Shown piece after piece: positions 1 through 36,292 of a DNA stretch of 36,292 bases. Positions within the stretch are counted from its first letter, which is position 1, and every line of letters begins with the position of its first letter. The position numbers and the translations under genes are program-made. Origin of the DNA: Acidobacteriota bacterium (GTDB lineage Bacteria; Acidobacteriota; Thermoanaerobaculia; UBA5066); NCBI GenBank assembly GCA_029567505.1, contig JAKPXO010000231.1:1-36292 (forward strand), written 5' to 3'. A model generated the notes under the pieces. The model was not told where the DNA came from. It made no database searches and worked only from the letters and a program-made list of their open reading frames with translations.

Positions 1-738
1 CTGGTCTTCGCTCCCCTCGCCCTCGTGCATCCGGGGCTGGACCTTGATCGCGTCGAAGGTGCCGAGCTCCGTCTCGACCTTCTCCCGGCCCAGGACCGCC
101 ACGACGAGCCGGTAGAGCTTCCCGCGGGAGCAGAGATCGACGCGGGTCTCCTCCCCCGGCACGAGGGGGACGGTCCTCATGAAGTAGAAGGACGAGATGA
201 CGTCCTGGAAGCGGGGCGGGAGGGCGACGACCCGCCGACGGTCCTTGGCGTTCCGCCTGGTCCCGACGCGCTTCGCGAGGTCGAACTCCTCGACCTCGTC
301 GGCCGAGTAGCGCCCTTCCCGGGCCCTCTTCTCGAAGCGGACCGGCATGAAGTCCCGCGCGTCGATCCACGATTCGTACCGGGTGTCGACGGGGTAGAAG
401 CGCGAGACGTAGTCGTTCGACACGGCCGAGAGGCGGATCCGGTGGACCGGGACCCCGTCGGGGCTCCACTCCCGGCTCGTGGCGAGCGTCATCTCGCCCC
501 CCTCGATCTTGAGCCACGAGACGGTGTAGACGAGCGTCTCGCCGGCGCGGAACGGCACCGGCACGACCTCGTCCTTCGGGAGCTCCGCGCGCCCGAGGTT
601 CGGGAGGACGTTCGCCGTGACGGAGGCAGCGAGGGGCCCCCCGAGCAGGAGCGCGAGGAGAAAGGCCCCTCCGCGCCTTCCGGGGCGGGGCTCAGGTCCT
701 CTCGTCGAGGAGCGCGAGGGAAGCTTCGAGTACGGCAT
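1..738 (-). CDS. DUF3108 domain exported protein (3' end outside window)
   Basis: The reading frame is open from ATG at 738 to the window edge, giving 246 codons with no stop. The N-terminus has an Arg-rich n-region of about 24 residues and then a hydrophobic stretch FLLALLLGGPLAAS, so I predict a signal peptide. The body (FRAGETLVYTVSWLKIEGGE, then DTRYESWIDARDFMPVRFEK) has the look of the DUF3108 family, periplasmic beta-rich proteins of unknown function. The start lies 47 bases inside the 3' end of the upstream glycosyltransferase gene, and no later ATG, GTG or TTG occurs before the signal peptide. The overlap implies co-transcription with the GT9 gene. The family call is from memory of its sequence pattern; function unknown. 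Confidence 0.72.
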   Translation of the reverse strand, partial: MPYSKLPSRSSTRGPEPRPGRRGGAFLLALLLGGPLAASVTANVLPNLGRAELPKDEVVPVPFRAGETLVYTVSWLKIEGGEMTLATSREWSPDGVPVHRIRLSAVSNDYVSRFYPVDTRYESWIDARDFMPVRFEKRAREGRYSADEVEEFDLAKRVGTRRNAKDRRRVVALPPRFQDVISSFYFMRTVPLVPGEETRVDLCSRGKLYRLVVAVLGREKVETELGTFDAIKVQPRMHEGEGSEDQ

Positions 739-1699
739 CGTGCGTCAGTCCGGGGAGGCCGGGACGACCGGCATTGTAGGCCCCGCTCTCGTCACGCAAG
801 ATCCGGACCCGCGGCCCCACCGGCCCGAATCGCGCCGGGTCCGTCGGGCCGAAAAGCGCCACCGTCGCCGTTCCGGCGGCGGCCGCGAGGTGCGTCGGGC
901 CGGTGTCGGCGCCGACGAAAAGGGCCGCCCGCGCCGCGAGGCGCGCCGTGGCGGCCGGTGGCGTCGGCGGGGCGAGGAGCGCCGCGCCGTCCGCGAGGGA
1001 GGAGATTCCCTCGGCGCGCTCCCGCTCGCCCGGTCCCCAACGGAGGACGGCGTCGATCCCGCGTGCGGCGAGCGCGCGGCAGAACGCGGCGGTCTCGGCG
1101 GGGGACCACTCCTTCGTCGCGCGCGAGGAGAACGGCTGGAGGAGAGCGAAGGGGCGCGCGGGGCGCGCGGCGAGCCACGCGTCCACTTCCGGGGCCGGCT
1201 TCCCGACGAGGTGCGAGACGTCGGGGGTCCGCTCGAAGCCGCGCCGGCCGAGGACCCTCTCGGCGAGGGCCAGGCCGCGGTCGACGACGTGCGCGCCCGG
1301 CGGGACGTCGACCCGCTCGCGGGTGAAGAGCGGGTTCACCTTCTCGGTGGCCGTCCGGAAGCCGAAGCCGACCTTGCGCTCCGCGCGTGCGGCGAGCGTG
1401 ACCCAGGCCGACTTCAGGAGCCCCTGCGCGTCGACGACGACGTCGGGCTCGAACGCGCGCAGCGACGCGAGGAACGCGCGGAGCTCCCCGCGGCTTTCCG
1501 GGGCGAACGGCCTCTTCCTCCAGGCCCGCGTCGTCGCGGCGAACGTCGCGTCGACGTACGGGGCCCCTTCGAGGAGGCCGGCGAGCGGCCCCTCCACGGC
1601 CCACGCGAGCCGGTCCCGCTCTCCGCGCAGCGCCTTCGCGAGCGGGAGCGTGAAGACGACGTCTCCGAACGAGGAGAGGCGGACGAGGAGAATCTTCAT
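692..1699 (-). CDS. glycosyltransferase family 9, ADP-heptose:LPS heptosyltransferase-like
   Basis: This 335-residue protein starts MKILLVRLSSFGDVVFTLPL, the standard N-terminus of GT9 heptosyltransferases (WaaC/WaaF/RfaQ). It has VDAQGLLKSAW in the first Rossmann half and FVGADTGPTHLAAAAGT followed by ALFGPTDPARFGP in the second half, where the nucleotide-sugar is bound. Length is normal for the family. It would add heptose to the LPS inner core at the cytoplasmic face of the inner membrane. It is closest in style to heptosyltransferase I, but I cannot assign the exact acceptor. It overlaps the downstream DUF3108 gene and starts 24 bases from the divergent HNH gene, so their promoters overlap. 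The Kdo and lipid A genes nearby support an LPS role. Confidence 0.9.
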   Translation of the reverse strand: MKILLVRLSSFGDVVFTLPLAKALRGERDRLAWAVEGPLAGLLEGAPYVDATFAATTRAWRKRPFAPESRGELRAFLASLRAFEPDVVVDAQGLLKSAWVTLAARAERKVGFGFRTATEKVNPLFTRERVDVPPGAHVVDRGLALAERVLGRRGFERTPDVSHLVGKPAPEVDAWLAARPARPFALLQPFSSRATKEWSPAETAAFCRALAARGIDAVLRWGPGERERAEGISSLADGAALLAPPTPPAATARLAARAALFVGADTGPTHLAAAAGTATVALFGPTDPARFGPVGPRVRILRDESGAYNAGRPGLPGLTHDAVLEASLALLDERT

Positions 1700-1710
1700 G
1701 CGCGTTTCGC

Positions 1711-1716
1711 TATTCT
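1711..1716 (+). promoter_or_regulatory. candidate -10 box for a leaderless HNH mRNA
   Basis: TATTCT lies six bases before the ATG of the HNH gene, with no ribosome binding site between. A start of transcription at or within a base or two of the ATG would give a leaderless message. No convincing -35 element is visible. The GT9 gene diverges from the same 23-base gap. Confidence 0.35.
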
Positions 1717-1722
1717 CACGTA

Positions 1723-2310
1723 ATGGTGCTCGACGCGCCGGTTCTCGTCCTGAACCGGTCGTTCGCCGCCCTCGCCCTCACGGACGCGCGACGCGGGTTC
1801 ACGCTCTTCTACAAGGGCCACGTCCGGGCCGTGCTTCCCGACTTCACGACGTACGGCTGGGACGAGTGGTGCGACATTCCGGTCCAGCCCGGCGACGAGG
1901 ACGTGGTGAAGACACCGGGCCTCCTCCTGAAGGTTCCCCGGGTCATCCAGCTCCTCTCCTGCGACCGGCCTCCGCGCTACGACGTCAAGTTCTCCCGGCA
2001 CAACATCTACGTCCGCGACGGGACACGCTGCCAGTACTGCGGCCGGCGTTTCCCGACCTCGGAGCTCTCCCTCGACCACGTCGTCCCGCTCTCGAGAGGG
2101 GGCGTCTCCTCGTGGGAGAACGTCGTCTGCGCCTGCCTGCGCTGCAACGTGAAGAAAGGGAACCGGCTCCCGGACGAGGCCGGGATGGCGCTCCGCCGGC
2201 CGCCGGTGAAGCCGAAGGCCTCGCCGCTCGGTCTCCTCTCGCCGACCCGGATTCACCCGGCCTGGCGGAACTTCCTCGACGTCGCGTACTGGAACGTCGA
2301 GCTCGGCTGA
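1723..2310 (+). CDS. HNH endonuclease family protein
   Basis: This 195-residue protein has a C-terminal HNH fold. C103-x2-C106 and C138-x2-C141 form the zinc knuckle, D118-H119 supplies the catalytic His in SLDHVVPLSRGG, and N133 with the KKGNR segment completes the motif. The N-terminal 95 residues (VLVLNRSFAALALTDARRG) match the extension seen in the widespread small bacterial HNH_5-type proteins. These are common single genes of unclear role, perhaps in DNA repair or processing, and are not linked to a methylase here. It stands alone between LPS genes, is divergent from the GT9 gene and convergent with the lipid A acyltransferase. All expected metal and catalytic residues are present. Confidence 0.88.
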   Translation: MVLDAPVLVLNRSFAALALTDARRGFTLFYKGHVRAVLPDFTTYGWDEWCDIPVQPGDEDVVKTPGLLLKVPRVIQLLSCDRPPRYDVKFSRHNIYVRDGTRCQYCGRRFPTSELSLDHVVPLSRGGVSSWENVVCACLRCNVKKGNRLPDEAGMALRRPPVKPKASPLGLLSPTRIHPAWRNFLDVAYWNVELG

Positions 2311-2569
2311 GCCGGGCGCCGGCGCGTCATTCCGTTCAACGGGAACGCACGGATTCGTGCACCCGGGCCCACCGGGCCGGCTTCTCCCGAAGCGCCGCAA
2401 CGGGCGTATCTGTTTTCAGCCTCAGTAGATGCACCTGCGCCCCCCTCCCGTCTGGCGCCGTGGCAGGAAAGTTGAAATACCCCCGGGCGCCGGAGGCCGA
2501 CCCTCGCGTCGGGAGCCGGCAGCGGAGGGAGCCTAGAGAGAGAGCGCACCACAGCACCCGAGCTTCAGG
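2311..2569. other. convergent intergenic region, structured, no confident gene
   Basis: This spacer lies between two convergent genes and is less GC-rich than its surroundings. I see several short hairpins on the plus strand (for example CCGAC...GTCGG nested in GCCGG...CCGGC at about 2489-2520) and several GGA triplets before the terminator. No open frame has the codon use of the neighbouring genes. It could simply be spacer, or hold a small RNA ending at the 2570-2594 hairpin. I cannot match it to a known RNA family. Confidence 0.4.
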
Positions 2570-2594
2570 AACCCCGGCCTCACCGCCGGGGTTC
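2570..2594 (+). terminator. strong hairpin terminator between convergent genes
   Basis: A perfect 10-bp stem (GAACCCCGGC / GCCGGGGTTC) encloses a five-base loop. It is followed on the plus strand by TTCAGTTTT, and it lies two bases past the stop of the minus-strand acyltransferase gene. It can therefore end transcription from the HNH side and, without a good U-tract, from the LPS operon side as well. Confidence 0.65.
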
Positions 2595-2595
2595 T

Positions 2596-3504
2596 TCAGT
2601 TTTCGGGGGCGCCCTTCCAGCGGTCGTGCAGCCAGAGCCACTGCGCGGGGGCCGCGCGGACCTGGCTCTCGATCAGCTCCGTCACGCGCGCCGTCAGGCG
2701 CGAGACCTCCCTCTCCTCCGGCGGGAGCGCCGCCGGGTCGATCGGCTCGGAGTAGGTGAGCCGGTAGCGTCCCGGCCCGACCCGCAGGCAGACCACGGGG
2801 AGGATCAGGGCGCCGGTCCGGTCGGCCAGGCGCGCGATCGCGGTCGTCGTCCAGGCGAGGCGCCCGAAGAACGGGGTGAGGACGGCGTCCGGCGGGCGGG
2901 CCCGCTGGTCGCCCAGTATCCCGACGACGGCCCCGGCCCGCAGAGATCGGAGGATCGTCCGGGCGGCGTCCTTCTTGTTCACGACGTGACCCCCCGTCCT
3001 CTCGCGCAGCGCCGTGAGCCTCGCGTCGAGGAGCGGGTTGTCGAGCGGCCGCGCCACGATCGTCACCGGCATGCCGTTGGCCCCGGTGACGAGGTTCGCC
3101 CACTCCCAGTTGCCGAGGTGCGGCGTGGCGAAGAAGACCCCGCGTCCGGAGGCGGCGGCGGCCCGCGCGTGCTCGAGCCCCTCGACCTCGACGCGCGCGA
3201 GCAGCTCTTCGGTCGGAGCCGCCTCGGACCGGACGAGGTCGGCGGCGATCGCGCCGAAGTGGGCGAAGACCGCGCGCGAGATCGCCTCCCGCTCCGTGAC
3301 CGTCCTCTCGGGGAAGGCGAGCGCCAGGTTCCGGGCGACGAGCCGGCGGCGCCTCCGGTCGACGAGGCGGTAGAAGCGGCCGAGGCCCCGACCGAAGGCG
3401 TCGGCGAGCGGGAGCGGGAGGAGCCGGAGGAACGCGCGGAGAACGAGGAACGCGCCGAGCTCGACCCCGTCTCGCAGGGCCCCGTGCTTGCCGGCCATCC
3501 TCAC
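2596..3504 (-). CDS. lipid A biosynthesis acyltransferase (LpxL/HtrB family)
   Basis: This 302-residue protein is of usual LpxL/LpxM size. It transfers a secondary acyl chain to Kdo-lipid IVA at the inner membrane. The family's HX4E catalytic motif is present as H129-LGNW-E134 (ATPHLGNWEW). The later blocks VGILGDQRARPPDAVLTPFFG and ALILPVVCLRVGPGRYRLTY are also conserved in the family. The N-terminal stretch AFLVLRAFLRLLPLPLADAF is the expected membrane-contacting helix. Its ATG overlaps the lpxK stop in an ATGA, and it is the last gene of the kdtA-lpxK-acyltransferase block. Whether it adds laurate, myristate or another chain cannot be told from sequence. Confidence 0.9.
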   Translation of the reverse strand: MRMAGKHGALRDGVELGAFLVLRAFLRLLPLPLADAFGRGLGRFYRLVDRRRRRLVARNLALAFPERTVTEREAISRAVFAHFGAIAADLVRSEAAPTEELLARVEVEGLEHARAAAASGRGVFFATPHLGNWEWANLVTGANGMPVTIVARPLDNPLLDARLTALRERTGGHVVNKKDAARTILRSLRAGAVVGILGDQRARPPDAVLTPFFGRLAWTTTAIARLADRTGALILPVVCLRVGPGRYRLTYSEPIDPAALPPEEREVSRLTARVTELIESQVRAAPAQWLWLHDRWKGAPEN

Positions 3505-4526
3505 GAGGGCCTCCGGGCGAGGAGCGAGAGGAGGTCGGGGACGAACGAGGGCTCGACGGGCCGCGCCTCGACCGCGACCCGGAAGACGGGGGCGCGAAGG
3601 AGGACGTCCAGCTTCACGGCGTCCTTCTCCGTCGTCACGACGCCGGTCGCGCCGCTCTCCTCGAGCGCCCGCTCGATCCGGCCGACGGAAGCCGGGCCGT
3701 ACGGCTCGTGGTCGCGGAAGGAGAGGAGCTCCGCCGGCTCGATCCCGAGGCCGGCGAGCGTCGCGCGGAAAGAGTCGGGGCGGGCGATTCCCGCGACCGC
3801 GACGGTCGTCCCGGGCGGCAGGTCGCCCGGCTCGACGGAGGAGCCGTCCCGGCCGATCACCCCGAGGACTTCCGTCCGCGCCCGGTAGACCGGGATTCCC
3901 GGCGCGTATCGCCGGGCGATTTCAAGGGCCGGAGCGGGGTCGGCCTGCTCGGTCTTCGTGACGACGAGGAGGTCGGCCCTCGCGAGCGACGAGAGCGGCT
4001 CGCGCAGGCGGCCGGTCGGGAGGAGCGCGCCCCCGGCGTCGGGCGCGGTCGCGTCGAGGAGGACGACGTCGACGTCCCGGGCCAGGGCGACGTGGGAAAA
4101 GCCGTCGTCGAGGAGGTGCAGGTCGACCGGAGTCCCGAGCGTCTCGGCGCGGGCGGCCGCGGCTCGCCGCCGCGCATCGGCGACGATCGGGACGGCCGGG
4201 AGCGCCCGGGCGAGAAGGGCCGGCTCGTCACCCGAGTCGGAGACGGAAGCGAGTGCCCCGCGGCCGTCCGAGACGACGACGGTCCCGCGGCTCTTGCGGC
4301 CGTACCCGCGCGTCAGGATCGACGGGCGCCGGCCGCGGCGGAGCAGCTCGGAGGCGAGCCACCTGACGAAGGGAGTCTTCCCCGTCCCGCCGGCGGCCAC
4401 GTTCCCGACGGAAATCACCTGCCGGGCGGCGTTGCGCACGGCGAGGACTCCGCGCCGGTAGAGCGCGAGGCGGAGCGCCACCCCGGCGCCGTAGAGGGCG
4501 GAGAGAGGCAGGAGGAGCGGCGTCAC
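3501..4526 (-). CDS. lpxK: tetraacyldisaccharide 4'-kinase LpxK
   Basis: This 341-residue protein phosphorylates the 4' position of the lipid A disaccharide, giving lipid IVA at the inner membrane. The P-loop is VGNVAAGGTGKTP (residues 40-52), the typical LpxK signature, followed by the SILTRGYGRKSRG block. The N-terminal segment LLLPLSALYGAGVALRLALY is the expected membrane helix. Length and motif order match E. coli LpxK. Both gene borders are 4-base ATGA-type overlaps, with kdtA upstream and the acyltransferase downstream, which indicates translational coupling in one LPS operon. Confidence 0.93.
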   Translation of the reverse strand: MTPLLLPLSALYGAGVALRLALYRRGVLAVRNAARQVISVGNVAAGGTGKTPFVRWLASELLRRGRRPSILTRGYGRKSRGTVVVSDGRGALASVSDSGDEPALLARALPAVPIVADARRRAAAARAETLGTPVDLHLLDDGFSHVALARDVDVVLLDATAPDAGGALLPTGRLREPLSSLARADLLVVTKTEQADPAPALEIARRYAPGIPVYRARTEVLGVIGRDGSSVEPGDLPPGTTVAVAGIARPDSFRATLAGLGIEPAELLSFRDHEPYGPASVGRIERALEESGATGVVTTEKDAVKLDVLLRAPVFRVAVEARPVEPSFVPDLLSLLARRPS

Positions 4527-5752
4527 ACAGCCGCTCCGGGAACGCGGTCGAGGAAGCCGAGCGCGAGCCGCACGGTCCGCTCCGTCGCGCCACGGTCCGT
4601 CGCGAAGAGCGCCGCCGCGGCCTCCCGGGCGGCCGCCCTGGCGGCCGGGTCGTCGAGGAGGCGCGCGAGCGCGGCGGCGACGCCGGCCGGGTCGGGCACC
4701 CCGACGACCGCGGCGCCGGCCGCCTCGACGGCGCGCCGGATGTTCCAGACGGAGGGGCCGAGGACGACCGGGAGGCCCGCCTGCAGCGGCTCGAGGACGT
4801 TGTGCCCGCCCCGCCGTCCGAACGTGCCGCCGAGAAGAGCGACGTCGCCGAGCGTGTAGGCCGAGGCGAGCTCCCCGAGCGTGTCGAGGAGAAAGACGTC
4901 GGCCGGGCCGCCCGGCGCGGGGCTCGACCGGCGGACGACCCGAAGCCCGGCGGCGGCGGCGCGCCGCTCCGCCTCGTCCCAGCTCTCCGTCCGGCGCGGG
5001 GCGAGGAGGAGGAACGGCGCCCCGGACGCGCTCCGGGTGAGGAGGCGCGGGAGGGAAAGCGCGAGGTCGAGCTCCTCCTCGGCGATCGAGCCGGCGACGA
5101 GGACCGGGCGGCCGGCGGCGAGCTCCCGGAACGAGGCGGCGAACGCCGGTTCGGCGGGGAGGGGGCGGTCGAACTTCATGTCGCCCGCGACGTGGATCCT
5201 CTCCCTCGGCACGCCGACGGCGGCGAAGCGCTCGGCGTCCTCCTCGCTGCGGGCCGCAACGGCGGAGAGGGCGTCGAGGCCGCTGCGAAAGAGCGGCCGG
5301 GCGGCGCGAAGCCGCCCGACGGAACGCTCCGAGAGACGCCCGCTCGCCACGACGACCGGCAGGCCCCGGCGCCGAGCCGCCCGAAGGAGGACGGGCCAGA
5401 GCTCGGTCTCCATGAGGACGAGGAGGCGTGGCGTCGCCGAGTCGAGGAGCCGGCGGACCGAGACGGGGAGGTCGAGGGGGAACGGCTGCAGCCGGGCGGG
5501 GGGAGCGAGGTCGCGGAATCGCCTCTCGAGGAGGCCGACGCCGGCCGGGGTCGAGGAGGTGACGAGGAGCGAAAGCTCCGGACGCGCGGAGCGAAGGGCA
5601 AGCGCGAGCGTGTGGGCCAGCTCGACCTCGCCGACCGAGACTCCCTGGACCCAGACATCCACCCTCCCGGGGGCGGCCTCGGGAAGGAGTCTTCGCGCGA
5701 GGAGAGCCGTCAGGCCGGTTCCCCCGGCCGACGGGCGGTCGGGTCGGGTCAA
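4523..5752 (-). CDS. kdtA: 3-deoxy-D-manno-octulosonic acid (Kdo) transferase, lacking the usual N-terminal anchor
   Basis: This 409-residue GT30 enzyme adds Kdo from CMP-Kdo to lipid IVA. VSVGEV at residues 38-43 holds the catalytic base Glu (E42). LVLMETELWPVLL and LGGTFGRRGGHNVLEPLQAGLPVVLGP are hallmark family blocks. The only possible start is TTG at 5752, preceded by AGGGA, because a stop lies in frame just upstream. As a result the roughly 30-residue hydrophobic membrane anchor seen before SVGE in E. coli WaaA is missing, so membrane association must come from elsewhere. The TTG overlaps the stop of a short upstream frame. Function is confident; whether it is mono- or bifunctional is unknown. 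Confidence 0.92.
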   Translation of the reverse strand: MTRPDRPSAGGTGLTALLARRLLPEAAPGRVDVWVQGVSVGEVELAHTLALALRSARPELSLLVTSSTPAGVGLLERRFRDLAPPARLQPFPLDLPVSVRRLLDSATPRLLVLMETELWPVLLRAARRRGLPVVVASGRLSERSVGRLRAARPLFRSGLDALSAVAARSEEDAERFAAVGVPRERIHVAGDMKFDRPLPAEPAFAASFRELAAGRPVLVAGSIAEEELDLALSLPRLLTRSASGAPFLLLAPRRTESWDEAERRAAAAGLRVVRRSSPAPGGPADVFLLDTLGELASAYTLGDVALLGGTFGRRGGHNVLEPLQAGLPVVLGPSVWNIRRAVEAAGAAVVGVPDPAGVAAALARLLDDPAARAAAREAAAALFATDRGATERTVRLALGFLDRVPGAAV

Positions 5753-5784
5753 CCGGCTTCCCTGGAAGAGGTTACGTTCTGCAT
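5749..5784 (-). CDS. possible 11-residue leader peptide before kdtA
   Basis: An ATG twelve bases after the TATAAT box opens a short frame, MQNVTSSREAG. Its TGA overlaps the TTG start of kdtA (TTGA). This mimics the 4-base overlaps inside the operon and could couple kdtA translation to a leaderless start. It has no known relative and may be chance. Confidence 0.3.
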   Translation of the reverse strand: MQNVTSSREAG

Positions 5785-5796
5785 CCGAGAGGCCGC

Positions 5797-5802
5797 ATTA
5801 TA
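5797..5802 (-). promoter_or_regulatory. candidate -10 box (TATAAT) for the kdtA-lpxK-acyltransferase operon
   Basis: A perfect TATAAT on the minus strand stands out in a GC-rich gap 45 bases before the kdtA start. The transcript would begin at about 5790. I see no good -35 hexamer at 16-18 bases, so the housekeeping-promoter call rests on the -10 box and its position. Confidence 0.5.
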
Positions 5803-5889
5803 TGCGCCGCGCCGCGCCGGAGAGCGTGGCGGGAGCGGACGAGGCCGCCTCGTAGACGGGGTCGTGCGCGGAACCGTAGAACCGACGGC

Positions 5890-6543
5890 ATGGCCATTCA
5901 GCTGGTCCACGTCCGCCGGGTGCAGGAGGGGACGACGATCGAGCCGAGGGACGAACGGCACCTCGCGGCGCTCGCGAAGGCGGGCGACGAGGACGCCTTC
6001 GCCGAGCTCGTCCGCGGGCGGACCGACTCCGTCGTCGCGTTCCTCCGCCGGATGCTCGGCGACACGGAGGACGCTCGCGACGTCGCCCAGCTGACGTTCC
6101 TGCGCGTGTGGGAGAACCTCCCGCGCTACGACCCGTCGTACGCCTTCTCGACGTGGCTCTTCCGGATCGCCGGGAACCTCGCGATCGACGCCCTCCGCTC
6201 GAGAGGGACGCGAGCCCGGACGCTCGCCGAAAGCTTCCGCGTCGTGAAGGGAGGGCTGATGGCCGCGAGCCCCGAAGCGCCGCTGCGCCTCTCGCAGGAC
6301 GAGGTCCGCCGGGTCTTCGAGGCGTGCGCGTCGGTCCTGTCGGAGAAGCAGCGCCTCGTCTTCGTCCTTCGCGAGATGGAGGAGAAGGAGAGCCGCGAGG
6401 TGGCCGAGATCGTCGGCTGCCGGGAGTCGACCGTGAGGAACCACCTCTTCCAGGCCCGGCGCCTCCTGCGCGAGGAGCTGAAACGGCGCTTCCCGGAGTA
6501 TGTCCCCGAGTCGCACCGGAGCGCGGAGGGAGCGGGCGCGTGA
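5890..6543 (+). CDS. ECF-family RNA polymerase sigma factor (RpoE-like)
   Basis: This 217-residue protein has sigma region 2 at about residues 25-100 (AKAGDEDAFAELVRGRTDSV, then DARDVAQLTFLRVWENLPRY and FSTWLFRIAGNLAIDALRSR). Region 4 is at about 140-200 (LSEKQRLVFVLREMEEKESR and the helix-turn-helix VAEIVGCRESTVRNHLFQAR). That is the two-domain ECF layout. The next gene, an anti-sigma factor, overlaps its stop by GTGA, so the pair is co-translated. It heads a run of secretion genes with almost no gaps and probably controls them or senses their state. The ATG at 5890 is the best start, although the first 20 residues are not conserved and a later GTG is possible. Confidence 0.92.
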   Translation: MAIQLVHVRRVQEGTTIEPRDERHLAALAKAGDEDAFAELVRGRTDSVVAFLRRMLGDTEDARDVAQLTFLRVWENLPRYDPSYAFSTWLFRIAGNLAIDALRSRGTRARTLAESFRVVKGGLMAASPEAPLRLSQDEVRRVFEACASVLSEKQRLVFVLREMEEKESREVAEIVGCRESTVRNHLFQARRLLREELKRRFPEYVPESHRSAEGAGA

Positions 6544-7079
6544 GAGAGCTCGGCTGCGACCGCCTCGACGACCTCCTCGCGCGGCGCGAGGAAGATCGCC
6601 TCACGCCGGCCGAGGAGGGCTTCCTCCGGGGGCACCTCGCCTCCTGCGAGTCCTGCGCCGCCGAGGCGCTGCGCCGCGACCCGGTCCTCCTTTTCGCCCG
6701 GTCGGCCGCGTCGGCGCCGCTCTCCGCCGAGGCGCGGGAGCGGTTCGTCAGCGGCGTCCTCGCGGCCGCCGCGACCGCGAAGGCCGGCCGCCGCCTCCGG
6801 AGAGCCCACACCCGGCCCGTCCTCCGGCTCGCCGCCTCCCTCCTCCTCGCCGCCTCCGTCGCGGGTGCCTGGATCGCACGGGAGTCGGGGGACGGCCCCG
6901 CCGAGGCGCCGCGTCCCGACCTCGTCGCCGCCGCGGACGAGGGAGTCCGCACGCCGCCCGACGTCGTCCCCGCGGTCGAGGACCTCGGCGGCGACGCGGC
7001 CGTCGTCTACCAGTTCCCGTCGACCCGGCCGGGCGAGCCGACGGTCGTCTTCGTCGTCGACCGGAACGCGGACATCTGA
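6540..7079 (+). CDS. membrane-bound zinc-binding anti-sigma factor
   Basis: This 179-residue protein starts at a GTG that overlaps the sigma factor stop. The cytoplasmic N-terminus carries a ZAS-type motif H32-x3-C36-x2-C39 (GHLASCESCAAE), with C6 as a possible fourth ligand. A single membrane helix covers about residues 93-113 (PVLRLAASLLLAASVAGAWIA). The roughly 65-residue periplasmic tail ends in VYQFPSTRPGEPTVVFVVDR, a pattern often seen in anti-sigma or zf-HC2 proteins. It should hold the upstream ECF factor at the membrane until an envelope signal releases it. Its stop overlaps the next ATG (TGATG), linking it to the secretion genes. Confidence 0.83.
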   Translation: MRELGCDRLDDLLARREEDRLTPAEEGFLRGHLASCESCAAEALRRDPVLLFARSAASAPLSAEARERFVSGVLAAAATAKAGRRLRRAHTRPVLRLAASLLLAASVAGAWIARESGDGPAEAPRPDLVAAADEGVRTPPDVVPAVEDLGGDAAVVYQFPSTRPGEPTVVFVVDRNADI

Positions 7080-7825
7080 TGCGCGCCTCGCTCCTCCCGG
7101 GCCTCCTCGCCGCCGCTCTCGTCCTCGCCTCCCCGGCCGCCGCGAGGACGCCCCTGCCGAAGCCGACGGCGGGGCCGGACGTCGTCCGGGTCTTCGTCCT
7201 GAAGCACCGGAAGGCGGAGGACGCGTTCCTCCTCGTCCGGCCGCTCCTCGGCGCGCGCGGGACGATCGTCCTGCAGACGGCGACGAACGCCCTGACCGTG
7301 AGGGACTCCGTCCGCACCGTCGAGAAGGTCGCGCAGGCGGTGTCGTCCTTCGACCTTCCCCCGAGGGCGATCGCCGTCTCCGTCTCCCTCATCCGGGCGA
7401 CGCACGCGCCCGGCCCGGGAGGCCCGGCGATGCCGGTGGACGAGCGCTTCCGCGGCGTCGCCGACCGGCTCCGGAGCCTCTTCAGCTTCACCGAGTACGC
7501 CTCGCTCGACGAGGTGGTCCTGCAGGGGCTCGAGGGCGACCCGGTCTCCTGGACCCTGGGAGGGAGCTTCCGGATCGACTTCCTCCTCGAGGCGGGAGGA
7601 GGGCAGGAGAGCGTCCGCCTTCGGAACCTGGTCCTCGCCCGTCTCCGGCGCGACGAGGCCGGAATCGAAACGGCCCGGGACATCGCCCGGACCTCCCTCA
7701 ATCTCCGGATGCGCGAGCCGTTCGTCCTCGGCATCGGTCGCGAGGAGGGGGGCGGCGCAGCGCTCTTCCTCGTCCTGACGGCCGATCCGGTGGAGTCCGG
7801 TCCCGGGATCGCGGGGCGGCGCTGA
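7079..7825 (+). CDS. exported protein resembling a secretin N-domain, without the pore domain
   Basis: This 248-residue protein begins with a signal peptide (MRASLLPGLLAAALVLASPAAA). Residues about 35-105 (VRVFVLKHRKAEDAFLLVRP, then QTATNALTVRDSVRTVEKVAQAVSSFD) have the repeat fold pattern of the secretin N1/N2 (NolW-like) domain. This domain forms periplasmic rings in GspD and PilQ. The rest is beta-rich and has no secretin pore. It overlaps both neighbours by one to three bases. It may be an accessory ring or a periplasmic adaptor for the full-length secretin encoded downstream. The domain call comes from sequence pattern only. Confidence 0.65.
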   Translation: MRASLLPGLLAAALVLASPAAARTPLPKPTAGPDVVRVFVLKHRKAEDAFLLVRPLLGARGTIVLQTATNALTVRDSVRTVEKVAQAVSSFDLPPRAIAVSVSLIRATHAPGPGGPAMPVDERFRGVADRLRSLFSFTEYASLDEVVLQGLEGDPVSWTLGGSFRIDFLLEAGGGQESVRLRNLVLARLRRDEAGIETARDIARTSLNLRMREPFVLGIGREEGGGAALFLVLTADPVESGPGIAGRR

Positions 7826-9060
7826 TGCCCGAGTTCGTCTGCCGCATCGGGACGCCCGACGGGAGCGTCGTCACCCGGACCGTGGAGGCCCCCGACGAGG
7901 CGGCCCTCCGGGCCGAGCTCGCCCGCCAGGGCTCGCGGCTCTTCTCCGCGAAGGCGGGGAGCGGCCGGAGCGCCACGGTCGCGAGCCTCGGGGCCCGCCT
8001 TGGCTCGCTGCGGGGCCGGGGGCACGTCGGTGTCCACGAGTTCCTCGTCTTCAACCAGGAGCTCGTCGCCCTCCTGAAGGCCGGCCTCCCGGTCGTCGCG
8101 GGTCTCGAGATCCTTCTCGAGCGCCAGGAGAACGCGCACTTCAAGCGGATCCTGATCGACGTGAAGGAGCAGCTCGTCTCGGGGGTGGCGCTCTCGGACG
8201 CGTTCCTCTCGCACGGCGACACGTTCCCGCGCCTCTACGCGACCTCGCTCAAGGCCGGGGAGCGCTCCGGCGAGGTCGAGAAGGTCCTCCGGCGCTTCCT
8301 CGAGTACCAGAAGATCCTCGGACGGGTGAAGAGGAAGGTGACGGGGGCGATGGCCTACCCGATCGTCCTCGTGAGCCTCGCCGTCGGCCTGATCTTCATC
8401 CTGATGACGTACGTCATCCCGAAGTTCACGGAGTTCTACGCGGGCTTCGGCGCGGACATGCCGGCGCTCACCGTCGCGGTCGTCGGCACCGCGACCTTCA
8501 TGCGCGCGCACCTCCTCGAGCTCCTCCTCGGCACGGCGGCGGCGATCTTCGCGTTCGACCGCTGGCGGCGGACCGACGCCGGGAATCGGGCCATCGACGG
8601 CCTCCTCCTGAGGCTGCCCGCCGTGGGCGTCGTCCTCCACGAGTTCTCCCTCTCGCAGTTCGCCCGGGCCCTCGCGACGCTCGTGGGGGCCGGCACGCCG
8701 CTCGTCACGGCGCTCGAGATCTCGACCGGCTCCATCGGCAACCGCCGGATCTCGGACGCGGTCGCTTCCGTCGTGCCGAAGGTGCGGGAGGGGGCCGAGC
8801 TCTGGCGGAGCCTCGAGCAGACGAAGCAGTTCACCTCGCTCGCGGTCGAGATGGTCAAGGTGGGCGAGGCGACGGGCGCGCTCGAGGACATGCTCACGAA
8901 CGTCTCCGACTTCTACGACGAGTCTCTCGAGGCGCGCCTCCAGACGATCATCAACCTGATCGAGCCGGTCATCCTGATCGTGATGGGGGGCGTCATCGCG
9001 ACGATCCTCCTCTCCGTATACCTTCCGATGTTCACGATCCTCTCCAGCATCCGGGGCTGA
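7825..9060 (+). CDS. gspF: type II secretion / type IV pilus inner-membrane platform protein (GspF/PilC family)
   Basis: This 411-residue protein has two GspF cytoplasmic helical domains. The first is at about residues 70-170 (FLVFNQELVALLKAGLPVVAGLE) and the second at about 275-370 (LSQFARALATLVGAGTPLVTALEI). Three membrane segments are present: about 175-200, 230-250 and near the C-terminus (EPVILIVMGGVIATILLSVYL). It is the integral membrane platform on which the assembly ATPase works to push pseudopilins outward. Length and order match the family. ATG overlaps the previous stop (TGATG). The ATPase gene follows three bases later. Confidence 0.94.
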   Translation: MPEFVCRIGTPDGSVVTRTVEAPDEAALRAELARQGSRLFSAKAGSGRSATVASLGARLGSLRGRGHVGVHEFLVFNQELVALLKAGLPVVAGLEILLERQENAHFKRILIDVKEQLVSGVALSDAFLSHGDTFPRLYATSLKAGERSGEVEKVLRRFLEYQKILGRVKRKVTGAMAYPIVLVSLAVGLIFILMTYVIPKFTEFYAGFGADMPALTVAVVGTATFMRAHLLELLLGTAAAIFAFDRWRRTDAGNRAIDGLLLRLPAVGVVLHEFSLSQFARALATLVGAGTPLVTALEISTGSIGNRRISDAVASVVPKVREGAELWRSLEQTKQFTSLAVEMVKVGEATGALEDMLTNVSDFYDESLEARLQTIINLIEPVILIVMGGVIATILLSVYLPMFTILSSIRG

Positions 9061-9063
9061 CGC

Positions 9064-10695
9064 ATGACGACGAACGACGCCCCCGCCGTCCCCGCCTTCC
9101 CGCGCGTCCTGGACGCGGCCTCCGAGGAGAGCCGCGCCCGGGAGGTCGGGCGGAGGCTCGGCATTCCCTACGTCGACCTCTGGACCTTCCGGGTCGACCC
9201 CGCTCTCTTCAAGAGCGTCCCTCTCGAGTGGATGCTCCGCCACGAGTTCGTCCCGGAAAGCGAGGAGGACGGCGTCCTCTCCGTCGTCCTGACGGACCCG
9301 ACGGACGTCGTCCGGCGCGACGAGCTCGAGGCGCTCCTGAAGCGGCGGGTCCGCGTGAAGGTCGGCTCGCGCGCCGCGATGCACGAGATCCTGCAGAAGT
9401 CGGAGTCGACGCAGCGGGTCCTCGAGGAGGCGACGGAAGAGTTCCGGATGCAGGTCGTGCGGGAGGACGAGGAGGGGCAGGAGGTCCTGACGATCGACCG
9501 GATCGCGGCCGACGCCAGCCCGATCATCAAGCTCGTCGACTCCGTCCTCTTCAACGCGATCCAGCGCCGCGCCTCCGACATCCACATCGAGACCCAGGAG
9601 AACGTCGTCGTCATCAAGTACCGGATCGACGGCGTCCTCTACCCGGCGATGGAGCCGATCGACAAGAAGCACCACCAGACGATCGTCAGCCGCATCAAGG
9701 TCATGTCGGAGCTCGACATCGCCGAGAAGCGGATCCCGCAGGACGGCCGGTTCAAGGTCCGGGTGCGCGGGCGGACGATCGACTTCCGCGTCTCGATCAT
9801 GCCGACCGTCCACGGCGAGGACGTCGTCATCCGGATCCTCGACAAGGAGTCGGCGAACGCCGAGTTCAAGAACCTCCGCCTCGACGTCCTCGGGATGGAC
9901 GCCGAGACGATGAAGCGCCTCCGGAAGTTCATCCGCGAGCCGTACGGCATGGTCCTCGTCACCGGGCCGACCGGATCGGGCAAGACGACGACGCTTTACG
10001 CCTGCCTCTCGGAGATCCAGTCCGTCGAGGACAAGATCGTCACGATCGAGGACCCGGTCGAGTACCAGCTCCGCGGCATCACGCAGATCCCCGTCAACGA
10101 GAAGAAGGGGCTCACGTTCGCGCGCGGGCTCCGCTCGATCCTCCGCCACGACCCCGACAAGGTCATGGTCGGCGAGATCCGCGACGAGGAGACGGCTCAG
10201 ATCGCCGTCCAGGCGGCGCTCACGGGGCACCTCGTCTTCACGACGGTCCACGCGAACAACGTCGTCGACGTCCTGGGCCGGTTCCTCAACATGAAGGTCG
10301 AGCTCTACAACTTCGTCTCGGCCCTGAACTGCATCCTCGCCCAGCGGCTCGTCCGGAAGATCTGCCCGCGCTGCAAGACGCCGATGGAGCCGACGAAGCA
10401 GCTCCTCGACGAGTCGGCCCTCACCCCCGCGCAGGTCGCGGACACCGTGTTCTACGAGGGGCGCGGCTGCATCGAGTGCAACGGGACCGGCTTCTACGGC
10501 CGGATGGCGATCACCGAGCTCCTCGACCTCTCCGACCGGATCCGCGGCCTCATCCTCGACCGGCGGCCCGCCGCGGAGATCAAGAAGGCGGCGAAGGAGG
10601 AGGGGATGGCCTTCCTCCGCGAGTCGGCGCTCCGCAAGGTCTTCCTCGGGGAGACGACGCTGAAAGAGATCAACAAGGTGACCTTTGTCGACTGA
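9064..10695 (+). CDS. gspE: assembly ATPase of the GspE/PilB family
   Basis: This 543-residue hexameric ATPase drives pseudopilus or pilus assembly at the cytoplasmic face. Order: an N-terminal GspE_N (MshEN) domain, then N2 with DASPIIKLVDSVLFNAIQRR and the SDIHIE block. Walker A is TGPTGSGKTTT (300-310). The Asp and His boxes are VTIEDPVEYQL and TGHLVFTTVHANN, with Walker B around MVGEIRDEETAQIA. A zinc-binding tetracysteine follows (C434-x2-C437 and C469-x2-C472). All catalytic elements are intact. The tetracysteine is typical of GspE and PilB but not of PilT, so this is an extension-type ATPase. The frame overlaps the next gene by 11 bases. Confidence 0.95.
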   Translation: MTTNDAPAVPAFPRVLDAASEESRAREVGRRLGIPYVDLWTFRVDPALFKSVPLEWMLRHEFVPESEEDGVLSVVLTDPTDVVRRDELEALLKRRVRVKVGSRAAMHEILQKSESTQRVLEEATEEFRMQVVREDEEGQEVLTIDRIAADASPIIKLVDSVLFNAIQRRASDIHIETQENVVVIKYRIDGVLYPAMEPIDKKHHQTIVSRIKVMSELDIAEKRIPQDGRFKVRVRGRTIDFRVSIMPTVHGEDVVIRILDKESANAEFKNLRLDVLGMDAETMKRLRKFIREPYGMVLVTGPTGSGKTTTLYACLSEIQSVEDKIVTIEDPVEYQLRGITQIPVNEKKGLTFARGLRSILRHDPDKVMVGEIRDEETAQIAVQAALTGHLVFTTVHANNVVDVLGRFLNMKVELYNFVSALNCILAQRLVRKICPRCKTPMEPTKQLLDESALTPAQVADTVFYEGRGCIECNGTGFYGRMAITELLDLSDRIRGLILDRRPAAEIKKAAKEEGMAFLRESALRKVFLGETTLKEINKVTFVD

Positions 10696-11647
10696 CGGAC
10701 TCCTCGCCCGCCTCGGGAGCGCCCTCGTCGGGAGCTGGCGCTACCGGCGGCCGCCGCACGCCTTCGTCCTGACGGAGGAGCGGCTCGTCCACGTCGCCTC
10801 TCCCCGCGAGGCGCGAGCGGGGGGCGGCCTCGCCGTCCGCTCCCGCGATCTCCCGCCGGGCACGTTCCTGGCCGCCCCCGGCGGCGCCCGCGTCGCGGGG
10901 CCCGGCCTCGCGCAGGCCGTCGCCGCGCTCCTCCCGCCGAACGAGCGCCTCGCGGCCGCGTCCCTCGCCGTCCCGGACGCCTTCGTGAAGGCGGCCCCCG
11001 TCGACGTCGAGCCCGGCGTCGAGAAGAACCCGAAGGAGCTGGCCGAGGTCCTTCGCTGGAAGGTGGGGCGGCTCTGGGGCGAGCCGGCGCCCGCGCTCCG
11101 GATCGGGTGGTGCCGGGTCGGACAGGGGGCCGGAGGCGCGCCCCGCTACCTCGTCGTCTCCGCGGCGGAGGAGGCCGTCGCCTCGTGCGAGGCGGCCTTC
11201 GGGGCGCACGGAATCCGGATCGGCGCCCTCGAGCCCGCCTCGCTCGCCCTCTCGGCCCTCGCGGCGAAAGCGCTCCCGGCCTCCGGCTTCCTCGTCTTCG
11301 CCGACGGCACGACCGTCTCGACCGTCTGGCTGGAGGGCGGGGCGCCCCGGTTCCTCCGGACCCGCGCCGCCTCGTCGGACCCCGACGAGGCGCTCCAGGA
11401 GTTCCGGCTCGCGGCGACGTTCGTCGTCGGGGCCGACGGCGAGGGCCCCGGTCCCGACCTGGCGGCCGACGTGATCGTCGTCCCCGAGGCGTCGGAGCTC
11501 GCCGGCCGGCTCCGGGACTTCCGGCGCGAGAACGGAGGGAAGGAGCCCGTCTCCCTCCTCGCGTCCCTCGCCGGCCGGGGGCTTCCGGTCCGCCCCGGAG
11601 ACACTCCGCCCCTCGTCGGGCTCGGGCTCCTCGAAGGAGCGGAGTGA
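10685..11647 (+). CDS. PilM/GspL-like cytoplasmic assembly protein
   Basis: This 320-residue protein uses a TTG start inside the 3' end of gspE, preceded by AAGGTG. It shows the pattern of divergent PilM/GspL actin-fold proteins: LLPPNERLAAASLAVPDAFV, then a NPKELAEVLRWKVGRL helix (PilM-like 'RWRLK' region) and ALEPASLALSAL. It has no membrane segment. The next two genes are PilN- and PilO-like, and this order (M-N-O-P-secretin) is the pilus assembly-platform order. In such systems PilM or GspL links the ATPase to the inner-membrane PilN/O ring. ATP-binding residues are hard to place, so the protein may have lost nucleotide binding. Confidence 0.7.
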   Translation: MSTDGLLARLGSALVGSWRYRRPPHAFVLTEERLVHVASPREARAGGGLAVRSRDLPPGTFLAAPGGARVAGPGLAQAVAALLPPNERLAAASLAVPDAFVKAAPVDVEPGVEKNPKELAEVLRWKVGRLWGEPAPALRIGWCRVGQGAGGAPRYLVVSAAEEAVASCEAAFGAHGIRIGALEPASLALSALAAKALPASGFLVFADGTTVSTVWLEGGAPRFLRTRAASSDPDEALQEFRLAATFVVGADGEGPGPDLAADVIVVPEASELAGRLRDFRRENGGKEPVSLLASLAGRGLPVRPGDTPPLVGLGLLEGAE

Positions 11648-11649
11648 CC

Positions 11650-12270
11650 ATGGCCGCCCCGAGACCGAACCTCGCCCGCCGTCCCTTCGTCGACACCCGG
11701 CCCGCGAACCTCGTGGCCGTCCTCCTCCTCGCCGCGGCGATCGGCCTGACCTTCGTGAGCGTCCGGACGGTCCGCGCCTACGTCGAAGGCTCCCGGACGT
11801 CGCGCGAGGCGATCGCGGGGCTGCGCTCCGAGATCACCCGTCACGAAGAGGCCCGCCGGTCGGCCGAGACGAAGCTCGCCCGGTTCGATCTCGCCGGAAT
11901 GAAGGCCGGATCGGAGGAGGCGAACGCCCTGGCGCGCCTCCGGACGTTCTCCTGGACCCGGTTCCTGACGCGTCTCGAGAAGACTCTCCCGAACGACGTC
12001 CGCGTCGTCTCCATGGGGCTCTCCCGCGAGGCGGAGAGGAGGCCCTCCGGCCGCGCGCCGGCGTCGGAGGACGCGGACGTCTTCGCTCTCTCCCTCAGCC
12101 TGATCTCCCGCGACCCCGACGGCATGCCGAAGCTGATCCGGACCTTCTACGCCTCGCCCTGGTTCGACGCGCCGACACCGGTCAGCGAGGCGGGCGGCGA
12201 GCAGGGGAGCGTCGAGGGGCGGACGCTCGCGATCAACGTCTTCTACCGCGACCGTGAGGTGAAGCCGTGA
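11650..12270 (+). CDS. PilN-like inner-membrane assembly protein
   Basis: This 206-residue protein has the PilN opening 'N-L-A-R-R-P-F' (PRPNLARRPFVDTRP), a single membrane helix at about residues 20-40 (NLVAVLLLAAAIGLTFVSV), a short coiled coil, and the FSWTRFLTRLEKTLPNDVRV block typical of PilN/GspL periplasmic domains. The ferredoxin-like C-terminal domain follows. PilN pairs with PilO to form the inner-membrane alignment ring. A GTG two codons earlier (11644) is an alternative start. The next gene begins at a GTG four bases before this stop. Confidence 0.8.
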   Translation: MAAPRPNLARRPFVDTRPANLVAVLLLAAAIGLTFVSVRTVRAYVEGSRTSREAIAGLRSEITRHEEARRSAETKLARFDLAGMKAGSEEANALARLRTFSWTRFLTRLEKTLPNDVRVVSMGLSREAERRPSGRAPASEDADVFALSLSLISRDPDGMPKLIRTFYASPWFDAPTPVSEAGGEQGSVEGRTLAINVFYRDREVKP

Positions 12271-12917
12271 CGAGCTCGCTGACCGCCTTCCGGGACCGGC
12301 GACTCCTCTTCGCCCTCCTCCTCGTCGTCCTCGCGGCGAATGCCGCGGTCCTCCTCTCGTACCGGACCTTCTACGACGATCGCCTTCGCGCCCTCGAAGG
12401 AGAGCAGGCCGGCCTCGAGCGCCGCCGCGACGAGGCCCGCAGCCAGGCGGAGAGAGCCGCGGCCGCCGAGCGGAAGCTGTTCGAGACGCAGGCCGCGCTC
12501 ACGTCGTTCTTCTCGGAAACGCTCGGCGAGCGCGAGGCGAAGATCGCCTCCCTGATCGAGGAGTTCTACGCGACGACCCGCGCGGTCGGCCTGCGCCCGG
12601 ACGCGATCGGGTACCAGTCGGTCGACGAGCCGGGCACCGACTCCCTCACGATGTCGTTCGGCGTCGAGGGGCCGTACCGCGACGTGAAGAGACTCCTCGC
12701 CGAGCTGGAGAGCTCGAAGCGTTTCCTCGTCGTCGAACGGGTCGGCCTCTCCGGCGGCTCGTCGGACGATCCGGACTCGGTCCGCGTACGACTCACCGTG
12801 ACGAACTACTTCCGGCCCGGCTCGCTGCGACCCATCCGGACCGTCCGGGACGCCCGCGCCGGAACGGCGGGGCGGCGGCCGGTCGCTGCGACCCGTGGAG
12901 AGGGGGCGACCCGATGA
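12267..12917 (+). CDS. PilO-like inner-membrane assembly protein
   Basis: This 216-residue protein starts at a GTG overlapping the PilN-like stop. It has one membrane helix at about residues 13-32 (LLFALLLVVLAANAAVLLSY), then a long coiled coil rich in Glu and Arg (about 37-75). A ferredoxin-like domain follows, including SLTMSFGVEGPYRDVKRLLAELESSKRF, which is the PilO pattern. It should heterodimerise with the PilN-like protein. The Arg-rich C-terminal 40 residues (RPIRTVRDARAGTAGRR) have no clear equivalent. Size and context support the role; sequence identity in this family is low. Confidence 0.76.
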   Translation: MTSSLTAFRDRRLLFALLLVVLAANAAVLLSYRTFYDDRLRALEGEQAGLERRRDEARSQAERAAAAERKLFETQAALTSFFSETLGEREAKIASLIEEFYATTRAVGLRPDAIGYQSVDEPGTDSLTMSFGVEGPYRDVKRLLAELESSKRFLVVERVGLSGGSSDDPDSVRVRLTVTNYFRPGSLRPIRTVRDARAGTAGRRPVAATRGEGATR

Positions 12918-13513
12918 GCGCCCTCTCCTCCCGTAAGGCGCTCCTCGCGCTCCTGGGTGTCCTCCTCGTCGCGCTCGTCTACCGCTACTGGCCGGGTGGC
13001 GGGACGGTCGGCGCCGGTCCCTCGGCGAGAGGCGCCCGCCCCGGTGTTGCCGCTCGGGCCGGGGAGGAGACGCTCCTCCCGGGTGAGATCCCGCCCCTCG
13101 CTCTCGGGACGGGGCGCGGCGAGGTCGGAGGCGCGGTCGTGAGGAACGTCTTCGCGTTCCACGTCCCGCCCACGCCGACTCCGAAACCGCTCCCGCCGAC
13201 CCCGACGCCGTTCCCGAGGCCCGGCTCGGTCGAATTCATCGGGCCGCGCCTCCCGACGCCGACGCCGACGGCGACGCCGATCGTCCCTCCCGCAATCCCG
13301 TTCCGCGCGCTCGGGATCTTCGGCCCGAACGACAGGCCGATCGTCACGTTCGAGGACGGTCCTCGCCTCATCAACGCCCGCGAGGGAGACATCCTCGACG
13401 GCCGCTACATCCTCCGGCGCGTCGGCCGCGAGTCGGTCGACTTCGCCTTCGTCGGGCTGCCGCCCGAGATCACCCGGCGGATCCCCGTCCTTCCGCCCGA
13501 CGCCTCCCGCTGA
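12914..13513 (+). CDS. PilP/GspC-like periplasmic connector with Pro-Thr linker
   Basis: This 199-residue protein has an N-terminal membrane anchor (about 8-24, ALLALLGVLLVALVYRY). A Pro/Thr-rich linker spans about residues 76-122 (PPTPTPKPLPPTPTP, then PTPTPTATP), followed by a small C-terminal beta domain at about 128-190 (FRALGIFGPNDRPIVTFEDG, then INAREGDILDGRYILRRVG). That architecture matches GspC homology-region and PilP proteins, which bind the secretin N0 domain and connect it to the inner membrane. The gene lies directly before the secretin gene, as expected. The PT linker is coded by near-perfect CCGACG repeats and resembles that of the third pseudopilin. Confidence 0.75.
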   Translation: MSALSSRKALLALLGVLLVALVYRYWPGGGTVGAGPSARGARPGVAARAGEETLLPGEIPPLALGTGRGEVGGAVVRNVFAFHVPPTPTPKPLPPTPTPFPRPGSVEFIGPRLPTPTPTATPIVPPAIPFRALGIFGPNDRPIVTFEDGPRLINAREGDILDGRYILRRVGRESVDFAFVGLPPEITRRIPVLPPDASR

Positions 13514-13523
13514 AGAGAAGCCC

Positions 13524-15908
13524 ATGACCGTTCAGAGCACGCGACCGCCCCGCGCCTTCCTCCTCGCCGCCGTCCTCGTCACGGCCTTCGTCACGTCGGG
13601 ATGCGCCGCCGAGCGCGCCTTCCGCCAGGCGCGGGACCACGAGCAGCGCCAGCACTGGGACCTCGCCGTCATGGCGTACGAGAAGGCGAACGAGCTCGAC
13701 CCGGTCAACATGAAGTACCAGACGGCGCTCTTCCGCTCGAAGATGCAGGCGGCCCAGACGCACCTCATGCGCGGGCGCCTCCACCGCTCGGCCGGACAGC
13801 TCGACCTCGCGAAGGTGGAGCTCGAGCAGAGCGTCGCGCTCGACCCGACGAACGACGTCGCCCTCCAGGAGCTGAAGCGGGTCGAGCAGGAGATCGAGGA
13901 GCGCCGGGCCGAGGTGGCCGGGGGGACGCCGACGGAGAGGGCGAAGGCGCGGGCGCGGGGGCGGTCGGCCGCCCCGCCGATGCTCCACCCCGCCTCCGAC
14001 GAGCCGATCAGCGTGTCGTTCCCTCCCGACTCGCCGATCAAGAAGATCTACCAGGCGCTCTGCGCCGCCTCCGGGATCAACGTCATCTTCGACCCGCAGC
14101 TGAAGGACGACAAGTTCACGATCGACCTCCGGAACCTGACCTTCCAGAAGGCGCTCGAGACGGCCATGCGCCAGGCGGGGCACTTCTACAAGGTGATCGA
14201 CGAAAAGACGATCCTCATCGCGCAGGATACCCAGCAGAACCGGAAGGAGTACGAGGACCAGGTCGTCCGGACCTTCTTCCTCTCGAACGGCGACGTGAAG
14301 GACGTCTCCCAGATGGTCCGGGGGCTCCTCGACCTGCGCCGTATGGGGACGATCCCGCAGCTGAACGCGATCGTCATCCGCGACACGGCCGACAAGGTCG
14401 CCGTCGCCGAGCGGCTCATCGAGGTGAACGACAAGGCGAAGGCCGAGGTCGTCCTCGACGTCGAGCTCCTCCAGTTGAGCACGACGAAGCTCCTCGAGCT
14501 CGGCGCGACGCTCTCGAGCTACAAGATCACCGGCAGCCCTAACCTCGGAACGGGAACGACCTCGCTCCCGTGGCAGGACCTCCTGAAGCTCTCGCTGTCC
14601 GACTTCAACTTCACGGTCCCTTCGGTGGCCGTCAGCTTCATCAAGCAGAACTCCGACTCCGAGCTTCTTGCCAAGCCGCAGCTCCGGATCGCCGAAGGCG
14701 AGAAGGCCCAGCTCGTCATCGGGGACCGTGTCCCGATCCCGGTGACGACGATCAACACGCAGCAGGCGATCGGCCAGAGCGGCGTTATCCCTGTGACCTC
14801 GTTCCAGTACCAGGACGTCGGCATCAAGCTCGACATCGAGGCGCGGGTCCACCATAACCGGGAGATCTCCCTGAAGCTCACGGTCGAGATTTCCGAGATC
14901 AACGGTTACGTCGAGAACGAGAACCAGGGGCGGCAGCCGATCATCGGGACGAGGACGATCACGACGAACATCCGTCTGAAGGACGGCGAGACGAGCTTCT
15001 TGGCCGGACTCATCAAGAACAAGAAGGTCTCGTCGAAGGAAGGCCTCCCCTTCCTCTCGGAAATCCCCCTCCTCGGAAGCCTCTTCAAGAAGACGAGCAA
15101 CGACGTCAAGCACGACGACATCTTCCTGACGCTCACCCCCCACATCACGCGCGCCCCGCAGATCACGGAGGAGGACCTTGTCCCGGTCTGGGTCGGGACG
15201 GAGAACAACGTCTCCTTCTCCGGCCTGAACGTGAGGCTCGAGTCGCCGCAGGCGCCCGAGACGCCGTTCGACCCGCCCGCGGAGGCGCCCGCCTCGCGTC
15301 CCGTCGCGCCGACGGGCCCCGTCCCGGGGACGATGCCGGGTCGGGCGATCCTCCCCGTCCAGGGGAGCGGTCCGAACGACCCGTTCCGGCGAACGCCGGC
15401 GCCGGCCCCGGCGCCCGCGCCGAAGGAGGGCTCGAACATCCTCTCGGGCGACGCGGCGCAGCGCTCAGCGGCCTTCGTCGAGTCCGCGGGGCCGCGACCC
15501 CTCGCCCTCGGCCTCGAGATAGAGAACGGCGAGCTCGCGGTGGGCGAGACCGCTCTCTTGACGCTCTCCGGCCCGTCCGAGCTCGCCGACGCCGGCGCGC
15601 TCGAGGTGACGATCGAATGGGACCCGGCGGTCGCCGAGCTCGTCGCGGTGACGCCCGGCCCGTGGCGGACCGGCTCGGCGGCCCTCAACACGCGCCTCGA
15701 CGCCGATCGGGGGCCGGGACGAGTCCGTATCGGCCTCGGCACGCCGACGGGCGTCGTCGGCCTCCCGAGCGGCGCGCTCGCCCGCTTCACGCTCCGCGCG
15801 CTCGCCCCAGGCGACGCCCTCGTGAGGGTCTCCGCCGGCGCGGGGCTCGGCAAGAGCGGTCCGCTTCGCCCCGAGGCGAACGCGGTGCCGCTCGTCGTGA
15901 GGGACTGA
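13524..15908 (+). CDS. gspD: secretin lipoprotein with N-terminal TPR and C-terminal cohesin domain (GspD/PilQ family)
   Basis: This 794-residue protein has a lipobox ending at C27 (FVTSGC), so it is likely an outer-membrane lipoprotein. Order: TPR helices at about 30-130 (HWDLAVMAYEKANELDPVNM), a secretin N-domain at about 157-240, a NolW-like domain at about 243-305 (VRTFFLSNGDVKDVSQMVRG), and the secretin beta-barrel pore at about 307-540. A Pro/Ala linker at about 565-650 leads to a cohesin-like domain at about 660-794 (GLEIENGELAVGETALLTLS, ending ANAVPLVVRD). It forms the outer-membrane channel of this system. A cohesin tail on a secretin would sit at the periplasmic or outer face and may bind substrate or anchor the ring. 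Similar fusions exist in related groups as far as I recall. Confidence 0.92.
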   Translation: MTVQSTRPPRAFLLAAVLVTAFVTSGCAAERAFRQARDHEQRQHWDLAVMAYEKANELDPVNMKYQTALFRSKMQAAQTHLMRGRLHRSAGQLDLAKVELEQSVALDPTNDVALQELKRVEQEIEERRAEVAGGTPTERAKARARGRSAAPPMLHPASDEPISVSFPPDSPIKKIYQALCAASGINVIFDPQLKDDKFTIDLRNLTFQKALETAMRQAGHFYKVIDEKTILIAQDTQQNRKEYEDQVVRTFFLSNGDVKDVSQMVRGLLDLRRMGTIPQLNAIVIRDTADKVAVAERLIEVNDKAKAEVVLDVELLQLSTTKLLELGATLSSYKITGSPNLGTGTTSLPWQDLLKLSLSDFNFTVPSVAVSFIKQNSDSELLAKPQLRIAEGEKAQLVIGDRVPIPVTTINTQQAIGQSGVIPVTSFQYQDVGIKLDIEARVHHNREISLKLTVEISEINGYVENENQGRQPIIGTRTITTNIRLKDGETSFLAGLIKNKKVSSKEGLPFLSEIPLLGSLFKKTSNDVKHDDIFLTLTPHITRAPQITEEDLVPVWVGTENNVSFSGLNVRLESPQAPETPFDPPAEAPASRPVAPTGPVPGTMPGRAILPVQGSGPNDPFRRTPAPAPAPAPKEGSNILSGDAAQRSAAFVESAGPRPLALGLEIENGELAVGETALLTLSGPSELADAGALEVTIEWDPAVAELVAVTPGPWRTGSAALNTRLDADRGPGRVRIGLGTPTGVVGLPSGALARFTLRALAPGDALVRVSAGAGLGKSGPLRPEANAVPLVVRD

Positions 15909-15915
15909 GGCCGCC

Positions 15916-16380
15916 GTGAAGGCTCGCTCCCGCGTCCGCGGCTACTCGCTCGTCGAGCTCGTCGTCGTCGTCACGATCATCCTGACGCTGACGGCGATGA
16001 TCGTGCCGGTGGCGCGGTTCAACTGGACGCGGATGAAGGAGATGGAGCTGAAGGAGGCGCTTCGGACGATGCGCACGGCGATCGACGAGCACAAGCGCCT
16101 CTCGGACCAGGGGCTCATCCCGGTCGAGCTCGACACCGAGGGCTACCCGAAGGAGCTGGAGGATCTCGTGAAGGGGATCGAGCTCGTCGGGCAGGTCAAG
16201 AAGACGCAGCGGTTCCTTCGGAAGATCCCGATCGACCCGATGACCGGGGAGGCGGAATGGGGCCTCCGGAGCCTCCAGGACGACCCCGACTCGACGAGCT
16301 GGGGTCGACAGAACGTCTACGACGTCTACTCTCTCTCGGAGAGTACGGCGCTCGACGGGACGAAGTACAAGGACTGGTGA
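15916..16380 (+). CDS. gspG: type II secretion pseudopilin (GspG-like)
   Basis: This 154-residue protein starts at GTG 15916 with GAGG five bases before. The short basic leader is cut after Gly in RG|YSLVELVVVVTI, with the key Glu at position +5. A typical hydrophobic N-terminal helix follows, and then a GspG-like C-terminal domain (KIPIDPMTGEAEWGLRSLQD, YDVYSLSESTALDGTKYKDW). The DP..G..W layout and the acidic, aromatic end are usual for major pseudopilin GspG with its calcium site. It is likely the main subunit of the pseudopilus built by the upstream genes. No prepilin peptidase gene is present in the window. Confidence 0.9.
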   Translation: MKARSRVRGYSLVELVVVVTIILTLTAMIVPVARFNWTRMKEMELKEALRTMRTAIDEHKRLSDQGLIPVELDTEGYPKELEDLVKGIELVGQVKKTQRFLRKIPIDPMTGEAEWGLRSLQDDPDSTSWGRQNVYDVYSLSESTALDGTKYKDW

Positions 16381-16385
16381 CGACG

Positions 16386-16901
16386 ATGCCCCCTGAAGAG
16401 ACTCTCGCCCCTCAGCCTCCCCTCCGGTCCTCGAAAGACCGTGGCTTTACGCTCATCGGCTCGCCGGGGGGCTTCCCGCTGGTTGCCCCCCGGACCCCCC
16501 CTGCTTCGACGAAGCACCGTGGCTTCACGCTCATCGAGTTGCTCGTCGTGATGGCGATCATCGGGACGCTCGCGGCGATCGGCATCCCGATGCTGATGAA
16601 CACGCCGATCAAGGCGAAGGAGGCGGCGCTGAAGGAGAACCTCTTCACGTTCCGCTCCTGCCTCGACCAGTACAAGGCCGACAAGGGCCACTACCCCGAG
16701 TCGCTCGAGGTGCTGGTCTCGGAGAAGTACATCCGGAAGGTCCCGGTCGACCCGTTCACGAAGTCGGCCGACACGTGGGAGCTCGTCTACGAGGAGCCCG
16801 ACTCGGCCGAGGCCGCCTCCGAGGAGCCGCCGGGCATCATCGACGTCAAGTCGGGCTCCGATATGACCGCGATCGACGGGACGCCGTACAACACGTGGTG
16901 A
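16386..16901 (+). CDS. pseudopilin with a duplicated prepilin leader motif
   Basis: This 171-residue GspG-like pseudopilin carries the prepilin motif twice. The first is KDRG|FTLIG at residues 18-25, with G20 as the cut site but Gly in place of Glu at +5. The second is KHRG|FTLIELL, cut after G46 with Glu at E51, and is followed by the hydrophobic helix. Only the second should give a functional subunit, leaving a 46-residue leader that is unusually long. No start codon exists between the two copies. The DNA shows why: a 20-base segment is repeated 78 bases apart, in frame (see repeat). The C-terminal half (KADKGHYPESLEVLVSEKYI, DPFTKSADTWELVYEEPDSA) is GspG-like, and it ends IDGTPYNTW. Confidence 0.86.
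   Translation: MPPEETLAPQPPLRSSKDRGFTLIGSPGGFPLVAPRTPPASTKHRGFTLIELLVVMAIIGTLAAIGIPMLMNTPIKAKEAALKENLFTFRSCLDQYKADKGHYPESLEVLVSEKYIRKVPVDPFTKSADTWELVYEEPDSAEAASEEPPGIIDVKSGSDMTAIDGTPYNTW
16439..16536 (+). repeat. in-frame 20-bp direct repeat flanking a 58-bp palindrome-rich insert
   Basis: The segment at 16439-16458 recurs at 16517-16536 with one mismatch (19 of 20). The 78-base offset is exactly 26 codons. The 58 bases between hold a 9-bp perfect inverted repeat, CCGGGGGGC (16464-16472) and GCCCCCCGG (16485-16493), and a second palindrome GCTTCG-A-CGAAGC (16503-16515). This resembles insertion of a small palindromic element with a duplicated flank, or a local tandem duplication followed by drift. 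I see no other copy in the window. Confidence 0.75.
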
Positions 16902-17482
16902 AGGCCGGCCGGGCGGCGGGGCGCCGGGGGCGCGGCGGGGGCTACACGCTCGTGGCGCTCCTCGTCGGGATGACGGTCGCTTCGATCCTCATCGCGGCCG
17001 TCCTCCCGCTCGCCTCGGCCCAGGCCCAGCGTGAGAAGGAGGCCGAGCTCGTTTTCCGGGGCCTCCAGTACGCGGAGGGAATCCGTGTCTTCCGTCGCCG
17101 CTTCGGGCGGTATCCGAACTCGCTGGGCGAGCTCCTCGAGGTGAAGCCGCGGAGCGTCCGGCAGCTCTGGAAGGACCCGATGACGAAGGACGGCGAGTGG
17201 GGAATCATCTCCCTCGAGGGGACCGCGGTCGTTCCGCCCTCCACGGGGCTGAAGGGGCGGCCGACGCCGACGCCCACGCCGACGCCGACGCCGAGTCCGT
17301 TCAAGCCGCCGCCGGGCGCGGGCGGCGGGGACCGAACGGGGCCAGTCCTGGGCGTCTACTCGAAGTCGACCGAGCGGGGCTATCGGCTCTGGGAAGGGCG
17401 CGAGGCCTACAACGAGTGGAAGTTCACGGAGGCGAGCCTGACGAGCAAGGGGCGGTCCGGAAGCGGACCGGGGATCAACTGA
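16898..17482 (+). CDS. third pseudopilin-like protein, lacking Glu+5, with PT-repeat linker
   Basis: This 194-residue protein starts at a GTG overlapping the previous stop (GTGA). A basic, Gly-rich leader ends GGG|YTLVALLVGMTVASILI, a prepilin-type site, but position +5 is Ala rather than Glu. Loss of this Glu is a feature of tip pseudopilins such as GspK. The soluble part (ELVFRGLQYAEGIRVFRRRF, DPMTKDGEWGIISLEG) resembles GspG-like minor pseudopilins. It is interrupted by a PTPTPTPTPTPSP linker at about residues 121-135. It is probably a minor or tip subunit of the pseudopilus made by this operon. It is the last gene of the run. Confidence 0.82.
   Translation: MKAGRAAGRRGRGGGYTLVALLVGMTVASILIAAVLPLASAQAQREKEAELVFRGLQYAEGIRVFRRRFGRYPNSLGELLEVKPRSVRQLWKDPMTKDGEWGIISLEGTAVVPPSTGLKGRPTPTPTPTPTPSPFKPPPGAGGGDRTGPVLGVYSKSTERGYRLWEGREAYNEWKFTEASLTSKGRSGSGPGIN
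17260..17294 (+). repeat. CCGACG-type short tandem repeat coding a Pro-Thr linker
   Basis: Near-perfect repeats of CCGACG and CCCACG code alternating Pro-Thr. A similar tract in the PilP-like gene lies at about 13254-13278. Such tracts can vary in length without a frameshift because the unit is six bases. Confidence 0.6.
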
Positions 17483-17493
17483 AGCGGGGTGAT

Positions 17494-17518
17494 GCCGTCG
17501 AGCGAAAGCTCCGGCGGC
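17494..17518 (+). terminator. GNRA-loop hairpin after the secretion operon
   Basis: A stem of about ten pairs with one G-T wobble and one bulged C closes on a GAAA tetraloop (AGC GAAA GCT). It lies just 12 bases after the last pseudopilin stop. There is no T-run after it, so it may be a 3'-end stabiliser or a weak or Rho-assisted terminator. Confidence 0.4.
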
Positions 17519-17544
17519 AAGCCGTGATCTCCGGCTCGCGCGGG

Positions 17545-17550
17545 TAAGAT
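17545..17550 (+). promoter_or_regulatory. candidate -10 box for a leaderless M16 peptidase mRNA
   Basis: TAAGAT ends seven bases before the GTG start of the M16 gene, and there is no ribosome binding site. The expected transcription start would coincide with the GTG. No clear -35 element is visible. Confidence 0.35.
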
Positions 17551-17557
17551 CCGCGCC

Positions 17558-18841
17558 GTGGAAACGCGGACCCTCGGCGACGGCCTGACCGTCTGGCTCG
17601 ACCCGATGCGCGACGTGCGAAGCGTCGCGCTCGGCGTCTATGTGGCGGGCGGCTCGGCCGACGAGGAGCCCTCCGACCTCGGCTCGACGCACTTCCTCGA
17701 GCACCTCCTCTTCCGGCGGGCCCGGCGCCGCACGGGTGCCGACATCGCCCGGACGACCGACCGCCTCGGCGGCGACTGCGACGCCTACACGACGAAGGAG
17801 TGGATGGCCGTCCACGCCCGGACCCCGTCCGAGCGGCTCCGCGACGCGCTCTCGCTTCTCCTCGACCTGACCGAGGCGCCCGCCTTCACCGCCGACGACG
17901 TCGAGACGGAACGGAAGGTGATCCTCGAGGAGATGGCCGAGGCGAGCGACGTTCCGGAGGACCGCCTCCACGAGACGTTCGTCCGCTCCTACTGGCCCGA
18001 CCATCCGCTCGGCGCCCCGATCCTCGGGACGGAGGAGACGGTCGGCGCGCTCACGCGCGCCCGGCTCGTTCGCCGTTTCCGCGAGGTCTTCCGCCCGGAG
18101 CGGACGCTCCTCGTCGCCGTCGGCGCGTTCGAGCCGGAGGCTTTCCTGAAGCTCCTCTCGACCGAGAGGCGAAGGCGCCGGCACGTCGCGGCTCCGCTCG
18201 GCCCCGCCCGCCCGGCCGGTCCCTCCCCGCGCGGAAAGCGCTGCGCCTTCCACATCCCGCGGCCCGACCTGAACCAGACGCACCTCCTCGTCGGCACCCC
18301 GGCGCCGGCCTACGCAGACCGGCTCGTCCCGGCGGCGTGGCTCCTCTCCGTCGTCCTCGGCGGCGGCGTCTCCTCGCGCCTCTGGCGGCGCGTCCGCGAG
18401 CGGCACGGCCTCGCCTACCAGGTGGGGGCGGGCCTCTCGCTCCACCGGGACGGGGGGATGGCGCTCATCGAGGCCGCCACGGCGCCGAAGAAGCTCCCGA
18501 AGCTCGTCCGCGCGACCGGCGCGGTCCTGCGCGAGCTCCGGCAGACCGGCGTGACGCGCGCCGAGCTCCGCCGCGCGAAGGACCAGGTCCGCGCCGAGGT
18601 CGCGATGTCGCTCGAGTCGACCTCCTCGCGGAGGGAGTCGGCCGCGCGCGGCTGGTTCTATCGCGGACGCCCGTGGGAGGCCGACGAGACGATCGCCTCG
18701 ATGGAAGCCGTCACCGCGGCCGACGTCGACGACGCGATCGCCGCCCTCTTCGGCGAGCCCGACGCCTCCGGCTTCGGCGTGACCGGCCCCACCCTCGTCG
18801 GCGCCACCGTCGACGACCTCGCGGGCGAGCTCGCGGCGTGA
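17558..18841 (+). CDS. M16-family zinc metallopeptidase (processing-protease type)
   Basis: This 427-residue protein is the size of a single-chain M16B peptidase. The inverted zinc motif HxxEH is H45-F-L-E48-H49 ([10 protein letters not shown]), and the further Glu ligand lies in [11 protein letters not shown] (residues 116-126). [12 protein letters not shown] and [18 protein letters not shown] are the usual family blocks, the latter providing the substrate-binding Arg/Tyr region. It degrades peptides in the cytoplasm or periplasm; no signal peptide is visible, so I favour the cytoplasm. A dUTPase gene starts in its stop codon. The M16-dut neighbour pair is common in several bacterial phyla. 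Confidence 0.92.
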
Positions 18842-19299
18842 CCCCCGGCGCGAGCGTCACGGTCCGCTTCCGGCTCCGAGCGGAGTGCGCGGACCTCGGC
18901 CCGCCTCTCTACGCGAGCGACCTCGCCGCCGGGGCCGACCTGCGCGCGGCGCTCGATGCGCCGCTGACGCTCGCCCCCGGCGCGCGCGCCGTCGTGCCGA
19001 CCGGCCTGACGCTCGAGATTCCGCCCGGCTTCGAGGCGCAGGTGCGCGCCCGTTCCGGCCTCGCGCTGAAGAAGGGCCTCGCGCTCGCGAACGGCGTCGG
19101 GACGATCGACGCCGACTACCGCGGCGAGGTCGGCGTGATCGTCGTGAACCTCGGCGCCGAGCCGGTCACGATCGAGCGCGGCGAGCGGATCGCCCAGCTC
19201 GTCGTCGCCCCGGTCGTCCGCGCCGTCTTCGAGAGGGCGCCCGAGCTGAACGGCACCGCCCGCGGCGCGGGGGGCTTCGGCTCGACGGGGACCGCGTGA
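18838..19299 (+). CDS. dut: dUTP diphosphatase
   Basis: This 153-residue protein is a trimeric-type dUTPase with all five motifs: AGADLRA (31-37), [11 protein letters not shown] (70-80), [11 protein letters not shown] (87-97, with the catalytic Asp), [11 protein letters not shown] (112-122) and RGAGGFGST (142-150, the flexible Gly-rich tail over the active site). It hydrolyses dUTP to dUMP and pyrophosphate, keeping uracil out of DNA and feeding dTMP synthesis. The start is GTG 18838, overlapping the M16 stop by four bases, and the next gene overlaps its own stop in the same way. Confidence 0.96.
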
Positions 19300-20078
19300 T
19301 CGAGATCGCCTTCCTCGGCTCGGGCTCGACCGGCAACTGCGCCGTCGTCCGCTCCGGGCGGACGACGCTCCTCCTCGACGCCGGCCTCTCGCCGCGGCAG
19401 ATCTCCGTCCGGCTCGCCAAGCTCGGCGCCTCGCTCGACGACGTCTCGGCCCTCCTCCTGACGCACGAGCACTCCGACCACGTCTCCGCGGCCGCGGCCC
19501 TCGTGACGAAGCGGGGCCTCCCGGTCTACGGCACCGCCGGCACGCTCGCGAAGGCGGGCCTCCCGGGGCCGCTCTTCGCCGACCTGCGCGTCGTCCGCGA
19601 CGGTGACGAGCTTCCCTTCGGAAACGGCGACCTCACCATCCGCGTCACGGCCACGCCCCACGACGGCGTCGACCCGTGCTGCTACGTCTTCGCCAGCGGC
19701 TCCGGCCGCCGCGCCGGCGTCGCGACCGACCTCGGTCACCTTTCGAAGAAGGTCCTCGCGGCCCTCGCCGGCTGCGACGTGATCGGCCTCGAGGCGAACC
19801 ACGACGTCGACGTCCTCCGCGAGGGGGCCTACCCGGCCTTCCTGAAGAAGCGGATCCTCTCCGACGTGGGGCATCTCTCGAACGACGCGGCGGCCGACGG
19901 CCTGGAGCGCCTCGTCGGGGAGCGGACGCGGACGCTCGTCGGCCTCCACCTCTCCCAGAACAACAACACGCCGACCCTCGCGGGGCGCGCGCTCCGCCGG
20001 GGTCTCGAGCGGCTCGGGGCGCACGTCGCCCTCGAGCTCGCGGGGCCGTCCTCCCCGACCGGGTGGTTCCGGGCGTGA
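19296..20078 (+). CDS. MBL-fold metallo-hydrolase (YycJ/WalJ-like)
   Basis: This 260-residue metallo-beta-lactamase-fold protein has the zinc motif H57-E-H59-S-D61-H62 ([10 protein letters not shown]). [17 protein letters not shown] at the N-terminus is characteristic of the YycJ/WalJ subgroup. Further ligand blocks are ATDLGHLS and [10 protein letters not shown], and the end [12 protein letters not shown] is also subgroup-like. These are metal-dependent, probably exonuclease-type hydrolases linked to DNA repair or cell-wall regulation in Firmicutes. The role here is not known. Starts at GTG 19296 in the dut stop codon, so M16, dut and this gene form one operon. Confidence 0.9.
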
Positions 20079-20143
20079 GGCGCGGTCCGGCTGCGCGCGG
20101 CGCGCACGACGATCGGGGAGGGCCGCGACCGGCCGCCCGCCCC

Positions 20144-20150
20144 AGGAGGA
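20144..20150 (+). promoter_or_regulatory. strong ribosome binding site of purS
   Basis: AGGAGGA ends four bases before the purS ATG. It is one of the few perfect Shine-Dalgarno sequences in a window where many genes start by overlap instead. Confidence 0.7.
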
Positions 20151-20154
20151 ACGC

Positions 20155-20397
20155 ATGAAGGTCCAGGTCACGGTCGTCCCGAAGTCCGGAGTCCTCGATC
20201 CGCAGGGGAAGGCGATCGCCGGCGCGCTCACCCGCCTCGGCTTCCCGGGAGTCGGGGACGTGCGGGCGGGGAAGGTCTTCCGCGTCGAGGTCGAGGCGAA
20301 CGACGCCGCCGAGGCGAAGGCGCTCGCCGAGCAGATGGCCGTCAAGCTCCTCTGCAACCCGGTCATCGAGGAGTTCGAGGCCGAGGTGCTCGGGTGA
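20155..20397 (+). CDS. purS: phosphoribosylformylglycinamidine synthase subunit PurS
   Basis: This 80-residue protein is of normal PurS size. It is the small dimer subunit that docks PurQ to PurL in FGAM synthase (purine step 4). Typical blocks: VVPKSGVLDPQGKAIAGALT, RLGFPGVGDVRAGKVFRVEV and the end MAVKLLCNPVIEEFEAEVL. It has its own strong ribosome binding site after a 76-base gap, so the pur pair may be transcribed separately from the upstream operon. The purQ start overlaps its stop. Confidence 0.95.
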   Translation: MKVQVTVVPKSGVLDPQGKAIAGALTRLGFPGVGDVRAGKVFRVEVEANDAAEAKALAEQMAVKLLCNPVIEEFEAEVLG

Positions 20398-21116
20398 GCT
20401 CCGGCGCGAGGCCGCGCGTCTCGGTCGTCCTCTTCCCCGGCTCGAACTGCGACCACGACGCCGTCCACGCCGTCGAGACGGCGATCGGCGCCGACGCGCG
20501 CCTCGTCTGGCACGACGGCACCGACCTCGGCCGTCCCGACCTCGTCGTCCTCCCCGGCGGTTTCTCCTACGGCGACTACCTCCGCTGCGGCGCCCTCGCC
20601 CGCTTCTCCCCCGTGATGGACTCGGTCCGCGACTTCGCGGAGAACGGCGGCCCGGTCCTCGGCATCTGCAACGGCTTCCAAGTCCTCTGCGAGGCGGGGC
20701 TCCTGCCGGGCGCGCTCCTCGCGAACTCCGGCCAGCGCTTCCTCTGCCAGGACGTCTTCGTCCGCGTCGAGACGATCCGGACCCCCTTCACGGCCGACCT
20801 GACGAAGGGCGACGTCCTCCGGCTTCCGATCGCGCACGGCGACGGCAACTGGCGGGCCGAGGAGGCGACGTGGGACGACGTCGTCGCGCACGACCAGGTC
20901 GTCTTCCGCTACTGCGATCCGGCCGGCGAGCGGGTCCCCTCCGCGAACCCGAATGGCTCGCACGACGACGTCGCCGGCGTCTGCAACCGCGCGCGGAACG
21001 TCGTCGGCCTGATGCCGCACCCCGAGCGCGCCTCCGAGGAGATCCTCGGCAACGCCGACGGAGCGAGGCTTTTCCGCTCCTTCGCGGCGGGGCTGCTCGT
21101 CGGCCGCTCGGCCTGA
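20394..21116 (+). CDS. purQ: phosphoribosylformylglycinamidine synthase glutaminase subunit PurQ
   Basis: This 240-residue class I glutamine amidotransferase supplies ammonia to FGAM synthase. The nucleophile is C92 in GPVLGICNGFQVLCE, with the catalytic pair H209 and E211 in LMPHPERA. VVLFPGSNCDHDAV and LPGGFSYGDYLRCGALARF are PurQ signatures. It starts at GTG 20394, overlapping the purS stop (GTGA). No purL is next to it; the following genes are on the other strand, so the large subunit must be elsewhere. Confidence 0.96.
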   Translation: MSSGARPRVSVVLFPGSNCDHDAVHAVETAIGADARLVWHDGTDLGRPDLVVLPGGFSYGDYLRCGALARFSPVMDSVRDFAENGGPVLGICNGFQVLCEAGLLPGALLANSGQRFLCQDVFVRVETIRTPFTADLTKGDVLRLPIAHGDGNWRAEEATWDDVVAHDQVVFRYCDPAGERVPSANPNGSHDDVAGVCNRARNVVGLMPHPERASEEILGNADGARLFRSFAAGLLVGRSA

Positions 21117-21182
21117 CGGGGGGGCCGCCGCCCGCGCGAGTTCCGCGAGGGGAGGGCCACGGGCTCTCGCCGGCGCGGCGCT

Positions 21183-22490
21183 TCAGGCGCCGAGCCGGAC
21201 GTCGAAACGGGTCGGGCCGCCGGGCGGGCCGGCGAGCGAGTACGGGAAGCCGTGCGCCGCGAGGACCTCGCGGACGAATGTCAGCCCGACGCCCTGCCCC
21301 TCCGGCTTCGTCGTGAAGAACGGAGTGAAGAGCTGCGCTTCGACTTCGGGCGGGATCCCGGGCCCGCTGTCGACGACCTCGATCCGTCCGGCGCCCGCCG
21401 CCGAGGTCCGGAGCGTCACGCCTCCGCCGCGGCCGGCCGCCTCGATGCCGTTCTTGACGACGTTGAAGAGGGCCTGCTCGAAGAGCGCGGCGTCGAGCGG
21501 AACGGGGCGCAGCGCCGGGTCGGCCTCGAGCGCGAGCGCCACGCCGTGCCGCTCGGCGAGCGGCCCGAGGAGGACGAGGACGGAGCGGGCGAGGGCGTTC
21601 GGATCGGTCGGGCCGAGGCGTGGCGCCGGCACCCTCACGACCTCGGCGAGCGAGCGCATGAAGGCGTTCAGCCGCTCGGTCCTCTCCCGCGAGACGCGGA
21701 GCGCCTCGACGAAGTCGGCCCGGTCCTCCTCCGGAACGCGCGGCGCGAGGGAGAGGAGCGAGCCGAGAAGCGACCCGACGGCGGCCCCCGTGTTGTTCAC
21801 CTCGTGGGAGGTCATCCGGATCAGCTTCTCGTAGGCCGCCTTCTCCGAGAGCCGGAGCTCCTCCGTCAGCTCGTCGAGGAGGAAGAACGCCCGCGGGAAG
21901 CCGCGGTCGAGGAAGTGCGAGCGGCGGGCTCGGACACGCCGTCCGCTCCCGAGGGGAACGACGCGGGAGCCGCCGGCCGGCAGCTGGGCGAGCGCCTCGG
22001 CGAGCGGACCCGCGAGCCCGGCGAGCGGCCGGCCGCGGAGGGCCCCGGCGTCCGCGCCGAGGAGCGCCGCCGCCGCGCGGCTGACGGTGTCGACATTCCC
22101 GTCGAGGTCGAGCGTGACGACGCCGAGCGGCGAGGCCTCGAGGACCTTCTCGAGGAACGCCTGCCGCTCCTCCTGCCGGACCCTCTCGGCCTGGAGGCGC
22201 GAGAGCATCTCGTTGAAGAGGTCGACGAGGGCGTCCAGCTCGGGCGTGCCGGTCGTCCGGAGGCGCGTGCCGAGCTCGCCGGCGCGGAGGAGCTCGGCGC
22301 CGTCGCGGAGCGCCTCCATCGGCGCGGCGAGACGGCGGACGAGGAGCGCCCCGGCGAGCGCGGAGAGGACGAACGCGGCCTCCGCGGCGAGGAGCCATCC
22401 CGGGCGATCGCGCAGGAGCGGGACGGCGAGGAGGGCGAGCGCGGCGTGGAGGACGAGGAGGTAGAGGAGCGCGCGGGCCGACCAGCTCAC
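21183..22490 (-). CDS. membrane sensor histidine kinase (NtrB/NtrY-type partner of the adjacent activator)
   Basis: This 435-residue protein starts at GTG 22490 overlapping the regulator stop. Two membrane helices lie within residues 6-55, with almost no periplasmic loop between them. A HAMP-like linker (RRLAAPMEALRDGAELLRAG) and a PAS domain (ASPLGVVTLDLDGNVDTVSR) follow. The phospho-acceptor is H229 in MTSHEVNNTGAAVGSLL. ATP-binding boxes are FNVVKNGIEAAGRG, VVDSGPGIPP and FTPFFTTKPEGQGVGLTFVR. The H-box lacks the usual Pro after Asn, as in other NtrY-like kinases. The near-absent sensor loop suggests it senses within the membrane or through PAS. It should phosphorylate the NtrC-type regulator encoded just before it. 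Confidence 0.92.
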   Translation of the reverse strand: MSWSARALLYLLVLHAALALLAVPLLRDRPGWLLAAEAAFVLSALAGALLVRRLAAPMEALRDGAELLRAGELGTRLRTTGTPELDALVDLFNEMLSRLQAERVRQEERQAFLEKVLEASPLGVVTLDLDGNVDTVSRAAAALLGADAGALRGRPLAGLAGPLAEALAQLPAGGSRVVPLGSGRRVRARRSHFLDRGFPRAFFLLDELTEELRLSEKAAYEKLIRMTSHEVNNTGAAVGSLLGSLLSLAPRVPEEDRADFVEALRVSRERTERLNAFMRSLAEVVRVPAPRLGPTDPNALARSVLVLLGPLAERHGVALALEADPALRPVPLDAALFEQALFNVVKNGIEAAGRGGGVTLRTSAAGAGRIEVVDSGPGIPPEVEAQLFTPFFTTKPEGQGVGLTFVREVLAAHGFPYSLAGPPGGPTRFDVRLGA

Positions 22491-23866
22491 GGGGTGATCC
22501 CGTACTTCTCGAGCCTTCGGTAGAGCGCCCCGCGCGAGAGGCCGAGCTCCTCGGCGGCGCGGGAGAGGTTTCCGCCGTGCCGCGCGAGGCCGCGGACGAT
22601 CGCCTCCCGCTCGAGCTCCTCGAGCGTCCGCGAGGAGGCGGGCTCCTCGCGCCGCGCGCCCTCGTCCATCCCGGCGACGAACGCGAAGTCGGCGGCGCCG
22701 AGCGTCTCCTTCCCGGTCAGGAGGACGCTCCGCTCCACGAGGTGCTTCAGCTGCCGCACGTTCCCCGGCCAGGGGCGCGCGGCGAGCCACTCGCCGGCGT
22801 CGGGAGCGAGGACGAGCGGGCGGGAATGCCGCCGCGAGAGCTCTCCGAGGAACCGCGCGGCGAGGAACGGCACGTCGTCGGGGCGCTCCCGGAGAGGCGG
22901 GAGGCGGAGCGTGATCAGGTTCAGGCGGTAGAGGAGGTCCTCGCGGAAGGCGCCGCGCGCGACCGCCTCGCCGAGGTCGCGGTTCGTCGCCGACACGACG
23001 CGGACGTCGACGCTCCGCGTCACGCTCGTCCCGAGGACCTCGAACGTTCGGTCCTGGAGGACGCGCAGCAGCTTCACCTGCCCCGCCGGCTCGAGCTCGC
23101 CGACCTCGTCGAGGAAGATCGAGCCGCCGTCGGCGGCCGCGAAGCGGCCGACGCGGTCCTGCCGGGCGTCGGTGAAGGCCCCTCTCACGTGCCCGAACAT
23201 CTCGCTCTCGAAGAGCGTCGTCGGGACACCGCCGAGGTTCACCTTCACGAACGGCTTCTCCCGCCGCGGGCTGGCCCGGTGGATCGCCTCGGCGAGGAGC
23301 TCCTTGCCGGTGCCGCTCTCGCCCGTCACGAGGACCGAGGCGTCCGTCGGCGCGACGCGCGCGGCGAGCGCGAGGAGCTTCACGAGCTTCGGGTCGCGCC
23401 CGGCGAGCGGCGAGAAGGCGGGGGCCGCCTCGTCGAGCGCCTCGCGCGAGGGGACGTCGGACTCGCGGGCGGGGCCGACGCCGGAGAGGGCGAGCGCCGT
23501 GGCGACGGTCGAGAGGAGCCGCTCCGGGCTCCAGGGCTTCGTCACGAAGTCGGCCGCGCCGCCGCGCATCCCGCGGACGGCGAGCTCGATGGAGCCCCAG
23601 GCCGTCATCAGGACGACGGGGAGGCCCGGGTGCCGCTCGCGGAGGGAGGCGAGGAACGCGAGCCCCTCCTCGCCCGTCGTCCCGCGGGCGAAGTTCATGT
23701 CGGTCAGGACGAGGGCGGCCGGCGAGGCGGCGAGGCGGGAGAGGGCCTCCTCCGGCGACGCGGCGGCGGCGGGGCGATATCCCGCCTGCCGGAGGAGGAG
23801 GACGAGCGACGCCGCGACGGCGGAGTCGTCGTCGACGACGAGGACGGCGGCGGCGTCTCCCTTCAC
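22487..23866 (-). CDS. NtrC-family sigma-54-dependent response regulator
   Basis: This 459-residue protein has a receiver domain (acidic VDDD near residue 11, phospho-acceptor D56, T88 and K110). The AAA+ domain has Walker A GESGTGKE (182-189) and Walker B SIFLDEVGEL. The C-terminal Fis-type helix-turn-helix is NLSRAAEELGLSRGALYRRL. The sigma-54 contact loop reads GAFTDA (229-234) instead of the usual GAFTGA. It probably activates sigma-54 promoters in response to the following kinase, the likely target being the efflux operon directly upstream. It starts four bases after the second permease stop, so it is part of the same operon. DNA-binding specificity may match the GTCC-N6-GGAC dyads at 28352-28385. 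Confidence 0.95.
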   Translation of the reverse strand: MKGDAAAVLVVDDDSAVAASLVLLLRQAGYRPAAAASPEEALSRLAASPAALVLTDMNFARGTTGEEGLAFLASLRERHPGLPVVLMTAWGSIELAVRGMRGGAADFVTKPWSPERLLSTVATALALSGVGPARESDVPSREALDEAAPAFSPLAGRDPKLVKLLALAARVAPTDASVLVTGESGTGKELLAEAIHRASPRREKPFVKVNLGGVPTTLFESEMFGHVRGAFTDARQDRVGRFAAADGGSIFLDEVGELEPAGQVKLLRVLQDRTFEVLGTSVTRSVDVRVVSATNRDLGEAVARGAFREDLLYRLNLITLRLPPLRERPDDVPFLAARFLGELSRRHSRPLVLAPDAGEWLAARPWPGNVRQLKHLVERSVLLTGKETLGAADFAFVAGMDEGARREEPASSRTLEELEREAIVRGLARHGGNLSRAAEELGLSRGALYRRLEKYGITP

Positions 23867-23870
23867 GCCC

Positions 23871-25085
23871 TCACTCGTAGCGGAGCGCCTCGGACGGGAA
23901 GACGCGCGTGGCGAGCCACGCCGGGTAGAGCGCGCAGAGCCCCGTCAGGGCGAAGAGGACGAGAGAGGCGGCCGCCGCGCCCGCGGCGGCGTCGGACGCG
24001 CGGACGAATCCGCCCGGGACGAGGAGCGGCGCCTGGAGCGCCACCGCGCAACCCGCGAGCACCGCCAGCGCCGTCACGATCCAGACTTCCATCACCACCT
24101 GCGCCGCCACCTGGCGCGCCGTCGCCCCGGTCGCGCGCCGGAGGCCGATTTCCCTCGTGCGTCGCGTGACATTCTGCCAGAGCACTCCCGTCAGCCCGAG
24201 CGCGACGAGGAGCAGCAGGAAGCCGGCGACGAGCGAGGCGGCGACGATCGGGACGGTCCAGCGACGGGCCGCCGCCTCGCGCGCCACGGCGAGCGGCTCG
24301 GCCGTGAGGCTCCACTCCGGGACAGCCGCCTCCAGCGTGCGGACGAGCTTCTCCTCGAAGGCCCGCGGCGTCCCGGGGCGGAGGCGGACGACGATGCGCG
24401 ACGGCACGTCGTCGGCCGGGTTCGCGAGGTCCGTGCGGAAGAGCGCGAACGGCGCGGGCGCGGCGTAGTCGCTCCCCGGACGGTAGGCCTCGAGGACGCC
24501 GACGACGCGGCTCCGCCTTCGGGTCGTTCCCGGCTCGACGTCGCCCTCCGGAATCTCCTTCCCGACCGGGTCCTCGGTCCCGAACGCCTCGCGCGCCAGC
24601 TCGCGCGTGACGACGACGGGGCGATACGGGCGGCCGTCGTCCTCCCGAGAGAACCACCGCCCCGCGGCGAGCTTCAGCCTCGTCACCGCGAGGTAGTCGT
24701 CCGTCACCTCGCTGTAGTCGTACTCGAGCGGCCGGCCGTTTACCGTGTGGCTGTTCACGGCGCGCCCCGTCCCGTACGGGACGAGGAACGCGGCGGCGGC
24801 GGCCTCGACCCCCTCGAGGCGCCGGAGCGTCTCGAGAGCCCGGCGCATCCGCTCCCGGTCCGCGCCGTCGTCGGCAACCGGGCCGCCCCCCCGCTTCCGG
24901 AGGCCGAGCTCGACGACGGTGACGTCGTCGGAGACGAACCCGGCCGGCCGGGCGGCGTTGCCGGCCGTCTTCACGGCGAGGACGGCGACGACGAAGACGA
25001 TCAGGAAGGAGGCGAGGATCTCGAGGCCGACGAGGACGTGGTGCCTCCGGCGATTCCAGACGAGCTTCAGGAGGTGGCGGGTCAT
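23871..25085 (-). CDS. ABC transporter permease, MacB/FtsX type (second subunit)
   Basis: This 404-residue protein has the MacB/LolE layout: an N-terminal membrane helix (about 15-40), a large periplasmic domain (about 45-265) and three C-terminal helices with an FtsX block (TRRTREIGLRRATGATARQVA). It starts at ATG 25085, overlapping the first permease stop. Such permeases use ATP hydrolysis to drive mechanical movement of periplasmic parts rather than passing substrate through the membrane. Together with the first permease, the ATPase and the adaptor it should form an efflux or envelope-transport pump; the substrate is unknown. No outer-membrane TolC gene is in the window. Confidence 0.92.
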   Translation of the reverse strand: MTRHLLKLVWNRRRHHVLVGLEILASFLIVFVVAVLAVKTAGNAARPAGFVSDDVTVVELGLRKRGGGPVADDGADRERMRRALETLRRLEGVEAAAAAFLVPYGTGRAVNSHTVNGRPLEYDYSEVTDDYLAVTRLKLAAGRWFSREDDGRPYRPVVVTRELAREAFGTEDPVGKEIPEGDVEPGTTRRRSRVVGVLEAYRPGSDYAAPAPFALFRTDLANPADDVPSRIVVRLRPGTPRAFEEKLVRTLEAAVPEWSLTAEPLAVAREAAARRWTVPIVAASLVAGFLLLLVALGLTGVLWQNVTRRTREIGLRRATGATARQVAAQVVMEVWIVTALAVLAGCAVALQAPLLVPGGFVRASDAAAGAAAASLVLFALTGLCALYPAWLATRVFPSEALRYE

Positions 25086-26317
25086 CGCGGACCTCCTCGG
25101 AGGGCTTCGACGGGGTGGAGGCGCGCCATGCGCAGCGCCGGGAGGGCGCCCGAGAGGATCCCGAAGACACAGGCCGCCGCGAGCCCCTGGAGGAAGACCC
25201 TCGGGCTCAGGGAGAGGTCGGAGTAGGGGATGAGGCCGCTCGCGTTGATCGCCGCGAGGACTCCGGCGGAGAGGACGAGGCCGACGGCGCCGCCGGCGAG
25301 CGCGAGGACGAGGTTCTCGGTGACGAACTGAAGCGCGAGGCGCGTCCGCGTCGCCCCGAACGCCCTCCTCACGCCGACCTCGGGGGCCCGCTCGAGGATC
25401 CGGCTCAGCGCGAGGTTCACGAGGTTCAGCGCCGGGAGCGTCATGAACGCGAGGGCCAGGCCGCCGAGGAGCGCGACGAAGACCGTCGCGCGGTCGGGGC
25501 GGTCCCCGAGGGGGAGGCGCGCGATCGCCTCGAGGATCGTCTCGGCCTCCGCCTCGAGGCGGTCGAACGGCTTCTCGCCCGAGAGATCCACGGCCGCGAC
25601 GCGGCGCCTCAGCTCCTCGCGAATGCCGGGGAGGTCCGCCGCGCTCTTCGCGACGACGAACGCCTTCCAGTCGTCCACCCACGCGCGCCGCCACTCGTCG
25701 CTCCGCGCGGTCCGCGCCGGGAGCCAGACGTCGGAGAAGGCGACCGGCCGGAGGAAGGGGACGTCCTCGACGACGCCGACGACGGTGAACGTCCGGCCGT
25801 CGAGGACGAGCGTCTTCCCGACGGCCGGAGAGCTCCCGAAGAGCCTCCGCCGGGTCGCGTCGTTCACGACGGCCACGGCGTTCGCGGCGGCGTCGTCGGC
25901 CTCGGTGTAGGGCCCTCCCTCGAGGAAGCGGAAGTCGAGCGCCCGCCAGAACGCCCCGTCGGTCCGCTTCACCCAGAGCGGGAGCCGCTCGCCGTCCCGG
26001 TAGGTCACCTCGCGGTCCCCCTGCGAGTAGAACGTCGCCACCTCGGCGCCCGGCAGGTCCTTCACGCACGCGTCGAGGAAGCGGCCGCCCGCGCCGGCGG
26101 AGCGGGTCCAGCCCTCGCCCTTCAGGGAGACGCGGAAGACGCCGAGGCTTCGGGGCCAGCGGGTCTCGGGCGGGTAGGCGCCGATCGTGTGGTCGAGGAG
26201 GGCCGCCACGACGACGATGACGACGAGCGTCAGCGCGACGCCGAAGAGGCTGACGGCCGTGAAGAACTTCCGGCGGAGGAGGACGCGGACGGCGGTCTTC
26301 AGCGTGTGCGCGAGCAT
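25082..26317 (-). CDS. ABC transporter permease, MacB/FtsX type (first subunit)
   Basis: This 411-residue MacB-type permease has an N-terminal helix (TAVSLFGVALTLVVIVVVAALL), a periplasmic MacB_PCD domain (about 50-275) and three C-terminal helices with the FtsX signature (PEVGVRRAFGATRTRLALQF). It differs clearly from the second permease, so the pump is probably a heterodimer. The gene starts two bases after the ATPase gene and overlaps the next permease by four bases. Functional class is clear; substrate is not. Confidence 0.92.
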   Translation of the reverse strand: MLAHTLKTAVRVLLRRKFFTAVSLFGVALTLVVIVVVAALLDHTIGAYPPETRWPRSLGVFRVSLKGEGWTRSAGAGGRFLDACVKDLPGAEVATFYSQGDREVTYRDGERLPLWVKRTDGAFWRALDFRFLEGGPYTEADDAAANAVAVVNDATRRRLFGSSPAVGKTLVLDGRTFTVVGVVEDVPFLRPVAFSDVWLPARTARSDEWRRAWVDDWKAFVVAKSAADLPGIREELRRRVAAVDLSGEKPFDRLEAEAETILEAIARLPLGDRPDRATVFVALLGGLALAFMTLPALNLVNLALSRILERAPEVGVRRAFGATRTRLALQFVTENLVLALAGGAVGLVLSAGVLAAINASGLIPYSDLSLSPRVFLQGLAAACVFGILSGALPALRMARLHPVEALRGGPR

Positions 26318-26319
26318 CG

Positions 26320-26985
26320 TCAGCTCACCGGCCGCCCGTCGAAGAGGCGGAGGACGCGGTGCGTCTTCGCCGCCTGCCGCTCGTCGTGCGTCACCATCAC
26401 GACCGTCGTCCCGTCCTCGCGGTTGAGCTCCGAGAGGAGGCCGAGCACCTCGTCGCCCATCGCGCTGTCGAGGTTCCCGGTCGGCTCGTCGGCGAGGAGG
26501 ACGCGGGGCGCGCCGACGATGGCCCGCGCGATCGCGACGCGCTGCTGCTGGCCGCCGGAGAGCTGCGAGGGGAAGTGGCGCGTCCGGGCCGAGAGGCCGA
26601 CGCGGTCGAGCGCGGCCTCGGCCTTCCGCCGCCGCTCGCCCGCGCCGCCGCCGCGGTAGAGGAGAGGCATCTCGACGTTGTCGAGGACGGAGAGGTCGGG
26701 GACGAGGTGGAACGTCTGGAAGACGAACCCGAGCTCGGCGTTCCGCACCTTCGCGAGCGCCCCGTCGGAGAGGGCGTCGACCTTCCGCCCGTTCAGCTCC
26801 ACGGATCCGCGCGTCGGCGCGTCGAGGAGCCCCATCACGTGGAGGAGCGTCGACTTCCCGGAGCCCGAGGGCCCCATGATCGACACGAACTCGCCCGCGC
26901 CGACCTCGAGGTTCACGTTCGACAGGGCGATCGTCTCGATCCGGTCCGTCCGGTAGACCTTCTCGACGTTCGAGAGGCGAATCAT
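26320..26985 (-). CDS. ABC transporter ATP-binding protein, MacB/LolD type
   Basis: This 221-residue ATPase has Walker A GPSGSGKS (38-45), the Q-loop in LGFVFQTFHLV, signature LSGGQQQ (142-148), Walker B VLLADE (162-167) and the His switch in VVMVTHDERQA. The LSGGQQQRVAIARA string and the 220-residue size are those of MacB/LolD-type subunits. It starts at ATG 26985 overlapping the membrane-fusion protein stop (TGATG). It powers the two following permeases. Confidence 0.95.
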   Translation of the reverse strand: MIRLSNVEKVYRTDRIETIALSNVNLEVGAGEFVSIMGPSGSGKSTLLHVMGLLDAPTRGSVELNGRKVDALSDGALAKVRNAELGFVFQTFHLVPDLSVLDNVEMPLLYRGGGAGERRRKAEAALDRVGLSARTRHFPSQLSGGQQQRVAIARAIVGAPRVLLADEPTGNLDSAMGDEVLGLLSELNREDGTTVVMVTHDERQAAKTHRVLRLFDGRPVS

Positions 26986-28247
26986 CACGTCTTCCCCTTC
27001 CGTCCCTTCACGCGCACCCGCGAGAGGTGCGCGAAGTCGGCCAGCTCCGAGAGGACCACCTCGTCCCCCTCCGCGAGGCCCGAGAGGACCTCGTACCGCT
27101 CCGCGTTCGAGACGCCGAGGCGCACCGCGGTCCGCACCGCCTCGTCTCCCTTCAGCACCCAGACCGAGACGCCCCCCTCCGCCGCGCCGAACGAGCCGCG
27201 CGGCAGGCGCAGCGCCCGCTCCCTCCGACCGGTGACGATCTCCACGTCGACGCGCAGGCTCGGCCGCAGCAGCGCGTGCGCCCTCTCGGCGAGGGAGACG
27301 CTCACCGCCACCTGCCCGTCCCGCACCTCGGGCGCCACGCGCCGGACCGTCGCCGGCAGGCGCGCCTCGTCGACCCGCACGAACGCCTCCTGGCCGGGCG
27401 CCACGCGAGCCGCGTGGACGTCGGGGACGAGCGCGTCGACCCGGAACGCCGTGAGGTCCGCCACGCGCGCGAGGACGTCCCCCTTGCGCACGGCGGCCCC
27501 TTCCCCCGTCGCGACGTACGTCACGACGCCGTCCGCCTCGCTCCGGGCGGCCGAGAGGGCGAGCTCGCGCTCGGCCTGGGCCGCCTCGCTCCGCGCCGTC
27601 GCGAGCTCGATCGCGAGGGAGCTCCTCTCCACCTCGGCGGAGCGACGGGCGAGGCGCATCTCGTCCTTCAGGCGGGCGAGCTCCACGCGCGTCCGCGCCT
27701 CGTCGAGCTCGGACTGGCGGAGGAGCTCCTCGGAGACGAGCCCCTCGGCGAAGAGCTTCCGGTTCCGCTCGAGGTTCGCGCCCCAGGTCGAGAGCGTCAG
27801 CCCGGCGACCTCGACGCGGCTCTCGAGCGCGGCGAGCGTCCCCTCGAGCGCGAGCGCGGCGCGCTCGGCCGCCGCCTCCTTCAGCCGGAGCTCCTTGCGG
27901 AGGCGCTCGACCGCGAGGGCCGGCCCCGTCGTGTCGAGCTCGACGAGCGCCGCTCCCGCCTTCACGGCCGCGCCGGGCTGGACGAGGACGCGGAGGATCC
28001 GGGAGTCGATCGGGCTCGAGACCACGCGCTCGGACTCCGGCACGACCGTCCCCGGCGCGGAGAGCGTCGCGGTCATCGGCCCGGCGTCGACGGTCCCGGT
28101 CCGCACCCGGGCGAGGGAGATCGACGGGCGGAGGAGGGCGCCGAGGCCGAGCCACGCCCCGGCGAGGAGGGCGGCGGCGACGAGGGCCGTCCGCACCTTC
28201 CGGATTCGTCGGCTTCGGACCTCGCGGTCCTCGAGGGGGCGATCCAC
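26985..28247 (-). CDS. periplasmic membrane-fusion (HlyD/MacA-like) adaptor
   Basis: This protein of up to 420 residues has an N-terminal anchor (about 20-38, TALVAAALLAGAWLGLGALL), half a lipoyl domain (ERVVSSPIDSRILRVLVQPGAAV), a long alpha-helical hairpin (about 110-240) and its other half (SEADGVVTYVATGEGAAVRK). A beta-barrel (VDALVPDVHAARVAPGQEAF) and a membrane-proximal domain follow. It joins an inner-membrane pump to an outer-membrane channel. The longest start is GTG 28247, but the predicted sigma-54 transcription start (about 28249) leaves only two bases of leader. The in-frame GTG at 28196 just before the anchor may be the real start. First gene of the six-gene efflux and regulator operon. 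Confidence 0.9.
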   Translation of the reverse strand: MDRPLEDREVRSRRIRKVRTALVAAALLAGAWLGLGALLRPSISLARVRTGTVDAGPMTATLSAPGTVVPESERVVSSPIDSRILRVLVQPGAAVKAGAALVELDTTGPALAVERLRKELRLKEAAAERAALALEGTLAALESRVEVAGLTLSTWGANLERNRKLFAEGLVSEELLRQSELDEARTRVELARLKDEMRLARRSAEVERSSLAIELATARSEAAQAERELALSAARSEADGVVTYVATGEGAAVRKGDVLARVADLTAFRVDALVPDVHAARVAPGQEAFVRVDEARLPATVRRVAPEVRDGQVAVSVSLAERAHALLRPSLRVDVEIVTGRRERALRLPRGSFGAAEGGVSVWVLKGDEAVRTAVRLGVSNAERYEVLSGLAEGDEVVLSELADFAHLSRVRVKGRKGKT

Positions 28248-28260
28248 GCCGGGTCCGAAC

Positions 28261-28275
28261 GCAAGCGGGGTGCCA
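28261..28275 (-). promoter_or_regulatory. sigma-54 (-24/-12) promoter of the efflux operon
   Basis: On the minus strand TGGCAC is followed by five bases and then TTGC. GG and GC are exactly ten bases apart, a full match to the conserved core of sigma-54 promoters. It sits just before the membrane-fusion gene, and the operon itself encodes an NtrC-type activator. The predicted start of transcription is about 28249. Confidence 0.75.
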
Positions 28276-28351
28276 CCTCGCGCCGCGATCTCAAGTGCCT
28301 GCGGGAGAGAGACCTGCGTCGCTCGGCGGGCGAAGCAGCGTTCCCGATGCT

Positions 28352-28398
28352 GTCCGGCCGCGGACGCCGGTGTCCGGAACTGGACGGTCCGGGGGACC
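28352..28398. promoter_or_regulatory. tandem dyads, candidate activator binding sites
   Basis: Two GTCC-N6-GGAC dyads (28352-28365 and 28372-28385) lie exactly 20 bases apart centre to centre, about two helical turns. Twelve of 16 bases match between the units, counting one flanking base each side. A third, tighter palindrome GGTCC-GGG-GGACC follows at 28386-28398. They are about 80-125 bases upstream of the -24 element, the usual distance for NtrC-family enhancer sites. They touch the end of the ankyrin gene. Confidence 0.55.
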
Positions 28399-28410
28399 GG
28401 GGTCCCGACT

Positions 28411-29358
28411 TCAGCGCGCGTCGTCGGGGGCAGGGAATCCGCGCTCGGCGAGCGCGGCGAGGAGGAGGTCGTAAGAGGCGCGCTCGGGGGTGCCCGCCTC
28501 GGGAGGACGCGTCGCCGCGAACGCTTCCTCGAGGCTCGCCGCGCCTCGCAGCCCGGCCGCCACCGGAGCTCCCCGCTCGACCATGAGCCGCGCCTCGTCC
28601 CACGCCCGCCAGAGGATCGCGCGCGCGAGCGGCGTCCGGCCGTTGACGTCGACGACGTCGAGCCGGGCGCCCGCCTCGACGACGGCTCGCACGTTCGGCC
28701 AGGCGTTCAGGTTCATCGCGGTGAAGACGAGCGGCGTCGGCCGGTCGATGTCGTCCGGCAGGACCGCGTCGGGGCTCGTCCCGTTCGCGAGGAGAGCACG
28801 CAGGACCTCGACGAAGACGGGCTCCTGCGCCGCGAGGCGGAGGGCGTTCGGCTCACCCGCCGGCCCTCGCAGCGGGTCGGCGCCCCGTCGCGCGAGCTCG
28901 AGCGCGGCGTCGACCTGCCGTTTCCGGAGCGCGAAGCCGAGGAGCGACTCGCCTTCCTTCCCCGGCGCGTTGGGGTCGACGCTCTGGAGGAGGAAGCGGA
29001 CCCGCTCGATCCGTCCCTCCGCGATCGCCTCGGCGAGCGCCCGCGCCCCGGGCTCGCGGAAGCGCGCCCGGGCGCCTCCGGCGCGAGCCTTCCCGAAGGC
29101 GGAGATCCTGCCGGCCCCCTCGAGCGCGAGCGTGAGGAGGAGCGGCGCGGCCGCGACCGCCGCCGCGGCGGCCTTCGCGCCCGTCGAGCGGCCGAGGAGG
29201 AAGATCGCGAGCCCCAGCAGCGGGAACGGAAGGACGAGCACCGCGAACGCCCCCGCCATCCCGCGTCCCGCCGCATCGGAGCGGCCGGTCCGGACCGTCA
29301 GCGTGTTCGCGACGACGGTCGCCATCGCGAGACCGAACGCGAACCAGAACGCGATCAC
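28411..29358 (-). CDS. membrane-anchored ankyrin-repeat protein
   Basis: This 315-residue protein has about three N-terminal membrane helices (FWFAFGLAMATVVANTL, AGAFAVLVLPFPLLGLAIFL, AAAAVAAAPLLLTLALEG). A soluble part of about 200 residues with four or five ankyrin repeats follows (for example GRIERVRFLLQSVDPNAPGK, NVRAVVEAGARLDVVDVNGR-TPLARAI). Ankyrin repeats bind other proteins; no enzymatic motif is visible. The start is GTG 29358 and no clear ribosome binding site is next to it. Function unknown. It runs into the regulatory region of the efflux operon but probably is not part of it. Confidence 0.8.
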   Translation of the reverse strand: MIAFWFAFGLAMATVVANTLTVRTGRSDAAGRGMAGAFAVLVLPFPLLGLAIFLLGRSTGAKAAAAAVAAAPLLLTLALEGAGRISAFGKARAGGARARFREPGARALAEAIAEGRIERVRFLLQSVDPNAPGKEGESLLGFALRKRQVDAALELARRGADPLRGPAGEPNALRLAAQEPVFVEVLRALLANGTSPDAVLPDDIDRPTPLVFTAMNLNAWPNVRAVVEAGARLDVVDVNGRTPLARAILWRAWDEARLMVERGAPVAAGLRGAASLEEAFAATRPPEAGTPERASYDLLLAALAERGFPAPDDAR

Positions 29359-29398
29359 GACGAGCGCGGAACGTCGAATTCGGAACCTCCTGCGGGAG

Positions 29399-29431
29399 CC
29401 TCCCGGGGCGGGATGCGAGCTGCCCGGGAGG
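29399..29431 (-). terminator. inverted repeat after the SdpI-like gene
   Basis: A perfect 9-bp inverted repeat (CCTCCCGGG / CCCGGGAGG) with a 15-base loop lies 16 bases after the stop of the SdpI-like gene. No T-tract follows on the minus strand, so it may be a weak terminator or an operator for the ankyrin gene. Confidence 0.35.
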
Positions 29432-29446
29432 ATAGACGAGCGGCCG

Positions 29447-29794
29447 TCAGCCCTTCAGATATCGCGCCACGAAACGCGAAGTCGTCACGCCCGCCACGGC
29501 CACCGGCGCGCCGAGGAGGACGACCGAGACCGGCAGGAATGTGTCGGGCGCGAGGAGGCCGGGGCGCGCGAGGAAGAGCGCGGCGAGCGCCGAGACGAGG
29601 CACGCGGCGATCAGCCGGCGGCCGAAGAGCGCGTTCGCCTCGTACCAGAGGGCCGGGTCGGAGAGCGTCGCGCGGGAGCGGTAGCCGTAGACGACGTTCG
29701 GGCCGATCTTCCGGAGCACGAGCGGGATCGAGATGAGGACGAAGAGGGCGTCGACGGCGAGGATCGTGACGAGCCCCTTCTCGTAGATCGTCAT
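29447..29794 (-). CDS. small SdpI-family membrane protein
   Basis: This 115-residue protein has three hydrophobic segments: about residues 8-26, 60-78 and 84-104. The block KIGPNVVYGYRSRATLSDPALWYEAN followed by FGRR matches the conserved loop of the SdpI/YhfL family ('N..YG.RT..TL....W..AN..FG'). SdpI of Bacillus is an immunity protein and signal partner for the SdpC toxin, but most relatives are of unknown role. No toxin gene is adjacent, so immunity should not be assumed. A GGGAGGT sequence 12 bases upstream may serve as ribosome binding site. Confidence 0.72.
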   Translation of the reverse strand: MTIYEKGLVTILAVDALFVLISIPLVLRKIGPNVVYGYRSRATLSDPALWYEANALFGRRLIAACLVSALAALFLARPGLLAPDTFLPVSVVLLGAPVAVAGVTTSRFVARYLKG

Positions 29795-29824
29795 GGCGAC
29801 CGCAGACCTCCCGGCCAGTTCTCG

Positions 29825-29830
29825 AGTATA
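29825..29830 (-). promoter_or_regulatory. candidate -10 box for the SdpI-like gene
   Basis: TATACT on the minus strand lies 31 bases before the ATG, leaving room for a short leader with a GGGAGGT ribosome binding site. No obvious -35 element. Confidence 0.4.
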
Positions 29831-29870
29831 CGGAGCGGCGTCCGGCTCCGCCGGGGCGCGCCCTGAAACG

Positions 29871-29900
29871 CGACGGCCGCGCCTCGCGGCGCGGCCGTCG
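29871..29900 (-). terminator. 13-bp perfect hairpin after the S9 peptidase gene
   Basis: CGACGGCCGCGCC and its exact complement flank a four-base loop, 21 bases after the S9 stop. On the minus strand it is followed by CGTTTCAG, a weak T-tract. It likely ends S9 transcription and insulates the SdpI-like gene. Confidence 0.6.
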
Positions 29901-29920
29901 ATCCTGGGCCTGCGTGTCGG

Positions 29921-32152
29921 CTACCCGTTCGCCGGGACCTTCTTCTCCTCGGGCTTCGGCGGGACGGCCTTCTTCGGCGCGGGCTTCGCGTCGTCCTTCG
30001 CCGGCGCACTGGCCTCTTCCTTCGCCTTCCCGAAGACGTCGTTGAAGGCGAGCGCCTTCGGGTCGTACGGCGACGGCGCGCCGCCGAGGTAGCGGTGGAA
30101 CCAGTCGAGGTGGGCCGAGTAGTAGAGGACCATGTCGTACCAGCCGGGCCAGTGGCTCCCGTTCTCGAAGACGACGAGGCGCGACGGCACGCCCATCTTC
30201 TGGAGGTCGGTGAAGAAGGCGAGCGACTGCGTGTAGGGGACGCGGAAGTCCTTCTGTCCGGTCAGGACGAGCGTCGGCGTCTTGAACTTCGTCACGTACG
30301 ACGAGGGGCTCTGCTTCGCGTACCCCTCCGCGTTCTGCCAGGGGGTTCCCTTCAGGTCCCACTCGGGGAACCAGAGCTCCTCCGTCATCGAGTACATCGA
30401 GCGGAGGTCGTAGACGCCCATCATCGCGGCGAGCGCCTGGAACGGGTGGTCGTGCCCGGCGAGCCACATCATCGCGTAGCCGCCCCACGACCAGCCCATC
30501 GCCCCCATCCGGTCCTTGTCGGCCCACTTCTGCACCGAGAGCCAGTCGGCGACCGCGAGGACGTCCTTCATCACCTTGCCGTCCCAGTCGCCCGAGATCG
30601 CCGCGGTGTAGTCCTGCCCCCAGCCGGTCGAGCCGTGCGGGTTCGGGAAGGCGACGACGTAGCCGGCGCCCGGGTAGACCTGCGCGTCGAGGCGGAAGGC
30701 GTCGGCCCACTGCATCTGCGGGCCGCCGTGGACGTTCACGATCACCGGGTACTTCTTCGCCGGGTCGAAGTCGTGCGGCTTCACGAGGAGGACCTGCACC
30801 TTCTTCCCGGTCGGGCTGTCGACGAAGACCTCCTCCATCGGGGCGAGGGCGACCTCGGAGAGGAGCTTCTCGTTCACGCTCGTCAGCGGCGTCACCTTGC
30901 CCCGCTCCTTGCCGGCGAGCGTCAGCCGGTAGAGCTCGGTCGGCAGGTGCATCTGCCGCCGCGCGAGGACGGCCCACGTCCCGTCGGGCGCGATCTGGAA
31001 GGTGTCGAGGAAGCCGGTCGAGGTGACGACGTCGATCTTCCCGGAGGCGAGGTCGAGCTCGTGGAGCGGCGTCCGGCCCCGGACGTCGGCGGTGAAGAAG
31101 ACCTTCTTCCCGTCGGGGGAGAAGCGGTAGTCGCCAACCCAGGAATCGAGCTCCTCCGTCAGGACGCGGCTCGTCCCGGCGGCGCGGTCGAACACGGCGA
31201 GGAGGAAGCGGTCCGACTCGTAGCCGGGCGTCCGCTGCATCTTGAACGCGAGGAGCTTCCCGTCGGGCGAGTAGCGCGGCGCGCCGTCGGCGGCGGGGTT
31301 CTTCGCGGTCAGGTTCCTCGGCGCCTTCCGCTGCTCCGGCGTCCCGTCCACGGGGACGACGTAGAGGTCGACGTTCGTCGAGGCGGCCGGGAACGGGTCG
31401 CGGAGCGACGTGAAGGCGAGCTCCTTGCCGTCGGGGGAGACGTCGAAGTCGGCGCCGCCGCCGGCAGAGAAGGCGGGGGAGTCGAAGTCGCCGGGCGTCA
31501 GGTCGACGAGCGGCGCCTTCGGGTCGGCGAGGTCCAGGAGGAGGATGTGGGTCCGCTTGCCGTCCTCCCAGGAGTCCCAGCGGCGGACGAAGAGGGAGTC
31601 GGCGACGACCGCCTTCATCTTCCCCTTCTCCATCGCGTCGTCCTTCTTCCGGTTGCAGTCGAGGTCGGCGCCGCAGGCGGGCCAGACGTCGGCGACGAGG
31701 AAGAGCCTCTTGCCGTCGGGCGAGAAGCGGAAAGCGCCGACGCCGCCGGGGAGGTCGGTCTTCTTCTCGGGCTCGCCGCCGGCCACCGGGAGGAACCAGA
31801 CCTGCGGCGTGCCGGAGCGGGTCGAGAGGAACGCGAGCGTCCCGCCGTCGGGGGAGAAGTCGGGGCTCGCGTCGCGCTTGTCGAGGACGGTCAGCGCCCG
31901 GGCGTTCTTCCCGTCGGCGTCGACGCGCCAGAGGTTCGTCCAGCGCTTCACCGCGGGCAGGTCCGTCGTCGTCACCGTGAACGCGAGGCTCTTGCCGTCG
32001 GGGGCGATCACCGGCTCGCCGACCCCCTGGACCGCGTAGAGGTCCGCGATCGTGGCGGCCCGTTTCGCGGGGGCGGCCGCGAGCGGCGGGGCGAGGAGGG
32101 CGGCGGCCGCGATCGCGGCGACGAGGATCGCGCGGGGTCTCTTCGAGGTCAT
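29921..32152 (-). CDS. exported S9-family prolyl-oligopeptidase-like peptidase (DPP/acylaminoacyl type)
   Basis: This 743-residue protein starts with a signal peptide (AILVAAIAAAALLAPPLAAA). An N-terminal beta-propeller of WD40-like/PD40 repeats follows (SPDGGTLAFLSTR, FSPDGKRLFLVAD, YSPDGKLLAFKMQ). The C-terminal alpha/beta-hydrolase has the catalytic triad S555 (MGWSWGGYAMMW), D635 (GQKDFRVPYTQS) and H667 (ENGSHWPGW). It probably trims peptides in the periplasm or outside. An odd C-terminal tail of about 35 residues rich in Lys, Pro and Ala (DDAKPAPKKAVPPKPEEKK) follows the enzyme domain. GGAGGAGA precedes the ATG. A separate gene, ended by the hairpin downstream. Confidence 0.94.
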   Translation of the reverse strand: MTSKRPRAILVAAIAAAALLAPPLAAAPAKRAATIADLYAVQGVGEPVIAPDGKSLAFTVTTTDLPAVKRWTNLWRVDADGKNARALTVLDKRDASPDFSPDGGTLAFLSTRSGTPQVWFLPVAGGEPEKKTDLPGGVGAFRFSPDGKRLFLVADVWPACGADLDCNRKKDDAMEKGKMKAVVADSLFVRRWDSWEDGKRTHILLLDLADPKAPLVDLTPGDFDSPAFSAGGGADFDVSPDGKELAFTSLRDPFPAASTNVDLYVVPVDGTPEQRKAPRNLTAKNPAADGAPRYSPDGKLLAFKMQRTPGYESDRFLLAVFDRAAGTSRVLTEELDSWVGDYRFSPDGKKVFFTADVRGRTPLHELDLASGKIDVVTSTGFLDTFQIAPDGTWAVLARRQMHLPTELYRLTLAGKERGKVTPLTSVNEKLLSEVALAPMEEVFVDSPTGKKVQVLLVKPHDFDPAKKYPVIVNVHGGPQMQWADAFRLDAQVYPGAGYVVAFPNPHGSTGWGQDYTAAISGDWDGKVMKDVLAVADWLSVQKWADKDRMGAMGWSWGGYAMMWLAGHDHPFQALAAMMGVYDLRSMYSMTEELWFPEWDLKGTPWQNAEGYAKQSPSSYVTKFKTPTLVLTGQKDFRVPYTQSLAFFTDLQKMGVPSRLVVFENGSHWPGWYDMVLYYSAHLDWFHRYLGGAPSPYDPKALAFNDVFGKAKEEASAPAKDDAKPAPKKAVPPKPEEKKVPANG

Positions 32153-32189
32153 CGGTCTGTCTCCTCCGGGCGCGCGGGGCGGGCGCCCG

Positions 32190-32720
32190 TCACTTGCGGA
32201 ACGCGTACGGGACGACGAGCGTCTTCTTCTCCCAGGAGATCCGGAGGGAGCCGCGGAAGGCGTCCTCGGGGAGGAAGTCGATCGTCATCGCCTCGAGGTG
32301 GTCGTGCCGGGAGAGGACCTTCATCGGGATCCGGACGACGTCCTGCTTCGGGTCGTACTCCGTCCCCCACTGCCCGGTCTGGCGGTTCACGATGAGCTGC
32401 CACTCCTTCGGGCCGGGGAGCGTGTAGAGCGAGTAGGTCCCCTTCGCCAGGGTGGCGGTTCCGAGCGTGACGTCCACGTCGAGGCGGAGGGTCGTCGCGG
32501 CGTTCGCGCCGGTCCGCCAGACCTTCCCCCAGGGGACGAGGCCGCCGAAGATCTTCCGCTTCTTCGCGAACGGCCGGCCGTACTCGACGCGCATCGTCCC
32601 GTTCCCGACGGCGATCTCCTCGGCGCCGCGAGGGGAGATCGGGACGCGGGGAATCCCGTTCTCCTGCCCGGCGAGGGGCGCGGCGAGAAGGAGGGCGAGA
32701 AGGGGAAGGGCTCGTTTCAT
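32190..32720 (-). CDS. DUF2911 exported protein
   Basis: This 176-residue protein has a signal peptide (MKRALPLLALLLAAPLAGQ). It then shows the conserved DUF2911 blocks: VEYGRPFAKKRKIFGGLVPWG, KVWRTGANAATTLRLDVDVT, LAKGTYSLYTLPGPKEWQLIV and NRQTGQWGTEYD. The family is widespread in Bacteroidota and Acidobacteriota, and its function is unknown. It ends 37 bases before the S9 peptidase start on the same strand and could be co-transcribed with it. It is divergent from ettA. Confidence 0.92.
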   Translation of the reverse strand: MKRALPLLALLLAAPLAGQENGIPRVPISPRGAEEIAVGNGTMRVEYGRPFAKKRKIFGGLVPWGKVWRTGANAATTLRLDVDVTLGTATLAKGTYSLYTLPGPKEWQLIVNRQTGQWGTEYDPKQDVVRIPMKVLSRHDHLEAMTIDFLPEDAFRGSLRISWEKKTLVVPYAFRK

Positions 32721-32832
32721 GCGGTCTCCAAGTCTCGACGGCGGGCCGGGGCCGGCCGCCCGGGGGAGTTTACGGGAGGGGGAGGGGGCCGGGCGCCCCG
32801 GGGAGGCGCGGCCAGCGCCCCCGCCGCACCCC

Positions 32833-32841
32833 TGCTACATT
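32833..32841 (+). promoter_or_regulatory. candidate extended -10 element for ettA
   Basis: TGC-TACATT is an extended -10 pattern that ends nine bases before the ettA ATG, so transcription would begin two or three bases before translation. No ribosome binding site is visible. This gives a third case of a near-leaderless arrangement in the window. Confidence 0.35.
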
Positions 32842-32850
32842 CCGCCCGCC

Positions 32851-34533
32851 ATGGCGCAGCAGTACATCTACACGATGGTCAACCTCCGCAAAGTCGTCCC
32901 CCCGCAGCGGGAGATCCTGAAGGGGATCTACCTGTCGTTCTTCCCGGGCGCCAAGATCGGCGTCCTCGGCCTGAACGGCGCGGGGAAATCGTCGCTCCTC
33001 CGGATCATGGCGGGCGTCGACAGGGAGTTCAACGGTGAGGCCTTCCCCGCGGAAGGGACGCGCGTCGGGTTCCTCCAGCAGGACCCGTGGCTCGACCCCG
33101 CGAAGACCGTCCTCGAGAACGTCGAGGCGGCCGTCGAGCCGGTGAAGAAGCTCCTCGCGCGCTTCGACGAGCTGGGCGAGAAGATGGGCGAGAGCCTCCC
33201 CGACGCCGAGATGGACAAGGTGATGGCGGAGTACGGGAAGGTGCAGGACGCCATCGAGGCCGCGAACGGCTGGGACCTCGACCGGACGCTCGAGACGGCG
33301 ATGGACGCCCTCCGCTGCCCGCCCCCCGACGCCGACGTCACGAAGATCTCCGGCGGCGAAAGGCGCCGCGTCGCGCTCTGCCGCGTCCTCCTCGAGAAGC
33401 CCGACCTCCTCCTCCTCGACGAGCCGACGAACCACCTCGACGCCGAGTCGGTCGCCTGGCTCGAGCAGCACCTCGCCGAGTACCCCGGCACCGTCGTCGC
33501 GGTCACGCACGACCGCTACTTCCTCGACAACGTCGCCCAGTGGATCCTCGAGCTCGACCGCGGCGCCGGCATCCCGTGGAAGGGGAACTACACCTCCTGG
33601 CTCGACCAGAAGGCGACCCGCCTCGCGCAGGAGGAGAAGGCCGAGAGCAACAAGCAGAAGACGCTCGAGCGCGAGCTCGAGTGGGTGCGGATGGCCCCGC
33701 GCGCCCGGCACGCCAAGGGGAAGGCGCGCCTCCAGGCCTACGAGCAGCTCCTCGCCGAGAGCGGCGCCGAGAGCCGCGGCGAGACGAACGAGATCTACAT
33801 CCCGGCGGGGCCGCGCCTCGGCGACGTCGTCGTCCGCGCGGAAGGGCTGAAGAAGGCGTACGGCGAGAAGCTCCTCTTCGACGACCTGACGTTCGACCTG
33901 CCGAAGGGCGGCATCGTCGGCGTCATCGGCCCGAACGGCGCCGGCAAGACGACGCTCTTCAAGATGATCATGGGCCTCGAGAAGCCCGACGGCGGCGTCC
34001 TCACGGTGGGCGAGACGGTCTTCCCCTCCTACGTCGACCAGAACCGCGACCGCCCCGACCCGACGAAGTCCGTGTGGGAAGAGGTCTCCGGCGGCGAGGA
34101 GAAGATCCTGGTCGGCCGCCGCGAGATGTCGAGCCGCGCCTGGTGCTCGATGTTCAACTTCAAGGGGGCCGACCAGCAGAAGCGGATCGGCGACCTCTCG
34201 GGCGGCGAGATGAACCGCCTCCACCTCGCGCGCACCGTGAAGAAGGCCGGCAACCTCCTCCTCCTCGACGAGCCGACGAACGACCTCGACGTCGACACGC
34301 TCCGGGCCCTCGAGGAGGCGCTCCTCTCCTTCGCCGGCTGCGCCGTCGTCATCTCGCACGACCGCTGGTTCCTCGACCGCGTCGCGACGCACATGCTCGC
34401 GTTCGAGGGCGACTCGAAGACGTTCTGGTACGAGGGGAACTACCAGGAGTACGAGGCCGACCGGCACAAGCGCCTCGGCGCCGCCGCCGACCAGCCGCAC
34501 CGGATCAAGTACCGCCATCTCACCCGGGGCTGA
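32851..34533 (+). CDS. ettA: energy-dependent translational throttle ABC-F protein EttA
   Basis: This 560-residue ABC-F protein (E. coli EttA 555) has two ATPase domains and no membrane segment. Walker A motifs are GLNGAGKSS (40-48) and GPNGAGKTT (360-368), with signatures ISGGERRR and LSGGEMNR. Walker B motifs LLLLDEPTNHLD and LLLLDEPTNDLD each carry the catalytic Glu. The coiled linker at about 245-310 (YTSWLDQKATRLAQEEKAES) reaches the ribosomal P-site tRNA. The opening YIYTMVNLRKVVPPQREILK is specific to EttA. It binds the ribosomal E site and gates the first elongation step by ADP/ATP ratio. It is a single gene. Confidence 0.95.
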   Translation: MAQQYIYTMVNLRKVVPPQREILKGIYLSFFPGAKIGVLGLNGAGKSSLLRIMAGVDREFNGEAFPAEGTRVGFLQQDPWLDPAKTVLENVEAAVEPVKKLLARFDELGEKMGESLPDAEMDKVMAEYGKVQDAIEAANGWDLDRTLETAMDALRCPPPDADVTKISGGERRRVALCRVLLEKPDLLLLDEPTNHLDAESVAWLEQHLAEYPGTVVAVTHDRYFLDNVAQWILELDRGAGIPWKGNYTSWLDQKATRLAQEEKAESNKQKTLERELEWVRMAPRARHAKGKARLQAYEQLLAESGAESRGETNEIYIPAGPRLGDVVVRAEGLKKAYGEKLLFDDLTFDLPKGGIVGVIGPNGAGKTTLFKMIMGLEKPDGGVLTVGETVFPSYVDQNRDRPDPTKSVWEEVSGGEEKILVGRREMSSRAWCSMFNFKGADQQKRIGDLSGGEMNRLHLARTVKKAGNLLLLDEPTNDLDVDTLRALEEALLSFAGCAVVISHDRWFLDRVATHMLAFEGDSKTFWYEGNYQEYEADRHKRLGAAADQPHRIKYRHLTRG

Positions 34534-34614
34534 GCCTGCTTCACGGGGGCGGCCGCCGGCGGTGCCGGGGCCGCCGCGGGCGGGAAAGGCGGGCCGCCAC
34601 ACAGGGAGCGGGCG

Positions 34615-34645
34615 CGCCCCGGCCCGGGGCGGGCAGCAATTTTTT
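34615..34645 (+). terminator. GC hairpin with T-run after ettA
   Basis: CGCCCC and GGGGCG form a six-base stem with a five-base loop, followed eight bases later by a run of six T. The spacing is longer than for an ideal intrinsic terminator. It also marks the point where base composition changes. Confidence 0.4.
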
Positions 34646-34743
34646 CTGGAAAAGAGCACGGTAAAGCACTATGTATTCATCATGACCGTCGGGCACGCAT
34701 AACGGGCACGCGGGGGAAAAGCAGCCGGTTACCGGAGGTGACC
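34640..34743 (+). promoter_or_regulatory. AT-rich upstream region of nifS with a direct repeat
   Basis: This is the only clearly AT-rich stretch in the window, with TATGTATTCAT around 34670-34680 as the likely -10 area. A 9-base direct repeat CGGGCACGC (34690-34698 and 34703-34711, 13 bases apart) could be an operator. GGAGG at 34734 serves the ATG at 34744. Function of the repeat is a guess. Confidence 0.35.
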
Positions 34744-35931
34744 ATGGAATTGAGAAGGGTATACGTAGACAACAACGCGACGACGCCTTTGCACCCGGAG
34801 GTCAAGAAGGCCATGCTCGAGGCCATGGAGTCCTACGGAAACCCGTCGAGCCTCCACTCCTTCGGGAGGGGCTCGCGGACCCTCATCGAGGGGGCGCGGG
34901 AAAAGGTCGCGCGCTTCATCGGGGCGTCCCCCGACGAGATCATGTTCGTGGGGAGCGGCTCCGAGGGGAACAACACCGTGCTCTCCATCCTCACCTGCAA
35001 CCCGGGCGGATGCGCCTCCTGCCGCAAGGACGGCGGGGCCCTCGTCACCACCACCATCGAGCACCCCTGCATCCTCGAGGCGTCGAAGTGCCTCAGGGAA
35101 AACGGGATGGACGTGCTCTACGCCCCGGTGGACAGCTACGGCAAGGTCGACCTGGCCGCGCTCGAAGGGCTGATCACCGGGAAGACCGGCCTGGTGTCCG
35201 TCATGCTCGCCAACAACGAGATCGGCACCATCCAGGACATCCGGGCCATAGGGGACATGGCCCACGCAAAGGGCGCCCTGGTGCACACCGACGCGGTCCA
35301 GGCCGTGGGCAAGATCCCGGTGGACGTCAAACAGCTGGGCGTGGACTTCCTCACCCTCTCCGCGCACAAGATCTACGGCCCCAAGGGGGTGGGCGCGGTG
35401 TACGTGAAGAGGAAGTCGCCCTTCTGCCCCCTCATCAGGGGCGGCCACCAGGAGCGCGGCAGGCGCGCGGGCACTGAGAACACCCTGGGCATCGTGGGGC
35501 TCGGCAAGGCCATCGAGCTGCGGGCGGCGGAGATGGAGGGCGAGGCGAAGAGGCTTCTGACCATGAAGGCCCGCCTGCGCGCGGGCATCGAGCAGGCGAT
35601 CCCGGACATCCGCTTCGTGGGACACCCCGTCGACTGCCTGCCCGGGACGCTGAACGTGTCCTTCGACGGCGCCGAGGGCGAGGCCATCATCCTCTACCTC
35701 GACCTCGAAGGCATCGCCGTTTCCACGGGCTCGGCCTGCGCGTCCGGGTCCCTGGACCCGTCCCACGTGATCCTGGCCACGGGGCTGCCCGCCGAGTGCG
35801 CCCACGGCTCCATCAGGATCAGCCTCGGCAGGGAAAACACCGAAGAAGACATCGACTACATCCTCGACAGGCTCCCCGGGATCATCAAGAGGATCCGGGA
35901 CATGTCGAGCGCCTACGCAAGGAGGGCATGA
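34744..35931 (+). CDS. nifS: cysteine desulfurase (NifS/IscS family) with a Cys-rich insertion
   Basis: This 395-residue PLP enzyme takes sulfur from cysteine for Fe-S cluster assembly. The PLP lysine is K209 (LSAHKIYGPKG), the stacking His is H107 (TTTIEHP) and the persulfide Cys is C332 (STGSACASGS). The opening VYVDNNATTPLHPEV is typical. Unusual is an insertion carrying C85-x4-C90-x2-C93 (TCNPGGCASCRKDGG) that standard NifS/IscS lack; it might bind metal. ATG 34744 with GGAGG five bases before is the best start; a GTG two codons earlier is possible. Codon use (frequent AGG Arg) differs from all upstream genes. It is followed directly by the scaffold gene. Confidence 0.95.
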   Translation: MELRRVYVDNNATTPLHPEVKKAMLEAMESYGNPSSLHSFGRGSRTLIEGAREKVARFIGASPDEIMFVGSGSEGNNTVLSILTCNPGGCASCRKDGGALVTTTIEHPCILEASKCLRENGMDVLYAPVDSYGKVDLAALEGLITGKTGLVSVMLANNEIGTIQDIRAIGDMAHAKGALVHTDAVQAVGKIPVDVKQLGVDFLTLSAHKIYGPKGVGAVYVKRKSPFCPLIRGGHQERGRRAGTENTLGIVGLGKAIELRAAEMEGEAKRLLTMKARLRAGIEQAIPDIRFVGHPVDCLPGTLNVSFDGAEGEAIILYLDLEGIAVSTGSACASGSLDPSHVILATGLPAECAHGSIRISLGRENTEEDIDYILDRLPGIIKRIRDMSSAYARRA

Positions 35932-36292
35932 TGGCCCAGCCGACGAACTGGCTCTACACGGACAAGGTCCTCGAGCACTTCATGCACCCCCAGAACATCC
36001 TCATGGACGAAGCCGGCTACCGGGAAGACGGCAGGGGCCAGGTGGGGAACGTCAAGTGCGGGGACCAGATGCTCGTGGTCATCCAGGTGGACAGGGAGAA
36101 GGACACCATCAAGGACGTGAAGTGGAAGACCTACGGGTGCGCCAGCGCCATCGCGAGCACCTCCATCATGTCCGAGATGGTCAAGGGGATGAAGCTCGAC
36201 GAGGCCTACAACATCTCGCCCAAGGAGATCAACAGGGAGCTGGGCGGCCTGCCCGAGCACAAGATCCACTGCTCCGTGCTGGGCGACAAGGC
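35931..36292 (+). CDS. nifU: Fe-S cluster scaffold NifU/IscU-like protein (3' end outside window)
   Basis: The frame is open for 120 codons to the window edge. The start ATG overlaps the nifS stop (TGATG). It has the three cluster-ligand cysteines of the IscU/NifU N-terminal domain: C43 (VKCGDQM, with the conserved Asp beside it), C70 (YGCASAIAST) and C114 (KIHCSVLGD). LYTDKVLEHFMHPQNIL is the family start. NifS donates sulfur to this scaffold. It cannot be seen whether the protein ends after the IscU domain or goes on to the NifU Fe-S and C-terminal domains, so IscU is equally possible as name. Codon style matches nifS. Confidence 0.9.
   Translation, partial: MAQPTNWLYTDKVLEHFMHPQNILMDEAGYREDGRGQVGNVKCGDQMLVVIQVDREKDTIKDVKWKTYGCASAIASTSIMSEMVKGMKLDEAYNISPKEINRELGGLPEHKIHCSVLGDK

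Follow-up and report, generated by a model that had tools for sequence, protein, structure and literature searches.

How does a pseudopilin gene come to carry its prepilin cleavage motif twice, with palindromic DNA between the two copies? The question is raised by an open reading frame in the window, that is, the whole stretch of 36,292 nucleotides analysed here, which is one contig (G000:C28) of the fragmented, 532-contig assembly of genome G000, whose nearest named relatives carry the labels Thermoanaerobaculia or Acidobacteriota and are metagenome-assembled genomes. The product of this frame matches PF07963 (N_methyl; 1.4e-9, residues 43-65) and PF08334 (T2SSG; 3.6e-4, at its cut-off), and it scores 58 bits with the NCBIfam GspG model TIGR01710, below the cut-off of 88.85. 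It thus combines a prepilin cleavage/methylation motif with a T2SSG domain, as a GspG-like pseudopilin of type II secretion does. Upstream lie a secretin gene (13524-15908) and another pseudopilin gene (15916-16380). The next frame (16903-17482), which as listed has no family match, carries a prepilin-like GYTLVALLV near its start, with Ala replacing Glu at +5, and a Thr-Pro repeat (PTPTPTPTP) inside. The features of the locus are the following:

16386 to 16901, forward strand: insert-bearing GspG-like type II secretion pseudopilin gene, 171 aa (Pfam N_methyl and T2SSG)
16407 to 16458, forward strand: upstream copy of the duplicated leader, 52 nt (repeat search)
16459 to 16500, forward strand: REP-like element with GCTCG head, 9-bp hairpin with 12-nt loop, and ACCCCCC tail (exact matches, family consensus, DNA fold)
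16464 to 16472, forward strand: left arm of the hairpin, CCGGGGGGC (inverted-repeat reading)
16485 to 16493, forward strand: right arm of the hairpin, GCCCCCCGG (inverted-repeat reading)
16501 to 16516, forward strand: tail joining the element to the downstream copy, with the dyad TGCTTCGACGAAGCA (chance level)
16485 to 16536, forward strand: downstream copy of the leader, continuous with the gene body (repeat search, N_methyl match at residues 43-65)
16459 to 16536, forward strand: net 78-base in-frame addition with respect to the sister species G003 and G001 (orthologue comparison)

The initial annotation had pointed to 16386-16536 and described there a 20-base stretch coding the cleavage motif that occurs twice with one mismatch, and both the location and the description are correct: the RGFTLI-coding stretch stands at 16439-16458 (CCGTGGCTTTACGCTCATCG) and again at 16517-16536 (CCGTGGCTTCACGCTCATCG), at a spacing of 78 bases (26 codons). 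These two stretches are the last 20 nt of longer copies, since, according to a repeat search, the duplication continues to the left and reaches 52 nt in all (16407-16458 against 16485-16536, 73% identity). The upstream copy ends in a truncated RGFTLI motif and adjoins the GCTCG end of the element at 16458/16459, and the end of the downstream copy opens an intact RG/FTLIEL motif. The reading frame is open throughout, and its translation, MPPEETLAPQPPLRSSKDRG-FTLIGS...TKHRG-FTLIELLVV, bears out the earlier statement that the first motif lacks Glu at +5 (it has Gly), that the second is intact, and that a leader of 46 residues results. Translation from the ATG at 16386 runs through the hairpin; reading of the sequence reveals no in-frame ATG, GTG or TTG between the hairpin and the intact motif, and the only possible alternative start is a CTG at 16479. 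Prepilin cleavage would be expected after Gly46 (16521-16523). The leader of type IV prepilins is removed by prepilin peptidase, and for this reason the mature pseudopilin should be unchanged.

Between the two motifs lie a 9-bp GC inverted repeat with a 12-base loop (16464-16493), as had been annotated, and a GCTTCG/CGAAGC palindrome (TGCTTCGACGAAGCA, 16502-16516). Each by itself is unremarkable for DNA of such composition: the 36-kb window holds 22 hairpins with arms of at least 9, against 9-26 in Markov controls, and 19 dyads with 7-bp arms, against 8-16. The hairpin count being within the Markov range, significance of the hairpin on its own was rejected. The GCTTCG/CGAAGC palindrome was likewise discarded as part of an element, because it is at chance level and does not recur in the family described below. 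Of the two palindromes originally proposed as components, then, the hairpin stands as a family member, whereas the smaller dyad is present but not conserved, and the element is not the whole 58-base unit but a sequence of about 42 bp (16459-16500). Its layout is GCTCG-CCGGGGGGC-loop-GCCCCCCGG-ACCCCCC, 42 bases in all, and its predicted DNA fold has an energy of -13.8 kcal/mol (z -3.2).

The comparison drew on three other genomes of the same genus (G001, G002 and G003) and one of another genus in the same family (G008), all of them fragmented metagenome-assembled genomes, G000-G003 being 75-96% complete. The initial annotation had proposed a search of the genome for further copies, and the hairpin is indeed found at further loci. 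Each of the four members of the genus has 4-21 matches to CCGGGGGG-loop-CCCCCCGGACCCC (strands summed; 13 in G000), and the reversed control pattern has 0 in G000-G003; these counts refer to the exact pattern in fragmented assemblies, leave degenerate copies uncounted, and are to be read beside a benchmark of >100 per genome for the REPs of RAYT systems. The 55 copies collected from G000-G003 share the GCTCG head (63-87% conservation at each base) and, following GGA, a C-run, beyond which no conserved tail was found. The loop-closing pair changes in a compensated manner (C-G, T-A, A-T). The members are short imperfect palindromes, GC-rich and dispersed, in which the head is conserved. The window element matches it exactly at 16459-16472 (GCTCGCCGGGGGGC) and at 16485-16500 (GCCCCCCGGACCCCCC), and its loop (TTCCCGCTGGTT) is unlike those of the other copies. 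A search of Rfam returned a single sub-threshold match, far from every element. Four hairpins of G000 (L002, L003, L071 and L074) have no flank duplication and are embedded in a longer intergenic repeat, itself GC-rich, whose ends resemble GGGAGGG-TCCC; this is possibly another repeat family.

Comparison of the gene in close relatives, also suggested at the outset, is equally informative, as the two closest genomes lack the 78-base insert. The site is MPPEETLAPRTPPQASKGRGFTLIEL in G003 and MPPDETLAPPTPLRPAKGRGFTLIEL in G001, and the gene reads MPPEETLAPRTPPQASKGRG-FTLIELL and MPPDETLAPPTPLRPAKGRG-FTLIELL, respectively; the leader is much shorter in G002 and in most other family members. Because the same gene is uninterrupted in G003 and G001, the segment 16459-16536 was gained in the G000 lineage, as a palindromic insert of 78 bp that lies in frame within an open reading frame and is missing from these relatives. 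The G003 leader, however, already contains GCCCCCCGGACCCCCC, which forms the 3' half of the element, in the corresponding position, and 28 copies of this 16-mer occur in G000-G003, nearly all inside recognisable elements (the reversed control pattern has none). Two histories would account for this: an older copy of the element, since collapsed, lengthened the leader in a common ancestor, or the leader's own sequence served as the landing site. The right arm could therefore be old leader sequence and only the 26 bases 16459-16484 new, and, since the right half of the element coincides with the GCCCCCCGGACCCCCC of the G003 leader, the duplicated target is probably longer than the 20 bp first assigned to it (52 nt, diverged).

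These facts also bear on the proposal that the leader was duplicated locally by slippage and the hairpin arose later by mutation of the C-rich leader, with no mobile element. The two copies do align over 52 nt in register, and the right arm need not be new given its presence in G003. Such an origin is nevertheless improbable: on the left, the new part is GCTCGCCGGGGGGC without a mismatch, the same as the 5' half of the family with its conserved head, and the same hairpin with flank duplication recurs at many unrelated genes. The insert is most likely one more member of the dispersed hairpin family, an ORF-less element of about 42 bp that inserted in frame and duplicated its flank, as the initial annotation had supposed; the dispersed family and the insert-free sisters agree with this. 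This REP-like element consists of the GCTCG head, the GC-rich palindrome and the GGACCCCC end; its arrival would have lengthened the leader-coding part of the GspG-like gene by 78 bases and duplicated part of the region. As 78 is divisible by three and prepilin peptidase cuts the leader off, the second cleavage motif would have stayed functional and the insertion would have been tolerated.

Long flanking duplication is characteristic of the family. It was scored against random positions, which replaced a shuffled-pair control inflated by orthologous copies: a score of at least 18 is reached by 13 of the 52 copies with enough flank for scoring, against 3 of 5000 random positions, and the window element scores 19.5. 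About two thirds of the copies have no detectable flanking duplication. The duplicated sequence is the start or the end of the adjoining gene, and its length varies (about 18-73 bp), which is not the fixed-length target duplication of a MITE of a DDE transposon; a known transposase with a fixed cut would not yield such lengths. Among gene starts (gene names at family loci were read from translations, not database annotations), those of the dihydroorotate dehydrogenase gene (DHODH; two copies, about 65 bp in common), glyS and a formyltransferase-like gene are duplicated; among gene ends, those of macB (44 bp exact in G001), a mutase gene (about 38 bp, exact in G000), pccB, pstB, malF, a sigma54-regulator gene and others. 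In G008, the ends of the sigma54-regulator (36 bp exact), NDK and macB genes are duplicated. Three loci have two units in tandem: glyS, the formyltransferase-like gene and the region upstream of a STAS-domain gene (G000). The window has this same form, its second unit being intact. At the DHODH start of G000 (L216, G000:C446), the upstream truncated copy comprises about 65 bp nearly identical to the gene start, whereas in G001 and G003, where hairpin and tail are homologous, the orthologous copies are no longer than about 21 nt. It seems that the copy in G000 was lengthened or renewed with sequence copied from the gene.

Empty counterparts exist in sister genomes for the glyS start (three genomes), the macB, mutase, pstB and sigma54-regulator ends (two each), the pccB end (one) and the gspG start of the window (two); the malF site of G000 is less clear, since it could be a filled site that collapsed and not a true empty one. 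An artefact of the metagenome assembly, in which two strain variants were joined in tandem, would be compatible with the 532 contigs and with the many differences between the two leader copies, but it is extremely improbable in view of an insert that is in frame, of an architecture that recurs in other species assembled independently, and of a hairpin family and empty sites that are consistent across genomes.

The duplications have a fixed polarity. At every readable gene locus, and for gene starts and gene ends alike, the truncated orphan copy touches the GCTCG end of the hairpin, with the complete gene on the side of GGACCCC. This was read by eye from the sequences, not by a scripted count, at the window, glyS, formyltransferase, DHODH, L058, macB, mutase, pccB, pstB, malF, sigma54-regulator and NDK loci; 12 of 12 in one direction would be expected about once in four thousand under random orientation. 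At etfA the reading is weak. A symmetric insertion at a staggered cut fits the duplications but not the polarity. The same feature counts against capture of the hairpin at a staggered break followed by fill-in and Ku-dependent end joining: duplications of variable length would be expected from it, but one-sided polarity is not predicted, and no Ku gene was found in G000-G003 (75-96% complete; Ku is present in G008), so that this route is very improbable. Similarly, RVT_1 reverse transcriptases, of which G008 has two, were not found in G000-G003 at the same completeness, which speaks against a retroelement moving by target-primed reverse transcription; the lack of Ku and reverse transcriptase genes in these four genomes weakens both end joining and retro-insertion.

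Several filled sites exhibit, in addition, recoding of the gene-connected copy with respect to the empty orthologue, mainly synonymous and close to the hairpin. In macB of G003 (L225, G003:C509), 10 of the 13 terminal codons are changed relative to G000, all synonymously, against 7 of the 48 preceding codons, and 8 of these 13 differ synonymously from G001 and also from G002. Near the hairpin, 5 of 6 codons are changed in the sigma54 regulator of G001 (4 of 55 elsewhere) and 3 of 5 in glyS (8 of 55 elsewhere). Several of the recoded macB codons (AGT, CGT, TTG) are uncommon in so GC-rich a genus. Other filled sites are little recoded, and some gene ends, such as that of the L058 gene, vary as much between empty sites; the recoding is an observation in need of a larger sample. 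It is what would be expected if the gene end and hairpin of a diverged relative had recombined in the gene body, with an illegitimate joint at the hairpin, so that the native end was orphaned: gene-connected copies are often recoded and the orphan is native-like (macB of G003, the sigma54 regulator of G001), and there is a parallel in mobile elements of fungal mitochondria (PMC3630166). Such homology-assisted exchange is nonetheless unlikely, because the junction lies at the GCTCG end each time, several duplications are exact (44 bp in macB of G001, about 38 bp in the mutase gene of G000, 36 bp in the sigma54 regulator of G008), gene termini can vary freely between species (L058 gene), and the gene-connected copy of the window is not strongly recoded.

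As to the mechanism behind the family, duplications, polarity and empty sites observed, we infer its steps and prefer, with low confidence, an insertion coupled to replication. The C-rich 3' end of the single-stranded hairpin would anneal to a G-run of the template outside the gene and be extended through the gene end, and the 5' end of the hairpin would be ligated to the oncoming strand once that strand had displaced 20-70 nt. The outcome would be a duplication of variable length with exactly the polarity observed. Together with polarity and variable length, this priming model is favoured by native G-runs at the joints of the sigma54 and mutase sites and by G- or C-runs at the joint in the window (G-runs occur in 0.5-0.8% of random 30-bp windows). 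On the other hand, the glyS and pstB targets have no G-run, and the simple priming model leaves the synonymous recoding of some gene-connected copies unexplained.

No mobilising enzyme was identified for the family among the Y1_Tnp flanks, Ku and RVT_1 genes examined in G000-G003. The REP elements linked to RAYT proteins are short, GC-rich imperfect palindromes with a GT(A/G)G head, and the rayt genes are flanked by REPs (PMC2817692). Movement of a REP by a Y1-type transposase (RAYT) would account for the anatomy of the present element, a short head followed by a GC-rich imperfect palindrome, and Y1_Tnp genes exist in all four genomes G000-G003. This is still a decidedly unlikely explanation: the hairpin is absent from the flanks (up to 1.5 kb) of all eight Y1_Tnp genes, whereas a rayt gene, by description, always has its own REPs on its flanks, and larger target duplications are not made by IS200/IS605 transposition (PMC2817692). 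The hairpins resemble REPs and BIMEs (PMC2817692) in being dispersed, mostly intergenic and often in tandem pairs, but differ from them in the head (GCTCG), in the long gene-end duplications of fixed polarity and, for the window copy, in sitting inside a gene.

Other systems offer partial parallels. Rickettsia palindromic elements (PMC10969869) also lie in frame in protein genes and are translated, a likeness of architecture, but they measure about 150 bp against about 42 bp here, and in most cases the present element is not translated but leaves the gene unharmed through a duplicate of its end. GC clusters of yeast mitochondria (GC42; PMC4478555) are likewise ORF-less mobile GC-rich hairpins of about 42 nt whose units merge, yet their duplications are of 2-3 bp, in contrast to the 18-73 bp copied here from gene ends. 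The nearest precedent found for the recoding is provided by mobile ORF elements of fungal mitochondria (PMC3630166), in which the native gene end is orphaned downstream and a synonymously diverged copy takes over; those elements carry an endonuclease ORF, whereas here there is only a hairpin and gene starts are affected too. No description matching REP-like repeats with long target duplications was found in the literature.

Palindromic repeats are common in bacteria. The one-sided duplication of gene ends by the sister copies suggests an unusual, gene-sparing kind of small mobile DNA. We regard this family-wide duplication as newly recognised, and the family as a new variety of REP-like palindromic repeats. 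It may represent a class of ORF-less mobile hairpins, moved by no known transposase, that insert with one polarity, spare the gene by duplicating its start or end, are primed by replication and sometimes leave a synonymously recoded functional copy; this is a reading that we put forward tentatively, as a real possibility. The window copy would then be an insertion inside a coding region, kept since it is in frame within a cleaved leader. The filled and empty sites, the fixed polarity and the gene-end duplications of variable length narrow down the mechanism and open it to testing, and insertions of this type provide a simple route by which gene ends and leader peptides become longer or are replaced. 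Within Acidobacteriota the exact pattern is rare (8 of 396 genomes, four of the 8 in this family). In a distant member of the phylum (L268/L273, G204:C7:198719-198830), there are two copies of a related hairpin at a period of 76 bases, and their 34-bp spacers are identical.
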